The notes beneath the pieces are model-generated. The model was not told where the DNA came from, did no database searches, and worked only from the letters and a program-made list of their open reading frames with translations. Positions 1 through 64,000 of a stretch of DNA of 64,000 nucleotides are shown piece by piece (within the stretch, counting starts at the first letter, position 1; each line of letters opens with the position of its first letter). Position numbers and translations under genes: made by a program. The stretch is from Viridothelium virens (lineage: Eukaryota > Ascomycota > Dothideomycetes > Trypetheliales > Trypetheliaceae): positions 1-64,000 of the forward strand of contig ML991867.1 of assembly GCA_010094025.1 (NCBI GenBank), written 5' to 3'.

Positions 1-735
1 ACCCCATGTTGGTGGGGATAATCAATTTTGAACATGTGTGCGCCGGACGAATTGAGGCGTGCACGGAGGTGGATCGTGCACGGAGTGGTGCGGACTTCTA
101 CCGGAACGAGCCCCGGCCCGGCCCTCGGCATGGACACGGACCACCACAACCCAAGACCTCTCAATTTGGTGTTTTAATATTGACTGATTCGCCCATTTGC
201 TCTAAGAATTTTGTGCCGCCTTCTATAGTAGCTATCGCAGATCTACTTCCAAGAGGTATAGGAGGTGTAGGAGCGTGAGGAGGTTAGAGTCGCTTGTTAG
301 TGATCTGGGTATCAGTTTCAACCATGGATTAGCGGGCTCAGATCAGATTACCGGAATTACATATACAAAGGTTCCTGATATAGTCTCTTCTACTCCATCC
401 ATATACTGGCGGCGAATTGCCAATATGAGAGGAAAGAGTGGCACTAGATCATGCGGATAATTCTAGAATGTTGGTGTCTTGCAAATGGGTGTGTTAAGCC
501 ACGGGATAATCGAGTAACTAACATAACCCTGAGTCTCAAGTACGTCTTATACATGATTTTGTCACTCGTGACATCGCTTACCTATCAAGACCAAGAATCG
601 GCAATCTTGGCAAATATCTGCTAATTTTGAGATGTCCAAATCTAAGTTTGACAAGCAAAACCTGTCCATCGTCTTTGCCTCCGGCTATGTGAGCGCCAGG
701 GAATCGCATTTTCGCCCGAGCATCGCTAATCATTT
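1..735. other. No recognisable gene (left edge)
   Basis: Only short open frames occur here. Bases 50-150 are clearly more GC-rich than the rest, but none of the translations suggested a family to me. The stretch lies downstream of the ankyrin gene that ends at 736, so part of it should be that gene's 3' flank. Confidence 0.4.
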
Positions 736-3089
736 CTAACTACACATAACCCCTTTTCCCATCGTGAACCATGCCCAAAGAGCAATGTATCCAAAGACTA
801 CTAGCACCAAGCCCAACTTTCGGCACGCTGGATCTCTGTCGGTCTTTCCCAGATCTTCGGACCAGAGTTCTTGAGCCTCAACACCAGATGGCGACATCTT
901 GGGGAATATGCCTGGATTCCTGAGGGGACCTTTGCCAGTAGCAGAAACGGTCTCTGATGCCTCCGTATGTGCCTTGCGTAGAGACGATTCAAAAGCATCG
1001 ACCGCAATACTAAGTTCTGGGTCTTGTATTCGACGTATTTCTGCAAGCGTTGTCCCCGTTGCACCACTATCGTCCTTTTGGTGAAGATGCAATCCATGGA
1101 GTTTGTTCCCCGCCAAGACAAGCAACGTTTTGGCGTCAGCCCAGCGGAAGGCGCTATGTACGATGCTGGACACATCATTTGCACGCAGCGTGTAGTCAGC
1201 TCCCCGAGAGATAAAAAGTTGGACAAGGTCAGCTTCACTATTCTGGACAAAGAAATGTAAAGGCGTGAATCCTGTATATTGCGGGAGATCGATAATGGCG
1301 CCATTTTCCAACAAGACTTCAGCACATTCAACACCGCTGTGCACAGTCGCTAGCAATGGAGTCTGTTGAAGATCATCCCTCGCATTGATATCGGCACCGT
1401 TTTCTAATAGCATGCGAAGACATATAGGATCCCGTGTACGGTGAAGTGGCGTGCTGAATTGGCTGGTTCGGCTATTCGGGTCAGCTCTGTAGCTTAAAAG
1501 GCACTGCACGGATTGACGATCGTCCAGACTCGCCGCCCAGAAAAGTGCTGTGCAGCTTTGGGAGTCTTTTGCATCAATATCCACTAGCCCTAACTTTGGG
1601 AAGACGTCAGGCAGGCTTCCTGAATGATTGTTATCGAGACCGAGGATAGCGTTGTGAAGAACAGAAAAACGTCGAGTTTCCATATAATCAGTCGGCGTCT
1701 TGTCGATAAATGTTTCTTTGATCGCATGAATATGGGAGGAACGTTTCGAGAGGAACTTATTCCACGCAGTATCTATAGGTTTACTACTGTATAATTAGAT
1801 TTGCCCCCGACTTCTTGAATCATACGTACTTATTAAATTCGTCAGCCACGTACATTTCCGCTCCACAGCTCAGTAAGTATATGCAGGTCTCGATCTGATC
1901 TCGGTGAATTGCAAACTAGGGATATTAGATCTCTTGTAACTCGTGAGCGACCTGAGCACCTACATGTAGTGGCGTCAAACCGGTCGCACTGGTATCATAG
2001 GGAGAGGCTTTTTGTGACTGAAACAAACGTTGAATGCCTCGAATGTTGCCGTTATACGCATATTGAAAAATATCCGCATTGCTCGGACGTACATAGGACA
2101 CCCTCAGAAGGAGTTCTGGTCGATTGTAGCCTGTCATGAACAGTCTTACAAGTACCCTTGCTAGGCAGAACCATTGCGGGAAGATATATGTTAATGTCAT
2201 GGAACCATTTGAAGGTCTCCTACAACTCTGGCCGTTACATTGCAGTCTGTTGTTGTACTCCATAAAAAGAGCTCCAAGCATATGTTTGAGTGATAGTGGA
2301 GTCTTGATCATATAGAAATAGGGATATGAACAGCGGCATCACTAGCGAGCCAACAGTTTCGGCACCAAATCGCTGGTAGGCGGAACGTCTGTAGATTCCG
2401 GGCGTATACGCTCAGCCTCGGCAGCGAGTAGTGGGCGTCCGGCGATGAGCTGCGTGTGCTGGATCTGTGCCCGAACCTTATCATTGTCTTCCTGGAATCC
2501 CTTCATGTAACTGTTCATTTCGTTGATTCGGAGAGCGGTAGATAAGGTCTGTACCCTGAGTGTTTAGATAGAAGTCAGCACTGCTTGAGATATGGTACAA
2601 TTAGGAGATTATAGTTAACATATATGCCTCTCCAGAATCGTTTTAGCAAGCCACGTACAGAATCGTACTCGAAAGACTACTCACAAATGAGGTTTGTATG
2701 GATTTTAACTCTGTTTGGTAACGCTGTAGCCGCGGCTTCGCCGACAACCATGCAAGATAGTTGATCTTAAAATCGTCTTGTAGACTGGACTTGCGAATTA
2801 GGCGCTCCTTTATAAAAAGCTCCAACTTTGTTGAAGCTTCCAGAGCACGATTTAGCAAACCTAAGAGATCCCTCTTCTGTCTACAATCCAGATCGTTGGA
2901 ACGCGGTAACGCCTCAAGCGCCTCTTTCGTGTTCTGGAAAACAACCTTCAGATCAGAAATCTCGGTCAACAATAACGATATCTCGTCTCCGGCTGCCATC
3001 AACGACCGGAGCTTTCCAATGGTTTTACCAAGACTATTCGCTGCCTGGAGTACAGCGATAGCGCTTGCGCAAATTGATAACGGATCCAT
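736..3089 (-). pseudogene. STAND-type N-terminal domain plus ankyrin repeats, with two adjacent in-frame stops
   Basis: Exons by my reading: 3089-2685, 2548-1964, 1915-1830 and 1786-736, all phase-consistent, 709 codons in all. The start (MDPLSICASAIAVLQ) is the typical opening of the fungal N-terminal domain found on NACHT and ankyrin proteins. The middle carries a Cys-rich stretch (CRCSYPYFY, then CNGQSC) and a block around FPQWFCLARV seen in this ankyrin family. The C-terminal half has ankyrin repeats (TGFTPLHFF, ENGADINARDD, SRGADYTL) and ends in one hydrophobic segment (GLVLVVFGYIALWAWF), a likely membrane anchor. The odd feature is in exon 2, where the frame reads LLAR, then TAG TGA at 2344-2339, and continues in the same frame into CRCS. 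Everything else is open, so this is either a young pseudogene or a transcript altered after transcription. A 14-bp tandem repeat lies just upstream of the start. The likely role, by family, is non-self recognition or signalling; the ligand is unknown. Confidence 0.75.
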
Positions 3090-3113
3090 GTGATTGAGTC
3101 CGCCACGTCTAGT

Positions 3114-3197
3114 CGGTGAGGGCTATTCGGTGAGTGCTATTCGGTGAGTGCTATTCGGTGAGTGCTATTCGGTGAGTGCTGTCCGGCGAAAGCTAGT
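3114..3197. repeat. 14-bp minisatellite, about six units
   Basis: The unit is CGGTGAGTGCTATT. Units at 3128, 3142 and 3156 are identical; those at 3114, 3170 and 3184 are diverged. It starts 25 bp upstream of the ankyrin gene's ATG, so it sits in its 5' UTR or core promoter. Confidence 0.92.
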
Positions 3198-3292
3198 CAG
3201 TGATACATGTTCGATCAATGGACCTCCCCAGCTGCGGGATTATGATCCCCTCATTCAGAAGCGAGAGGTATCTTGTTGTCAAGCATGCATGA

Positions 3293-3332
3293 TTTGGGGC
3301 GAAGCTGCACCAAAAGCGTGCAGCTGCCAGCT
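3293..3332 (+). repeat. Hairpin repeat, copy 1
   Basis: It begins TTTGGGGCG and contains the arms AGCTGCAC (3303-3310) and GTGCAGCT (3318-3325) around a 7-nt loop. A second copy in the same orientation lies at 4149-4188. The two match over about 40 bases and differ mostly by C/T or A/G changes. Confidence 0.8.
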
Positions 3333-4000
3333 AGGGACGGTTTGCCGTTACCGCAACATCCGCCAAAATTCTACAAGGTTAAAACTCACCTAGTTTCCCA
3401 AATTTATTAGTAAATTCTGCAATATCATTGTTCGCGAGCCGAAGGAGGTGCCTTAGGCACATAAGCAGATCTGCCTTATGCATTCCTGCGAGACTCTTAC
3501 GCGGCTACAGTTCTGCCTTCCATTATAACCACTTCCCTGTTGTTCATGCAAATAAATCGGGGTCGTGGCATGAGTCTCACGAATGGCTTCCTCGTCAAGG
3601 GCTCGGCAGAAGTGAATGATTCCCTTCAGTTCTACGTTGTCGCGCACATTTTCCATTGCATACTTAAAACTAGGTCTCGTTACGTTTATCAGTATACTCC
3701 TGAAGGAAGATTACCTTGAGTGGCCGATTTTTGGGACTTGTAGCTCGAGAACCGGGTTTCAGAACAAGGCTGCCTAGCATATTGCGTAAAGCTGACAAAG
3801 TCTAGAATAGGAGGCTAGCGTCAAGGTCATGAATTTAACAAGGGACGACGGCGGCACGCGGGAGGGCACACGCCGGGGTAATGCTGAAGCTTCCACCGCA
3901 CAAGGCACCATAAATTGCTATACCTCGTGCACAATTGGAGCCGGTGCGCCCATTCAGGGGTACATGGTGGTGTCTTTCTTTGCCGTGCACTAGAACACGC

Positions 4001-4091
4001 TTTTTTTGCTACTCCAAGCCCCGAAGTGGGGCATAGCAAAGGGGCGAGCGGTCTTAGCAGAATGCAGGCGCGAAGTTGAGCTATGTTTTAA
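4001..4091 (+). repeat. tRNA-like dispersed repeat (SINE-like remnant), copy A
   Basis: It shares the order TTTTGCTACTC, then AAGTGGGGC, then GAGCGGTCTTAGCAGAA, then CAGGCGCGAA with a copy at 7926-8013. The GAGCGGTCTNAGC part resembles the D-arm/A-box end of a tRNA and GGCGCGAAGTT weakly resembles a B box, but the rest does not fold as a tRNA. A decayed tRNA-derived SINE is a reasonable guess. Confidence 0.5.
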
Positions 4092-4148
4092 ACCCCTGTC
4101 ACAAGCTTGAATACGGCTGACCTGATTGTGTGCCGAGAGAATTGCGGG

Positions 4149-4188
4149 TTTGGGGCGGAGCTGCACTAAAAGTGTGCAGCTGCAAGCT
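4149..4188 (+). repeat. Hairpin repeat, copy 2
   Basis: Direct-orientation partner of the copy at 3293-3332. The arms are AGCTGCAC (4159-4166) and GTGCAGCT (4174-4181). It may be a transposon end or part of a small non-autonomous element. I could not define element boundaries or a target-site duplication. Confidence 0.75.
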
Positions 4189-4824
4189 TTGTCCATGTTA
4201 GCTCATTGTGGCGATGTTGATGGGGGTGGGGGACACAAGCGATCGGGCAAGGAGCAAGAGTGAAGGGGTCTGGGGACCATTCGTACGAACACACACCAGG
4301 ATACTGTAGATGAATTTCGCAATAGCTTGGCTAGCTCGATCTATTAGCTTACTGTGGTGAAGGTGGTACGAAGGAAAGAAGGGATGACACAAAAAGAAGA
4401 GGGCACGAGTGGTTCTAAGCGCGGTCGGAGAGGGGGGGAAATCGGCCTGACTCTGAGAAAGGGCCTCCTTTGGGCACTTCCATGTTTAACCCTTTGCAGT
4501 TCTCGTCTCTTACTGTCGAACAAAGTAACAGTTAGGAAAGCATTGTTGGACAGTTGCAGGAACGTCAAAGTGCAAGGCAAAGAGAAGCAGATACTTCGTA
4601 CTCGGAACTCTTTTCTCGTGTACTCCGTATGTGCGACTAGTAACGAACAAGTTTGCGTTTCCTCGACTTTGAATTGGATCGGTGTGACATAGCGACTTCA
4701 TGGGGAAATGCGGGGAAGTATAGCGTCTTTCCTTATCAATGAGATTCTTAGTGGCGAGCAGGAGCGAGGCAAGAGGAATCTTGCAACCGTTCTTTTGGAT
4801 TTCTATTGCAATATCATACATTTG

Positions 4825-5936
4825 CTACAATTTGAGGGCGATGATTTTGTAGGAGCCTGTTACTCTTGAGCGAAAAGGCAATGAGATTTGCAGTGAGGAG
4901 ACTTACCAGCCCATTCATTGATGTCAATATCATCTATATCCCAGATCTCCGAACAGCCTTCGGAGCCCTCTGTATGATGAAGGTTGTTCGATGTTGTAAG
5001 ATCGCTTTTGCCAGGGGCGCCACAACAACTTGTTCCGTGTGCATTCTCCGATGCACCCTCCTTTGCAGCGTCCTTGTAGATGTTCAGGTCGCTGTTCGTA
5101 TCAATAATAGCAATATCTTGCCTGATCAGCATGAGTTCATAATCTCCGGGGGTCAGGCTGTACCACTGAAGCCACTTGCGACAAGGAACTGTTCATACTG
5201 CTCCTTCAGACTACATCCCGCCACGCAGCCCACATAAGCTGTTACGCTCATTCGCAGCTCTTTCGGAAATGGCTTTCTCGCAAGGATGTCCGAAATAGCG
5301 ACCCGTCCACCTGGCTTCAAAAGGCGAGCAATTTCTGCGAAGACAGCTGGTTTCTCCACATCGGGTACGAGATTGATCACACAATTGGATATTACGCAGT
5401 CCGCAATTCCATCTCGGAGTCGAATATGCGTGACCTTGCTCTCTATAAATGACACATTGCTTGGCTTCCCGAGATTGGCGTGGTTTTCATGGGCTCGGGC
5501 AAGCATATCCTAAGTAACATTAGACTCGTGGCCCTTATTATTCTTGATGTCGCTATTAGCTTTGGTTGTAGGTACCTTGTTCATATCAACACCAATGGCG
5601 CGACCTTCCAGTCCAACCTTTCCAGCAGCGAGGAATACATCAAAACCGGCACCACTGCCAAGATCGACAACAGTTTCACCCTGCCATGAAGAAATGTTAG
5701 TCACACGAACCTAGACGGGGGAACTAAGGTATACAAAGCCTGACCTCACGCAAACTTGCTATTGCTAGGGGATTGCCGCAGCTGAGGCCGAGATTAGCCT
5801 CTTGGGGGACACTACTGAGCTCTCCTTCCGTGTAACCGAATGCTTGAGCAACGGCGCTGGAATACACCGGCTTTTTGGCCCTAGCCATGGAGACGTAATG
5901 TCTTTGGACTTGTTCGTAAATATGACTTGACTCCAT
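4825..5936 (-). CDS. arsM: Arsenite methyltransferase (AS3MT/ArsM type)
   Basis: Five exons, all phase-consistent: 5936-5745, 5680-5576, 5509-5164, 5116-4907 and 4856-4825, giving 294 aa. It should transfer methyl groups from S-adenosylmethionine to trivalent arsenic in the cytosol. The SAM-binding motif I is [10 protein letters not shown] (residues 69-78), followed by GVDMNK, then [11 protein letters not shown] and [12 protein letters not shown]. The cysteines expected to hold arsenic are present: Cys53 in LSCGNP, Cys194 and Cys198 in GCVAGC, and a CC pair at 245-246 near the C terminus. The last exon is only 32 bp and restores the family ending ([11 protein letters not shown]), which supports the model. 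A bZIP gene on the same strand ends 483 bp upstream. The spacer carries paired CACGTG palindromes and repeated TGACAT half-sites. Function is secure by family; the physiological substrate is inferred. Confidence 0.93.
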
Positions 5937-6069
5937 GCTTGATAATTGGAAAGGAGGTCAATATAGAAAATATCTCTGTTGTAGACTTGGAGGAAAGCAT
6001 TGCGACAGAACGTCGTCTTCCTCATATATGTAGCTCTTGCATAGCGGCGGAAAAAATGTGTCGCCACAA

Positions 6070-6122
6070 GATGTCACCACAAGTTATCATCTTGTCGATG
6101 TGTATGTCACCGTAAGATGTCA
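6070..6122. promoter_or_regulatory. Repeated TGACAT half-sites upstream of arsM
   Basis: On the plus strand ATGTCA occurs at 6071, 6104 and 6117, which is TGACAT read toward arsM. A further inverted repeat, ACAAGATG with CATCTTGT, spans about 6066-6095. TGAC is the half-site core used by many bZIP factors, and the upstream neighbour encodes one. Binding is inferred. Confidence 0.4.
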
Positions 6123-6208
6123 TCGAAGCATTCTTCGCACATGTCGGAGGATCTCTGGCACCCGGCACCTAGTGTCATGGTTCTAGACCGAGCGAAACTC
6201 TTGGATTG

Positions 6209-6230
6209 GCACGTGACTTAAATCACGTGC
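6209..6230. promoter_or_regulatory. Perfect inverted repeat with two CACGTG boxes
   Basis: GCACGTGA (6209-6216) and TCACGTGC (6223-6230) are exact inverted copies separated by 6 bp. Each contains CACGTG, a bHLH or bZIP G-box site. The interior reads TGACTTAAATCA, which loosely recalls the paired TGA...TCA form of Yap-type sites. It lies about 275 bp upstream of the arsM start. Confidence 0.5.
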
Positions 6231-6419
6231 ATGTGAGCGAGCACCCAAGGACCTCGGAGGTAGTGAAGCGCGCACTGTAGAATTAGAACCTTCATGCTTA
6301 GAGTTTCGTACGGACCAATATGAAGCTATTCAGCTGCTTTGACGTCTTCGACAACTAGCGCCTACTCAGACGCATTACGAGCGTCAACGCAATGCGAAAA
6401 GCACTTATCGATCTGGTGC

Positions 6420-7315
6420 TCACACTATTTCAGCCAGAACACTAAAGAGAACCTTGTTGTCGATACGACAACCCTCCGATGATGTAGCTCCATGTTTGTA
6501 TCCTTTTCGAAGCTTGAGCTCCAAATCTGCAATGCTATAGCCTTTCGAATTGTTCATGAAGATGAGCGAGAACGCCAATGAGCAAAGAGTTGTTGTATCT
6601 GCAGTATTCGTCCTTGGTGTTAGATCGTCCATTGTTTGTTCCATCAAAGAATGGTCTGATACATGCGCGGGACACTGCAGGTGTAACCCAGCTTGTGATT
6701 GCTCCAACAAGAAGTCTGTGCCTGACGGAATAGCAAGGGGCTCCCGTGGAAAAGCTACTGCGACGTCTGGAGGCGTAACATCTAATCTTGTGCTTGGTAT
6801 GAAGTCAGAAATCTCAATTCGCCCGTCACCATCTGCATATTGAGGCAGACCAGGCTAATATAGTTAGATCTGAGATACCTTCTCCCAAAGCAAGACATCC
6901 ACTTACTCGTATGCTAGGCGTCGGAGAGGTAAGCGGAGGCGAGGTAACTTCAACCTCACAACGGCTCGTATTGCCAGCAACGTTTTGCGAGGCTTTAAGA
7001 TACGCTCTGAGAAAATTCTCTTCCAGGCCAAGGGATTGCAAAAGCCTTTTCAGGGAATCATTCTCTGCAGTAACTTGCTTCAGCTGTAGATTTGCACAAG
7101 ACTGACTGCTTGTGATCTCGCATTGGTGTATCCTTTTCTCAAGTTCTGCAATGTATTCTTTACGACGAGCTCGACAACGACGCTGATTTGTCCGAACGCG
7201 CTCAAGTTCTGCAGCCTGTCGGTAATGAGCTAGTGGCTGTGCACATTGGGGATGATAGATTCATGATTACTTTGGATTTAAAGACGCGACCACTTCTAGC
7301 TTTGTTGGCAGGCAT
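6420..7315 (-). CDS. bZIP transcription factor next to arsM
   Basis: Exons 7315-7271, 7215-6907 and 6854-6420 give 262 aa. A basic region at residues 21-38 (ERVRTNQRRCRARRKEY) has the invariant Asn25 and Arg33 of bZIP proteins. It is followed directly by a leucine-zipper-like coiled coil (LEKRI, LQLKQV, LKRLLQSLGL). The C-terminal third (KGYSIADLELKLRKGY, then GCRIDNKVLFSVLAEIV) is a conserved tail of a fungal bZIP family. The 15-residue first exon was chosen because its splice joins in phase just before the basic region. The gene is tandem with arsM on the same strand. By analogy with Yap-family arsenic regulators it could control arsM, but nothing in the sequence proves that. Confidence 0.88.
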
Positions 7316-8176
7316 GCTTAGAAAGCTTGGGAAGCAATGCAAATATGCCTTGTCGGTGTAAAGTATAGACTAAGCACAATGGCTGAGTGAGTATATCAGC
7401 CTTGAGGCTAGACCTCACTGACGGATTTGTCATGGATATAACGTATCATTGGCAATTTGAACGTCCTTAACATTCAATAGTACTAATAAGATCAAGGGGT
7501 TTTTTTTGGGCGCACTCTCATTACTCTATGACGTTGTTGAGAGGGTCCAAGGCAAATTTAGTGGCTTACACTCATTCTAGTGCAACTGAAGCAGCATCCG
7601 CGTGATAACGCAAAAGGAGCCAAGCAAATTATATCTGCCAACCATCGGTGCTAATCAGGGTATACGGTAGAGGAAGTATGCGGGGTAGATGAGATGACGC
7701 GGCAGTGGTGAACATTACGACGGCAGCGAAGCCAGTATCCTAGCACAAACAGCAGAGTACCGCCCCAACAAAGTATGTGCTTTTTTGGCGCTTGTAGTGG
7801 GTCAGCTCGAGGGTATTTCATTCGGTACACAACGGTCTGACTGGCTCTTCCAGAGATGGTGAAATCATACTAGCCATACAGGAATCTTAGACTGTGGGAT
7901 ATTTACATAAGTCAAAATATGGTACCCTTATTTCTGCTACTCTAATCTCTAAAGTTGGGCTCAGCTGAGCGGTCTAAGCAGAAGGTACACAGGCACGAAT
8001 TAGTAGCGTGAGGCTAAAGAGTAGTAACATTACTATCAGCGACTAGAAACGATTTCAGTACTGCTTAAGAGTCTCTATTTCACAAGAAACAAACTGTGTG
8101 ACAATGACCACCGCAATCATGATCCTCAGTCTTCACCAAAAGTCGCCAGAATGTCAGGGAGGGAGCAGAGTCTGTG
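7316..8176. other. Spacer with one SINE-like repeat copy
   Basis: No gene is recognised. It holds the 5' flank of the bZIP gene, a T8 run at 7500, and the second copy of the tRNA-like repeat at 7926-8013. The right end is the 3' flank of the HET gene. Confidence 0.5.
7926..8013 (+). repeat. tRNA-like dispersed repeat (SINE-like remnant), copy B
   Basis: Aligns with 4001-4091 through TGCTACTC, AAGTTGGGC, GAGCGGTCTAAGCAGAA and CAGGCACGAA. Where copy A has CCAAGCCCCG, copy B has CTAATCTCTA, that is mainly C-to-T and G-to-A changes, as repeat-induced point mutation would leave. Confidence 0.5.
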
Positions 8177-10532
8177 CTATGCCAGATAAATGCCCCTTTC
8201 CCGTGGTTGTTGTTGGTCTATTGCGGTGATGATGATCTTGCCTAGACCCAGCCGAGTAGCAATGACGCGTGCCGCCGAGTCCCATTCGACAAGCATAACA
8301 TTACCAACGACCCATTCGTCCGGATATTCAAAATCTCCCATCCTCCTCTGCAAGACGTCATGCCTGGATTTTACTCGTGGTATGTATTTCGGCGGAACTG
8401 GAAGGTCTGAGTGGATGAAGCGTCTTCCCCATGACAAGAGGACGAAGTCGGCAGGATAATGGCGAAGCCGGTGTATCACTCGACCTGTTGTCAAAACCTC
8501 TCCAATACATTCATCTTCCTCGTCGACGCATTGGCACCACATACATCGATCTCGATCTGCTCGCCTGTCATGGAACCGTATCGGTGCTCCAATATGGAAA
8601 GAGACCAGTTTAGCCTGGAAATACAAGAGGCAGCGTACTTTGTCCAAGTATTTTTGCACTATGTAGCTGTTTGGCATAAGAATGTCGGCCTCTCGCGGTG
8701 GACGAGGTTTCGAATATGGTGATATACGCACGGGTTTGGAGTAGCCTTTGACAATAGCATACATTTGAAAATCCTTCATATTGTTCCTGACATATGATGC
8801 TATTGGAGCGAACTCTGGATAGCGCGACCAGTCGGCGACGGGACTGAAATCGACGTCCTGTGGAAACCACATGCAGTACTCACCGAAAATCCATCGAGCC
8901 CAAGACCAAGTCGGTACAATTTCATCTCGTGCTGCGCCACAATAACAATTACTCCCTGGTCGTGGATGCCATAACAGTGCCTGTTGGAAGTATCTCTGCG
9001 GAATGCCGGCAAAAGCGAAGGGCTTAAGCTTTTGATAGGTATCAAGACTTAGTAGAAGGCATTCAACAGCAGAAAGCACATCTTTCCTCTCGGTCAGAGA
9101 ACGCCGGCTATACTCGTTCACGACCGCCATGTATCTCGGCCAAAACTCCAGTTCACGCTGGCGCTTCTTGTCCCTGAGTTTAATGAGTTGACCATAATGT
9201 CGAAAAAAATAATAGACCTCATCGATCAACCCTGGCGCTTCCTTGAATCTTCTGTCTGGCGCCCAACGGAATGGATCTAAGAGAAGTTTCAGTGTGGCTT
9301 CGGCTTACAACGAACTAGATCTTACCTGCTCGCCGCCTTATATCGTTCGATAGTCTGGATACTTCGGACGCAGTATCCTCACACCAAACAGCATTGGAAC
9401 ATTTGAAGTAAACCTGATTGTCGGTGAAAAGAAGAAGACGTTTAGAAAGGACTTTCTCCTGAAGTGTCCACCCTCGTTCTTTCCATTTGAGGCAAATGTT
9501 GTTCTGGATGGTGTGATATTTCGGAAGCAGAATAGCCAGGTCAAACCCCTTGACAATCTCTATGATTTGATTACCAAGCGCGCGTCCGATGCTGACACCC
9601 GGGATGCCAGCATTCGCATGTAGCCCGGATCCAACGGCTATCGTGACATACGCACAGCTGAATATCGCATCCATGTTGCGGACCTGGATCGTGCGGTCCT
9701 CCTCATCGTCCTGTACGATACAAAGCGCGTCCACCCAGAGGTACTTGATCCGCTGTGGAAAGCCTACACGTCGTACAATAGTCATGGCATCCTCGATAGT
9801 AGCCGGCAGCCCATTAGGGAGCATCGCAGATTCGAGACCGTTTCGATCTCGGAATATGTTAACTTTCTTGAGCCGCGGCATAGCTTGGCCCATTAGAGGC
9901 TCTCCCCAGACATATGACAGTGCGAAATACTCGATCTTTTGCGTTGATCTCACAATGACCCTCTTCTCCACGTCAATTACACGAAATATGTCGTTCGGTA
10001 GACGACTTGCAGCTTGGCCATTTCGACTGCACAGGCTGACATGAGCCCTTGAGCATAGCTTCAGCCATGATTGCACTAACTCCCAGTCTACCTGCTGAGC
10101 ATCGATACGTCGGCCGAAGAATAATTTGTGCCTTGCAGTTTCCTTGTTGGCGAGGTACTGGATTCGAGACAAAATGCGCCCACCCGTTGTCCTAACCGTT
10201 AGAACACGTGCAAGCTTACCCAAACCGCTTTTCGTGCCGACTTTCAGATCCAGCTCATTAGAATAGGCATACGAGCTAGCGCCGTCATAACCAAGGCTGA
10301 CGATAGAATATTTCCAAGCAAGGGTATTGTCAAGCAGCAGGCGTTCGTTACTCCTGATATGCTCGACATCCAAGAAGGCGACAACGAGGCGACAAAATGG
10401 ACAGTATGGCGCGGTGGACCAAAGCTGATCAAATGAACCGAGATCATAAGGCTTCTTAAATTCGTGGAATAGGTAATAATCGAAGTCGATCGTGGCACAA
10501 CGTGAGCACAACGAGTTCCTCCTCGTTCGCAT
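8177..10532 (-). CDS. HET-domain protein
   Basis: Two exons, 10532-9326 and 9276-8177, joined in phase across a 49-bp intron: 768 aa. The HET domain shows its three hallmark blocks in order: FALSYVWGEP (about residue 205), IKYLWVDALCIVQDD (about 263) and RGWTLQEKVLSKRLL (about 352). The N terminus carries a pair of cysteines (LCSRCATIDF) often seen ahead of this domain, and a second pair at PFCRL. The roughly 370 residues after the intron have no domain I recognise. HET proteins trigger heterokaryon-incompatibility cell death when they meet a non-self partner, and most have no known partner. No break is seen. Confidence 0.92.
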
Positions 10533-11194
10533 ATTGCCATTGCAATATCGATTCTCAGCAACATAGCTATTCGTACATCAACAATCAAGACCACTTCAAT
10601 CAAGCGAATCAACAGATCTTTGCTCGTGGTGTTGAAGGGTAGTCGAGGCTCGGCGTTTTGGGCTGTTCTCGCCAACGCCCGAATCTGCAAATCGAGAGCC
10701 GACCCTGCTTTTCAATAGATCCATCCTAAGCCACTCAGGAGATAAGAGTCGATGTCTGCCTATCTGGAAGGCGGTGTCCGTAAAAGCCTCAGCGGGGAGC
10801 CTGCCAGAGCTTGGACATAAATCGGCGGTGTTCAATGGACCCAGACCTTGCCCCATCTGTCGCGCTTGCAACTATTTAACAGTTTTAATGGCTTCGGCGC
10901 GACGTTCTCAAGTTGAAGGTCACCATGCACCAGGCCACAATTGTGCAACGTATGCAAGCCGACAATCACACCGAGATTAATGTAGCATTTTTGTAGCTGC
11001 AAGTGAACTCAGGTACGAGGGCATACGCAGGGAACCGAAAGCTGCAAGCTCGAGGGCAAGGCTGGATGATATTGCCAGCCGCAACTCAATTTGCAAGGAT
11101 CATCACGTCCTCGATGCGCAGTATCGATAGTTTTTCTCATGACTGATACAAAGTCACAAACTATAGGGAGAGATATCCTCAAAACTTAATAGCC
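10533..11194. other. Spacer, nothing recognised
   Basis: It separates the 5' end of the HET gene from the 3' end of the dioxygenase gene. Short frames on both strands show no family features. Confidence 0.5.
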
Positions 11195-12329
11195 TTACAC
11201 AGGATGTCCTTCCTTCAGTAGAGCCTGTCGCCTCGAGGTGGACTCAGGATCAAGGTACGGACGCTCTCCCAAACTCACTGCTCGCTGACCAGTTCGAGAA
11301 TCCTCATAATCATATGTAGCAGTGTGGTAGACGCTACGATTGTCCCAAATAGCGACATCATTGGGATTTTGCCAACGATGGCGTACCTGCAGATCGTGAT
11401 TTTCCGTAATCAACCGCACAAACCATCGCAGTAGATGCTCGCTTTCAAGCTCGGTAACTTCGTTTACTCGCTTTGCATGATGGCCGACAGCGAAGACGCT
11501 CTTCCATCCAGTGACCGGGTTCGTACGAACGACAGGATGGATCGCCTTGAGATCAGTCCCAACATTCTCGGGTGCACCTCTTTCGCCACTGTACAGTTCG
11601 AAGTTATTGTTCTTAGCACTCTCTTGAAATATGGGCTGGGCGTACGTGGCAGTAAGGCCCTCCAAGAACTTTTGGTAAGCGGGAGAAATGCGGTCAAAAA
11701 CCTCGTATCCCGAAGCCCAAAGTGTATCACCGCCGGTCTTTGGAAGCTCCGTCAGGCGTAGAATTGCATAGTCGCTGGGAACTGGCTCAAACGTAATGTC
11801 ACTATGCCAGCCTTCTTTGTTGCTCTGCTTCTTGCTGTTCAGTCTGTCTGCGTAGAGTTGTTTCGCCTGCTCAGAAGAAATGACGCTGATCTCGTTGTCG
11901 TTTCCGCCAAAATTCCGGCCGCTGTTTGAAACCGGGTGGATGTGGAGGCCGGAGGTGGAGGGCTTCCCCGAGAGCTCGCCCAGCCGTTGGGCCAGCTTCT
12001 TCTGGAGATCGTTGTCGAGATTGTCCTGCTTTCTAAAGAATAAAACACCTCGTCTTGAGACTGCTTGTAATCAATTTCCGCAGCGTAAATGAACAAGTAT
12101 ATCAATACATACTGGTAATTGCCAGATCTCTGATCAGCTCGTCAGAATTCGGAGCCTCTAACCATTCCTTGAGACTTGCTTCCGGGAACTCTTTCCCAAT
12201 TTCAGGAGTCACGTCGAAAGAGCTGAATTGATCTAAGGCGCCTGTGAGCTGCAGCGGAGCCTTATAGTGCTCTTGGAGGTTCTCGGAGCTCTGAATCTCA
12301 ACTGGAACCGTCTCAGTGGTGGACGTCAT
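11195..12329 (-). CDS. TauD-family Fe(II)/2-oxoglutarate dioxygenase
   Basis: Exons 12329-12113 and 12060-11195 give 360 aa, close to the usual length of fungal alpha-ketoglutarate-dependent sulfonate dioxygenases. The iron ligands are visible: His158 and Asp160 in GWHSDITFE, and His318 in SVYHTATYDYED. Arg332 in TGQRAVSL should hold 2-oxoglutarate. GGDTLWAS and the RGVLFFRKQ strand are also typical. Members release sulfite from taurine or other alkyl sulfonates, or oxidise related small acids; the substrate cannot be told from sequence. The intron position was fixed by the join DLAIT-ISRRGVLFF. The gene is intact. It reads toward the HET gene and has no obvious pathway partner here. Confidence 0.9.
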
Positions 12330-13855
12330 TGTGTATTACTGTCGTAGGTCCCGATTCAGACGTTCCTGACCTTTTTGAGCACGAACTCGACTGCGTTGAA
12401 GTGTGCGAAAACCGTTCTATTTGTATTGCGAAAATGGCAATATCATGCTCATTGCCAACACTGCGGAGCTGGTCTCGCGATCCTAAGGAGAACGGTACAA
12501 TCTATCGCGTCCAATGCAATTGGCGAGATCCCTATCGGCGCACGGTATATTAAGGTGCATGGCTTCGTCTTCTCCGCATGTACCGATCACATCATTCATG
12601 AGGTCGATCTCGCCAGCTGTTTCCGCTCCGCTACGCGCGCAGGACAGGAATCACTGCCCCAAGGTTGACTCGTAGAGCAGTATAACTGAGTTCGTCTTCA
12701 GTCTTCCCGCTGTGCTTCGAGAAACACACCCTATCGTTTCTGCCATCTACTGGACTGTTGTATCAAGGTACAGTAACGACTTGATCATGTATGGCCGCTC
12801 CGGGCACTGGCATGATGATCTTCAAACTGCCTGCAGAACCCAGCAAAACAGTTTTTGCATTGAAGTTACCTTTACTGCGGGTGTTCCGTAAGCATATCGG
12901 TTTGCAGACATTACGCGAAGGTGTTGTGAAGTGAAAATGAGGGTGGGGAAAGGTGGAGGCTGAGAGCCCCCCTGTCCCTGATGACGTGATTGGCTTCGAA
13001 ATCAAATTGATCTCCGGCAAGCCGCTGATCCAATCCGCTCTCACAACTCCCCTTTGGCCTTGCCCAGACGTAGAGGTCAATTTACAAGCAGCTTACGTCT
13101 GAGACCTGCATATGTACATAGCAGTTAGCTTCCGATGTTGCTGTGCTCATCTCGAAAGCTTTTCGACACGACGATTTGCGAAGTACCAAGGCGTCGACTA
13201 TACTGGAACTGACATTCAAGACAATCTAGAAGCCATAGCCTTCCTGACGGACTCATCTTCGAAAGGAGTAGCTATGGAAACGAACGAGAAGGGGTAAATA
13301 TTGGGCTTATCCCATGGCTCTGAACCGCGACCGCAACTCGCTTGCTTGCATTGACAAGCACTTACTCGCTCCAACAAGCAATTATGTGGCAATATTGCGC
13401 AGTTGTTGGTGCGGACTTTCTCTTTCTGGTTGTCGATCAGCATGGGATTTGCCCCGAAATCTGCAATCGAAGACAGCATTTATCTAGGAACAGTGTTAGA
13501 CTCCAGTCAAAATTCCGAGCAGAAAACACACCTTTGAAAATTAATTTGGTGCAGGCATTACTGCTTTGATATGTATTTAAAGCGGTGCAAGCAGCCAGTG
13601 GTACTTCTGTATCGGGAGTTCCAGTGGCTTGAGGGCTTGGATCTAACATTACAGCTTTCAAGTCACCTGCAGCCTGTTTGCCATTCGCGAGCTTCCGACA
13701 TGCTTTCTGCGTATCCTGATGGCTGTAGTTCAGATCAGGCTGAACCTAAGCCACCCTACATGATCTCTCGAGCGACTCTCCAGTTCTTTCTTTCGGCCCA
13801 TTTCATATCTCACATTTCGTAATCCCATATCTCATTCACCTCCCACAAAAAGCTA
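12330..13855. other. Divergent spacer, nothing recognised
   Basis: This is the upstream region shared by the dioxygenase gene (minus) and the second HET gene (plus). Frames at about 12375-12668, 12763-13080 and 13571-13822 show no domain and look like chance. Confidence 0.5.
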
Positions 13856-16687
13856 ATGGATCATCTCTTCATGCCGGATGGCGCTTGCTCGCGGGTGGAA
13901 GACGACGTCTGCTACCAAGGCTCAAAGGATTATCTAAAGCATACTTTTCATGGCTTTGCGGAGTCCAAAGGATACTCCTTTTTGTTCAATAGTCCATTGG
14001 CATCAACTGATGGGATCGAGAACTATGAATCACTGACGGCGCCGGACAGTCTTAATGCGTTTTTGCAAGAATGGCTATTTTTCGGCTTTCTCAAAGAAGT
14101 TTTCGACAATGTTCCTCGCGAATTACTTGAAGGAAGTATGTTTGAGCATGATGCTTTCATCCGCAGCAACCCCTCATGGCCGTCAATGATAATTCAGAAC
14201 TCCCCAGCGGCCAGGGAAGAAATCGATGACAAATTCCAGAGAGTGGAAGCCAGAAGATGTGTGCTGTACACCAAGGAACTGGTGGGCTTAGCAAAAAAGT
14301 GGGTAAAGGGCATCAAATCGAAATTGCACGAAGCCGCGTCAGAGTACGAGCAGCTGCCAGCGTCACAGTACGAGCACCTGGCGAAATGTATCAGTACAAT
14401 CTCGAGGACTTTACAATATCTCTCGATGAGGACGCCATCGATACAGTATGACTCCAAAACGACAGCTGTCATAGCCGCGACGACTGAATTTGTGGTTACG
14501 ATGATAACGAAGACTTTCGAAAACACTAAAATAAAAGGACTCACTCCGATCATCCAAAGTTTATGGAATTCTTTCGGCTGGAGAGATATCTACGTCGAGA
14601 GAATGGTAAACTTGGGTTGGTGTCGGCATGCGGCTGCTCGGATTAATTTCACTTTCCCTGCTTTACAAGTCATTCATTTTTGCACTAACCTGAGGCGTTA
14701 TGAGGCTCTCGACCATAGTCAGTGCACGAAAGAACTTTGCCAAGCGAGCGCAAACCCAATTATACCAAGACATAGATCGACGTGCAAGCATCCGCGCGTC
14801 GACTATGATGGCTTCGCCATAGAAGGTGATTTGAGGCAGAAAATGCTTCGTATTATCCGAGTTAACGGCCTGCCCCTCCTAAAGATACGAAATCGCGGAG
14901 ACAAGATCGAGATAAAGTTGGCGCATGGAAAGGAAGATGATAAATACATTGCACTCTCGCATGTATGGTCCGACGGAATGGGGAATCATTCCAAAAATTC
15001 GCTTCCTTGGTGTCAATTAGAGAGTCTTCACTCAAGGCTCGCCAAAATACCTCGGCAGCGGCCTGGGGCGGAAGGAAATGAGCTCCTGGTCTGGATCGAC
15101 ACGCTCTGCTGCCCCGTAGAAGCTGCCTCACAAGAAGATGAAAGGGCTAGAGTGATGGGTCAAATGCGCCAGATCTATGAGAAAGCAGATTTTGTCTTTG
15201 TGCTTGATTCCGAGCTCGAATCAATAAACCGACCTCTTAGCAAGCTAGAAACTGCATTTCGAATACTGACTTCGAACTGGATGCGACGGCTTTGGACATT
15301 GCAGGAAGGGTACCTGGCAAGGGAGTTATGGGTTCAATTTAAGAATGAGGCTTTCGAGCTCGACCAGGACGACATCAAGAGGATGAACCTCGATGATGTC
15401 AGTATTGAAAGTTTCTGGATTGCAAGGACGGTAAAAGCCCTCTACGCGTCACTTCGGAGAAGGCTTATGCAGGAAAACATTGACAGCCAGGTTGAATCGA
15501 CATTGCTAGCGATGGCTCTCCAAGGTCGTTCCGTCACAAAGCCATCAGACGAGCCGCTTTGCATTGCCACGCTGTTAAATTTGGACGCTGGCCAGATTGC
15601 GGCATTTAGTACAGAAGGTGACGACTGCGTCAATAAACGTATGAGTATGCTCTGGACTCTCATGCAGCGCTCAACCATTGGCATTCCGAAATCGGTCTTG
15701 TTCTACACTGGGCAAAAGTTACGCCTTGACGGCTTCCACTGGGCGCCGGCTAGTCTCTTGGATAAAGCTGCACTGCCCTTGGTACGAACGCTGTTCACAA
15801 GCTCTTCTGCTTCTTCAACTACTATCAGTCCTAGTGGATTATGCGTCCAATCTGAAGGAATTCTATTGCCTCCGAAATGCAGCCCACTGAGATGTCTAAA
15901 GAAGCATCGAAAACTTGGCAGTACAAGCATTCTCAACGATTCTGTCATCTATTTGAGAGACAATGCTGATCGATGGTTCATCTTTTACCGTCATCAAAGT
16001 TCAGGCCAAAGCTTAGGGCCAGGCCAAAAGCAACCTCACACCAGCGACCGCACAGAAGCAACAGGCTATAAGAGAGCTGCCGGTAGAAAAGTAGTCAGAT
16101 ACGGAGTCATGTTCCGCGATAATCTAGTTGATCGTCTTCCTGCGAGTCCACCTTCTGGCGAATGCCTTCTTGTCGCTGTTCACGGATCCGAAGGTCAAGC
16201 GCAACTTGTCACGGCGCTTGAGACTATCATGACCAACCGAGCGATGCCAGAACAAGCTGCGATTTGGGAGATCGCATATCAAACGACGGTAGCTATCAGA
16301 ATGAGCGAGGACTTCAAAACGGTCGAAAGGAGGGATGCTCTTCGGAACGCAACCGCCGACTTGAATCCATCGCAGTTCCACATGAATGAGATTCCAAATG
16401 CAAAAATCCAAAGTAATCCATCAGTATCAGTGCGACCAGTATTTGATGTCCAGGACCACCACCCACCTGTCAGCGAAGAGGAAGCTAGCGATGCTGAGCT
16501 CATTGAAGGGTACGTATCGACTTTAGTTCGACAGCAGATAGTCCATGATCCCTCAATTGTGGACACGTTGAAAAGAATTGGGTTGAATATGGAGTTCTTG
16601 GAAGATATGGTCGTGTGGATGTTGGCTGGAACTTTCGGAATGGACGTTGAGTTTCAGTCGTCAGATCACGTTTGGTGTGTTGACTGA
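13856..16687 (+). CDS. Divergent HET-domain protein, single exon
   Basis: 943 aa without an intron. The HET blocks begin near residue 360: KYIALSHVWSDGMGN, then LLVWIDTLCCPV (about 420), YEKADFVFVLDSEL, then RRLWTLQEGYLARELW (about 478). About 350 residues precede the domain and about 450 follow it, neither part recognised. The SHVWSDG and TLCCP variants mark the subgroup in which the canonical WIDALCI is altered. The role is presumably in non-self recognition. No stop or frameshift is seen. It is head-to-head with the dioxygenase gene at a distance of 1.5 kb. Confidence 0.88.
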   Translation: MDHLFMPDGACSRVEDDVCYQGSKDYLKHTFHGFAESKGYSFLFNSPLASTDGIENYESLTAPDSLNAFLQEWLFFGFLKEVFDNVPRELLEGSMFEHDAFIRSNPSWPSMIIQNSPAAREEIDDKFQRVEARRCVLYTKELVGLAKKWVKGIKSKLHEAASEYEQLPASQYEHLAKCISTISRTLQYLSMRTPSIQYDSKTTAVIAATTEFVVTMITKTFENTKIKGLTPIIQSLWNSFGWRDIYVERMVNLGWCRHAAARINFTFPALQVIHFCTNLRRYEALDHSQCTKELCQASANPIIPRHRSTCKHPRVDYDGFAIEGDLRQKMLRIIRVNGLPLLKIRNRGDKIEIKLAHGKEDDKYIALSHVWSDGMGNHSKNSLPWCQLESLHSRLAKIPRQRPGAEGNELLVWIDTLCCPVEAASQEDERARVMGQMRQIYEKADFVFVLDSELESINRPLSKLETAFRILTSNWMRRLWTLQEGYLARELWVQFKNEAFELDQDDIKRMNLDDVSIESFWIARTVKALYASLRRRLMQENIDSQVESTLLAMALQGRSVTKPSDEPLCIATLLNLDAGQIAAFSTEGDDCVNKRMSMLWTLMQRSTIGIPKSVLFYTGQKLRLDGFHWAPASLLDKAALPLVRTLFTSSSASSTTISPSGLCVQSEGILLPPKCSPLRCLKKHRKLGSTSILNDSVIYLRDNADRWFIFYRHQSSGQSLGPGQKQPHTSDRTEATGYKRAAGRKVVRYGVMFRDNLVDRLPASPPSGECLLVAVHGSEGQAQLVTALETIMTNRAMPEQAAIWEIAYQTTVAIRMSEDFKTVERRDALRNATADLNPSQFHMNEIPNAKIQSNPSVSVRPVFDVQDHHPPVSEEEASDAELIEGYVSTLVRQQIVHDPSIVDTLKRIGLNMEFLEDMVVWMLAGTFGMDVEFQSSDHVWCVD

Positions 16688-18369
16688 ACTCTACAGACCG
16701 TAGTAGAGCCGATTTGCTTCTTTGTCCGGATTCGATATCGATTGTGTAGAGCACTAGATGCGCTTGGAGTAGGGGAATGATGCAGAATTTGGAAATATTA
16801 GATACAGAATCGTAGCTGAAATGGTTGTATTGACCACGGCCTCGCGTGTTTGTTGTGTTTGCGATCCGAGCTCATACAGGAATTATGCATCCTCGCCAGA
16901 TCTTACTAGGCACGGTAGGATCGGACAATTCAGACATGACACGCGCAGCCGCACCCAGGACGCCGAACCTGAAGACTTGTGTACCTCACGGTGCTGCTAA
17001 CTAATTGATTAGTCAAGCCACCTGAAGATAGCCTCATGAATGATACGGAGTACAGGAGGGGTGTTCATGGTGAAGAGAGTTTGAAACAAAATCCGTAGCG
17101 GAGCGGAGCGAGCCTGCAGTAGATCAAGCGTCCGGCGAGGAGCTCCGACTCTTGGATTTGTTTCTGTCGTTTCACGATGGACCCGTTTGGACTTAAGCAA
17201 ACAAAGGAATTCGAAGCTATTAGATACCCACGCATCTATTGAGATAATTGAGAAACCTTCATTTCCACGACCTTAGTCGCTTTGAGAGCGGAATATCGAC
17301 ATAATAACTCAGTACGCACGAGAGCCTGGCGTGTGAAGGCAAAGAACATTTTGGAAGTATCGAAAATGAGTCGATCACATTTTGTTAAATGGCAGTCAAC
17401 CCAGGAGGGAGGCATCTTTTATCTCATGGCAGGGTTACTCAGTCAAGCCAGATCTCGTATTTCGTATCTGGGCATTGTGGAGCTGAGATGCAAGATGGGA
17501 CGGTGGGACGAAGATGTTCCTTGGTGGGGCTACCTTAGAGCTTAGAGGCACGGAGCAGTGCTAATTACGTTGTCGCTGCTGGCCTAATTAGTGAGACGAC
17601 AACGGGTGGCGTTTTAGTGAACTCGGCGCGCTGCAGGGGAACTGCTTGGCATCCGGCTTTGAAACGTCGGCACGAGCCAATTATAGGGACTGATAACGAA
17701 ACTTGAGATGGAGTTGATCTGGAACTCTTGGAGATGTAGTGGCCATATTGGACATGTTAGAAGTGGGACAGTGAAGCATGCAATAGTAGAGATTTCCATC
17801 GTATCCGAGCCGAGATGGATCAGAGATGAAAGAGCGAAGGATCGACAAGATGGAAAAGTCGAAAGGTAAGGTATCGGTGGTATCGCCGTATCTTTAGGTG
17901 CCAGGGGCACGGTGGCCAACCGGCCCTCCGACGCTCCTAAACCCGCCGACGCGTCTTGCTACCCAGCTACCCTACCCCAAAATTTTTGGGATCATTGGCC
18001 AACAAGATTGGAGAAACTTTGCAAACCCTCTCTCGCCGATCAGTCGCCTTGTCCCCCACCGTCATGCCTGTGGGTCTTTCGTTTCCAGCTGCAGGTTGGC
18101 TTATTTCTACCGTGCACATATGCCTGCTACTTCCGTATTGAGAGCACCCCCTACCTGTTCTCCTCCCTCTCACGTTCGTTCATCACCTTGTACTGCCCCT
18201 GCCTCAAGAGTTTCACTTTGCCTTCTCCCAGGAGCCCCCCCCCAAATACTTTCGTTTCACCCCTCTATTCGCCAGGCTTCTGCGTCGCCGGCTTTTCCTA
18301 TCTTTATTCCCCCTTTCCTCATCGTCGGTCGCGGGGCCATTCCACTGAGGAACACCATCCTCCCCTGAC
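16688..18369. other. Upstream region and 5' UTR of the MscS gene
   Basis: No gene is recognised. From about 18110 the plus strand is markedly pyrimidine-rich with CCCC runs (C9 near 18236), as in promoter and 5' UTR regions of well-expressed fungal genes. The frames covering 17898-18460 overlap the MscS start and are not credible proteins. Confidence 0.5.
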
Positions 18370-21300
18370 ATGGTCTCTCCTGTCGACGAGAAAGCGGACC
18401 CTGTATACAAAACTAATTTCGATCACGACCGGTCTTCTGAAGAGGAGGGAACTATGGTAGACAACAATTCCGACCACAATGGGGGGAGCCCGGATAATAA
18501 TCATTTGAGGGTCAACACAGATGGGCAAGGGGAAGATGGCCCCCTTCGGATGAGACAGTCACCATCTCAATCTCGTGAGGAGGCACATCGTCTTGATGAC
18601 GAGCTGGCAATGCTACAGGTTGAGCGTCAGATCTCCCAACCAGTGGACAGCGAGCAAATCGGCCGCATAGCCTCTGGCACAAGAGAACGCTCCATGAGGC
18701 GATCTCGGTCAAGGCGTGATGATACCGTCGACGATTTTGACATTGCCACGAACCCTCTCCACGAAAAGGCTGCCATCTATAAGCCTCCGGAACACCCCAC
18801 TACCAATATCGCCAAGATTTTCAAGAAAATCCATCAGTCGAGCTTCATCGTCCGCTGGTTCTTCTACATAACGCCTGTCGTACTGATAATCCTGATACCA
18901 TTACTGCTGGGTACATTCCTGTTCAAGAACGCGAGCGTTGGCGGCGTTAAGTTGATGTGGTTCTCTATTTGGCTGGAAATTGTATGGTTAACTCTTTGGG
19001 CTGGAAGAGTAAGTCAAATCCCCAGTAAACGTCCACACCGGCCCATCCACTCAACCTCCTCTCTCTCTCAGCTCCTCGCGAAGACTCTTCCTTGGCCAAT
19101 TGGCATGACCGCTAGTCTATTCACCAACAACGCAAAGAAATGGAGGGACATGGCCAAACAACTCGAGATGCCAGCCGCCATCTTCTTTTGGTGGCTGGGC
19201 ATTGAAGTCTCCTTCCTGCCTACCATGAAGAGTCACCATCTGGATGGTAACAAAGCAACCCAGGACTGGGAGCGCACGATGAATAAGGTTCTGATTGCCT
19301 TCTTTGTGGGAGCTATTCTGAACTTCGTCGAGAAAATCATAATACAGCTCATCGCTATTAGCTTCCATCTACGAACATATCAAGACCGTATCGATATCAA
19401 CAAATTCCAGATTGGAAGCTTGGCCAAACTTTACAAATTTTCTAAGGAGAAGATCGCGATGGAAGATTCCGACTTCGAGCCTCCGTCTCAGCCAGGCTCT
19501 GGTACGAGGACGCCTGGTCACCTCATGGAATCCGCACAGCTGCATACTAAGCATGCATTTAGCAAATTCGGCGACGTAGCTGGACGTATTGCTGGCGATT
19601 TCACAGGCCGTCAAGTCACCTCCAGTCATCATCCGCACCAGGTCGTGCTGGCTCTCCTTAATAATACTAGTGGAAGCCAGGTTCTTGCGCGTCGCCTCTA
19701 CCGTACGTTTGCCCGGGAGGAAACCGAAACAGTTTTCTCCGAAGACTTGCGAAATGCCTTTGAGAATGATGAAGAAGCCGATGCAGCTTTTACCATGTTC
19801 GATAAGGATATGAATGGTGACATTTCTATGGAAGAGCTCGAGGCAGTTTGCGTGGAAATTGGTCGTGAACGCAAGTCGATTACCGCCTCACTGAAAGATC
19901 TTGATTCCGTTGTTGGAAAACTCGATGATGTCTTCATGTTCCTTGTTGCCGTCATCACCATCTTGGTCTTCATCTCCCTCATCTCTACCTCGGCCGCTGG
20001 CGTTCTTACTTCTGCTGGATCTGCTGTGCTTGCTCTCTCCTGGCTCTTCTCCGCCACCGCTCAAGAATTCTTACAATCGGTCATCTTCGTCTTTGTCAAA
20101 CACCCCTTTGATGTTGGTGATCGTGTGACTATCTTTGGTAATGCTGGTAAGGAAATGAAGGGAGATGACTTCTTTGTAAAAGAAATCTCCCTCTTGTACA
20201 CTGAATTCAAAAAGATGGAGGGTCATATTGTGCAAGCACCCAACAGCTATCTTAACACGATATTCATCCTGAACCAGCGTCGTTCTGGAGGCTTGGCCGA
20301 GGCCGTCACCATCACAATCAAATTCGGCACAACCTTGGAACAAATCGAACAGCTTCGCCTCCGTCTGCTCGAATTCGTCAAGTCCGAGAAACGCGAATTC
20401 CAAGGCAATATCCTCACCGAACTGCGAGACATCGAGGAAGTCCATTCTCTCGATCTTAACGTCATCTTCTTCTATAAGTCTAACTGGCAAAACGAAGGTC
20501 TCCGTCTCGCCCGGCGCAACAAATTCATCTGCGCCCTCATGGTCACCATGCAAGACCTCCACATCGAAGGCCCACGCATGCGGTACCCCGGCCAAAAAGA
20601 ATCCTTCCCCGTCTACCTCCAAAACGTCCCTCACATCTCTTCCGGCCACTCCAGCCACGGTGGCCACCCAGACAACCCCGGCGGCACTCCCATCGAAGAA
20701 TTCCCCCACGAACCCCTTGCGACCCTCTACGAAAAACCCACCTCCCCCTCCTCCTTAACGCCCGGGGGCCGCCCCCACAGCAACACCGACGCCACCACCG
20801 CCTCCACCGACTCCCGCTTCCCCACCACCACGCACCCCTCGATCCTCCGCCACCGCCAACCCAGCAGCGCCAGCGCCCGCCCCCGCGGCGAATCCCTCTC
20901 CCAGATGAACCGCCGCGTCGACTTCTCCCTCGGCATGAAGGACATCGCCTCGGGCGACATGGCCGGCGACGTCTACGAAGCACGCACCCCGCGCTTCCGG
21001 CTGCCGACTCCCTCTTCGGGCGACCCTACCGCCGCCTCCTCGCCCTCGCCCTCGCGCGGCCGCGCGTCTTCGGATCGCGGCGCGGGAGGCAGTCGCGGCC
21101 GCGCGTCGATCGATGTCGCGAGCGGTGCGTCGCGCGATGGGAGCCGCGTCTCGCCGTTTATGGTGCCGGCGTCGGCGCCGCCGCTGCCGCCGAACCCGGG
21201 CCGGATTGCGAGGACGGCGACGGAGAATCTGGAGAGGAATCGGGTTGGTGGGGGCGGGAGGAATCGGTTTTTTGGAAGGAGGAGGGGTGCGAGTCTGCTG

Positions 21301-21609
21301 GAGCGCGATCCGGAGATTGGGGTTGGGGCTGTCGGTATGGCGGATATACCGGAGGAGCTCTTGCGGCCGGGTGCTGCTGCTGCTGGGATAGGAGGAGCTG
21401 GGAGTAGGTTGGATCCGAGAATGGGGCTTCTGAGTTCGGGGGCGGTGAGGAGGAGTGCGGATGATGGAGAGCGGAGGCTGGGGAGTTCGAAGAGTAGTCC
21501 GGGGGTGGTGACAGGGACGGGGGAGAGGGCGGAAGGGATTGGAGCGTTGTTTCCGCAGGACGAGAAGACTGGAGGGGGTGAGGAGTGGCCGGGACTGGAT
21601 CGGAGGTAG
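18370..21609 (+). CDS. MscS mechanosensitive channel with EF hand (Msy1/Msy2 type)
   Basis: The frame is open throughout, but a 63-bp intron at 19009-19071 (GTAAGT...CTCTCAG) is likely, since removing it restores [16 protein letters not shown]; that leaves 1,058 aa. Membrane segments begin around residue 160 ([19 protein letters not shown]), with more at [10 protein letters not shown] and FFVGAILNF. An EF-hand loop ([12 protein letters not shown], about residue 457) precedes two membrane helices ([17 protein letters not shown] and [20 protein letters not shown]) and the MscS beta domain (FDVGDRVTI). Fission-yeast relatives sit in the ER and limit calcium release during osmotic shock. The C-terminal 300 residues are low-complexity and probably disordered, with a GC-rich codon bias. 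Confidence 0.93.
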
Positions 21610-22643
21610 TGGTTAGTGAGGTGGTGCGTAGTATGGGGATGGAGGAATGATGCATTTTCTGCGCAGTGCAGCATGACGACTAATAGACTGATAGACAAGC
21701 GAGTCGAGCGTTGCGTTGGATACGTGTTCCTCGTGTATATTTGTAATAGATGATAGAAATGATGATGACTTAGTTTTACTCTTCACTGTATGCCTTGAAA
21801 GGCTTCTTTGGTCTTGCATGTCGCCACCTATCAATACTTTTCGATCAGGACTATTCATCTTAAGCTCCGAGTGTCATCTCTTACCCAGGTAGATATTGGA
21901 GTGCTCATGCCCGGCGCTTCGTGGATACAAGCTACTAACCGAAAAATTTAGGGTTGTCTGTATCGTTTTGATGAATCTCGTTTTGATCAAAGGCTTAATT
22001 ACATTGGCAGTGGTCAATATCTGACGGGAATCTCAGCCCCCTACTAGGATGTCCCCATATCTAATCAAGAAGAAGCATGGTCTCGTGTCTCACGGTTGTC
22101 TATATCTCGCTCTTTTCTTTCCAGAGTCATGCCATGGGCACGATGGCCAAATGCCTCATGGGCAGATGCTTCATGACGGTTCCCGGAGTCTATGGAGGCC
22201 GAAGTATCGGCCTCCTCTCCATTGTTGACGAAGCTCCCGTGGGAGCTTCGAGAACCTCATGAAGGTGTCTCGGGGTCTAGCTGACCCCGATGGTTAGTTG
22301 GCTAAGTTGGCTCCATGATGAGCCAACTCCGTGATGAAGCCAGCTCCATGACGAGCCAGCTTCTTCCACATCGGCCAGCCAGTGGCCAATACCCTCTACA
22401 GGCAGAGCTCGTTCAACTGACGAGCATCTTCAGATGTCTGGAGCCCTTCGCATGGGGAAGTAAAGGGCAAAGAGACATAGCATAGTAATCTATTGCCTAT
22501 CAGAGAGAGTGGAGAGCTAGCCAGTAAAACACCACCATGTCCCTCCCGCCAGTGCCGCAAAGCATCAAGTCAGTTCCCACCGCAAGCACCATAGCCATTA
22601 CCATCAATTCCGTCAGATTCAATCTTCGGTCCCCCACTTCTCT
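21610..22643. other. Convergent intergenic region with a stem-loop array
   Basis: It lies between the 3' ends of the MscS gene and the RGG-rich gene. The left 500 bp hold nothing I recognise. Bases 22131-22436 carry the stem-loop array listed separately. No coding frame here looks real. Confidence 0.6.
22131..22436. repeat. Array of nine consecutive short stem-loops
   Basis: Perfect or near-perfect inverted repeats, left arm/right arm: 22131-22135/22143-22147; 22194-22202/22207-22215 (GGAGGCCGA); 22229-22238/22241-22250 (CGAAGCTCCC, 2-nt loop); 22270-22277/22283-22290 (TCGGGGTC); 22306-22313/22320-22327 (GTTGGCTC); 22336-22346/22353-22363 with a 2-nt internal mismatch; 22373-22377/22383-22387; 22407-22412/22420-22425; 22425-22429/22432-22436. 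Arms are mostly unrelated in sequence, so this is not a simple tandem repeat. Function is unknown. Confidence 0.85.
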
Positions 22644-25600
22644 CTACCAGAAAGCCTTCCCAAGGGAGGCTAAACTCCCCGGCACATTCCCAGTCGTTTC
22701 CAATTCCGTCCCGGCAGGCTTGAACGTCCATGGTCCCGTATTGTTCTTTCCCACGCTATCCATCCTTGCCACCAGCATCGTGGTAAGTTCCTTCAGTTCT
22801 GCAAGGCGCGAGTACGCGAGGACATCTTCTGAGATCCAAGTGGCTTGCTTCCCTGGCTCGAGGTCGAGGTTCTCCTCGAAACTCGGATGCTGACTTTTGG
22901 GCACGACTGAGGCCTTGTAGAAGCTGTAGCCCTTATGTGCCATGGTAGAGGGGTGGTCTGCATAGAAACGGAATCCGCCCTCTTGGTTCCTCATGATCTC
23001 GAGGTCGTGGACCTCGGTGACTTGCAGGGCCATGTTCTCGTATCGCTGTGGCCGAGGGGCGAAGCGAAATCGGCGCTTGATCATCACCCACTTGATGCGG
23101 AAGTCCTTCGCGGTGACGTGTGTTTGGATCTCCGGAAGGAGGATATCGCCTTGTGCTGAGTCGGCGGCAATGTAGAGGTTTGAGAGTAGCTCGTGTACAC
23201 CGGCATTGTCGTCCTTGTCAAGAGCTCGAGTGCGTGTGCCATTGATAAGTACGCGAGCGTCGTAGATATGCTCTGCAAAATGCCAGTAGATGCTTCCTAT
23301 CGCGTAAGTGCCTTCGTTTAAGAGTTGCGTGCCTTCTTGGTCGATCTCGATGGTGAAGTGATTCTCGTCACCGATCTGACAGACAAATTCGTAGCTCAAG
23401 GACGTTTCAAAGGGGTTTTTCTCAAAAAGGTACTGCTTGTTGCCATCCTTGACTCCGAGGAGATATTGCACGTCCCGTGCGGAAGTAGTGATCCTGGTCG
23501 TAGCATCACTGATTATACCACTAGTCGCTTCCGCATCATTGAGGAATGCCTCCTTGTCTGTTTTGCTTTGTACCTCGTCGGCAAACCGTTTGGTATCATG
23601 GGTACGGCAATAGAGCAAATTCTGCGTCAATTGCACTTCGAAATCGAGCTTTCCTCGAAACGCGCGGGCGTCTTCAAGAATTCCAAGAGCTACATGATAT
23701 AAACCGTCCATGCTAGGATCCTTTGGCTTAAGACTCGAAATTTCTGGCTGACTGGAATTTGCCTCCGCGCGTTCGGGTTGTGAAGGTTCCGGTAGGAGAG
23801 GTTCTGAAGGAAGGATAGGCCTGCCCCAATACTCGTCGATGAGTTGTTGTTGTAAGAAATTGGCGATAGTATTGCTCCGCGTATTGTCCTGATGCGATGG
23901 ACGTTGCTTGCCTTGTCCTTTCTTTGGCGGCCTTTGATGATGCATGGTCCCGCGCTTGTCATCCAAGTCGTCTTCGCGGACGGGCTGAATGCGTTCAGTG
24001 CCCGGCGTATTGTCCACAACTCCTTGGTTTACCATTTCAGCAAGCTGCACGCTCGGCAGATCGCTTTGAAGCTGAGTGGCACTGTTTGTAGCCACAGAAG
24101 CAGGGAAAAGCGTGTCCGTGCTCGCCGCATCATTCGACTTGATCTCAGTGTTGCCACCAGCGACGATACCCAGGTTTGGGTTCAAGGTAGTAGCATGCGC
24201 CAAAGCGCCTGGCAGATCGGCTTTCATCAGGTCAATTTCCTCGTCATCGGAGGCAGTGAACTCCGGACCGGGGTTGGAAGGCTTCATCTGTGCTACGGGC
24301 AAAGTGATGATTTCAAATCCGGTCGGGACTGTTGGTGCTGCCGTAGGTGTCTGGCCAGTAGCATTGAATGATGTCTTGTGGTCAGCTCTACCTGGATTCG
24401 GAGGGTCCTCGATGGGGATGGAGAATTGTGTGATGTGAGACTTGTTTTCATCAGCCGATTCAATGCCGACTCCACACGAATGTGGTACATCATTGGCAAG
24501 CTGCACCAACGGCCGCCCGACAGGCTGCTGAGCAGCACCACGTGGGCCAAAAGCTGGATTACCGCGCGCACCACGAGGGCCGAAGCCATGACTGACACCA
24601 CGTCCAATACTCCGGGGAATGCCCCTCCCTCCTCCGACACTACCACTATTACCACCACCGCGGTTGCTACCTCGATTACTACCACGACCGCCGCGTTCGC
24701 CACCGCGTCCAGGAGAAAGGACTGATGCGTAACTCGACGGACCACGTGGCGCGTTGACTACGCCTCGCGCTGAGATGTTCTGCACATGGTGTCCTCGGCC
24801 ACGCTGGTGATGGGGCAGTGGATCGGCTCTCTGAGGTGGGATATTTGCGACCGACTGCAGGGGTCTGTTCTGTATGGAGGGTCCTGCGACGCCTCGACGC
24901 TTGTGTGGGGGTAATGATTCTTCCTGATTGAATGACTTGCTGCGGACACTGTCGGAAACATTGGGTGTTGAGCCGGAGACATTGGATGTTGCAGCGGAGA
25001 CTTCATTCATCCACTTGTAGACAATACGGTCTTTCTCCGGAATTATCGTCATCCCGGTCCGTGGTGGCAGTGGATCTAACAAAGAGGGCGGGATGGCTTT
25101 GGATGCGTCGCCGATTTCTTGGATCTCCAGTGTCTCCGGGCGAAAGTAGCCCCAGGACACATCGGTGGAGACGGGTTCGGCTTTTGTTTCCGCGACGTAG
25201 TAATCCATATAATCTCTGTTGTAATACATCGTGCGACAGGTACGCGTAGTTGGAAGAATGCTTTTCCATTTCGAACTGCCATTTTGCGGCACGTTAGCAT
25301 GGTTGCAATGTACCACAGGAGTAGATGACTGGAGAGTTCGTGATTAACTTACTCATTGCTGACCAATGTCCTATGCATTACATCCTCAGGCACAGCTTTC
25401 AGCTTCGGCAGCTGCACAAAAGCGTCTTTCTTTCCGTCGTGCTCGATTTGGTGAAGTTTGTGAGGAGTGCGGTTCTAGAGATATCAGCACAGGTTCAATA
25501 GAAGGCACAGATGATTCTTACCGCCCAGACCTCGAGATTTGTGAGTCGTGAGCTCAGGTCCATTAATTGGCCAGTACTAGCATCACCTACACAGGCTACA

Positions 25601-26271
25601 CCCCTCTGCTCATACTTGAGCAACAGTTGACAGCCAGAGAGACCGACAAGCTCCTGGAGAAGTGATTCTGAGAAAAGGAGGCGAAAGTCGGTCTTGTCAT
25701 TGCCAGCAGTCCAGAAGACTTTAGCTTCTGCCTCGGATTCTTTGATGGCTGGGAGGCTGGGTTTGCCGAGGACGATCTTGTCGCCCTCATCCCCCGTCTC
25801 GAGTTCTATATGCTCGAGATCTTCGGCATTTTTAGCCGTGCTATAATTCAGCCGTGTGGCCAATGTGCCCTAGAGCAAAATCTGTGAGATATTTGAACGA
25901 AGACAGGTCTGAAACACTTACGTCGTTGGAATTCCCAACAGCGTTTACGACTTCATTTAAGACCCTTTTGAACATGGCAATGGTCTCGAAGGCACAGTAT
26001 GTTGGAGACTCGATGTGCCAAACCTGTAACCAGTCAGAGACCACATCGCAATATATGCTGCAAGGATCACAGACCGAGTCGGCAACTTGGTAGATGCACA
26101 AGCATTGGCGATCTTTGGCGCCCAAGCTATCGATTAACGTTAACGAGTTCAGGTCAAGATGACGAGGCAGTTGGCTTACTTGAACTTGTCAACAACATGC
26201 TGTTGACCGCGAAGCGTAAAGCTATACAGATCGGGGAGGTAAAAGTGTGTGATTGCGACTGGCAACGCCAT
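22644..26271 (-). CDS. Large RGG-rich protein of unknown function
   Basis: Five exons, all phase-consistent: 26271-26180, 26126-25922, 25869-25522, 25474-25353 and 25275-22644, giving 1,132 aa. I do not recognise the family. Residues 1-250 are compact and globular-looking with many Cys (CLCIYQVADSVCDPC). From about 300 to 530 it is disordered and basic, with an RGG/GAR tract around 445-480 (PGRGGERGGRGSNRG), which suggests RNA binding and arginine methylation. An acidic, Pro-rich linker follows. The last 330 residues look folded (SARDVQYLLGVKDGNKQY, HFTIEIDQEGTQLLNEG, DFRIKWVMIKRRFRFAPRP). The internal ATG at 25316 is in an intron and is not the start. RNA-granule or translation work is plausible but unproven. 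Confidence 0.72.
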
Positions 26272-27376
26272 CTCTACGGAGATTCAGCGTTCTTGGTTCA
26301 CAGAAGATTGCTGCCGAAGAGGAAGCAGAGGAGGGAAGAAAGAGGCGAAGAAGAGAAATGGTCAACGAAGGTGCGAAGGCCTCCTTATGTACCAAGAAAC
26401 AACTATATCACACAGGTTGAGTCACCTGCCTGGTCCCCGCAGAAACAAAGTTTTCTAGTCAATACTCATGTGAGGAAGGGAGATGAGGCTTACTATTCTA
26501 AAAAGATTTGTTCGCGTCCCCAAACACACCGACGTAAGGAAAGTGAAGAGAGCACATCCAAATAGGGGACGCTTATCACATATGGACAGAAAAGGAAATC
26601 ACGTACCTTGCCCACCCGCCCACACCACCCTCCAAATTCTACGCATGATTGGCACTTGCTTGTTTTAGCGAATTGGCAAGACCGTTCCCAATCGGGAAGT
26701 AATCAGAAAACCTATGTGTGGGAAACATCCACAATATCGACTGATGCCTTTGCGTCGATAGTTTGCTTTGAAGGATACTCCGCAAATGTTGACCCAGGTG
26801 CACTCAAACCGCGAATGACGGTTGATAGTCTTGTTTCGCAGGGAAATTCGCAAGTTTCGCGCCAGCCAATCAATAATTTGCAGGATATTGCAGAAAAAAT
26901 TTGGCAAGTAGACGTATGCATCAGCTTTCCATCCAATCGCTGAATGCAAAAGAAGCGGGACACATTTTGTGAATTGAGAAAGTGAATTGCCATGGTCCAG
27001 GCTCCGAGGATTGAGATCTTGCTTCGTCTTCACCAGATATAGAATGAGACAGACATCGATGAGTAGAAGCAACCTGAATGAAGATACAAACCATGAGTAT
27101 GTCGCTTCTGTAGTCACTGCGCGCCTGTAAGGTTCCATGAAGGAGAACCGACAAATGTCTATCTATTGGTATACTATCTGAAACCATATCAGACTTGCAC
27201 GCTGGGACGAAGCATTGGAATGCCTCGAACGCTTCAGATGTCCAACGTTTCACCCCAGCCTGATCGTATTCACAAATGTGTGGAGTTCGTAAAGTCGTAA
27301 ACCAGTTCCAGGTGGCCCTCAGTAATAGTAAACTGGGATCAGTCTCCACAATGATCCCAATGATGTCTCCATCTCA
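26272..27376. other. Spacer, no convincing gene
   Basis: It holds the upstream region of the RGG gene and the 3' flank of the She3-like gene. Minus-strand frames at 26665-27138 and 27000-27349 are moderately long but lack a start, splice logic or any family feature. They may be remnants of a lost gene. Confidence 0.4.
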
Positions 27377-28703
27377 TCACGAAGCAAGTCCAGTATTCTG
27401 CTTCACGGCCATGACCCATCTCATCTTCTCCACCACCTCACCCATCTCCTCCCTCAACCTCTTCCCCTCCCTATCCTTCTCCTCCGCCTCCTCCCCAACC
27501 TCCCTCACCTTCCGCTCACTCTCCCTCCCATACTCCTCCACCAACCCCCTCAACTCCCCATTCACCCGATTCGCCCTCTCCAACTCCTGCCCCATCTGAC
27601 CCACCACAACATCCAACCGCTGCAAGCGCCCACGATCCTCCTCCCTCGCCCTCACCGCCTCCTGCACGCCCCTCGCCAACGTCTCCGTCCTCTGCCTATA
27701 CTCACCCCTCAACTGGCGATGACTCCCCTCCAAGATCTCCGCCTGCACCATCGCATAGCGTGCCCGTTCACCCGCCTCCCTAACCTCCCTCTCCGCCCTC
27801 CGTTCCGCCTCCTCCCTCCCCCTCACACTCTCATTCGCCCTCCTTTCCGCACCCTCGCGCCCCCTGCGCTCCCCCTCCAAATCCGTCTTCAGCTCCTCAA
27901 TCTTACGCTCCCGCCTTGCAATGACCGACGCGTCGGACGCGCGCATCGCCGCCAAGTTGCTGTTCTCGACCTGCAGCGCCTCCGTGATCGGCCGCGACGT
28001 CTCCAGCCGCTTCTGCAGCTCCTCGCGCGCTGACAGCTCTGCCCGCAGCTCGCGCCGGAGACGGTCGTTCTCTGCCATCAGGCGCTCGATCACCCGGCCG
28101 GACTTCCCGGTTGTGGCGCGCCCGACGGCGGAGGACCAGGCGCTGTTGCTGTTTTCGTCGTTGGTGGGGGTGGGGGTCGTGGGCGAGGTGCAGCGAGGGA
28201 ATGACCGTGGGTCTTGCTCGGGGTCCGGTTGCGGGAGGAGCCAGGATTGGGCGAGGAGGTGAGAGCTGGTTTCGCGGAGGGAGGTGCTGGTTGCTTGGCT
28301 GTTGGGTTGGCTGTTCATGAGGCTATTTGGTGGAGAGTTGGTGCTGAAGCTGTCATCAAGGCCGGTGGTTTGAAGCAGATCGGGTGAAGAAGCGGGCGTA
28401 GGAAGAGAGGTGAAGCCGGTCATCGTGATCGAAGGTATGCGTTGAAACTCAAGTTTTGGAGGTGCTGGGAAATCCACGTGTTAGTGTTTGTCGTGGAAAT
28501 GGTGGCAGAAGCTGGAAGTCTGGGAGGTCCGCTGCTGGCTGGTTGGTAAGTAGATAGCAGAAGCGGAAGAGCTTCGGCGGACCCGTAGAGGTGGAAGCTG
28601 TGCAGGACGGAGAAAAGTGAAGAGCAGACGTACTGTTAGTCGAGTCCACCCTCCACCGATGAATGACCGGTTCGGGTTGAGGGCTACTCTGACGGGATTT
28701 CAT
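27377..28703 (-). CDS. She3-like coiled-coil protein
   Basis: Two exons, 28703-28634 and 28464-27377, give 385 aa; a shorter start at MTGFTSLPTPASS inside exon 2 is possible. The N-terminal third is Ser/Pro/Thr-rich and disordered. From TGKSGRVIERLMAENDRL (about residue 140) to near the end it is almost continuous coiled coil, very rich in Arg and Glu. That entry block resembles the filamentous-fungal proteins annotated as SWI5-dependent HO expression protein 3. Yeast She3 is an adaptor linking mRNA-binding She2 to myosin V; whether filamentous relatives do the same is not known. No break is seen. Confidence 0.72.
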
Positions 28704-29408
28704 TGTTGATCAAAGTAGTAACTAGAAGGAGCTACCAGACCAGATGATTGGGACGTAGTTGTTACAAATGGTCTCGGATGCAGCTGGCATAATGAACAAA
28801 AGGGGCGAGGCTGGATCTAAGTCCCAAAGGAGTCGATCTGTTGTCACACGGAGCAACGCGCATGGCTCCTACTAGAGAACAGAGGGCCATGAGGCATGTT
28901 CCTGGCCCTCCCGCCGCCTGCAGGGATGATGGTGGGCGGGAAGTTGTAAGGGCAACCAAGCAACGTCACCGCACTGGGGGACTCCCTAGCTACGAAATGA
29001 AACGAAAATTAGACTTCAGATGAAGGAGAGATCAAATGCAAAGTTTCTCATGATGACAATTGATTGTTTCACCAGCTCACTCAGCCATTGGGCGCATTGC
29101 ATTGAAGCTCTAGCCGCTGGCCTACGATTTCGTTGAATAGCCTTCATTGATCGATGGCTAAATCAATTCGAGCTGCAGCAGCCTGTTTTGAGGCTTATTG
29201 TATACAACCCCTGGACGTCTTGCCCACCTCCTTCCTCCCAAATCTAAATCGTGTGGGACACTCCGTCGTCTTGCATGTCAGATAGACGAAGCCTCGGATA
29301 CGCCGTTTCCATGCAAATGCCTCCCTCTAAGTACTTAAGTCTTTCAATAATACAGTCCGCGGATGTAGCCGACGTCGAATGAAAAGAATTCTACTTAAGG
29401 TCCCTCAC
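28704..29408. other. Spacer, nothing recognised
   Basis: It lies between the 5' end of the She3-like gene and the 3' end of the Pta1 gene. No coding or RNA feature was found on either strand. Confidence 0.5.
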
Positions 29409-32243
29409 TTACTTAAACTCCTCTGCAGCTTTCGTGCTTACTTCTTCGAGGACATGCGGTCGCCATCTCTTCAACATTTTGGCGGCCGAGGGACGCGCTT
29501 CGGCATCTGTTAAGGTGAATTAGCAATGAAATAATGACCATTTTGGAGATGAAAGGGTAAGACGAACTGTTCCTCCAAAGATCTTCGAGTGCATCGATAG
29601 CCATATCTCGTACTGGCGGTTTGAACATTGCTAGGTAACTATATCAATTGGATCAGCCGCTGCTTCATGGTAAATTTTCCGACGGACTCCTTAAAACTTA
29701 CAGCAGGGATTGCGTGGTGAGTGCAACTCGCTCCGGGTCTCCCGCTAACCTCTTGACCCTATCGATCATGTTTGTAGTGAGCTCTGGGATTTCCGAGAGA
29801 TACTGGATCACTCTGCTTTTATCGTTCGCATCGATGTACGGCACAATTCCGTCCAATACCTTCAGAGCCCACTTCTCATAGTGCTTCGGTACCGGTCCGC
29901 TACCATCCCCATTTTCGAGCGGTTGAACCCGATCATTATACCACTCCTCGTTCAGCCACGATATGGCCACGCCAAGACGTCTACGGAAGTCCTCGACAAC
30001 GTAGAGGTACAGCGAGTCACGAATCATGTCATTCAAAGAGCGGCGCTTTCTGTTAGCATTACTACTGTAGTCATCCTCAGATTTAATGGGAGGATTGTCC
30101 TCTTCAAGTCCAGCAGAAGGTCGAGTTGCGAGCCGAGTTATCATTGTCACCCATGCGTCTCTATCATGGTTGCTAGCTGCAAGGCGGTTGAAACCTAGTT
30201 GGGTAGTTTTAGCAGGCGCTCTCTCGTCAAGCTCGGCCATAGTGCCGAAGACTCTTCTAATCGTGACTTTGCCACAAGCTTCGGTCTCTTCCTCAGACAT
30301 CGGTGAAGGGGTGGGAAGTCTGAACGGACCTAGGGCAACTTCTGGAGGTGCCTCGGGTAAAACAGAGGGAGAGGAAGTATTGTCGAGCTTGTTCATGATT
30401 TGCGTAGCATCTTCAGTAGGTTCATAGTCGGGTTCATAATCATCATCTTCCTCATCACCGCCGCTGCGGTTATTGAGGCCTGTTGCAGCGGCCGCCGCTC
30501 CTAATGCGGAGATGGGCGGCGCTGCAGTGAGCTGGAGATATCTTGATCTTACGGCGTTGACGGCGCCATCGAGCTTAGTCTTGTCCAACGCGCCAATGAT
30601 AGGTACTAGGATTCGGACAATGAGATCAATTGGTAATTGTTGGACATCAAAGCTCGTTGCGCCCGCATCTTGAGTCAGCGTGAACAATTGTGCAACACTA
30701 TGAGGTCCAGGTGGCAGGGGTGGATATACGCCACCTTGGGTAGGTGTCGGCACTTCAGCACCTAATCGTTGTCGCTTAGCATGATCGAGACCGTCAGTAG
30801 GTTCGGCTGGAGCAGCTCTCTTTCTGCTTCCCCCATCTATCTCTTGCCGCATCTGCTGTAGTCGCTGAATGTGCTGTTCCAGCCGCTGTGCAGTTTGCCC
30901 CTGGAGATGTTGTGGAATTCTGACTCGATTAGTGCAATTCAAAACTTTGCGCTGAACAGACCGAGCCGTTGTAGATAGAGTAGGAGGAGAGGTTGTGAGC
31001 TGTACAGTCACATGATATAGACGGCGTCGCAGCAGTGGCGCTCCTAAAAAAAAGGTTGTACCCATAAAACTCTACGTTGAAGTAGAATAGCTTGACGGAG
31101 AGCTTTGGATAATGGAAAATTGGGGAGTTCTGGTATATTGACTTACTTCGTCATCTTCAGTATGCTGGTCGAGAAACACTTGGCTGTTCGTTCCATAGAC
31201 CTAATCTCTAATTTGAGTGTTGGAGTCATCGGTCGGTCAGCTTGTCGGAAGGGATTGAAGTTTAGTACCGCGGACACAATTTTCGGTGCGATCGAAGGTC
31301 GTGCCCGTACCAAGACACCCAAGCTGCAAAGGGTAGCATCGACAATCAAAGCGGTGCTGCATTGACTTAGTTTTTCAAATATCGCTGAGTACTGCTACAT
31401 ACCTTTCATTGTCTTGTAAGGTGCTTAGAAGACGATCTAGCAAGCCTGATGCCTCTGGCTCGAGGGTTTTGGGAGGTATCAAGGGATGGTCTCGTGGTAC
31501 CAATGCAATGGAGATATCGTTCTGTTCTGGCCGCTGTTCACTAGTCAGAAACCTCTGAAATCAGAAGCGTATATGGCAAAGAATACGCACCCTTGGATCT
31601 GCAATGAGTCCTGGCGTCTGTGTTTGGACGACTCGCTGTATAAACTTGATACAGCATATTCGTATGCCAGGTACAGCGCTGTCCATTCTGCGCAAGATGT
31701 TCGACTTGATAGCTGCCATCTTCTGCCATGTAGTGGAGTCATTCGGATTGGAGATACTATACGAGACAGATGCGCATCAGCAATTGATCCTTTCAAGAGT
31801 GTTCACGCTTGGTAGAGGTCCACAAAGCTGATCGCCAAACCTTTCTCATATCTTATCTGCTCGTGATCGTGGCATGCTGGGCTGGTTAGGAACGGGAGAT
31901 ACTGGAGGAATACTCACGTATAACGAAAGATCAGAGGGTATATGGAAGATGCAGCCTGCACAACGCTCTTCGCGGTGTCCATGTCCTCAGGTTGTAGTTC
32001 CAGCAAACCCTTCAATGTATCCAAAGCCCGCAAGCTGGCCTCCTGCTTCTTGTCTTGGGCAAAAGTCGGAGAAGCGAATGCTTCTGCGAGAAAGTCCGCG
32101 CCCCATCTTCGTAGTTCAACCTGGGCATTTGGGTCGATGGAGGGGAGTATCGCGGGGATAATATCCTTGTAGTACACCGAATCACTGAGCACGAGGCTTC
32201 GTGCCTTATCTAAATTTGCTATCTTGTCTGCTATTGTAGCCAT
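29409..32243 (-). CDS. pta1: Pta1/symplekin, mRNA 3'-end processing scaffold
   Basis: Seven exons, all phase-consistent: 32243-31918, 31756-31591, 31533-31403, 31356-31147, 30919-29702, 29638-29568 and 29506-29409, giving 739 aa. The N-terminal HEAT-like half matches the symplekin/Pta1 family (LRRWGADFLAEAFASP, NPNDSTTWQKMAAIKSNILR, TPTLKLEIRSMERTAK), then an acidic linker (GGDEEDDDYEPDYEP), then a conserved C-terminal part (LYLYVVEDFRRRLGVAISWLN, YLAMFKPPVRDMAIDALE, AAKMLKRWRPHVLEE). Pta1 scaffolds the cleavage and polyadenylation factor in the nucleus. The 71-bp and 98-bp last exons were placed by family consensus. A GTAAGT overlapping the final codons leaves open one further exon. The gene is head-to-head with COA3 at 412 bp, which suggests a shared promoter. 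Confidence 0.9.
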
Positions 32244-32655
32244 GCTGAGCGTCGAGGGAAGTGATATGGTCGAGTCTTGGGCTCATCACGCGTGAAAAGG
32301 TAGCTCAGTAGGTACGCAGGTCGTTCCCTTCATCCGCACACGATCAGCGCTAGGATGTTGTCGCAGCTCATTACTAGACTATCCGAAGCTGTAGCAGGAT
32401 TCAAGTACGGTCACAATGGGTATTCGGGGCTAGTAAATGGAGAGTAGGTAGGTATGAATTCAGCGTTGTGAATGGGAAACAAAAAGGCGATGCTGTCAAG
32501 GCGCGCTAGCGCGGGCCTGTCCCGTGGGAAGGCGAAGCTCGACCTCCGCAATTGACGCACCTCATTGACGCATCTCACTGACGCGCGCAAAGTCGTCCAT
32601 AAAAATGCCAGTGTGAGTCGCTCGTTCATTCGGCGTCTGAAATTGCACTAACCGA
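32244..32655. promoter_or_regulatory. Bidirectional promoter between Pta1 and COA3
   Basis: TGACGC occurs three times toward COA3, at 32553, 32566 and 32579, spaced exactly 13 bp, in a tandem unit close to TGACGCACCTCAT. TGACG is the core of CRE/ATF-type bZIP sites. The last copy is 71 bp from the COA3 ATG. Confidence 0.6.
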
Positions 32656-32965
32656 ATGTCCAGCATTCCGCGCTCATCGTACTACGATAAGAACTACAGA
32701 CAGACTGAAGCTCTTCTTCGAGCTCGGCGACCATTTCTCGTCAAAAATGCTCTCACTGGCGCAGGAATCTTTGCCTTTGCTATGGGCGTCTGTGAGTATA
32801 GCACGACTATCTCTATTCAGATATACTCATATTGCGATTGAAGATGCTTTCACAATTCGAGCGGTATCTCAAGACGAATTCGAAGACGTCCCAGTTCCTG
32901 AAGCACCAGTCCAACCACCACATACACCAAATGTCAGTCCAAACAGGTCTTTAGGAAGCACATAG
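32656..32965 (+). CDS. coa3: Cytochrome c oxidase assembly factor COA3
   Basis: Two exons, 32656-32791 and 32844-32965, joined in phase give 85 aa. RRPFLVKNALTGAGIFAFAMGVY is the family signature leading into its single membrane helix (about residues 28-50). The conserved AVSQDEFEDVPVPE follows, then a short Pro-rich tail. COA3 is an inner-membrane protein that works with Cox14 and Mss51 to regulate COX1 synthesis and early complex IV assembly. Without splicing the frame would end in CEYSTTISIQI, which is not family-like; splicing restores YAFTIRAVSQ. The gene diverges from Pta1. Confidence 0.93.
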
Positions 32966-33252
32966 GGAAAGAAAAGGAAAAGCATGACGTCGGTTCACAT
33001 GGGATGTAAATTATGTCAAGCATCTAAACGGCGTTTTCTGGGCTGGAATATGCAGCGAGGCTCATTAGCATTGACTTACAACTGCCCCAGCTCGTACCTA
33101 TCTTGACATGGAGCTTAGTGGCATGATGAGGATAGGAATGGCACAACTGCAAGCAACAATATCTCCGTTCGAGACGATTGTTTAAGAACTAGTAACAAAT
33201 GAAGCCCTATTAACAAATCTTCTATTCTAGCTCGTGTCCCACTCCCCACAGT

Positions 33253-34090
33253 TTATGGAAGTTTTGGTGGATTATCCTCCACGCCTCTCGACCGTGTAAG
33301 AGGTTGCTCAGCCTTTAGTGTCCCGTCCCTTAACGCTTGCAACTTTTTCTCGTTCTCCTCGTAATTTTTCTTCTGGTAATGCTCAATCATCGCGTCGATG
33401 TTCGTACCATGCCCTGCTGGCACATTCCAAGGCGAGGCCTGATTCATTTGCCTATGCAAAACACAATTTCGTCAGCAGCTATCACTCTTTCAAACTCCCT
33501 CTTCCACAGTTCCCCTCCCACGCTTCCCTGCCAACATTAAGGTGCATGCCCTTTGCCCTGCTTTCAGGACAGTACGACAGAAACGAGAGACACTCACTCC
33601 GGATACTTCAATTCGACATGCTTAGTCGGCTTCGAGTTCAAGAACAAATTCCGATCAAACGCCGCTTGCTCCATCATCTTCACATGCCGATCATTCCGCT
33701 CGACCCATAGCTGCTGCCACTCAGAGTACTTCTCCAGCATCCGCGTCGGCCATGCCGATTGATTTGGGTCTGAATTCGTGAATTGGAAGACGAAGTAGGA
33801 GATTGGCACGGCAGCGAGGGTGATGTAGAAACCACGCTGGAGAAAGATACATTAGTTACCAAGCACGAGAAATTCGACAGTTGAGATCCGTAGTAGAGTA
33901 TGGGTACAAAAAGAGTTTGTGTATAGGAATGACTGGGGACTTGACTAACGCTAAAGTGCTCATTGCCGTGATTGGGGTCGGCGTGCTGTGAGCTGGACTG
34001 TTGTTCGGCGTAGCGGCGGCATTGCTGGTGAGGACGGAGCGATAGCCGGCGCGTAGAGCGCACAGCACTACTACGAATTGTTTGCATCAT
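33253..34090 (-). CDS. Complex I 17.8 kDa-type subunit (NUO17.8), mitochondrial
   Basis: Exons 34090-33950, 33836-33598 and 33451-33253 give 192 aa. The N terminus (MMQTIRSSAVRSTRRLSLRP) is rich in Arg and Ser and lacks acids, as expected of a mitochondrial presequence. One membrane helix follows (GFYITLAAVPISYFVFQF, about residue 49), then the conserved block TRMLEKYSEWQQLWVERND, AAFDRNLFLNSKP, and after the last intron SPWNVPAGHGTNIDAMI. This matches the fungal accessory NADH:ubiquinone oxidoreductase subunit described from Neurospora. All three splices are in phase and no residue block is missing. It is the second mitochondrial respiratory gene here beside COA3. Confidence 0.88.
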
Positions 34091-34600
34091 AGCAAGCAGG
34101 GCGGGAGTATATCAATGGGTCATTATGTTTCTCCAGCGTGGAGGTAAGGCATGGTGGAGCTTGGGAGGTGAGGTTGAAGTGGCCGGCGCGGAACCAATCA
34201 GAGACGGCTTTTAGAATCAGGGTCAGAACCTCATGGCTCTTAGATTTAGATCAGAGATGATGTTCTTGCCAACCACCAGAACTTTGTTCGCAAATCCCTG
34301 GTGAAGACCTTCCTGAAAGCGTGAACTGTGTTCAGTTACGTCTCATCCGGTATCTCATTCGAGCGTTTCCTAGATCGTGCGAAGCGAAAATAGAACTATG
34401 GCCCTCTACAGGCGGCTTCGAAAGGTTGTGCAAAAAGTCTCAATGATCAGGATTTCATCACTATGTCATTGCGGGTCGTATCACTGTTGTGTTACGCTGC
34501 TATGATACAAGCATGTGTTATTTGCTCCATCTCAATCCCAGATCCCCACTATATTTTGGGGGGGTTCCCCGTCTCAGTCTGCAAGCAGAGGAGTAAGCTC
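34091..34600. other. Spacer, nothing recognised
   Basis: Upstream region of the complex I gene. A G7 run at 34558-34564 is the only visible oddity. Confidence 0.4.
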
Positions 34601-35136
34601 TCAAGTGAAAGCTTCAAAGTCGGGATCTTCATTAAGCTCGAAAGGCACGATGTTTCCAATTCCACTGAGGCCTTCATCGTCCACGGGCGTAACTGAACGG
34701 GGGGGCGTTGGGCTGGCCGCTTTTTTCCTGGGCTGCTTTTTACCTGCTGCCTCACCGTCATCCTCAGCACCACGAGCTGATGCATTCCGTTAGCTGCATC
34801 TTCCATTTCTTAGTATCTCTCATGTTGCTACTTACTGCGCTTTTTAGAAGTCTGGCCAGGCAAAGCGGTAAACTCCGCTGAATGACCTCTTGTTTTGTCC
34901 ACCGGTACAAATTCTTCTCCAGCTTTCAGCTGAGCAGCGAGCTCGGCTGCTCGTTTCTTGACCTCTCGAAATTCATGCTGGAAGCTGTTGTAACCGCGTT
35001 TACCATCAAGTGCGGACATCATTTGGTAGTGTTTGCTCCCCAGCTTGACGCTGTGGCTCTCCATTACGGCGAGCAGGACAGCAATAGTATCGAAAGAGAA
35101 GGTTTTGTCAGATTTGGGAGCCACTTGAGGACTCAT
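34601..35136 (-). CDS. Small conserved fungal protein, function unknown
   Basis: Exons 35136-34836 and 34776-34601 give 158 aa. The N-terminal half (FSFDTIAVLLAVMESHSVKL, HYQMMSALDGKRGYNSFQ, HEFREVKKRAAELAAQLKAG) is helical and resembles a small fungal family I have seen only as hypothetical proteins. The fold looks like a short winged-helix or SANT-like bundle. After a Lys-rich joint (GQTSKKRS) comes a disordered tail with a basic patch (GKKQPRKKAASPTPPRS) that could be a nuclear signal, and an acidic end (NEDPDFEAFT). A small nuclear DNA- or chromatin-associated protein is my guess. Start and splice are clear. Confidence 0.75.
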
Positions 35137-35891
35137 CTTGAGTGTTCGTCGGAACTGATAATGAAGGTCAAGAAATTTCTCCCAAGGGTTGCAATGAATT
35201 TATCCGCGTTGATATGGACGAACGTCAAAGTTGGGTGTGGAAGACGTAAGTGTCAGGAAAGTGAGTGATGATAGAGGAAATGTGGGGAAATAGCAGGAAA
35301 TTGGGAATCAACTGGGGGATGCCGTGCTTGGATTGCACTTGGTACGAAGGTGAGAATCTATCAGTGCTCGTTCCACTCTGCTCGAGCAATCCCAGAGCTT
35401 AGTGCAAACTTCAAGATGTTGCTTCCAATGAACTGATAAGTAGGAGCTGTTGCGGAGGATTGTTTATTGGAGCCCGAAATTGCTAACGGCCTAACGGGTG
35501 CACGAAAGAGTGGAGGAAGTGAAATAGGATGTAGCCGATCTTGTAGCCTTTTCACTCAAACCCACACTTGGGGTCTTGCGGCTTGCACAAAGCGAGAATA
35601 CGACTCAGCGACTCTGTACGTGGGGTTCTACTGCATTAGGCTTGTCCTTATCGGGATTTGCAAACAATTTGGTCTTGTGACTTTATCTTGGTGGGCGTCT
35701 CCCAGCTTGAGCATAGCAGGAGAAAGATTGCCATACTGCAGAGGGGGCTATCTGGTTTTCTCCCTCTTCTTCTGTCGCCATTTCTTCTAATCATCACACC
35801 CATTTCTTCTATAAAATTCTCCAGAGTCCTTGTCGAGGGATTTTCCAGAACCTACTGATAACCAAGGTAAGAGTATCAGTCATTTCTATTT
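35137..35891. other. Spacer, nothing recognised
   Basis: It lies between the small conserved gene's 5' end and the SET gene's 3' end. Pyrimidine-rich stretches occur near 35755-35800. No coding frame is credible. Confidence 0.5.
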
Positions 35892-37570
35892 TCACGAAGC
35901 CTTAACAGTAAACAAATGTCGCAAGAGCGCCCACTGATCTTCGAGACAACCTTCGATCTCACTTAGCTTCGCAGCTGTGCCCCGGGTCATGTCCGTAAAC
36001 ACCTCCTCACACCTGCGCTTCACCATTCTCGCAAATCGACTATCAGCCCCATGGCTCTTTGACACATTGCTGAGGACCTCCTGAAGCAGGCCGTAGAGCA
36101 CAGTGCCAAAATCTAGACCAATTTCTTGCAATCTTAAAATCTGCTTGTCTCCTTGCTCACCAGATAAGAAGAGCACTAGCATTGCCAGGGTGAAGTTATG
36201 CACGACCCGCACGGGATGGAATGGTTCCGGGAAGAGTTGTGGGTCAATCTCGAAATATATCAGAAAGCCAGTAGGAAGTGCATCCGCTTTGGACTGTTCA
36301 GTTGAGAGCTGGTTGACGAAAACCTGCTGTTGTATTGAGGGACTAGGCTGTCTTCCAAGCGGCCATTTCCTAGTAGATTCGAGAGTTTTCTTCGCCTGGG
36401 ACAGGTTCTCTAATGCATCTATGGAGTTTTCACACTTTTTGCCCTTTTCCAAGAGTTGTATTGCGCGTTCTTCCGCAGCCTGTATAGACGTCCGGTCCAG
36501 CGGATCCCCGTTGGCACCTTCAAAGCTATCTTCCCGTAGTGTTGGACCCTTCTGACATTTGGGGCACCCACAGGCAAAATTGTACCGCGTTTGTAGAGCC
36601 TGCTGACGCCGTTCGTAAGGGTCACTAGTGTCGATGTAAGAGATAAAAATTTCCTCATCTTGCTTGATTGTCTTTAAGGTGCGGAGAGAGAGACTTGGGC
36701 CGTCGAAGACTACTACAGCGTTTGGGTCGCATGAATGGTTGGTGCTACACACCAGGGGATCTATGCATATACCAAGTGGGTCGAACGTCGGGGTCACTAC
36801 AGTTAAAGCGTTTGTCATCATCTGTGGAAGTCAGCAAAGATGAGCAACCATTTGTGTAGTTGGATTGAAGGGACTTTCTTACAATACCAAGGGATCGTTC
36901 AACGACATGAAGACTTAACCCCGTCTTTTCGGCTCCTGCCAGCTGAAAGATACCGTAGGAGAGCACGTCGAAAGTCTCCTTCTCCCTATCACCTTGAGCT
37001 TTGATATGCTCGATATGAGCCTGAAGATGCATAAAATCTTCCCATTGAGCTCCAGTGATCAAGCCATGCTCTCGCCGCTTGAGAAGAGACAGCACTGCCC
37101 TTGCTGCGTTTGGGAGGCTTCCTTTCGACCGTACTACCGACAACAGCTTACATTCAATCTTGTGTTCGCGCTTCCACGATTGGCTTTGACATGTCTGGGT
37201 AGCTTTGTAATCAGATAGTCCTCAGGAAGTTCGGACTTTGCAAAGGGCAAAGCACCACGGACTGGATGGGCACGAAGAAATTGCTGAGCGATAATATATG
37301 AGTCCTTACCTTGCCGCAATAGCGAAGCGCCTGGCAGCCTGTGCACGCCTTCACAGTATTTTTATCTTCACCTCGGCTACCAATAGTAGATTGCGCAGTC
37401 CAAACAAAACAATTGGCGCAGGTGTCTTGAAGCCGTGGCGCATCAAGTGCGGTGATCTCTGGCCGAGCAATTGACAAAATCGCTTCGCCTGGGTTGATGT
37501 CCTTTGTAGCGAAGAATCCATTGCCTTCCGTTCTCGATAGTCTCACTATTCCATTGATGATATTCGCCAT
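35892..37570 (-). CDS. MYND/SET protein, SMYD-like lysine methyltransferase
   Basis: Exons 37570-37310, 37194-36883 and 36821-35892, phase 0 throughout, give 500 aa. The split SET domain opens at GNGFFATKDINPGEAILS (residues 16-33). It is interrupted by a MYND zinc finger: CANCFVW, CTGCQALRYCGK, then after the first intron CQSQSWKREHKIEC. The SET core resumes with STNHSCDPNAVVVF and EEIFISYID, followed by the post-SET cysteines CGCPKCQ. These are the SAM- and lysine-binding elements of the SMYD group and all are present. The last 200 residues are helical, TPR-like. Substrate (histone or other protein) is not predictable. Removing intron 1 is what rebuilds the MYND finger, which supports the model. 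Confidence 0.9.
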
Positions 37571-37991
37571 GTCATGGATGAGCGCAATAGTCTGGAGATC
37601 GTCGAGAAAAGATTTTGGGAGGGACTCTCAAAAGGTCCACCTGACCGTCGGTCTTCCTCTCTCATTTATCAAAGTGACGATCAGAACACGAACCAGATTC
37701 TCCCATCAATCATGCGGCGTAATACGTATTTTTAAGGTACCGTAAAAAAAGAGTGAGGATGGCTTCGTAAGTTTGCAACTATCGAGGTACGCAATGTAGA
37801 GCATGGTGGAGACTTGCACTTCGGCGAGCTTACGTTTCCGCCACACCTCATGGGATCAAACCATAGTCCCTCCAGTGCGCTACTAATCGTACATAAGAGG
37901 AAATGTCATCTTAAAATAATGTTCCGTAAAGTTTCACATTTTGGCCATTGCCGGGTATCTGTTACTGCTCAATCCACACTGACTTTCTCTC
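37571..37991. other. Spacer between SET gene start and glucosyltransferase end
   Basis: Upstream region of the SET gene and 3' flank of the glucosyltransferase gene. Nothing else was recognised. Confidence 0.5.
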
Positions 37992-40900
37992 TTACGCCTT
38001 TTCTTCCTTCGACTCTCCTTTACCATTCTTCCCTTTCTTCTCAGTCATCGCCATATCACCCTTCAGCATCCATGCGTTCAGCACCTCTCTCTCCAATTGC
38101 TCCCATCCCCGCCTCTGCTTATCCTCCTCCTCCTCCTCCTCTCCTCCTCTCCCCTCCATCTCCCTCTCCACCTCGCACCTCCCCTGCCTAACCCTCGCCT
38201 CCCTCAACCTCCCAGTCGGCTGCCTCCCCTTCCCGACCTCCTTCCTCAACCCCTGCGCCACAAACGCCAGCGGTCCCACCACCGCACTCACATCCTTCAA
38301 CACCAACCCCCCAATCCCCTTCCCAAACCCCTCACACCCCCCCAACGCCCGATCCCCAATCCCGGTCCCCTCCCCACTAAACCCCTCCTTCACGCCCCTC
38401 CGCGGCTGACTCACCAACCCGCCCCACCCATCCCGAATCCCGTACCCGAACTCCAGACGCGCGGCCCGCATCCCTGAGCGCCACCCTGTGATCCGCGGAG
38501 GCCGGCGCACTGTCGAGTCGCCGTACAGCCGTGGCGCGTTGTGGAAGCCCTGGGCGACGGCCAGCGCGAGGTCGATCGGGTGCGCGGCTAGCGTGGATGC
38601 GATGCGTAGTGCGGAGTCGCCGGTGAGACCTGCGATTTCGGTGGGGAGGGCTTCGAGGGGCTCGGTGGAGAGGGTGCTGCCGAGGGTGGGGGCTCGGTCG
38701 AGGGCACTGGCAGGATGGCGACGGAGAGGTTTTTTGGGGGTGGGTTGATTTGGGTTGGAGGGAGGGGACGTGTGTCGCGACGAGGGAGGTACCGCTTGTT
38801 GGTGAGAGTCGCTGCGGTTGAGACCGGAGCGGATTACTTGCTCCGTATTGAGGTTTGGGATGGTGCTGAGGTTTTGAAGGGAGTTCTTTGATGAAGAGAA
38901 CTTCCCAGGCTCTGTGCTTTGTTGTTGATCGATTGCTGTCACACCATCCCTACAGTCTGCGACGTCAATTTTGGCATTGGTGCTTTCGTCATGCTCCGTT
39001 TTTTGTTGTTGTTCTCTTTCTTTTTCTTTTTCTTTCCTCTTCTTTTCTAGCCTCCTTCTCTTCTTCTCATGCTTTCCCCTAGCCTTGACAGTCTTGGCAA
39101 CGCCTACAGGCAACTGACTCACTCCTCCTGCCAATCCTATCACAGTGCCGCTCAGTGCACCTCCGATACCTGTAATTGGCCCGGGGGGGGCCTTCGAAAT
39201 CATTCCATTCGTAGTGACGAACGAGCCTCAACTTATTCCAGTTCAGCTTCTTCCTCTCAACTAGGATTTCTGCCGCAAGGGCTGATACTCGGATACCACG
39301 CTTCTTGTCCTTGACACGCCAGACGGCGACACGGTCTGGCAAAAGCTCGCACCTCATGTCAGAGTTTTGACCCTCTCGTCCAACCGGTAGAAGTCGCTGG
39401 AAGCTCTTGACGGCATTTTCGGCTCCATCACCCTCATGCGCGATGCCATCTGCCATCTTCTTAACATTTTGTCTCGCCTCCTCAGTGAGGCATTCTCCAA
39501 TCCCCCTTGCCAGCTTCTCGGCTGTCAATTTCTTATAGGGGATACATCTCTTTGCGCCCGCTTGAGCTCTTGTCACCATGTTTCCCCAGAAAGGTTGATC
39601 GCCAAAAAATGGCACTATCATCGTAGGCTTGCCACACTTTAGTCCAATGGCAGTAGTGCCAGCTCCACCATGGTGTACAACCGCTGCACATCTTGGAAAG
39701 AGCCAGTCGTGGGGAGTATTACCTAGCATGAAAATGTTGTCCGGAACGTCGTTACCTTCACCGCCAATTCCACCCCACCCTTTAGAAACCAACGCACGAA
39801 CTCCAGCCTGTTCGACAGCCTTAAATATCATGTCCGTAAAGCTGTCCGGATCATCAACGACAATGGAACCAAATCCAACATACACCGGGGGATCTCCAGC
39901 ATTAAGGAAGTCGGTCAAATCCTTAGGTGGCTCGAAGCTTTCCGCCATGTCCAAAAACACAAAGCCTCCAATCTCGATTTCTGGGCCCCAGTCGGCAGGC
40001 TTTGGAACGAGCGACGGCGACCAAAGATATGTATGAGGAACCTTGAAGCGGTAGAGCTGCCCTGGAGCCCAAACCGTGCTCACCGGATCCAATCCGAGCG
40101 TGTCCGTGCGAAATCTATTTACCAAGTCTCCCAAACCTTGCCATGTCATCAATTCAACCAGTGGATAAGACATGAAATTCGTATAATTTGCATCGACATT
40201 GCCTTTCTTGATATTCGCCATTGGATGCGGAAAAGCTGTCGTCGGACTATAGGGGAACGTGAACATGATATGCAAGGGAACCCCTAAACGTTCCGCGATA
40301 TGAACATGCGCAAAAGAAGGCGGGTTCGCGATGATTGCGTCCGCAACAAACGTGTATTTCTCATTGATTTTCTGATGGCTGTCTTGATCGATTTCATCCG
40401 TTGAGTTCGTGCAAGCGCGCCACATGCCATTGAACATTTCGTACATGGCTTTTCTTCTTCGTCCAATTTCTCCCTGTTTTACAGTATCGAGGGAAGGGAT
40501 GAGTCCGGGATTTTTCACCATGAAAGCCATTAACTCAGATGGATCCCCACCAACAGAGAAAAACTCGAGGCCAGGGTCCTGCTCAACGAATTTCTTAAAG
40601 GCGGGATGAGTTGCAACCCGAACGCGATGACCATGCTGCTTCTTTAAACTCCTGCCAATCTTTAGGAACGGCTGAATATCGCCACGGGACCCGATTACTA
40701 TTATTACAACGTTCAGTGGTGGCGATGAGAGATCCTGTTCTGTCGCAAATGGGCCGTTGAGGGTGTTTGAGACGAGTGAGGAGATCGCAGCATTACCTGA
40801 TTGATCTTGTTTGGATGGTCGTTTTGCAAGCGATCCTGCTAGGACAGACTCTTGATCGTCGGCTTGCTTGTGACGCGTAGGAAGATCGAGATGATGGTGT

Positions 40901-41619
40901 AGACCCGCGCCAAGGGCTCTTGCTAGGTATCCGCTGTTCAGAGTTTCATTGACCGTAATCTTCAGCCGTCCATCTCTCTTTGATATCTTGCCTTTCGTTT
41001 CAAAATGCTCATTTCCAACCTTGAGTCTATCGTATTCCTCTACGCTCGAATCCGCGCTAACGCTCTTCTTGCCGTGCTCTTTGGACCGATGCGCGGCCTT
41101 TTGACCATCCTGCTGCGTCTTTGTAGCATAGCTGTCCTGGCTATCGGACTCACCCGAAGAGGAGCTCGAAAGATCTGAGTCCGAAAAAGGCTCAAACTGG
41201 TATGGGAAAGGGTCCAGATTAGTTCGCTGCGGTTCAGGATCATCTTTCGATTTACTACTTAGCCATGAAGTCTTGGACCGAAGTCTCCACGGTCTTCTCC
41301 CATCATTTTCCAAACCGGCATTGCCCCTCCAGGTTGGGGCCGTGCCTACTGGTTTTGGAAGAATTTGTTGACTCGCCCCAATCTCGTTACATTCAGGGTG
41401 TTCGTGTCCCGCCAGCTGCTTCTCTGCCATTAGCGCCGTCGTATTCAGGTCACTGATGTCGGTAGCTCCTCGCTCAGGCGCAGTGGGTATTGGATCTTGG
41501 GGGGCCGACTTGGATTCATTGGACTCGACCGTAGTGGATACCTTCGCAGGTATGCTAGTACTCTCCTCGTCGTCCGCTGCCTCTGTAGGGCTTAAAGGAT
41601 CCAAGTGGCTGGTCGACAT
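37992..41619 (-). CDS. GT1/GT28 UDP-glucosyltransferase, frame broken at a G8 run
   Basis: The first frame (41619 to about 39190) encodes an acidic, Ser-rich N terminus, then the glycosyltransferase pair: VIIVIGSRGDIQPFLKIGR (about residue 306), PPVYVGFGSIVVDDPD, and the sugar-nucleotide motif VVHHGGAGTTAIGLKCGKPT with FFGDQPFWG (about 650-680). These match sterol 3-beta-glucosyltransferase-like enzymes that lack the GRAM/PH front of Atg26. After DFEGP, at G8 of 39183-39190, the frame slips. A second frame then stays open for about 400 codons to 37992 and carries a conserved fungal tail (PITGIGGALSGTVIGLAGG, AVAQGFHNAPRLYGD, WGGLVSQPRRG). A one-base error or true indel in the homopolymer is likely. 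The catalytic domain lies wholly before the break. Lipid or sterol glucosylation is inferred. Confidence 0.85.
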
Positions 41620-42671
41620 CGCAGACTCTTGGACCCAGAAGAGCTCTCGGCACGATTTTCACATCTACGACTCAAGATGGTCCTCCGAAAGCCGGGAGCG
41701 AGAAGGGCATCTGTAGGAAGAAGCAATCTTCTCCGTAGAGCTTGAATTGAGGGAGGCAGTATCCAGCGACGAAGGCATAAGCAGTAGAAGCGGAGTTATG
41801 TGGGAAATCTGAGTTGGTTTCCATTGCTACCTTTTACGAAATACATCTTGAAAGCTGTGAGTATCGGAGGAAAGGTAGTTGAGTGGATATTTCCGCCGCT
41901 GCTGTACTGAGTGCTCAGTGTTTCAACCCAGAAAGTTCTTGCCCGGGGTTGTGCCCGGGGTTGGACAATCGGCATTTCTGTTATGATCTTCTGACTGCAT
42001 CAGGGGGGCCCTGGCCGGAGTAGGGAGTTTCCTCTCAAGCAACGCTTGAATTGGCGAATGCCGCAAATTGGCGGACGCGAGATGAAACTCTCAGCATGAC
42101 GTTGGTCCTGCAGCTCTAGCGGCACGGGAACGATAGTCCCAAGGTCGCCACCCGGCCGTTACAGTACCGCCATTGATGCAGACGGGACGCATCAGCTAAG
42201 CCTGAAAGCTTGTTGATCCGAGTGATGATATATGATTCGCGATTTTAATAGAGCGAACAAGCTTTTCCACTAAGTTTACCAGCTGCTGTCGATGAACAGA
42301 AAAGTCCTTGCCGCCGATCGCGCGCTCAACTATGCGACACCGTGAGGTGGTGGGCTCGTAAGGCGGCAAGGAATCTCTTCATGGCGTGTTGAGAGGATCG
42401 ACATACTGGCAATTGCTAGAATTAATAGTGGTCTAATTACGGGATAGATGGATTTTTTATTAATTATATCCTACTTCACAACGGCTATTATAACGTCAAT
42501 CCCAATTGGAGCGCCGACCCAGACCGCCTGAAAAATTGTTGCCATGGCCAATAATGTACACGAATCGTTGCATCGTCAATACCCCTCCCAGTTATCAGCT
42601 ACGGACACAGCTGTAATCAGTTCGCTCAGAGGCTACGCTGATTACTTTCTACCTGGGAGCTGTTGTTCTTC
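41620..42671. other. Spacer with one short tandem repeat
   Basis: Upstream region of the glucosyltransferase gene. TGCCCGGGGTTG occurs twice in tandem near 41940-41965. The segment around 42440-42480 is AT-rich. No gene was found. Confidence 0.5.
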
Positions 42672-43291
42672 TTAGACCTGGCTCATATGGGGTTGACCCG
42701 GACGACGTACACCACGAACGTTTACGCCACCACTCCTGCCTTGCAAAGCAGAAAGGACCGCGGAGACGAGGAATGAGGCGAAGCCAAACCACAAGAAGGC
42801 AGTAGAAGCTTGAGCTTCTCGACATCTTTTCGTCCTGTCGAAGGAGCCATTCGTAATTTTGTTATTTAGGGTATAGTTCTGATACCGTATAAGTTTCAAC
42901 TTCAGAAAACAGTGAATTTGGGCTGATGCTTACCGGGTCGCCACAGCTGTGGACTCTCAACTCGGCTGCCATTGCAACGGCACCACAGAAGAAAAAGATT
43001 GTATTGAGAACGTCCAGCGCGACCATGAGCACAGGGTGGATGACAAAGCTGTCCCGAAAGCTCGCAGGGATGAGATAGAACAGTGAAAGCATCGAGAAGA
43101 CGGCGACGAACATATCGTAGTTGATAAGCGAGGGATTGCCGGCAAAAGATGTTGCGATGATATTTCCAATGAGCGCCATAATAAGCAGTGTCCAGAAGAA
43201 CTGTCGCAATATTAATATACGTCGCAAACACGTTGCGATGATCCTCTAGTCATACCTGGAGCACTCTCAAGGCAGTATTAACAAGCGCCAT
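42672..43291 (-). CDS. MARVEL-domain four-helix membrane protein
   Basis: Exons 43291-43256, 43200-42934 and 42878-42672, all phase 0, give 169 aa. Four hydrophobic helices are visible: TLLIMALIGNIIATSFA, FVAVFSMLSLFYLIPASF, PVLMVALDVLNTIFFFCGAVAMAAEL and ASTAFLWFGFASFLVSAVLS. The CREAQAST segment before helix 4 is typical of fungal MARVEL proteins related to Nce102, which organise eisosome/MCC plasma-membrane domains. The first exon encodes only 12 residues; it was accepted because VLQ joins FFWTLL exactly as the family requires. The C terminus is short and basic. It diverges from the dioxygenase gene at 44486. Confidence 0.85.
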
Positions 43292-44485
43292 GACGGTAGT
43301 ATTCTTGAGGAATGTCGTGCAATCTAGGGCGAGTATTGATAGTAGCAATGAAGGGCTGTTCCTAGAGATGTCTTGAGAACCAGCGGCAGATTGATAGGAT
43401 AAACAAGAAACTTGTTTATGGTACGGCTGAGGTTAAGAGATAGGATGATTGTAGTAGAAAGGTAGGCAGCAGGAGTTTACCGGTACGGACTATTGGTATT
43501 AGAGGATCCTGTGTTGTTGCCCTGGCGTCATCGCAGCAGCTTTGCCCACTCGGCTTGTTTCGGCTTCCAGACGTCATCCGCCACAAAAGCATTCCAAGCT
43601 CTCACCAGTAATCTGTTCTATGCCTAAAGCTCCTTAGACTAGACCATTTTGGACTTCGCGAGCTGATGCCGCCTCATTATTGCATCTGTCGCATTACGCG
43701 CAACGGATGCACCCTTACTCAGGGAAGTACATGAGGGAATGCGTATCGGAAAGTTCTGAGTATGGAGTTAGTCTACCGCAATATGCATTGTGCTTTACGC
43801 ATCGGATGTGACTGCATGAAACTTGACAACGTCAGTGACTGATATTTACCGGTCCCAGAGAGATCGGGTGAGCTCAAGGTGTGGCGTTTTGCTCACCCAT
43901 GGCAACACCCGACAGGGCTCATGGATTATGTGGATTTGCTTCATCATCAGTCGCCAATAATGACGACCATGCTCACTGGCTCCGACAATCCGGGGCCGGG
44001 CCTTGTACACATCGTTATTCTGATTCCCATCCTGCTTACCTAGTCGATACTCGCGGGATCCGCTGCCGTGCAACGAATCTAAGTGATGTGAGCATTGCAT
44101 AGCCTCCACAGCGGACCCTCTTTGGCAATTGGAGCTGCTTATATCCAGTGTTGGATGCACCAAGATCTTCTACATGATTAGCTTCAAGTCAATATTGAAG
44201 CCGATCTGATAGAAAACATTGGAATACTCTTGCTGAACTAGAAGGCAAAACCCTCACATTGTTTAACAGCTTATCTGGCCAAGGTGGGGTTAACTTCGTC
44301 TGGCGTCAATCTACCTTCAGGGATTCTATGACATCTATGACATCCTCCAGTCGACTTCTATAGATTCTGAATTGTGAGGATATTGAGAATTCTGCATTAT
44401 CGGTCAAGAGTGGTAATCAATCACGAATCATAGATGCGCAGTAAAGATTAGTTGAATCATCCAATCACCAGCTACTCTACCGAGA
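43292..44485. other. Divergent spacer, nothing recognised
   Basis: Shared upstream region of the MARVEL gene (minus) and the phytanoyl-CoA-dioxygenase-like gene (plus). A minus-strand frame at 43846-44163 has no family features. Confidence 0.5.
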
Positions 44486-45549
44486 ATGGCTCCATCTGCC
44501 ATCACCTCTGGCCCTCCGACCAGTGGAGTTTCTTTGGATGAGGGTCTCACCGCGGAGCAATTGGAATTCTGGAATAAGAATGGCTACCTAATAATACCCG
44601 ATGCGCTGTCAGGAGACACGGTTGCTGAGCTTCTATCCGACGCGCATCAGATGCTCGACAACTTTCCTCTCGAAGATCATCCTATGACCAGGTTCTCCAC
44701 GGGCGACGGTGCAGACGAGAAACACGTTGGCGATGAGTACTTCTTGCAAAGTGGCGACAAAATACGATTTTTCTTCGAAGAGGGTTTGCTACCAAAATTC
44801 ATTGCCAAAGGTCTGAGACAAGGAACTGACTAGGACGATTGATAGATGCGTTCGATACAGAGGGCAAACTCACACGGCCAAAATCACGGGCAATCAACAA
44901 GATTGGCCACGCGTTACACACACTCTCTCCACCCTTCTCACGAATATCCCTGTCAAACGAGAACAGAGCGATTGCAAAATCCCTTGGATTTCTACAACCA
45001 CAGATGCTTCAGTCGATGCTTATCTGCAAACAACCTGAAATCGGTGGACGCGTACCCCCACATCAAGATTCATGCTTCCTCTACACGAATCCTCCTAGCG
45101 CCGTAGGTTTCTGGTACGCCCTCGAAGATGCAGATGCTGGCAATGGGTGCTTGAGCTTTGCAGAAGGAAGTCATAGAAGAGCGCCAATAAGGAGCAGGTT
45201 CGTTCGATCAGGGTCGGGTACGGAAGATGGGGATTCTACGTTGGTAGCAGGAAAAAACGATACAACGTCAGGTGGTACGGAATTCGTTAACAACGAGGGT
45301 GCACAATATCCCGGTGGACTTGTAGAAGACCCTGAAGTCAAGAAGGAGGAGTACACAATGGGTCCGGTAAAGGCGGGAAGTCTGGTATTAATACATGGAA
45401 ATATACTGCACAAAAGCGAGAGGAATACAAGTGGACGAAGTCGGTTCATCTACACATTTCATCTTATCGAAGGCAAGGACGCTGGGTGCGAGTATGACGA
45501 TCGGAATTGGTTACAGCCGACAAATGAGGGCTTTGCCCGCCTCTATTGA
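44486..45549 (+). CDS. Phytanoyl-CoA dioxygenase (PhyH) family oxygenase
   Basis: Exons 44486-44783 and 44846-45549 give 333 aa. The 62-bp intron has a GTTTGC donor, weaker than usual, but the join FFFEE-DAFDTEGKL matches the family. The Fe(II) ligands are His172 and Asp174 in VPPHQDSCFL and a distal His in LVLIHGNILHKSERN, followed by Arg in GRSRFIYTFHL for 2-oxoglutarate. Residues 21-40 (LTAEQLEFWNKNGYLIIPDA) are the standard PhyH opening. The eukaryotic PHYHD1 group, without a peroxisomal leader, fits best; the substrate is not predictable. A perfect 16-bp palindrome follows 40 bp after the stop. Confidence 0.9.
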
Positions 45550-46296
45550 CGACAACATAGCTGCCGATGAGAAATTTCTTTAGAATCTACCGTATATATA
45601 CGGTTAATAGAGACTATATATGATACTAGCGTGGCGGCACAGTCCCTTTCAGTGGAGATTCTAGCCTCTTGGAAACCCCTCCGACAAGCATCAAAGGAAG
45701 ACCGAACACGTCGTCAAGAAAATGTCTGCCGGGCATCCTAAACGCATTCAGTGCAATAGCGTGATGACTGAGTACGGAGTACAAGTCCTCCTCAAGTGAC
45801 TCGTGAAATACCTGTGTTTAGTTTGGGATCTCCGACTTGACACGCCGGGCCACAGCAGAATTGAAAAGTAATCCTGCTTTCAATTTGCAGTAGCCTGCCT
45901 ATATAAAGTCACTACTAACAAGATGATTCTCGAATTGGCAATTTTTTTTTGTGGTTCCGCAACATGCACCCAAATCGCTGCCGCTAGCGGCATGAGGCTG
46001 AGTCCTTTCCGCCGCTAAATTCTTGCTAGTCTTGTTAGTCTCGTCGTCTTACCGGCCTCGTGAGAATATTAACTCTTCGCCAGCAAACCGTTTCAGCGGG
46101 TGACGCTTTCGCTCGGCGTCGAATTGAATAGATTGGACATTGCAAAGACCATCCTCTTCCCTACTTCGTTGGCCACTCTTCCCATTGGCTGGCTGTTCAG
46201 CTATGCTCTCAAGCCACGCTTGCTTGAAACCCTCTTATACTCAAGCAACTCACCCCGTTATCGTCTTTTTGTGTGTTTTTCTTCAAACAGATCGAC
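45550..46296. other. Spacer with a perfect palindrome
   Basis: 3' flank of the PhyH gene and promoter of the Zn2Cys6 gene. It holds the palindrome at 45589-45604 and a T9 run near 45941. An apparent splice acceptor (TTCAAACAG) just before 46291 suggests an intron in the next gene's 5' UTR. Confidence 0.5.
45589..45604. repeat. Perfect 16-bp palindrome after PhyH
   Basis: ACCGTATATATACGGT equals its own reverse complement. Its TATATA core is also the efficiency element used in fungal 3'-end formation, and it sits where the PhyH 3' UTR should end. Confidence 0.7.
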
Positions 46297-48141
46297 ATGC
46301 CATTTGATGGAACACCTTCATTGGGGTGCGAGAGCTGCAAAAAGCGGAAGCTGAAGGTGAGAAAGGCTAATCGCAGTTTGGACCCACCGATCTAAACCCA
46401 CCCGAGTGTGACAGGACGAAGCCAGAATGTCAGAAGTGTATTGCCATTAACAAAAGATGTCCTGGAGTCCCCGATGCAGTTGATCAAGTTATCCGCGGAT
46501 TCGACCCGAATCGACCAAAACGAAAGTATGAACAACGTTCAAAGAAGACTGTGAAAGCCAGCGGAGCACCAAAGAAAGAGGACAAATCTGTTCCAGCAAC
46601 GTCATCGAGAAAAGCTTCTGCCGCTGATAAGAACCCTTCTTCCGACGAGGTCTGCACGGATCTGACAGTCGTGCCTGTTAATCGTTCGCAGAGCAGTACC
46701 TCTGCTGTCCCGCCGTTAGTGGCCGTTCCCACTTCAAACCGCGAGCAGCATGCGCTTGGCTTGTTCTTTCACACACTTCAAGAAGTCAAGTCCGATATCC
46801 CTGTTCATGGTGTAGGTCCTTTCCTCTGTCTCCTTGCACCTCTGCACGCCGATGCTTCAGTTGATTCAGCGCTCCATCGAGCGACATCTGCCGTTAGTGC
46901 ATTATCCTTAGCGGAACATCATCAGGAGCCTAAGCTCCAAAAGGATGCATACATAGCCTACGGTGATGCCGTGAAAGCGCTAAACAAAGTAATTGCTGGA
47001 GGTGGGCCTTCGGTTGTCTCTGACGAGACACTTATGTCGACACTGCTTCTCTCACTATGTGAGGTGAGCTTTCCTCCAAAGCATCAGTTTGTCTATTAGC
47101 TTAATATAGCCAAAGTGTTATCCTACTCTTTTAGCATCGACTCTTCGTTACCGCAAGCATCTGGAAGGCGCCGTCAGTCTGTTACTTCTGCGCGGGCCAG
47201 AACAATTCGAAAAGCCCGCTTCGTTGGCACTCTTCAAGGCTGCACGCACTCAGATGGTACGTACCTGTCTTTTTGGGAGTGACCCAATGTTCCATATCTG
47301 ACCCAGGTAGGTCTTCAACTATATCCATCGCAAAAAGCGGATCCCAAATTTCAACAACGATCAAGGCTGGGTCTTTGCTCAAGAGGATTCCGACGATCCG
47401 CTTACTCTCTTGGGTACGACGGTTTTGGATCTACCAGCGTTGCGAGCAGATGCAGATGTTCTCGAGGACGAGACCTGGACCACGCATCAAATTTTTGATC
47501 TCCTCAATCGAGCGCAGCGGATAGAATCCCTCCTTTGCACCTGGTTCGCAAAGTTACCGGAAGAATGGTTGCCTCAGATCGTTGGAAGTTGCGAAGAGTT
47601 GTTCGATCCTCCCGAGCTTGCACAATATTGGCCTGGTCCTGTGCATAGCTATTGCGATCTCTACACCGCCTATACAGTCAATATTTATCGTGTATTCCGC
47701 ACCAATGTTCATCAGGTGATTTTAAATGCGCAGAGCATGCTGGAGACACTGTACCTGGGCCAAGAGATGTCAGAAACACTTCTCGAGGAAACCTCGAAAC
47801 AGAAGGCTTGTTCAAAAGCCATCATCCAAGATCTGACCAACGAGGTCTGCGCAAGCGTGCCATTTCACTTGTACAACGACTTTGAAGACTCATCGAAACT
47901 GCCGAAGCAGGTCTCGAATGCCACCAGAGCTTACTATCTGCTCAATCCACTCTTCGTAACATTATGCGTGCAGGGCCTGCCGGAAAATCAGACCTCCTGG
48001 ATGAGAGGCCGACTTAGAGTCGTTATGGACATCGAAAAAGACGAAACAAGCTCACTCTTCATGAGAGACACGGTCCAGAAGATGCTCGGGTACGCTATGG
48101 TCGGCAATCTATCCATGTCTTGCTTTTACCGAAATGCTTGA
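46297..48141 (+). CDS. Zn2Cys6 transcription factor
   Basis: Exons 46297-46356, 46407-47063, 47110-47256 and 47311-48141 give 564 aa. The binuclear zinc cluster is split by intron 1 and reads CESCKKRKLK-CDRTKPEC, then QKCIAINKRCPG: all six cysteines have canonical C-x2-C-x6-C-x6-C-x2-C-x6-C spacing. A basic linker follows (PNRPKRKYEQRSKKT). The long C-terminal region (HLEGAVSLLLLRGPEQFEKP, VFNYIHRKKRIPN) is the fungal-specific transcription factor domain II type. Intron 2 is only 46 bp; its acceptor was chosen because it alone keeps the frame into STLRYRKHLEGAV. Target genes are unknown; the neighbouring PhyH gene is one candidate by position only. Confidence 0.88.
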
Positions 48142-50147
48142 TCAGAATGCTTGACAGGGGTCTAGATGGTGCCCAAGGTTTACCAACATTGTAGTCGAGC
48201 AACAAGTCAACCTCCAGGCGTTTTGAGAATCCCTTCGACATTTTTCAAAAAGCTACAACAAGAGCTTAGCGGAACAAAAGGCAAGAATTCACGAATGAGC
48301 TGTCTCACAACGTCATTTCTCTTTCATTTAAGCCGGGTAATCCCCGACAAGATCTCGAGCATAAACGGCGCCCCTCTCCCACAAAAAATTGCGACGGCAA
48401 ATTGGCGTGATGGCCGAGCTCCATTTATTCGCCTTGCGCAAGACGCCGACGAGCTACCAAAAAGGTGGAGGAACCTTCACATCAAAGCTAAAGGAACGTA
48501 ATTCAGGAGACGTATTTGTTCGAGGAGCGTAAGAGGAGAATGTCGTGTAATGAGTGGATGCATAGTTTTCTTTGTTATCGTTGGTCTCGAAGTAACAAAA
48601 GAGGAGTCGTTGTCCCACGAAACAGTGGTTACCGCGTGAAGCTCAAATCACTGCACTTTGAGATGCTGCGCAATGGATTCGACGAAATCCGAGCATAAGT
48701 GAGAAGAGGAAAGGAAGGCAGAAAAAGAGGGAATAGATTGAAATGGGCTCCGGTGGCAGTATGCATCATCAGCCTTTTACATGCAGTTGAGCATTCGCTA
48801 ATTCTGATAGGCTATTCGGGCCCACATTCCACAGACGCATACAGCATGGGTTTCATCCAAAAGAGAAATGGTTGCGGGTAGGGATGCAGATATCCATCCT
48901 CACCTTTCGAAGGCCGAAGGATAGAATGCAACTCGTATCGATTGAATTTTGAAATCTCCGAGCCGTCATGCATCATTTAAGTACCTTTTAACGAGCCAAC
49001 TAATTTGTTAGCCTCCAACATTCGGGCAGCATAAGAAAGGTTGAGATGCGCTAGTCCTAAAGAAGAGAAACTTCCGTGGCGCAGGACTACAAGAGTTGTT
49101 CAAGTGCTCCGTACACATTCGACTCTGGATTTGCGAAATCGCAGGCACACTACTCCTTATTGTCTGCTCAGTTCGGCATCCATAACAGCTTTTCGAAATG
49201 GCGATGTAGCATTCACTGGATTGCCTCCGGAACAGTGTGGAACTAATTATTTCCGAAATGGGGCAAATTTCCGATCGAGGACAAGCCATACTACGTCCGA
49301 CCACTGCCTTCAGCGACAGACTGCCGTATTGTGCTACAAAGTCGTACAACGCAGCCGGAATTGGGAACATTTCGTACCAAGACGGAATTGTTACGACGCT
49401 TGGACAATACCTTGATTGAACGAGCCGAGAGACCCTCATCAACACGATAGCATCCGATTGCCATCATGCCTATGGTTCGGGATGTTTGAGCGTGGGTCAA
49501 GGTTCTCGTTATGAGGGAGGAAGGGATCATTGCGGAAGAGTAGTGCAAAGATCGCTCCAACTCTCCGTCTGATCTAATAGACAGGCTTGCAAAGTATATG
49601 AAGGCTTACCAACCTAGCTGAGACCAAAGCCCTCGAAGAGGCAGTCCATCTGATGGATTATGTGCTCGAATCGTACTGAGAGCAGCAGAATGCCCAGCAA
49701 TTGTCGCCAATTCCTTCGTTTAGTTGGGTTGAACTGCTGGAAACAAAGGTACAGCACACTTTCACGAAGTTCTTACGATCGAGTACGCTTCTCATAAAGT
49801 AGAACCAAGTCCGCCACGAGGACAGGTTGCGGTAGCTCATACAAGGCGCATTAGCTGCGTTTCTCGATCTTACGGTAGTTGTCGTTCTCGGAGCCGTCTC
49901 TTTTCTAAGCTACCTAGTGGCGAAACCTCAGGTCAAGTCCACCCACCGATTACCGTAACAGGAAGCTCTGATCATTGCATTTTTCTTTCACGGATACCTC
50001 AAAAGCAGCGGGATCTATGCTTTCGCAGCAAGCTGCAGCTACGATTGCCGTATTGCATCCGTTTGAGCCGGCGAACGATCACCATTTTTACAGTATGGTA
50101 GCTCGATTATCCGGACAGCGCGAAAGGGTCCCGAGCCTTGACACACG
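48142..50147. other. Decayed spacer without a recognisable gene
   Basis: Several frames of 60-156 codons overlap on both strands, none with family features. A hydrophobic run (LAAFLDLTVVVVLGAVSFL) at about 49850-49915 on the plus strand may be a remnant of a membrane protein. With the MFS pseudogene to the right, the block looks like gene wreckage. Confidence 0.4.
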
Positions 50148-51545
50148 GTGGACAGAGGATTTCTCGACCTTGATATCCGGGCCGATCAAGCGTTCTCCGC
50201 GACTTCTGCACAGATTCTGCGATCTAACATCCACATCCAGGAGAAGCCGCCAAATCCGAATGCAAAAGGACCTTACGACGGACATACAGCGTGGCTGGTG
50301 GTTCTCGAGTCCTTCTCTCTGGACTTTAACATTTGGGATAGCGCCTTTTCCTTCGGTGTGTTTTAGAACTAATACGAGACTGGCCAGCTCTTCCATGCAT
50401 CCTCATCTCAATTTACCTAGATCGAACCCGTTCAACTATGTTTGAAACTCTTCTTTGGTGCTCTGATATGGCGAATCTATGCTCCAGGGTATCTACACTT
50501 TCTCCTCGTCCTTCGTGCTTTTGCTGTCGTCTTTGGCCAGATGATGATTAGTCTGGGTCAGCCCTGCTTGAGTAGCGCTCATGTTGCAAGGATTTCGTAT
50601 TGGCATTGGATCTGGCTTTCTCTGGATACTTCAATCGCAAGCATTTCCCAGTGGTTCAGGACGCGAAATGGGCTAGCTGCGGGAATTGCTACCAGTGAAA
50701 GCTGAATGGCAGGGGCCTTGTATTCGGTTATGCTCCACCGACTACAGACCAGCGAATTTTTTGCGTGGGCTAAATGCGTAATCGGCTTCGTATTATCAGC
50801 CACTCTTGTGGTTTCAGTCGTGACCGTCAAGATGCGCGTCACGCCGTCTGAAGTCCGTGGCATGTTTGACTAGACTGCCTCCCGTGAGATTGCTTGGACT
50901 CTCTATACGCTATTCAACCTCATCGTTCTGATGGGTCTCTATATGCCGTACTTCTATAGCCAGTAAGCAGTTGCACCAGCTCTACCATCCAGTCCCTATA
51001 CCTAGAAGACGGACTCGGCTAACATTTGGCGAATCTTACAGATACTTTGCCAGCGCAAGATACATCGCCCATGTCAATAACACCTTCCTCCTGCTCTCTA
51101 ACATCAATGTGGCATCTTCTTCTGATCGCATCCTATTCAACTACCTCGGCGATCGCTTCCGTCTCTTCAACGCCCTTCTCTTCTGCTGTCCCATTATGGC
51201 ATCCTTATGCTTGCACTTATCCCTCAAACTTCGCTCCGCAATCTCGTCGGTTTCTGTGTCTTCTACAGCTTCTTCAGTGGCATGCGGAAGGCCCTTCTAG
51301 GTCTAGCTATCGTCAAGTTGTGTCTTAGTCTAGCGATGATTGGTACCAGAATGGACATAACGTTTGCTGTTGCAAGTACGGGACCCTTGATGGAAAATCT
51401 AGTCGGAGGTGCTATCTTGAAGGGAGGTGCTATCTTGAAGAGAGGAACGGAGCAGGGATCTGAGGGAGCTTGGGCATTTAGGGGTATCGTGGTTTTGGTA
51501 GCTGGAATGGGATATGTGATTACTAGGATGTACAAAGCGAGGTGA
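50148..51545 (+). pseudogene. Decayed MFS transporter, monocarboxylate-transporter-like
   Basis: Pieces of one transporter appear in order but in different frames. First is NPNAKGPYDGHTAWLVVLESF with FSFGVF (about 50250-50366), the start of helix 1 in fungal MCT-type carriers. Then GYLHFLLVLRAFAVVFGQMM and SISQWFRTRNGLAAGIA (the helix 4-5 loop, about 50470-50700), then a helix ending in TVKMRV, then FNLIVLMGLYMPYFYSQ (about 50905-50965), NYLGDRFRLFNALLFC, and a final open part GFCVFYSFFSGMRKALLGL to the end at 51545. Stops and frame changes occur between most blocks, at least four breaks, too many to explain by introns. The last block even carries a short in-frame duplication (GGAILK twice). 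Any product would be non-functional. Confidence 0.8.
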
Positions 51546-52045
51546 AAAGCTATTGCTTTCGCTCAATCGTATCGCATATGATACTTAAAGATGAGAATGT
51601 CGAATAGTCACATTTGTCCTTATATTAGTCGTCGTCGTTTGTGGCATATCTCCAGCTGGAAGTATGAGGGATTCTCGCCCCGTCACGTGAGTTGGTGTTG
51701 CAATGCGGACGCGCTACAAATTTCGGTGAAGGTCGACACAACACTTGATATCAACCCAACGTGATGTCCATCCAAAAGATTCAATGGTCACAGAACTCTG
51801 TAGCTCCCAGAAACAAGTAAGTGAATGAACGTACGCCAGCACAATGACGTCACAAATTGGAATCGGAGTTCAGCACTTGAAGTGTCTTCACTTCTCGCTG
51901 CTTCCTTCTTTCGCGCTTCACAACAGTTGACCTACGCACATTCTCTTGCCAAATCCGTGCACCTTGATTGTTTCTAGATTTTCACCTTCTCTGCTCAGTC
52001 TTCTTTGACTTTACACCTCGTCTCCTGGCTCTACGATTCGACACC
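51546..52045. other. Upstream region of the zinc-knuckle gene
   Basis: Nothing beyond a pyrimidine-rich stretch just before the start codon was recognised. Confidence 0.4.
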
Positions 52046-53923
52046 ATGATGGAGACGGCTTTGAAGGCGGAGGGAAAGCGCACCGCCCAAAGTCCTCGCG
52101 CAGACAAAGACCCGGGCGAGTCGAAGCGTCCAAAGCTCGAAGAAGATTTTGACCATGTCCCGTCGGACAATGTGTCCTCTTCAACTGCTACGTCCGAAAG
52201 TAGCCTTCCAGATGATTTCGAAGACTTAACGTTTGCGAGTCCAGAGATGACTTCTGCCACGCACAGCAAGCCAATCACCCAACAAGTGCAAAGGTCTTCT
52301 CGCTCCACAGGGTTGGATGGGTCAAATGCCCAGAACCGTGACAAATGCACGGAACAGGAGACGCAGCTTGCTAGTCTTGTCTTTTCATTTCATAAGAGAG
52401 CGAGCAGTAGCGATTTCATGGCTTTCCTTACTCAAGGTAGAGCTTTCATCATATCTGTAGAGATCCCGAAACGCACGGTGTTCCGCCTCGAGAGAAATCC
52501 CCGCAATCAAGTCAGTTCTAGTATTCTTGCCCATATTGCAAGGTACGGGTACCATCAAATCGAGGGCCTAGTCTTTCTGAACAGTCCGCCGGAATATGCC
52601 CACGTTCTTGCAATATACGACGACAAGGAGTCTGCAGATGCCATGAGGTCTAGCATGTCATCAGTAAGCTTCACTGTCCTGGGTTTCATGGTTGGTCTAC
52701 AAGTGGCTGTGCCCACATCGTCGAATACTTCGTTGGACCGACGAGACCCTCCCCGAAAAGTTCTGAAAGAGTACCGGGGAGATATTACTCGCGAACGAGT
52801 TGCGCTGCTGGATTCCATGGGGGGACTTCGCGAGTATGCATTTAATCGCTACAACCTGACCGTCGAAGCTCGTAAACGTACATTGGAGAGGAGAAAAACT
52901 TTCCACAGCAAACACGGCTTTGTCACCGCTGCTCAAGACGCTGGGCTAACGTCTACTGGAGCGGCAATGCCCAGGGCACCTTCATCCACCGCTGCTCAAG
53001 ATGCTGGGCCATCATCTGCGGGAGAGGCAATGCCCAGGACGTCTTCATCCACCGCTTCCTTCCTTACTGCTTCGACAGCATTCCCAATGTCGCACGGCAT
53101 TCGACAGTTCGGCGGTTTGTCCACGCCGCCTTGGCGCTTCAAACAACCGCAGCTGCCAGCTACAACATATGGACTACCTTCGACAGCCAACTTCTCATTC
53201 TCTGCGCCAATCTCCCATCAGCCATATCTCCCAACAGCAATAGACAAAGGTTTCACATCGACTGCTTCCTATTTGCTTCCTTCTGGCATCAATCAACACC
53301 AGTCATCTGCTGTGATGTCCAGGCCATCTGCGTCAACTTTGATTTCTCCTCCAACAACAAGCTTTAACAAACCGAGGCCGCCTCCTCAAGGTACTACACC
53401 ACATGGATCGAGCATGCCATCTGTTCCGGCTTCTGTCGCCTACCAGCCAGGGTCGGACGTAATGCCCATCAATTACCCATCAGCATACTCCCATCCTTCA
53501 TATTCCACTTTTGCTCAATCGCAGCCTAGGTCAGTGCGCTATAATTTCTCGTCATCTGCTTCAGCCTTTCCGCCTCAGCATTTGATCGTTCGAGGGCTGG
53601 CGTAAACGCTCAGGCACTTCGGTTGATTGCTCATCTTTTCATCCCCGGTCCTTCAATCAACTATACCAATCTAGCTTCAGAAGTCTAAAAGAGCACTTCC
53701 TCACAGGGATACGAAACTCTCGGATATCGACGCATTGGAGCAATACTACCAAGGAAGAGACTACGGTATCATTCATCCCGATGAACTAGTCCAGTGTCGA
53801 CGCTGCCTTGGCCGAGGTCATATGCCAGATGACTGCCCAAGTCGAGCATGCAAGCATTGCGGAGAGCTCGACAAGCACTTTGACTATCAATGCCCTCGCC
53901 GCGGCGGCCGTATGGGTCGCTGA
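52046..53923 (+). CDS. Disordered protein with C-terminal CCHC zinc knuckle
   Basis: Exons 52046-53601 and 53707-53923 give 590 aa. The start at 52046 has a good context (CACCATGATGG). The N terminus is acidic with a possible nuclear signal (ESKRPKLEEDF). Residues about 115-260 look folded (LASLVFSFHKRASSSDFMAF, VFRLERNPRNQVSSSILAHI). A 21-residue unit beginning AAQDAG is duplicated in tandem, followed by a long Ser/Pro/Thr-rich tract. Exon 2 encodes a canonical zinc knuckle CRRCLGRGHMPDDC and a second, looser one, CKHCGELDKHFDYQC. Such knuckles usually bind single-stranded RNA. The intron donor GTAAAC is weak, so the two parts could instead be separate genes. Confidence 0.65.
52928..53053 (+). 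repeat. 63-bp tandem duplication inside the coding region
   Basis: Units start at 52928 and 52991, both with GCTGCTCAAGA, and encode AAQDAGLTSTGAAMPRAPSST-like 21-mers. The second copy differs at about six residues, so the duplication is not very recent. Confidence 0.85.
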
Positions 53924-54802
53924 GGGACCCCGTGATGTTTTCGGTCGCGGGTGAGGTGCTGTTGGGGGGGAGGGGGTGGGGGAGGAATTCGAGAGATAGT
54001 TGCAGCAGTAGTGAAATGAACCAATTTGCTCTTACAAGTGCATAACCTCATAGGGGAATCTCTGAATAATAATGCCATAGTGAAGTAGTGATCCATTTTT
54101 TTTTTTTTGTATAAAATTTGGAAAGTGAAGAATAATATTGTCTAAGAGAAAAAAAAGTAGCCTCTTATTATCATGAGGGTTGCTTTGTACAATTATGGCA
54201 TGACACTGCGTAATCAATTTATAACTTTGAGGAATATTTAGAAGCTACGTTTTCAAATATCTATCTCAAATTTTTTGATGTGTAAGATCCCGTCAAGCTT
54301 TATCCAGGCAGACCTCATCAGAAAATGGCCAAAATTCTCGATTCGGGGGTTTTCTTACCCGTTGTTGAGTGTTTTGAAACTACGTGGCGTAGGGTTGTTT
54401 CATTTATCCGCGACATCCCTCACTAGTTCCACCATCGGAGCTTTCCCCTTCCACCAACGAGCAAGAACCGGAAATTATTAGCCTGCGGAAATACTGGGAA
54501 AGAGCTCGCGTAAAGAGGCGCGCTCATCTCGATGGAACGACCTCCCCAATGGCTGTTTTGCACCCCAGTCGTACGCCACTTTCGAGATTAGAGGGAACTC
54601 CCATCGGAGTAAAGCTGCTATGCCACGATGTACAACGTCAAAGTAGATTTATATATAAGGGAGTGTCTTTCAGCTCGCTGGATCTTTTCCTTTTCACAGC
54701 AGCCTGCACACATTCGTTCATTTCTATTGGCTTCTACTTCTAGCTTTCATTCAGTAAAGCTTCATTCGTTTCTCACCGTCCATCTTGTTTGAAGATCTCA
54801 AA
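53924..54802. other. AT-rich spacer and polygalacturonase promoter
   Basis: 54050-54300 is strikingly AT-rich (T12 run near 54098), probably the zinc-knuckle gene's 3' end. The right half is the polygalacturonase promoter with the TATA element listed separately. Confidence 0.5.
54648..54657 (+). promoter_or_regulatory. TATA box of the polygalacturonase gene
   Basis: TTATATATAAGG sits about 150 bp upstream of the ATG at 54803. A strong TATA element fits an inducible secreted enzyme. The following 140 bases are pyrimidine-rich, as in a fungal 5' UTR. Confidence 0.6.
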
Positions 54803-56163
54803 ATGGTTTCATCAACTCTTCTACAAAGTTTATTTGCTGCGACCGCTGCGGGCCTGGCATTGCCCGCCGTTCCAGAACACGCATTTCCGTTCGAGCTTGG
54901 CCATCATCATCACCATCACAATCATACTCATCACAACCACACTGGTGCAGGCTTCCCCACTAGCGGCAACGGTGTTTTGACGAACGGCCGTTCTTCTGCT
55001 ATCAAGAAGAGCACTACGACCAAGGCAGTAAGTGCCACAGCAACAGCTGCTGTTACCACGGTCTCGTCTATATTAGCAGCTGCGAACACTTCTTCCCCGC
55101 AGGCTTCTAGCTGTACCTTCACGAGCGCCTCAGCTGCTATCTCCGGCAAAGCATCATGCTCGAGTATCGTCCTTAGCGGTATCACCGTCCCGGCCGGAAC
55201 CACTCTCGACATGACGGACTTGAAAGAGGGAACCACAGTGAGCATCTTGATCTAATACGAGTTTTACAATGTCTAATCCTATTTCAGGTTACTTTCGAGG
55301 GTACCACGACATTCGGATACAAGGAGTGGGAGGGCCCTCTCATCTCCGTTTCCGGCAGCGGCATCACCGTAACCGGTGCATCTGGCCATGTCATCGACGG
55401 CAACGGCGCCGCATGGTGGGACGGCAAGGGCTCGAACGGCGGCAAGACCAAGCCGAAATTCTTCTACGCCCACTCGCTCAAAGCCAACTCCGTCATCAAG
55501 GGCCTCAACGTCAAGAACACGCCCGTGCAGGGCTTCTCCATCAACAGCGCGCAGGACCTGAGCGTGCAGGACATCACCATCGACAACAGCGCCGGCGCCT
55601 CGCTGGGGCACAACACCGACGCCTTCGACGTCGGCTCCTCCACCGGCGTCACCATCTCCGGCGCCAACATCCAGAACCAGGACGACTGCCTCGCCATCAA
55701 CTCCGGCACCGACATCACCTTCACCGGCGGCACCTGCTCGGGCGGACACGGCCTCAGCATCGGCTCCGTCGGAGGCCGCGACGACAACACCGTCGAGAAC
55801 GTCGTCATCTCCAACTCCAAGATCTCTGACTCGCAGAACGGCGTGCGGATCAAGACCGTCTCGGGCGCGACGGGCTCCGTCAAGAATGTCACGTACAGCG
55901 ACATCACGCTCTCTGGCATCACGGACTACGGTGTTGTGATTGAGCAGGACTATGAGAATGGTAGCCCGACGGGTACTCCTACCTCTGGCGTTCCTATCAC
56001 CGGTCTTACTCTTAATGGCGTTACGGGCTCCGTTTCGTCGGACGCGAAGGAGGTCTACATTCTCTGCGCGTCTTGCTCTGACTGGACCTGGAAGGGCGTG
56101 TCGGTTACGGGCGGTGCGAAGGACACGAAATGTACAGGTGTTCCAACTGGTGCGAGCTGCTAA
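54803..56163 (+). CDS. Secreted endopolygalacturonase, GH28
   Basis: Exons 54803-55237 and 55288-56163 give 436 aa. A signal peptide (about residues 1-20, [16 protein letters not shown]) is followed by an unusual pro-region: thirteen residues rich in His (34-46) with NHT glycosylation sites, then a Ser/Thr/Ala linker to about residue 100. The catalytic parallel beta-helix follows. GH28 active-site residues are all present: NTD at 254-256, DD at 277-278, His299 in GGHGLSIGS, and Arg332/Lys334 in RIK. It should cut alpha-1,4 bonds in homogalacturonan outside the cell. The extra 60-70 residues make it longer than typical fungal enzymes of about 360-380 aa. Exon 2 is strongly biased to C/G in third positions, consistent with high expression. 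Confidence 0.95.
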
Positions 56164-57034
56164 ATGGCAAACCGGGAAGGAGGACAAAAGAGAAGCGTGG
56201 AGGGATGAAGGAGCATCTGTTGTGGAGGTAAAGACCAGTGGGCAGTGTCCCCTGTCAGTGCAGTCTTGATTGTACATACTTTGATTCTTAATCGGCTAAG
56301 CCTGTATTAAATAAACATTGCCCGAATATTTTCGTGGCGACACTGTGAACTTCAAACCTTTCCGTGACAAAGTTTACTTATTCTCAGTTCTCATTATCTA
56401 GAGTGATTGCTTGGAAGTTTTCAATTTGGGGACACTTTTCTCCCCGGGGATGCCAAACGTTGTGATTCGTGCCTGCAGACTGAATCATTGGCAACAAGGT
56501 GGGCGCTCTTCAACACGACTGTAGCTAACAAGCTCCCCATCTCAAGATGAGATTGGCTTCGATCCCAATCTAGTAATCACAATGACCCAGCTGGGGAGCA
56601 CCTCGACTTGACTAGGCGCTTATTTCGCTAACCTGTCGACTGCGAAGTACAATATCTCTTCTGATATTCGGGGTATCTTTTTGGGTGTTTAGTATGTGAG
56701 AAAATCGTTGGACAATAGAGGAACTATCCCAGACCGTTTGAGTCTTGTTGCTTTGAATGAAGGAACAAGGGGAGTGCCTCCTGGACCTATGCATTGGCTT
56801 ATGCTCGTAGGACAAACAATTTGCTCTGTTGCTATAGAGGGCACAAACAATATGCTCCACGCAGTTCCAGAAGCAGCTTCAGTAGAGTTCGTAGCTACAA
56901 GATGGGGGCTCTATCTCCTTCACGCAAGTATAATCCTGCAGTAAAGTCAGCACAGGAGCATCTTTGCTGGATCATTGGCAATCGTTGACATAAATTCAAG
57001 ATTCGAGAACTGTGTTGGTTCAGCCCATTGCAAG
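56164..57034. other. Spacer, nothing recognised
   Basis: 3' flank of the polygalacturonase gene and upstream region of the next small gene. No credible frame was found. Confidence 0.5.
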
Positions 57035-57689
57035 ATGTCGTTCTCGCCGCCTCCGGATGACTGGGTATGTATGTCGGGATACACGTTGTAGTCGTCGCTG
57101 AGAAGCGTCCCAGGTCCAACGGCTCCCCCCTGGTGGTCTTGGCTTCAGAGTTATTGCACCGGGACACAACCACAATGGCTACAGAGCACGCAATCCGGAC
57201 GCACCTCGAACATGGCCAAGTGTCCAGAATCATCTGCAGTGGACGCGGACAGCCATGCCATGGTTGTCGCTTTTCACGACGTGGAAAGCAGCGCTGCAGC
57301 GGTATCAATACTACTATGCCAATAGAAATGCTGAGAATGTATTCATTGTCGTTGTGGACCTAGAGAAAGTGAGCAACCGAGTCCTCAGTGCGAGCGCTCT
57401 TGCGAGCGATCTCTCCCTTCCAAATCCCGGGTTGTACACGCATGAATGCCTTCTTTGGAAAGGCATACGGAGCGACGCGGTGGTAGCGACAGTCCCGGCC
57501 ACTGGATCGCGCGTGATTGTGCAGGGAGGTCGTGTTGGAGCGATGGAAGTCCCAGAGAGTTTTCTCACTAGGGCAGGGGGCAATAATCAGGATGCTATCT
57601 TCGCATGGGTACAAGATAGAGTGGAGAGTGCGATGGGAACACGCGATGAGGCCATGGCCTTGCGTCTTATGCAAAGTATGTGCATATAA
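57035..57689 (+). CDS. Small protein with ART-like/DUF7587-like sequence
   Basis: Exons 57035-57064 and 57114-57689, joined in phase across a 49-bp intron, give 201 aa. The frame has no internal ATG for its first 65 codons, so it is easily missed. The sequence GLGFRVIAPGHNHNGYRARN, then WTRTAMPWLSLFTTWKAAL, then NVFIVVVDLEKV and a Leu-rich segment with YTHECLLWKGI, follows the layout of fungal DUF7587-type proteins, thought to have an ADP-ribosyltransferase-like fold. That assignment rests on my memory of the pattern and is uncertain; no catalytic triad can be named. No signal peptide is visible, and no stop or frameshift interrupts it. Confidence 0.6.
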
Positions 57690-58565
57690 CGTTACGATGG
57701 TTTATGAACGGAGTACTTTGTGATAAAGGGTCTCTGGTCAGGCTCGGCTAAGGAAGGATTCAGCATCATATAGTAGCAAGGAAATGGCTCAAGCTGTATT
57801 TGTCAAATGTAGCTTCATGGGAGGATTTTTAATGTTGACCTGCTGATCTCCATTCAAGTCGAAACCATAGTGAGACCTGAGCGGAGGAAAGTGGGAATTC
57901 TTGTATGGTGATTCGCTGGATCGTACGCTCTCGTTATCTCGGTATTGGAAGCTGTTATCTGGGTGAGGATGTGCTCGTTGGCCAGTGCTGTCCTTTGTAG
58001 AGTAGTTGTCGTGTAGGAAATAGGAGAGCAAGCAAACCAGTTCTTCGGCTCACCTTCCGCCGGCGACGTCATGCCCGTCTCCCATGGTCTTCCTGGCGCG
58101 GATCAAGTACAAAGAAACAATCCACCAGTCCTTCGCTCCGCACTGTCCATCATCACCATTACTCCGGCAAGGATTCACTGTGACCATTCGGTACTACGCT
58201 CGCTCGCATTTCTTTTCCTACCCCTAACTTTTCAGGCCGGCGCCGGGGTACACCTGTTCACCGGTGGACACTGAGAAACGCAAGCTGTGAGCCACCTCCA
58301 ATCGTTTGTTATCTGCTACCGAGCCTTACCACACAGCTAATCCAGGGTTACGCAGAGCTTCCGCCTACGAAGATTGGAGTTCCACGCACTGCTGACCAGC
58401 ACTTTGTGTTTGCAGAGTGGTCCGGATCGCCTGACCTAACTTCGTTTCTTTTTCCCTTTCAGCACCACCGTCAATCTGTCGCCGATATTTCTCAAGCGTC
58501 CGGAGCTCACCTTCGCCGCCGACATCGACCCCGACTTCTTCTCTCCCGGGTCTGCCGACCGAAGG
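57690..58565. other. Spacer and ORMDL 5' region
   Basis: Bases 58100-58560 are pyrimidine-rich and probably contain the ORMDL promoter and 5' UTR, perhaps with a leader intron near 58285-58460. Nothing else was recognised. Confidence 0.5.
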
Positions 58566-59257
58566 ATGAGCTCCAAGACCAGTTCTGCCCGCCGGAGGCG
58601 ATCGAGCAGCCTCATGTACACCGAACCACCCGAGTCGCTGGAGCACAAGAGTGATCAGGCGGTACTGCCGAATTTGAACGCCGAATGGGTCAATTCAAAA
58701 GGTGCGAACATCAGCCTTGCTAGCGTCACTTGTATAGGTGGTTGGAAGCTAATTCGAATGTGTCTGTACAGGCGCCTGGACGATCCACTTCGTCATCATT
58801 ATCTGCCTCAAGATCCTCTACGATATCATTCCCGGCGTCTCACAAGAGCTATCCTGGACCTTGACCAACATGACGTATATGTTCGGTTCCTATCTCATGT
58901 TCCACTATGTACGCGGCGTGCCATTTGACTTTAATGCCGGTGCCTACGACAACCTCAATATGTGGGAGCAAATCGACGATGGCGCGCAGTATACTCCGGC
59001 CAAGAAGTTCCTGCTCAGCGTGCCAATCATTCTGTTTCTGATCAGCACGCATTATACACATTATGATTCGACATACTTCATGATTAATGTCTGCGCGACG
59101 CTCGCAGTAGTGATACCAAAACTCCCGGTTGTAAGTGCGGCCATGGCAATTCCTACATGTGGCGATACTTTTGACTTTCTTACTGACCCTATACCAGGCA
59201 CATCGATTGCGTATAAATCTCTCAGGTGAACCCCCCGACGGACCAGAAGAGACGTGA
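58566..59257 (+). CDS. orm1: ORMDL/Orm protein, sphingolipid regulator
   Basis: Exons 58566-58701, 58772-59130 and 59198-59257 give 184 aa. The core is almost invariant in the family: NLNAEWVNSKGAWTIHFVI, PGVSQELSWTLTNMTYMFGS, GVPFDFNAGAYDNLNMWEQID and LSTHYTHYD-like ISTHYTHYD, with VIPKLPVAHRLRIN at the end. The four membrane segments typical of the family are visible. The protein sits in the ER membrane and restrains serine palmitoyltransferase. The Ser-rich N terminus (SSARRRRSSS) is where yeast Orm proteins are relieved by phosphorylation. All splices are phase-consistent. This is a single-copy housekeeping gene. Confidence 0.95.
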
Positions 59258-60346
59258 GCTGGGCGAAGCTGTTCTCAGACATCTTGGCTGACTCACGTCA
59301 TTCCCATTCTTGTTTGTATTAGATCTACGCCACGCGCTCCCATGGTGTGGTCATGGCGTGATCTTTTTGATAAGCGTTCTGTACCACTGGCTCTCTACAA
59401 GACTGATGGAGAAAAGTTGGGTTAAGGCGTTCGTGCGTATGCCAGACGGAGAGAGCACGAGGCTATAGTCGTCATTCTCTTTGCTGCATAGCTACCCAAG
59501 AACACAGAAAATATTCTTGCCGAAGCTTGATTGCTAAATTTTTTTCCATTACCATCCTCCAATCCGTGTTCCCTTTGTGCTGAGTCTTTTTCAATACGCT
59601 AACGTGAGTATTCGGTAAATATACTGACTTAAATCAATTCGAAAGCTCTTGGGCTTCTAACAGACTTTGCACTCCAAGTGCTAAGGCTCTGAATACCTCA
59701 CGAATACTCCAACATGTAGGATATTGATAGGGAGCTCCGCCTACTCGTTGATTGCACACAGGATTGTTTATGAATGGTGTTAGGTATGGATCCCTGAAAT
59801 GGGGAATTCGGCCTTGACGATTCGAGAATGGCTTTGGCGAGAGATTTGAGGCTTTGGAAGTCAAGAATCCTATTCAGGCGCTCGTGGTTACATGAGGAAT
59901 ATTTCTTATGCTTCTGGAGGAAGAACAATGGAATTACGGACTGCCTGAATATTGACCCGCGTCCATTCTACACAAGATTTGCCAGAACCCAGTGAGAGCT
60001 ACTCATCTACAAGACCCGTAACAGAAAGGCATTACTCCTAGGACGTATTACCAGACGTACTGGGTTCTCTTTCCTGTTCCACACGACCTCACTTTGGCCC
60101 GTACAATTCTGGAGCACAATTATCAGTCTCGCATGATACAGGAATAAACTATTGGCCGACGCCAACGCTTTCCAGCCTTGCGAGTGAGTTTTACCGGAAT
60201 TAAATGGGTCCGCCCCCGAATCTACAGGCAAGTTTTCCGAAACAATACATGCATGAAGGTGAGGAAAAGTCCGAGCTGTGGCCTCTGGAGGACTTTCTCG
60301 AAGCTCGTTGTACTTTGACTGTCACCTGATTCGTCCTCACCTATCT
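59258..60346. other. Spacer, nothing recognised
   Basis: It lies between the 3' ends of ORMDL (plus) and the zinc transporter (minus). Minus-strand frames at 59634-59928 show no family features. Confidence 0.5.
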
Positions 60347-61884
60347 TTATCCGCAGCACGTCAGTTCCTTGCACGGATTCCCGCATGAGATCTGACACAG
60401 CTTAGTCTCGACAATTTTGAGTCTCATGGAACCTGTGGAATCATCCTCAGCTCTCACTAGCTCCACGCCATCGACCTGAGTTTGTATTGCAAGCTCTGGT
60501 TGTAGTGTTGCGGAATGGATTCCATAGGCATGGAGACACTCAGTCACGACCTTGGCCTTCTCCATGAAATCCTTCATGGATGGATCAGACATAACAATAT
60601 GGGCGGAGGCGACAGATTTCTTCTGGTTGAGACGCCAAATGTGGAGTTCGTGAACAGAGGAAATTCCAGGAATCTAATCCTCTGTTAGCGCTGTCTAATC
60701 GGACAATCGAATCGCTCATCCCTGTCTTGGGCCGAGGCTTGATGCCATTGGGGGTGGCCGACATTCTGGCCCCAGGCGTTGGAAGGACTGCTCAAGAACA
60801 TTTCCAAGACTATCGAGCACAGGAGTCACTGAAAAACGCACCGTCTCCATGTCATGCTTCACATCCTCCGGGTCCACGCCCGCAGGGGCACTCTGTAGCA
60901 GGATAGCTCCGCTATTCCGGACTATCCCCGGAGAAAAACATCAGAGCCAATATGTTCGCGGAACAATTTTGAACTCACCAAGCGGTATCGAGGACGCCAA
61001 GATCATTAAAGCAATCCCCATGCTGACCCCGGGATCCGCATAATACCGACCCTCCCATTTCCCCAACCAGATCGCCAACGCCGCAACCATCACTCCGATA
61101 TTGTTGACCGCATCCGCCAAAACGTGCAGTAGAACCGCCATCATCCCAAGATCCTGTCCTGCAAACCAGCTGCCCCTCTTCCTCCCCCTCGCAGTCACCC
61201 GATGCCGATGCTCCCGATGCGGACACACAAATCCCACCGCCCCATTCCCCTCGCCCACCACTTCTACTCCACCTTGCCCGTGCTTATGCTCGTGCTCATG
61301 CTCATGCTCATGCAAGAAAACCGCACTCACGACATTCACGCCCAGCCCAATCCCGCCCATCACCAGCATCCACCGCGGCTGCTCCACCTTGCTTAGCGCG
61401 ACGAAGCGCTCTACGCTCTGCAGGAAGATCGAGACGCCGAGGGCGAGGAGGAAGACGGCGTTGAAGAAGGCGGCGAGGAGGGGGGCGCGGGCGTAGCCGA
61501 AGGAGAGGGTGGAGGAGAAGGATGAGGGAGGTGAGGAGGAAGTGGAAGTGGCAGGTGGGCGGGTGGAAAGGGTGAGAGCGAGAAGGGCGAGGAGGTAGGA
61601 GAGGAGGTCGTTGAGCTGGTGGGGGGAGAGAAAGAGGGGGTCAGTTGGAGTCTGAGTGGGAGGAGGGGGTAAGGGAGAGAGAGGTACGTAGTGGAAGGCG
61701 TCGGCAATGAGGGCCATGGATCTGGTGTAGAAACCGACTGGGTGATTTTTAGCCTTGAATGCGTGAAAGGATCTTGGGGTAGGGGTCTGAGTCGCTAGAT
61801 ACCTGAGATTTCGGCGCAGAAGAAGACAAAGGAGAGGATGATGATGATTGTCAGGCGTGACCTTTTCGAGAGTTTTGGGAACAT
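60347..61884 (-). CDS. CDF zinc transporter (Zrc1/Cot1 type)
   Basis: Five exons, phase-consistent: 61884-61803, 61737-61688, 61615-60979, 60921-60842 and 60673-60347, giving 391 aa. It should export Zn2+ (perhaps Co2+) from cytosol into the vacuole against protons. The helix-2 metal site is His43 and Asp47 in FHYLNDLLS; the helix-5 partner is HVLADAVNN. A His-rich cytosolic loop (HEHEHEHEHKHG) lies between helices 4 and 5, and a C-terminal domain (GISSVHELHIWRLNQKK) follows. The end CQISCGNPCKELTCCG is the Cys-rich tail of fungal Zrc1 relatives. The 72-bp intron at 61687-61616 is in frame; excising it restores FHY-LNDLL, so the unspliced reading is not the protein. Confidence 0.93.
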
Positions 61885-62605
61885 TGTGAGATCGGATTTG
61901 GTATTAGGAGATTAGAAGATTAGAAATCTGTATCATTAGCTGAAGTGAATGAACTGATGGTGTATCAACGAGCGTATCAAAGAGTGGAAGATGAAGGCTC
62001 AGAGCTAGTCGCACACTCATGTTCGAAGGCTGACTATAAACCTTTGGAAAGCCAAGCTCTACAAACGAAGATGTTTGTACAAGGAAAACCTGTTTCATAC
62101 CCTAGAGCCGTTAACTCGGCTTAGGGTAGTATCGTGATACGGTAAAGTTTTGCTCCCATTTCTCTCATGACGCACAAAGTGGCACCCTCTGCCGGTTACA
62201 TATCGGCCTCTGAAAGCCTATGGCTGCGACAGTTCAAGATGCAAAGAGTTTCGTATGTGCTCACAGACTAGGAGGATCAAGGTTAAAGTACTGACTAGCT
62301 TGTCTCAGTGCTTTCCGGCACTGAGCTTAAGAATTCGATAGCCGAGTCTATCGGGATCGCGGAAAGTTGTTAAAGTTATGTCAAGATACTCTCGTTCATC
62401 GTGCATAAACAGGACTTAGCATTGTGAAGGATAAAATTGACCCGTCTGAGCTCTGTACAGTCTTCGCATACGCTGCTGGGGGCTAGCAGTATCGCTTAAT
62501 CCTACCAGCGCACCTGTACTTGAGGTAGCCAAATTTTCTTCAAAAGAGCGTTTTCGTTCACCTTGTCTTTTCCATTTGCGAATCTTCTCCTACGAGCAGT
62601 AACAT
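61885..62605. other. Spacer, nothing recognised
   Basis: Upstream region of the zinc transporter and 3' flank of the sugar transporter. No other feature was found. Confidence 0.5.
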
Positions 62606-64000
62606 TCAGGCCTTTTCGATAACACCCGCATGTCCATCCGGGCTCACATCAGCATCCTTCTCAATTCCCTCCAAGTATCCATTCCCTCCACCCTTCCCGG
62701 ACCTTCTCCTCTCCGCGGCTACGCTACTCTTCCTCCTCTCCGCCCTCATATGTAGATCCGTATCCTCATAGGATAAAAGCAGCTCGCCATTCTTGCCGTA
62801 TCGCCTTGGCTCCTCCTTAGCGACCTTGACAGCGGTAAAAATAGAGTCCGTCTTCATGAAGATAGAATCCATCTCCTCAAGAGAGCGATAGGCCGTCTCC
62901 GGGTAGAAGAAGTAAACGACGGGAAAAATGAAGGCATTGATGACGCAGAAGATAATGTATGTTTTATAGCCGATATTGGCAAAGGCGATGGGCGTGATGA
63001 CCACAATGAGCCAGTTGAAGATCCAGTTAGCAGAGGTGGACAGGGCATTAGAAGGGGCACGAATTCGCAGTGGAACGATCTCAGCCTGTCAACCGGGAAG
63101 GTTAGGATGTGCCTCATAGTAGCAATGGGGTATATCGGTTGTGAGCGGAGGGAGCGACTTACAGGATACAGCCACGTCATTCCTAACCATCCAATGGCGA
63201 AGAAGGTATTAAAGACGAAGAGAAAAGTAGCAGCCAAGATACCGGTGCCATGTCCTTTGTGACTTGTAGCGCCCGCCAGAATAGCCATGGAAGCCGACAT
63301 TCCTGCTGCCCCGATGAGCATGAGCGTCCTCCGTCCCGAACGCTCCACGAGTGCTACAGCGATCCAAGAGGCGAGGAAATACTCGGTTCCGTTACAGGCT
63401 GCGAGAATGCGTGATATGAAGGGGTCCAAGCCAATATACTCCTCGAAAACTGTTTCGGCATAGTAGGTAATGAGATTGATGCCCGATATTTGCTGGAACA
63501 TTTGGTTTACGTAGGCGAGGACTACACGATGGAAGTTGCGGTTTTCGTCTGTGCAATCGTCAGTCTCAGCATCGCTAGAAAGATACAAAGTAGTTCGAGG
63601 ACGGAAGTTCATACCCATCGTGAATAGATCCCTGAAACCAAATTTCGACGCCTCCAGCACCGTGTCCTTGATCGCAGTGAACTCATTGTGGACGTACGGA
63701 TCATCAGGACCCAAATTGCTCAAGGCAGCCAGCACATCCATGGCTTCGTTCTCTCTACCCTTCAAGATCAGCCATCTTGGGGATTCTGGTAGTCGTGTAA
63801 CGGTGGCTAAAATGATGAGCGCAAAGACAATCTGGAAAGCAATTGGAAATCGCCAGGATGCTGTCGACTTTTTTGCGAAAGACATGCCAAAATCGATCCA
63901 GTAACTTATGCATATACCTCCCGTAATCATAGCGCCTTCTACCATGACAAGTTGGCCTCGATGATGGGCTTTGGATGTTTCCGATTGCCACATAGGAACG
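62606..64000 (-). CDS. Sugar porter MFS transporter, 5' end outside window
   Basis: Partial: exons from beyond 64000 to 63615, 63548-63163 and 63085-62606. The visible part starts in the helix 4-5 region (RGQLVMVEGAMITGGICISY) and has the sugar-porter signatures LPESPRWLILKGRENEA, QISGINLITYYAETVF, ERSGRRTLMLIGAAG, WLGMTWLYPAEIVPLRIRA and the closing PETAYRSLEEMD. The join WLYP-AEIVPLRIR across the 77-bp intron and FTM-DENRNFHRV across the 66-bp intron are both in phase. It belongs to the fungal hexose/pentose or lactose-permease-like group; the substrate cannot be set. The C-terminal tail is long, basic and cytosolic. A plasma-membrane location is expected. Confidence 0.9.

Follow-up and report, generated by a model that had tools for sequence, protein, structure and literature searches.

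The window, i.e. the whole stretch of DNA analysed here, comprises bases 1-64,000 of a 78,922-base contig (C97) of the Viridothelium virens assembly (30.7 Mb in 175 contigs), and all comparisons described below were made within this one genome. Positions 21610-22643 form an intergenic spacer of 1034 bp which is bounded by the ends of two convergent open reading frames (ORFs). The left ORF lies on the plus strand, ends at 21609 and harbors the Pfam family MS_channel_2nd (PF00924), the MscS beta-domain, together with sub-threshold EF-hand matches. Among solved proteins, its best relatives are named Mechanosensitive ion channel protein 10 and Flycatcher1, and as a query in a plasmid search it gave no match. 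The end of this ORF encodes a low-complexity tail, and three frames in its 3′ part (20809-21318), with 72-75% G+C, fold strongly owing to that G+C. The right ORF lies on the minus strand, ends at 22644 and encodes 890 amino acids with RGG-rich stretches; no Pfam family matched it at an E-value of 0.001.

Between these genes lies the subject of this analysis, a hairpin-dense segment at 22131-22436. A first-pass annotation, made from the sequence alone, had placed it where two genes converge, and the ORF ends at 21609 (plus) and 22644 (minus) bear this out. The segment begins 208 bases past the stop codon of the minus-strand ORF and has a G+C content of 56.5%, against 43.8% and 50.7% in the remaining spacer to its left and right, respectively. 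Two further repeats were seen elsewhere in the window. At 3109-3180, a 14-bp unit is repeated in tandem 5.1 times with 96% matches (alternatively, 28-bp units in 3.4 copies extend to 3203). A 63-bp unit of 21 codons occurs in 2.1 copies at 52924-53056, within the plus-strand ORF 51968-53605, and is probably a repeat inside the protein.

The same annotation had described nine stem-loops in the segment. A mechanical search (net arm score of at least 5, loop of 2-12 nucleotides, one mismatch permitted) recovered nine disjoint hairpins at 22131-22147, 22156-22176, 22194-22215, 22229-22250, 22270-22290, 22305-22328, 22334-22349, 22370-22390 and 22407-22425. Among them are the perfect stems at 22194-22215 (9 bp, loop of 4), 22229-22250 (10 bp, loop of 2) and 22270-22290 (8 bp, loop of 5), as well as the 9-bp stem with a loop of 6 at 22305-22328. 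Five hairpins had been credited with perfect arms of 8-10 bp, a count that the mechanical search lowers to four. An alternative 11-bp register at 22336-22363 contains two A.C mismatches on the plus strand which become G.U pairs on the minus strand. Furthermore, an outer helix is predicted on both strands between CTTCATGA (22169-22176) and TCATGAAG (22257-22264). It spans 22169-22264, encloses two hairpins and would join hairpins into a multi-branch fold on either strand.

The number and quality of these stems exceed what chance delivers. The summed stem score of the segment is 63, compared with 21.5 ± 8.0 in 1000 dinucleotide shuffles, whose maximum was 48 (0/1000 reach 63). For the genomic background, 10-kb stretches were taken from 20 contigs and divided into 640 non-overlapping windows of 306 bp, in which coding and non-coding sequence are mixed; these scored 16.2 ± 8.1 with a maximum of 45, and none of the 640 reached the value of the segment. 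Both controls thus uphold the hairpin excess of the segment. Since the borders of the segment had been chosen by the reader, the 64-kb window was also scored on a fixed grid of 102 bases: the best frame of the segment scores 58 and the best non-overlapping frame, among the eight listed, 42. Perfect stems of at least 8 bp are also concentrated, as four of the 46 present in 264 kb fall in the segment, while away from it no 306-bp frame (moved in 25-base steps over the 264 kb) holds more than one. Predicted folding is exceptionally stable for the composition, with z-scores of -6.24 on the plus and -7.74 on the minus strand, and 0/100 shuffles are equally stable on either strand. Six of the eight best-folding frames listed for the window do not overlap the segment, and these have 69-75% G+C compared with 56% in the segment.

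The hairpin excess is therefore real, statistically strong and non-random. A chance origin could appeal to the fact that the reader was hunting for such patterns and picked borders to fit them. Against the 0/1000 shuffles and 0/640 genome windows that reach the stem total, this explanation is hardly credible, and at the level of control given by the shuffles, the genome windows and the perfect-stem scan of 264 kb we consider it ruled out. With 264 kb of the 30.7 Mb scanned, we estimate that up to some hundreds of similar, unrelated clusters could lie elsewhere in the genome.

Inverted repeats are not the only repeats in the segment. Tandem Repeats Finder (TRF) reports a 16-bp unit in 3.2 copies at 22310-22361 (score 74) and, at the left end of the segment, a weak 15-bp unit in 2.2 copies at 22143-22175 (plus strand; score 45, under the TRF default threshold of 50). 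The earlier statement that the segment is not a tandem satellite is thus only partly right. Around the stronger array, the octamer AGTTGGCT occurs twice, at 22296 and 22305; its exact reverse complement AGCCAACT occurs once, at 22321, and AGCCAGCT, one base off that reverse complement, occurs twice, at 22338 and 22354. This family of arm octamers therefore has five occurrences within the sub-array 22296-22363, direct as well as inverted and with variation at one base, so that arms compete for one partner. The segment is more than a mere succession of unrelated hairpins.

Direct repeats were counted against 500 dinucleotide shuffles and 500 sequences from a control that keeps the hairpins; the latter used 22334-22361 for the hairpin 22336-22363, so that some mismatched columns were kept, which leaves the dinucleotide control unaffected. 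The segment contains 41 direct 6-mer pairs, where the dinucleotide and hairpin-keeping controls average 13.7 and 12.3 (0/500 in either reach 41). For 7-mers there are 15 pairs against 3.6 and 3.2 (reached by 0/500 and 1/500), and for 8-mers six pairs against 0.83 and 0.88 (1/500 and 7/500). The 9-mers show no clear excess (1 against 0.2; 66/500 dinucleotide and 72/500 hairpin-keeping sequences reach this). Non-local inverted 6-mers number 19, a value reached by 12/500 hairpin-keeping and 63/500 dinucleotide sequences, and non-local inverted 7- and 8-mers are not in excess over either control. Since the inverted 8-mers show no non-local excess, inverted copying appears to be local.

One part of the segment has a likeness elsewhere in the genome. 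The full spacer was compared at the DNA level with the whole genome (E-values up to 10). This search, which scores the best candidates only, so that weaker or shorter matches may escape it, found one other place, and the match is partial. Positions 22223-22266, which read TFMRFSKLPRELRQ on the minus strand, are identical at 41 of 44 bases to C18:207127-207170. An ORF begins there that carries the Pfam family 2EXR (PF20150), which scores 28 bits against a cut-off of 24.8 and covers profile positions 1-22 of 94. At nine other reported 2EXR loci, the 44 bases reach at best 22-27 identities in an ungapped match, which argues for a common origin with the C18 gene and not for a shared protein motif. 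The 44-bp piece contains the longest perfect hairpin of the segment, the 10-bp stem at 22229-22250; that part at least therefore has an ordinary source.

Compared with the C18 gene, the window copy has three differences, two of them within this hairpin, and all three raise its inverted symmetry. Two restore predicted pairs, namely 22249-22230 in the hairpin and 22259-22174 in the outer helix. The third, at 22238, completes the DNA palindrome beside the 2-nucleotide loop, where RNA does not pair. This pattern would be striking if the window copy were the changed one. However, if it was the gene that changed, differences would be expected to fall in paired columns, which make up 31 to 33 of the 44, so we count the pattern as a hint only.

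The possibility of dispersed copies, raised in the first-pass annotation, was not borne out: among the best candidates scored in the DNA search there was no second copy of the segment, the one 44-bp match being partial. Pattern searches of the genome with four hairpins or repeat units extend this picture. The 10-bp hairpin was found in the window itself and in the C18 gene. The pattern of the 9-bp hairpin (22194-22215) has one other place at two mismatches, on contig C6, which by our estimate is about as expected by chance. Another pattern has two places at two mismatches, with one match for its control, and the 8-bp hairpin at 22270-22290 has no second place at up to one mismatch. As far as these searches reach, the segment is apparently single-copy.

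Could the whole 2EXR gene then have been copied into the spacer and decayed, the hairpins being accidents of its coding sequence? Translated comparison (tblastx) gives a weak contrary sign to the DNA results, as it stretches the likeness to the C18 gene to 24-28 residues; the edge of the scrap on one side may therefore be blunter than the DNA test says. The gene also has a piece in common with another contig: 98 bp from its middle recur, 88% identical, at C2:839570-839667. However, DNA identity falls from 93% to shuffle level on both sides of the 44-bp match, where flanks of 120 bases are matched as well by 68/300 and 69/300 letter shuffles. The C18 stretch itself holds only four perfect stems of at least 7 bp in 3044 bases, and pattern searches with three other hairpins or repeat units gave no convincing second place. 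Neither the DNA search, nor tblastx, nor the flank test revealed a graded likeness along the gene beyond its first residues. A whole decayed gene is thus disfavoured by the flank test, and we regard it as quite unlikely. In the 601 bases around the piece on C2 (C2:839320-839920; L045) the likeness stops sharply on both sides and the matching frame is open for 101 codons, so that the piece may be a relic, belong to another gene or represent a gene that was rearranged. Read from the sequence, this suggests that pieces of the C18 2EXR gene have moved about.

The same likeness raises the idea of a young microRNA-like locus, a hairpin antisense to the 2EXR gene from which it derives. In an RNA from the plus strand, 41 of 44 bases would complement the beginning of the 2EXR coding sequence, and fungi are reported to produce microRNA-like RNAs. 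The stems of 8-10 bp are short for such a precursor, however, and the best ungapped 21-nucleotide duplex on the plus strand pairs 17 of 21 positions with arm starts 112 bases apart, which as a predicted structure makes a weak microRNA-like precursor. We judge this reading to be very improbable.

A compact, hairpin-rich, intergenic segment may also recall a mobile element, here a decayed foldback or MITE-like element with eroded end repeats, and foldback MITEs of one family, about 187 bp long, do occur in this genome in at least 41 places. Yet the genome DNA searches, which scored the best candidates, found no second copy of the segment, and the window has no similarity to the 187-bp element at an E-value of 1. 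Neither terminal inverted repeats nor a target-site duplication were found: the best end-to-end inverted and direct matches between the 50-base edge stretches are 6 bp long, within chance (mean 5.2, 95th percentile 7). Both are hairpin-forming, non-coding DNA, whereas the MITE is one long hairpin at 41 or more places and the segment comprises many short hairpins in the single copy found. A mobile-element origin thus seems unlikely. The MITE-like element itself came to light at L002:1102-1288 on C18, upstream of the 2EXR ORF. Its identity with its own reverse complement is 80%, and it is predicted to form one long hairpin. The at least 41 genome places correspond to 82 matches, each place being matched on both strands; two of them are at contig ends (C39:1-173 and C7:607357-607529), and two of the 20 ten-kb stretches (L015 and L021) also contain the element. 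RIP, which raises the TpA/ApT ratio, was considered and rejected, as this ratio is 0.37 in the segment and not raised.

The main rival to a mutational origin is function. The hairpins could belong to a structured RNA, or to a 3′-UTR or 3′-end structure of one or both convergent genes, which would protect or end transcripts or separate the genes. Several observations are consistent with it: the folding z-scores, the position of the segment 208 bases beyond the minus-strand stop codon and the predicted outer helix, which on either strand gives a multi-branch fold. In the local hairpins, three columns that are A.C on the plus strand become G.U pairs on the minus strand and one behaves the other way; with the better folding of the minus strand, these very small numbers give a slight lean to a minus-strand RNA. 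The strand signs are mixed, as the whole predicted folds contain six G.U pairs on the plus and seven on the minus strand and therefore indicate no clear strand.

Searches for known RNAs weigh against function. No Rfam 15 family reaches its gathering cut-off in the segment, and in a permissive search the scores were far below it (SNORD125, 20.6 bits against 56; CC2171, 13 against 75). The SNORD125 match (22299-22366, E-value 0.43) covers ATGATGA and GTGATGA inside the 16-bp repeat, motifs which we take to resemble C boxes; we regard it as a chance match. ARAGORN found no tRNA. The segment does not match the ascomycete telomerase RNA family RF02462, for which one match was reported in the genome among two candidates scored (C1:490479-490576, E-value 5.4e-10, 100 of 1858 model positions). 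The polyadenylation-type hexamers AATAAA and ATTAAA are missing from both strands of the spacer, and AAATAA and TAATAA from its plus strand. Redundant, competing arms and direct repeats are likewise awkward for a functional fold, and one hairpin sits in a coding-gene likeness. The structured RNA or shared 3′-end structure proposed earlier therefore stands in part: the hairpins are not random and the spacer that holds them is convergent, but the Rfam match and the AATAAA/ATTAAA signals are lacking and one hairpin is gene-like. Strong stems would also fit an RNA under selection, and selection and mutation give the same picture in a single genome. On balance we regard function, be it of an RNA or of a gene-end structure, as conceivable but doubtful.

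Inverted repeats near gene ends have a precedent in yeast (Miura et al. 2018, PMC6420913). There, as in the segment, inverted repeats that are short lie close to the 3′ ends of genes. In yeast, however, the repeats with enrichment at poly(A) sites are rich in A/T, whereas those of the segment lie in 56.5% G+C, nine in a row. The segment thus does not fit the yeast type of A/T-rich repeats near poly(A) signals, the hexamers named above being absent.

What was observed, then, is an excess of hairpins and of short direct repeats, together with a likeness to one gene over 44 bp; the searches found no other copy. Template switching during replication or repair would leave just such local copies, inverted and direct, and a gene scrap. 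With moderate confidence, we propose that the segment is a one-off non-coding patchwork of short local inverted and tandem duplications, as by template switching, plus a copied gene scrap. Short pieces of DNA would have been copied locally in inverted orientation, giving hairpins, and in direct orientation, giving short tandem repeats, and the spacer would have acquired, from another place in the genome, a copied scrap of the 2EXR gene. Template-switch or quasipalindrome mutation is the likely route: a strand undergoing replication or repair folds back, or moves over by a few bases, and then takes the opposite strand as its template. An existing hairpin would invite more switching and keep its own two arms matched; through such self-matching, each hairpin would be near-perfect while the hairpins differ from one another. 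RNA function, if any, would be secondary. We infer this mechanism, the gene-to-spacer direction and the order of events from the arrangement of the repeats.

Near-perfect short inverted repeats above chance, a mark of template switching, are present in the segment. Monttinen and Löytynoja (2022, PMC8794818) argue that template switching can make a perfect stem at a single stroke and can mend stems that already exist, and they grade the evidence for the maintenance of short stems in this way as circumstantial. The segment resembles the hairpins of that study in its perfect short stems, in arms that match within the hairpin and in nearby reverse-complement copies. It differs in that the published cases rest on reconstructed ancestors, whereas the segment is read in one genome and has nine hairpins in a row. 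For the gene scrap, a second known process offers a parallel. Gene-fragment (templated) insertions occur at repaired breaks and leave a short ectopic gene piece whose flanks are unlike the source. This is what the 44-bp piece looks like, although the remaining segment has no identified source. Titles and abstract openings on template switching, fungal intergenic hairpins, 2EXR, templated insertions, fungal microRNA-like RNAs and foldback MITEs contained no report of such a hairpin cluster. The segment is thus explained in part, through the one hairpin in a gene-like piece; that the rest is best read as a mutational patchwork is a statement we hold to be about evenly balanced between right and wrong.

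More tentatively, the spacer may be a hairpin nursery, a site between convergent genes where repeated template switching keeps making and perfecting hairpins, perhaps at collisions of replication with transcription. An ectopic gene scrap would have been captured there as one of them, and such a site might supply raw material for new structured or regulatory RNAs; we offer this as a possibility, with considerable reserve.

How RNA stems originate from random sequence is an open question, and the answer given by template switching rests mainly on reconstructed histories. At present the cluster is a real, only partly explained oddity of one spacer. Dense and apparently single-copy, and with a known source gene for one of its pieces, it would be a good place to watch the birth of stems in a comparison of sister strains or species. 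Should it prove to be conserved instead, it would represent a structured RNA or gene-end element new to fungi.
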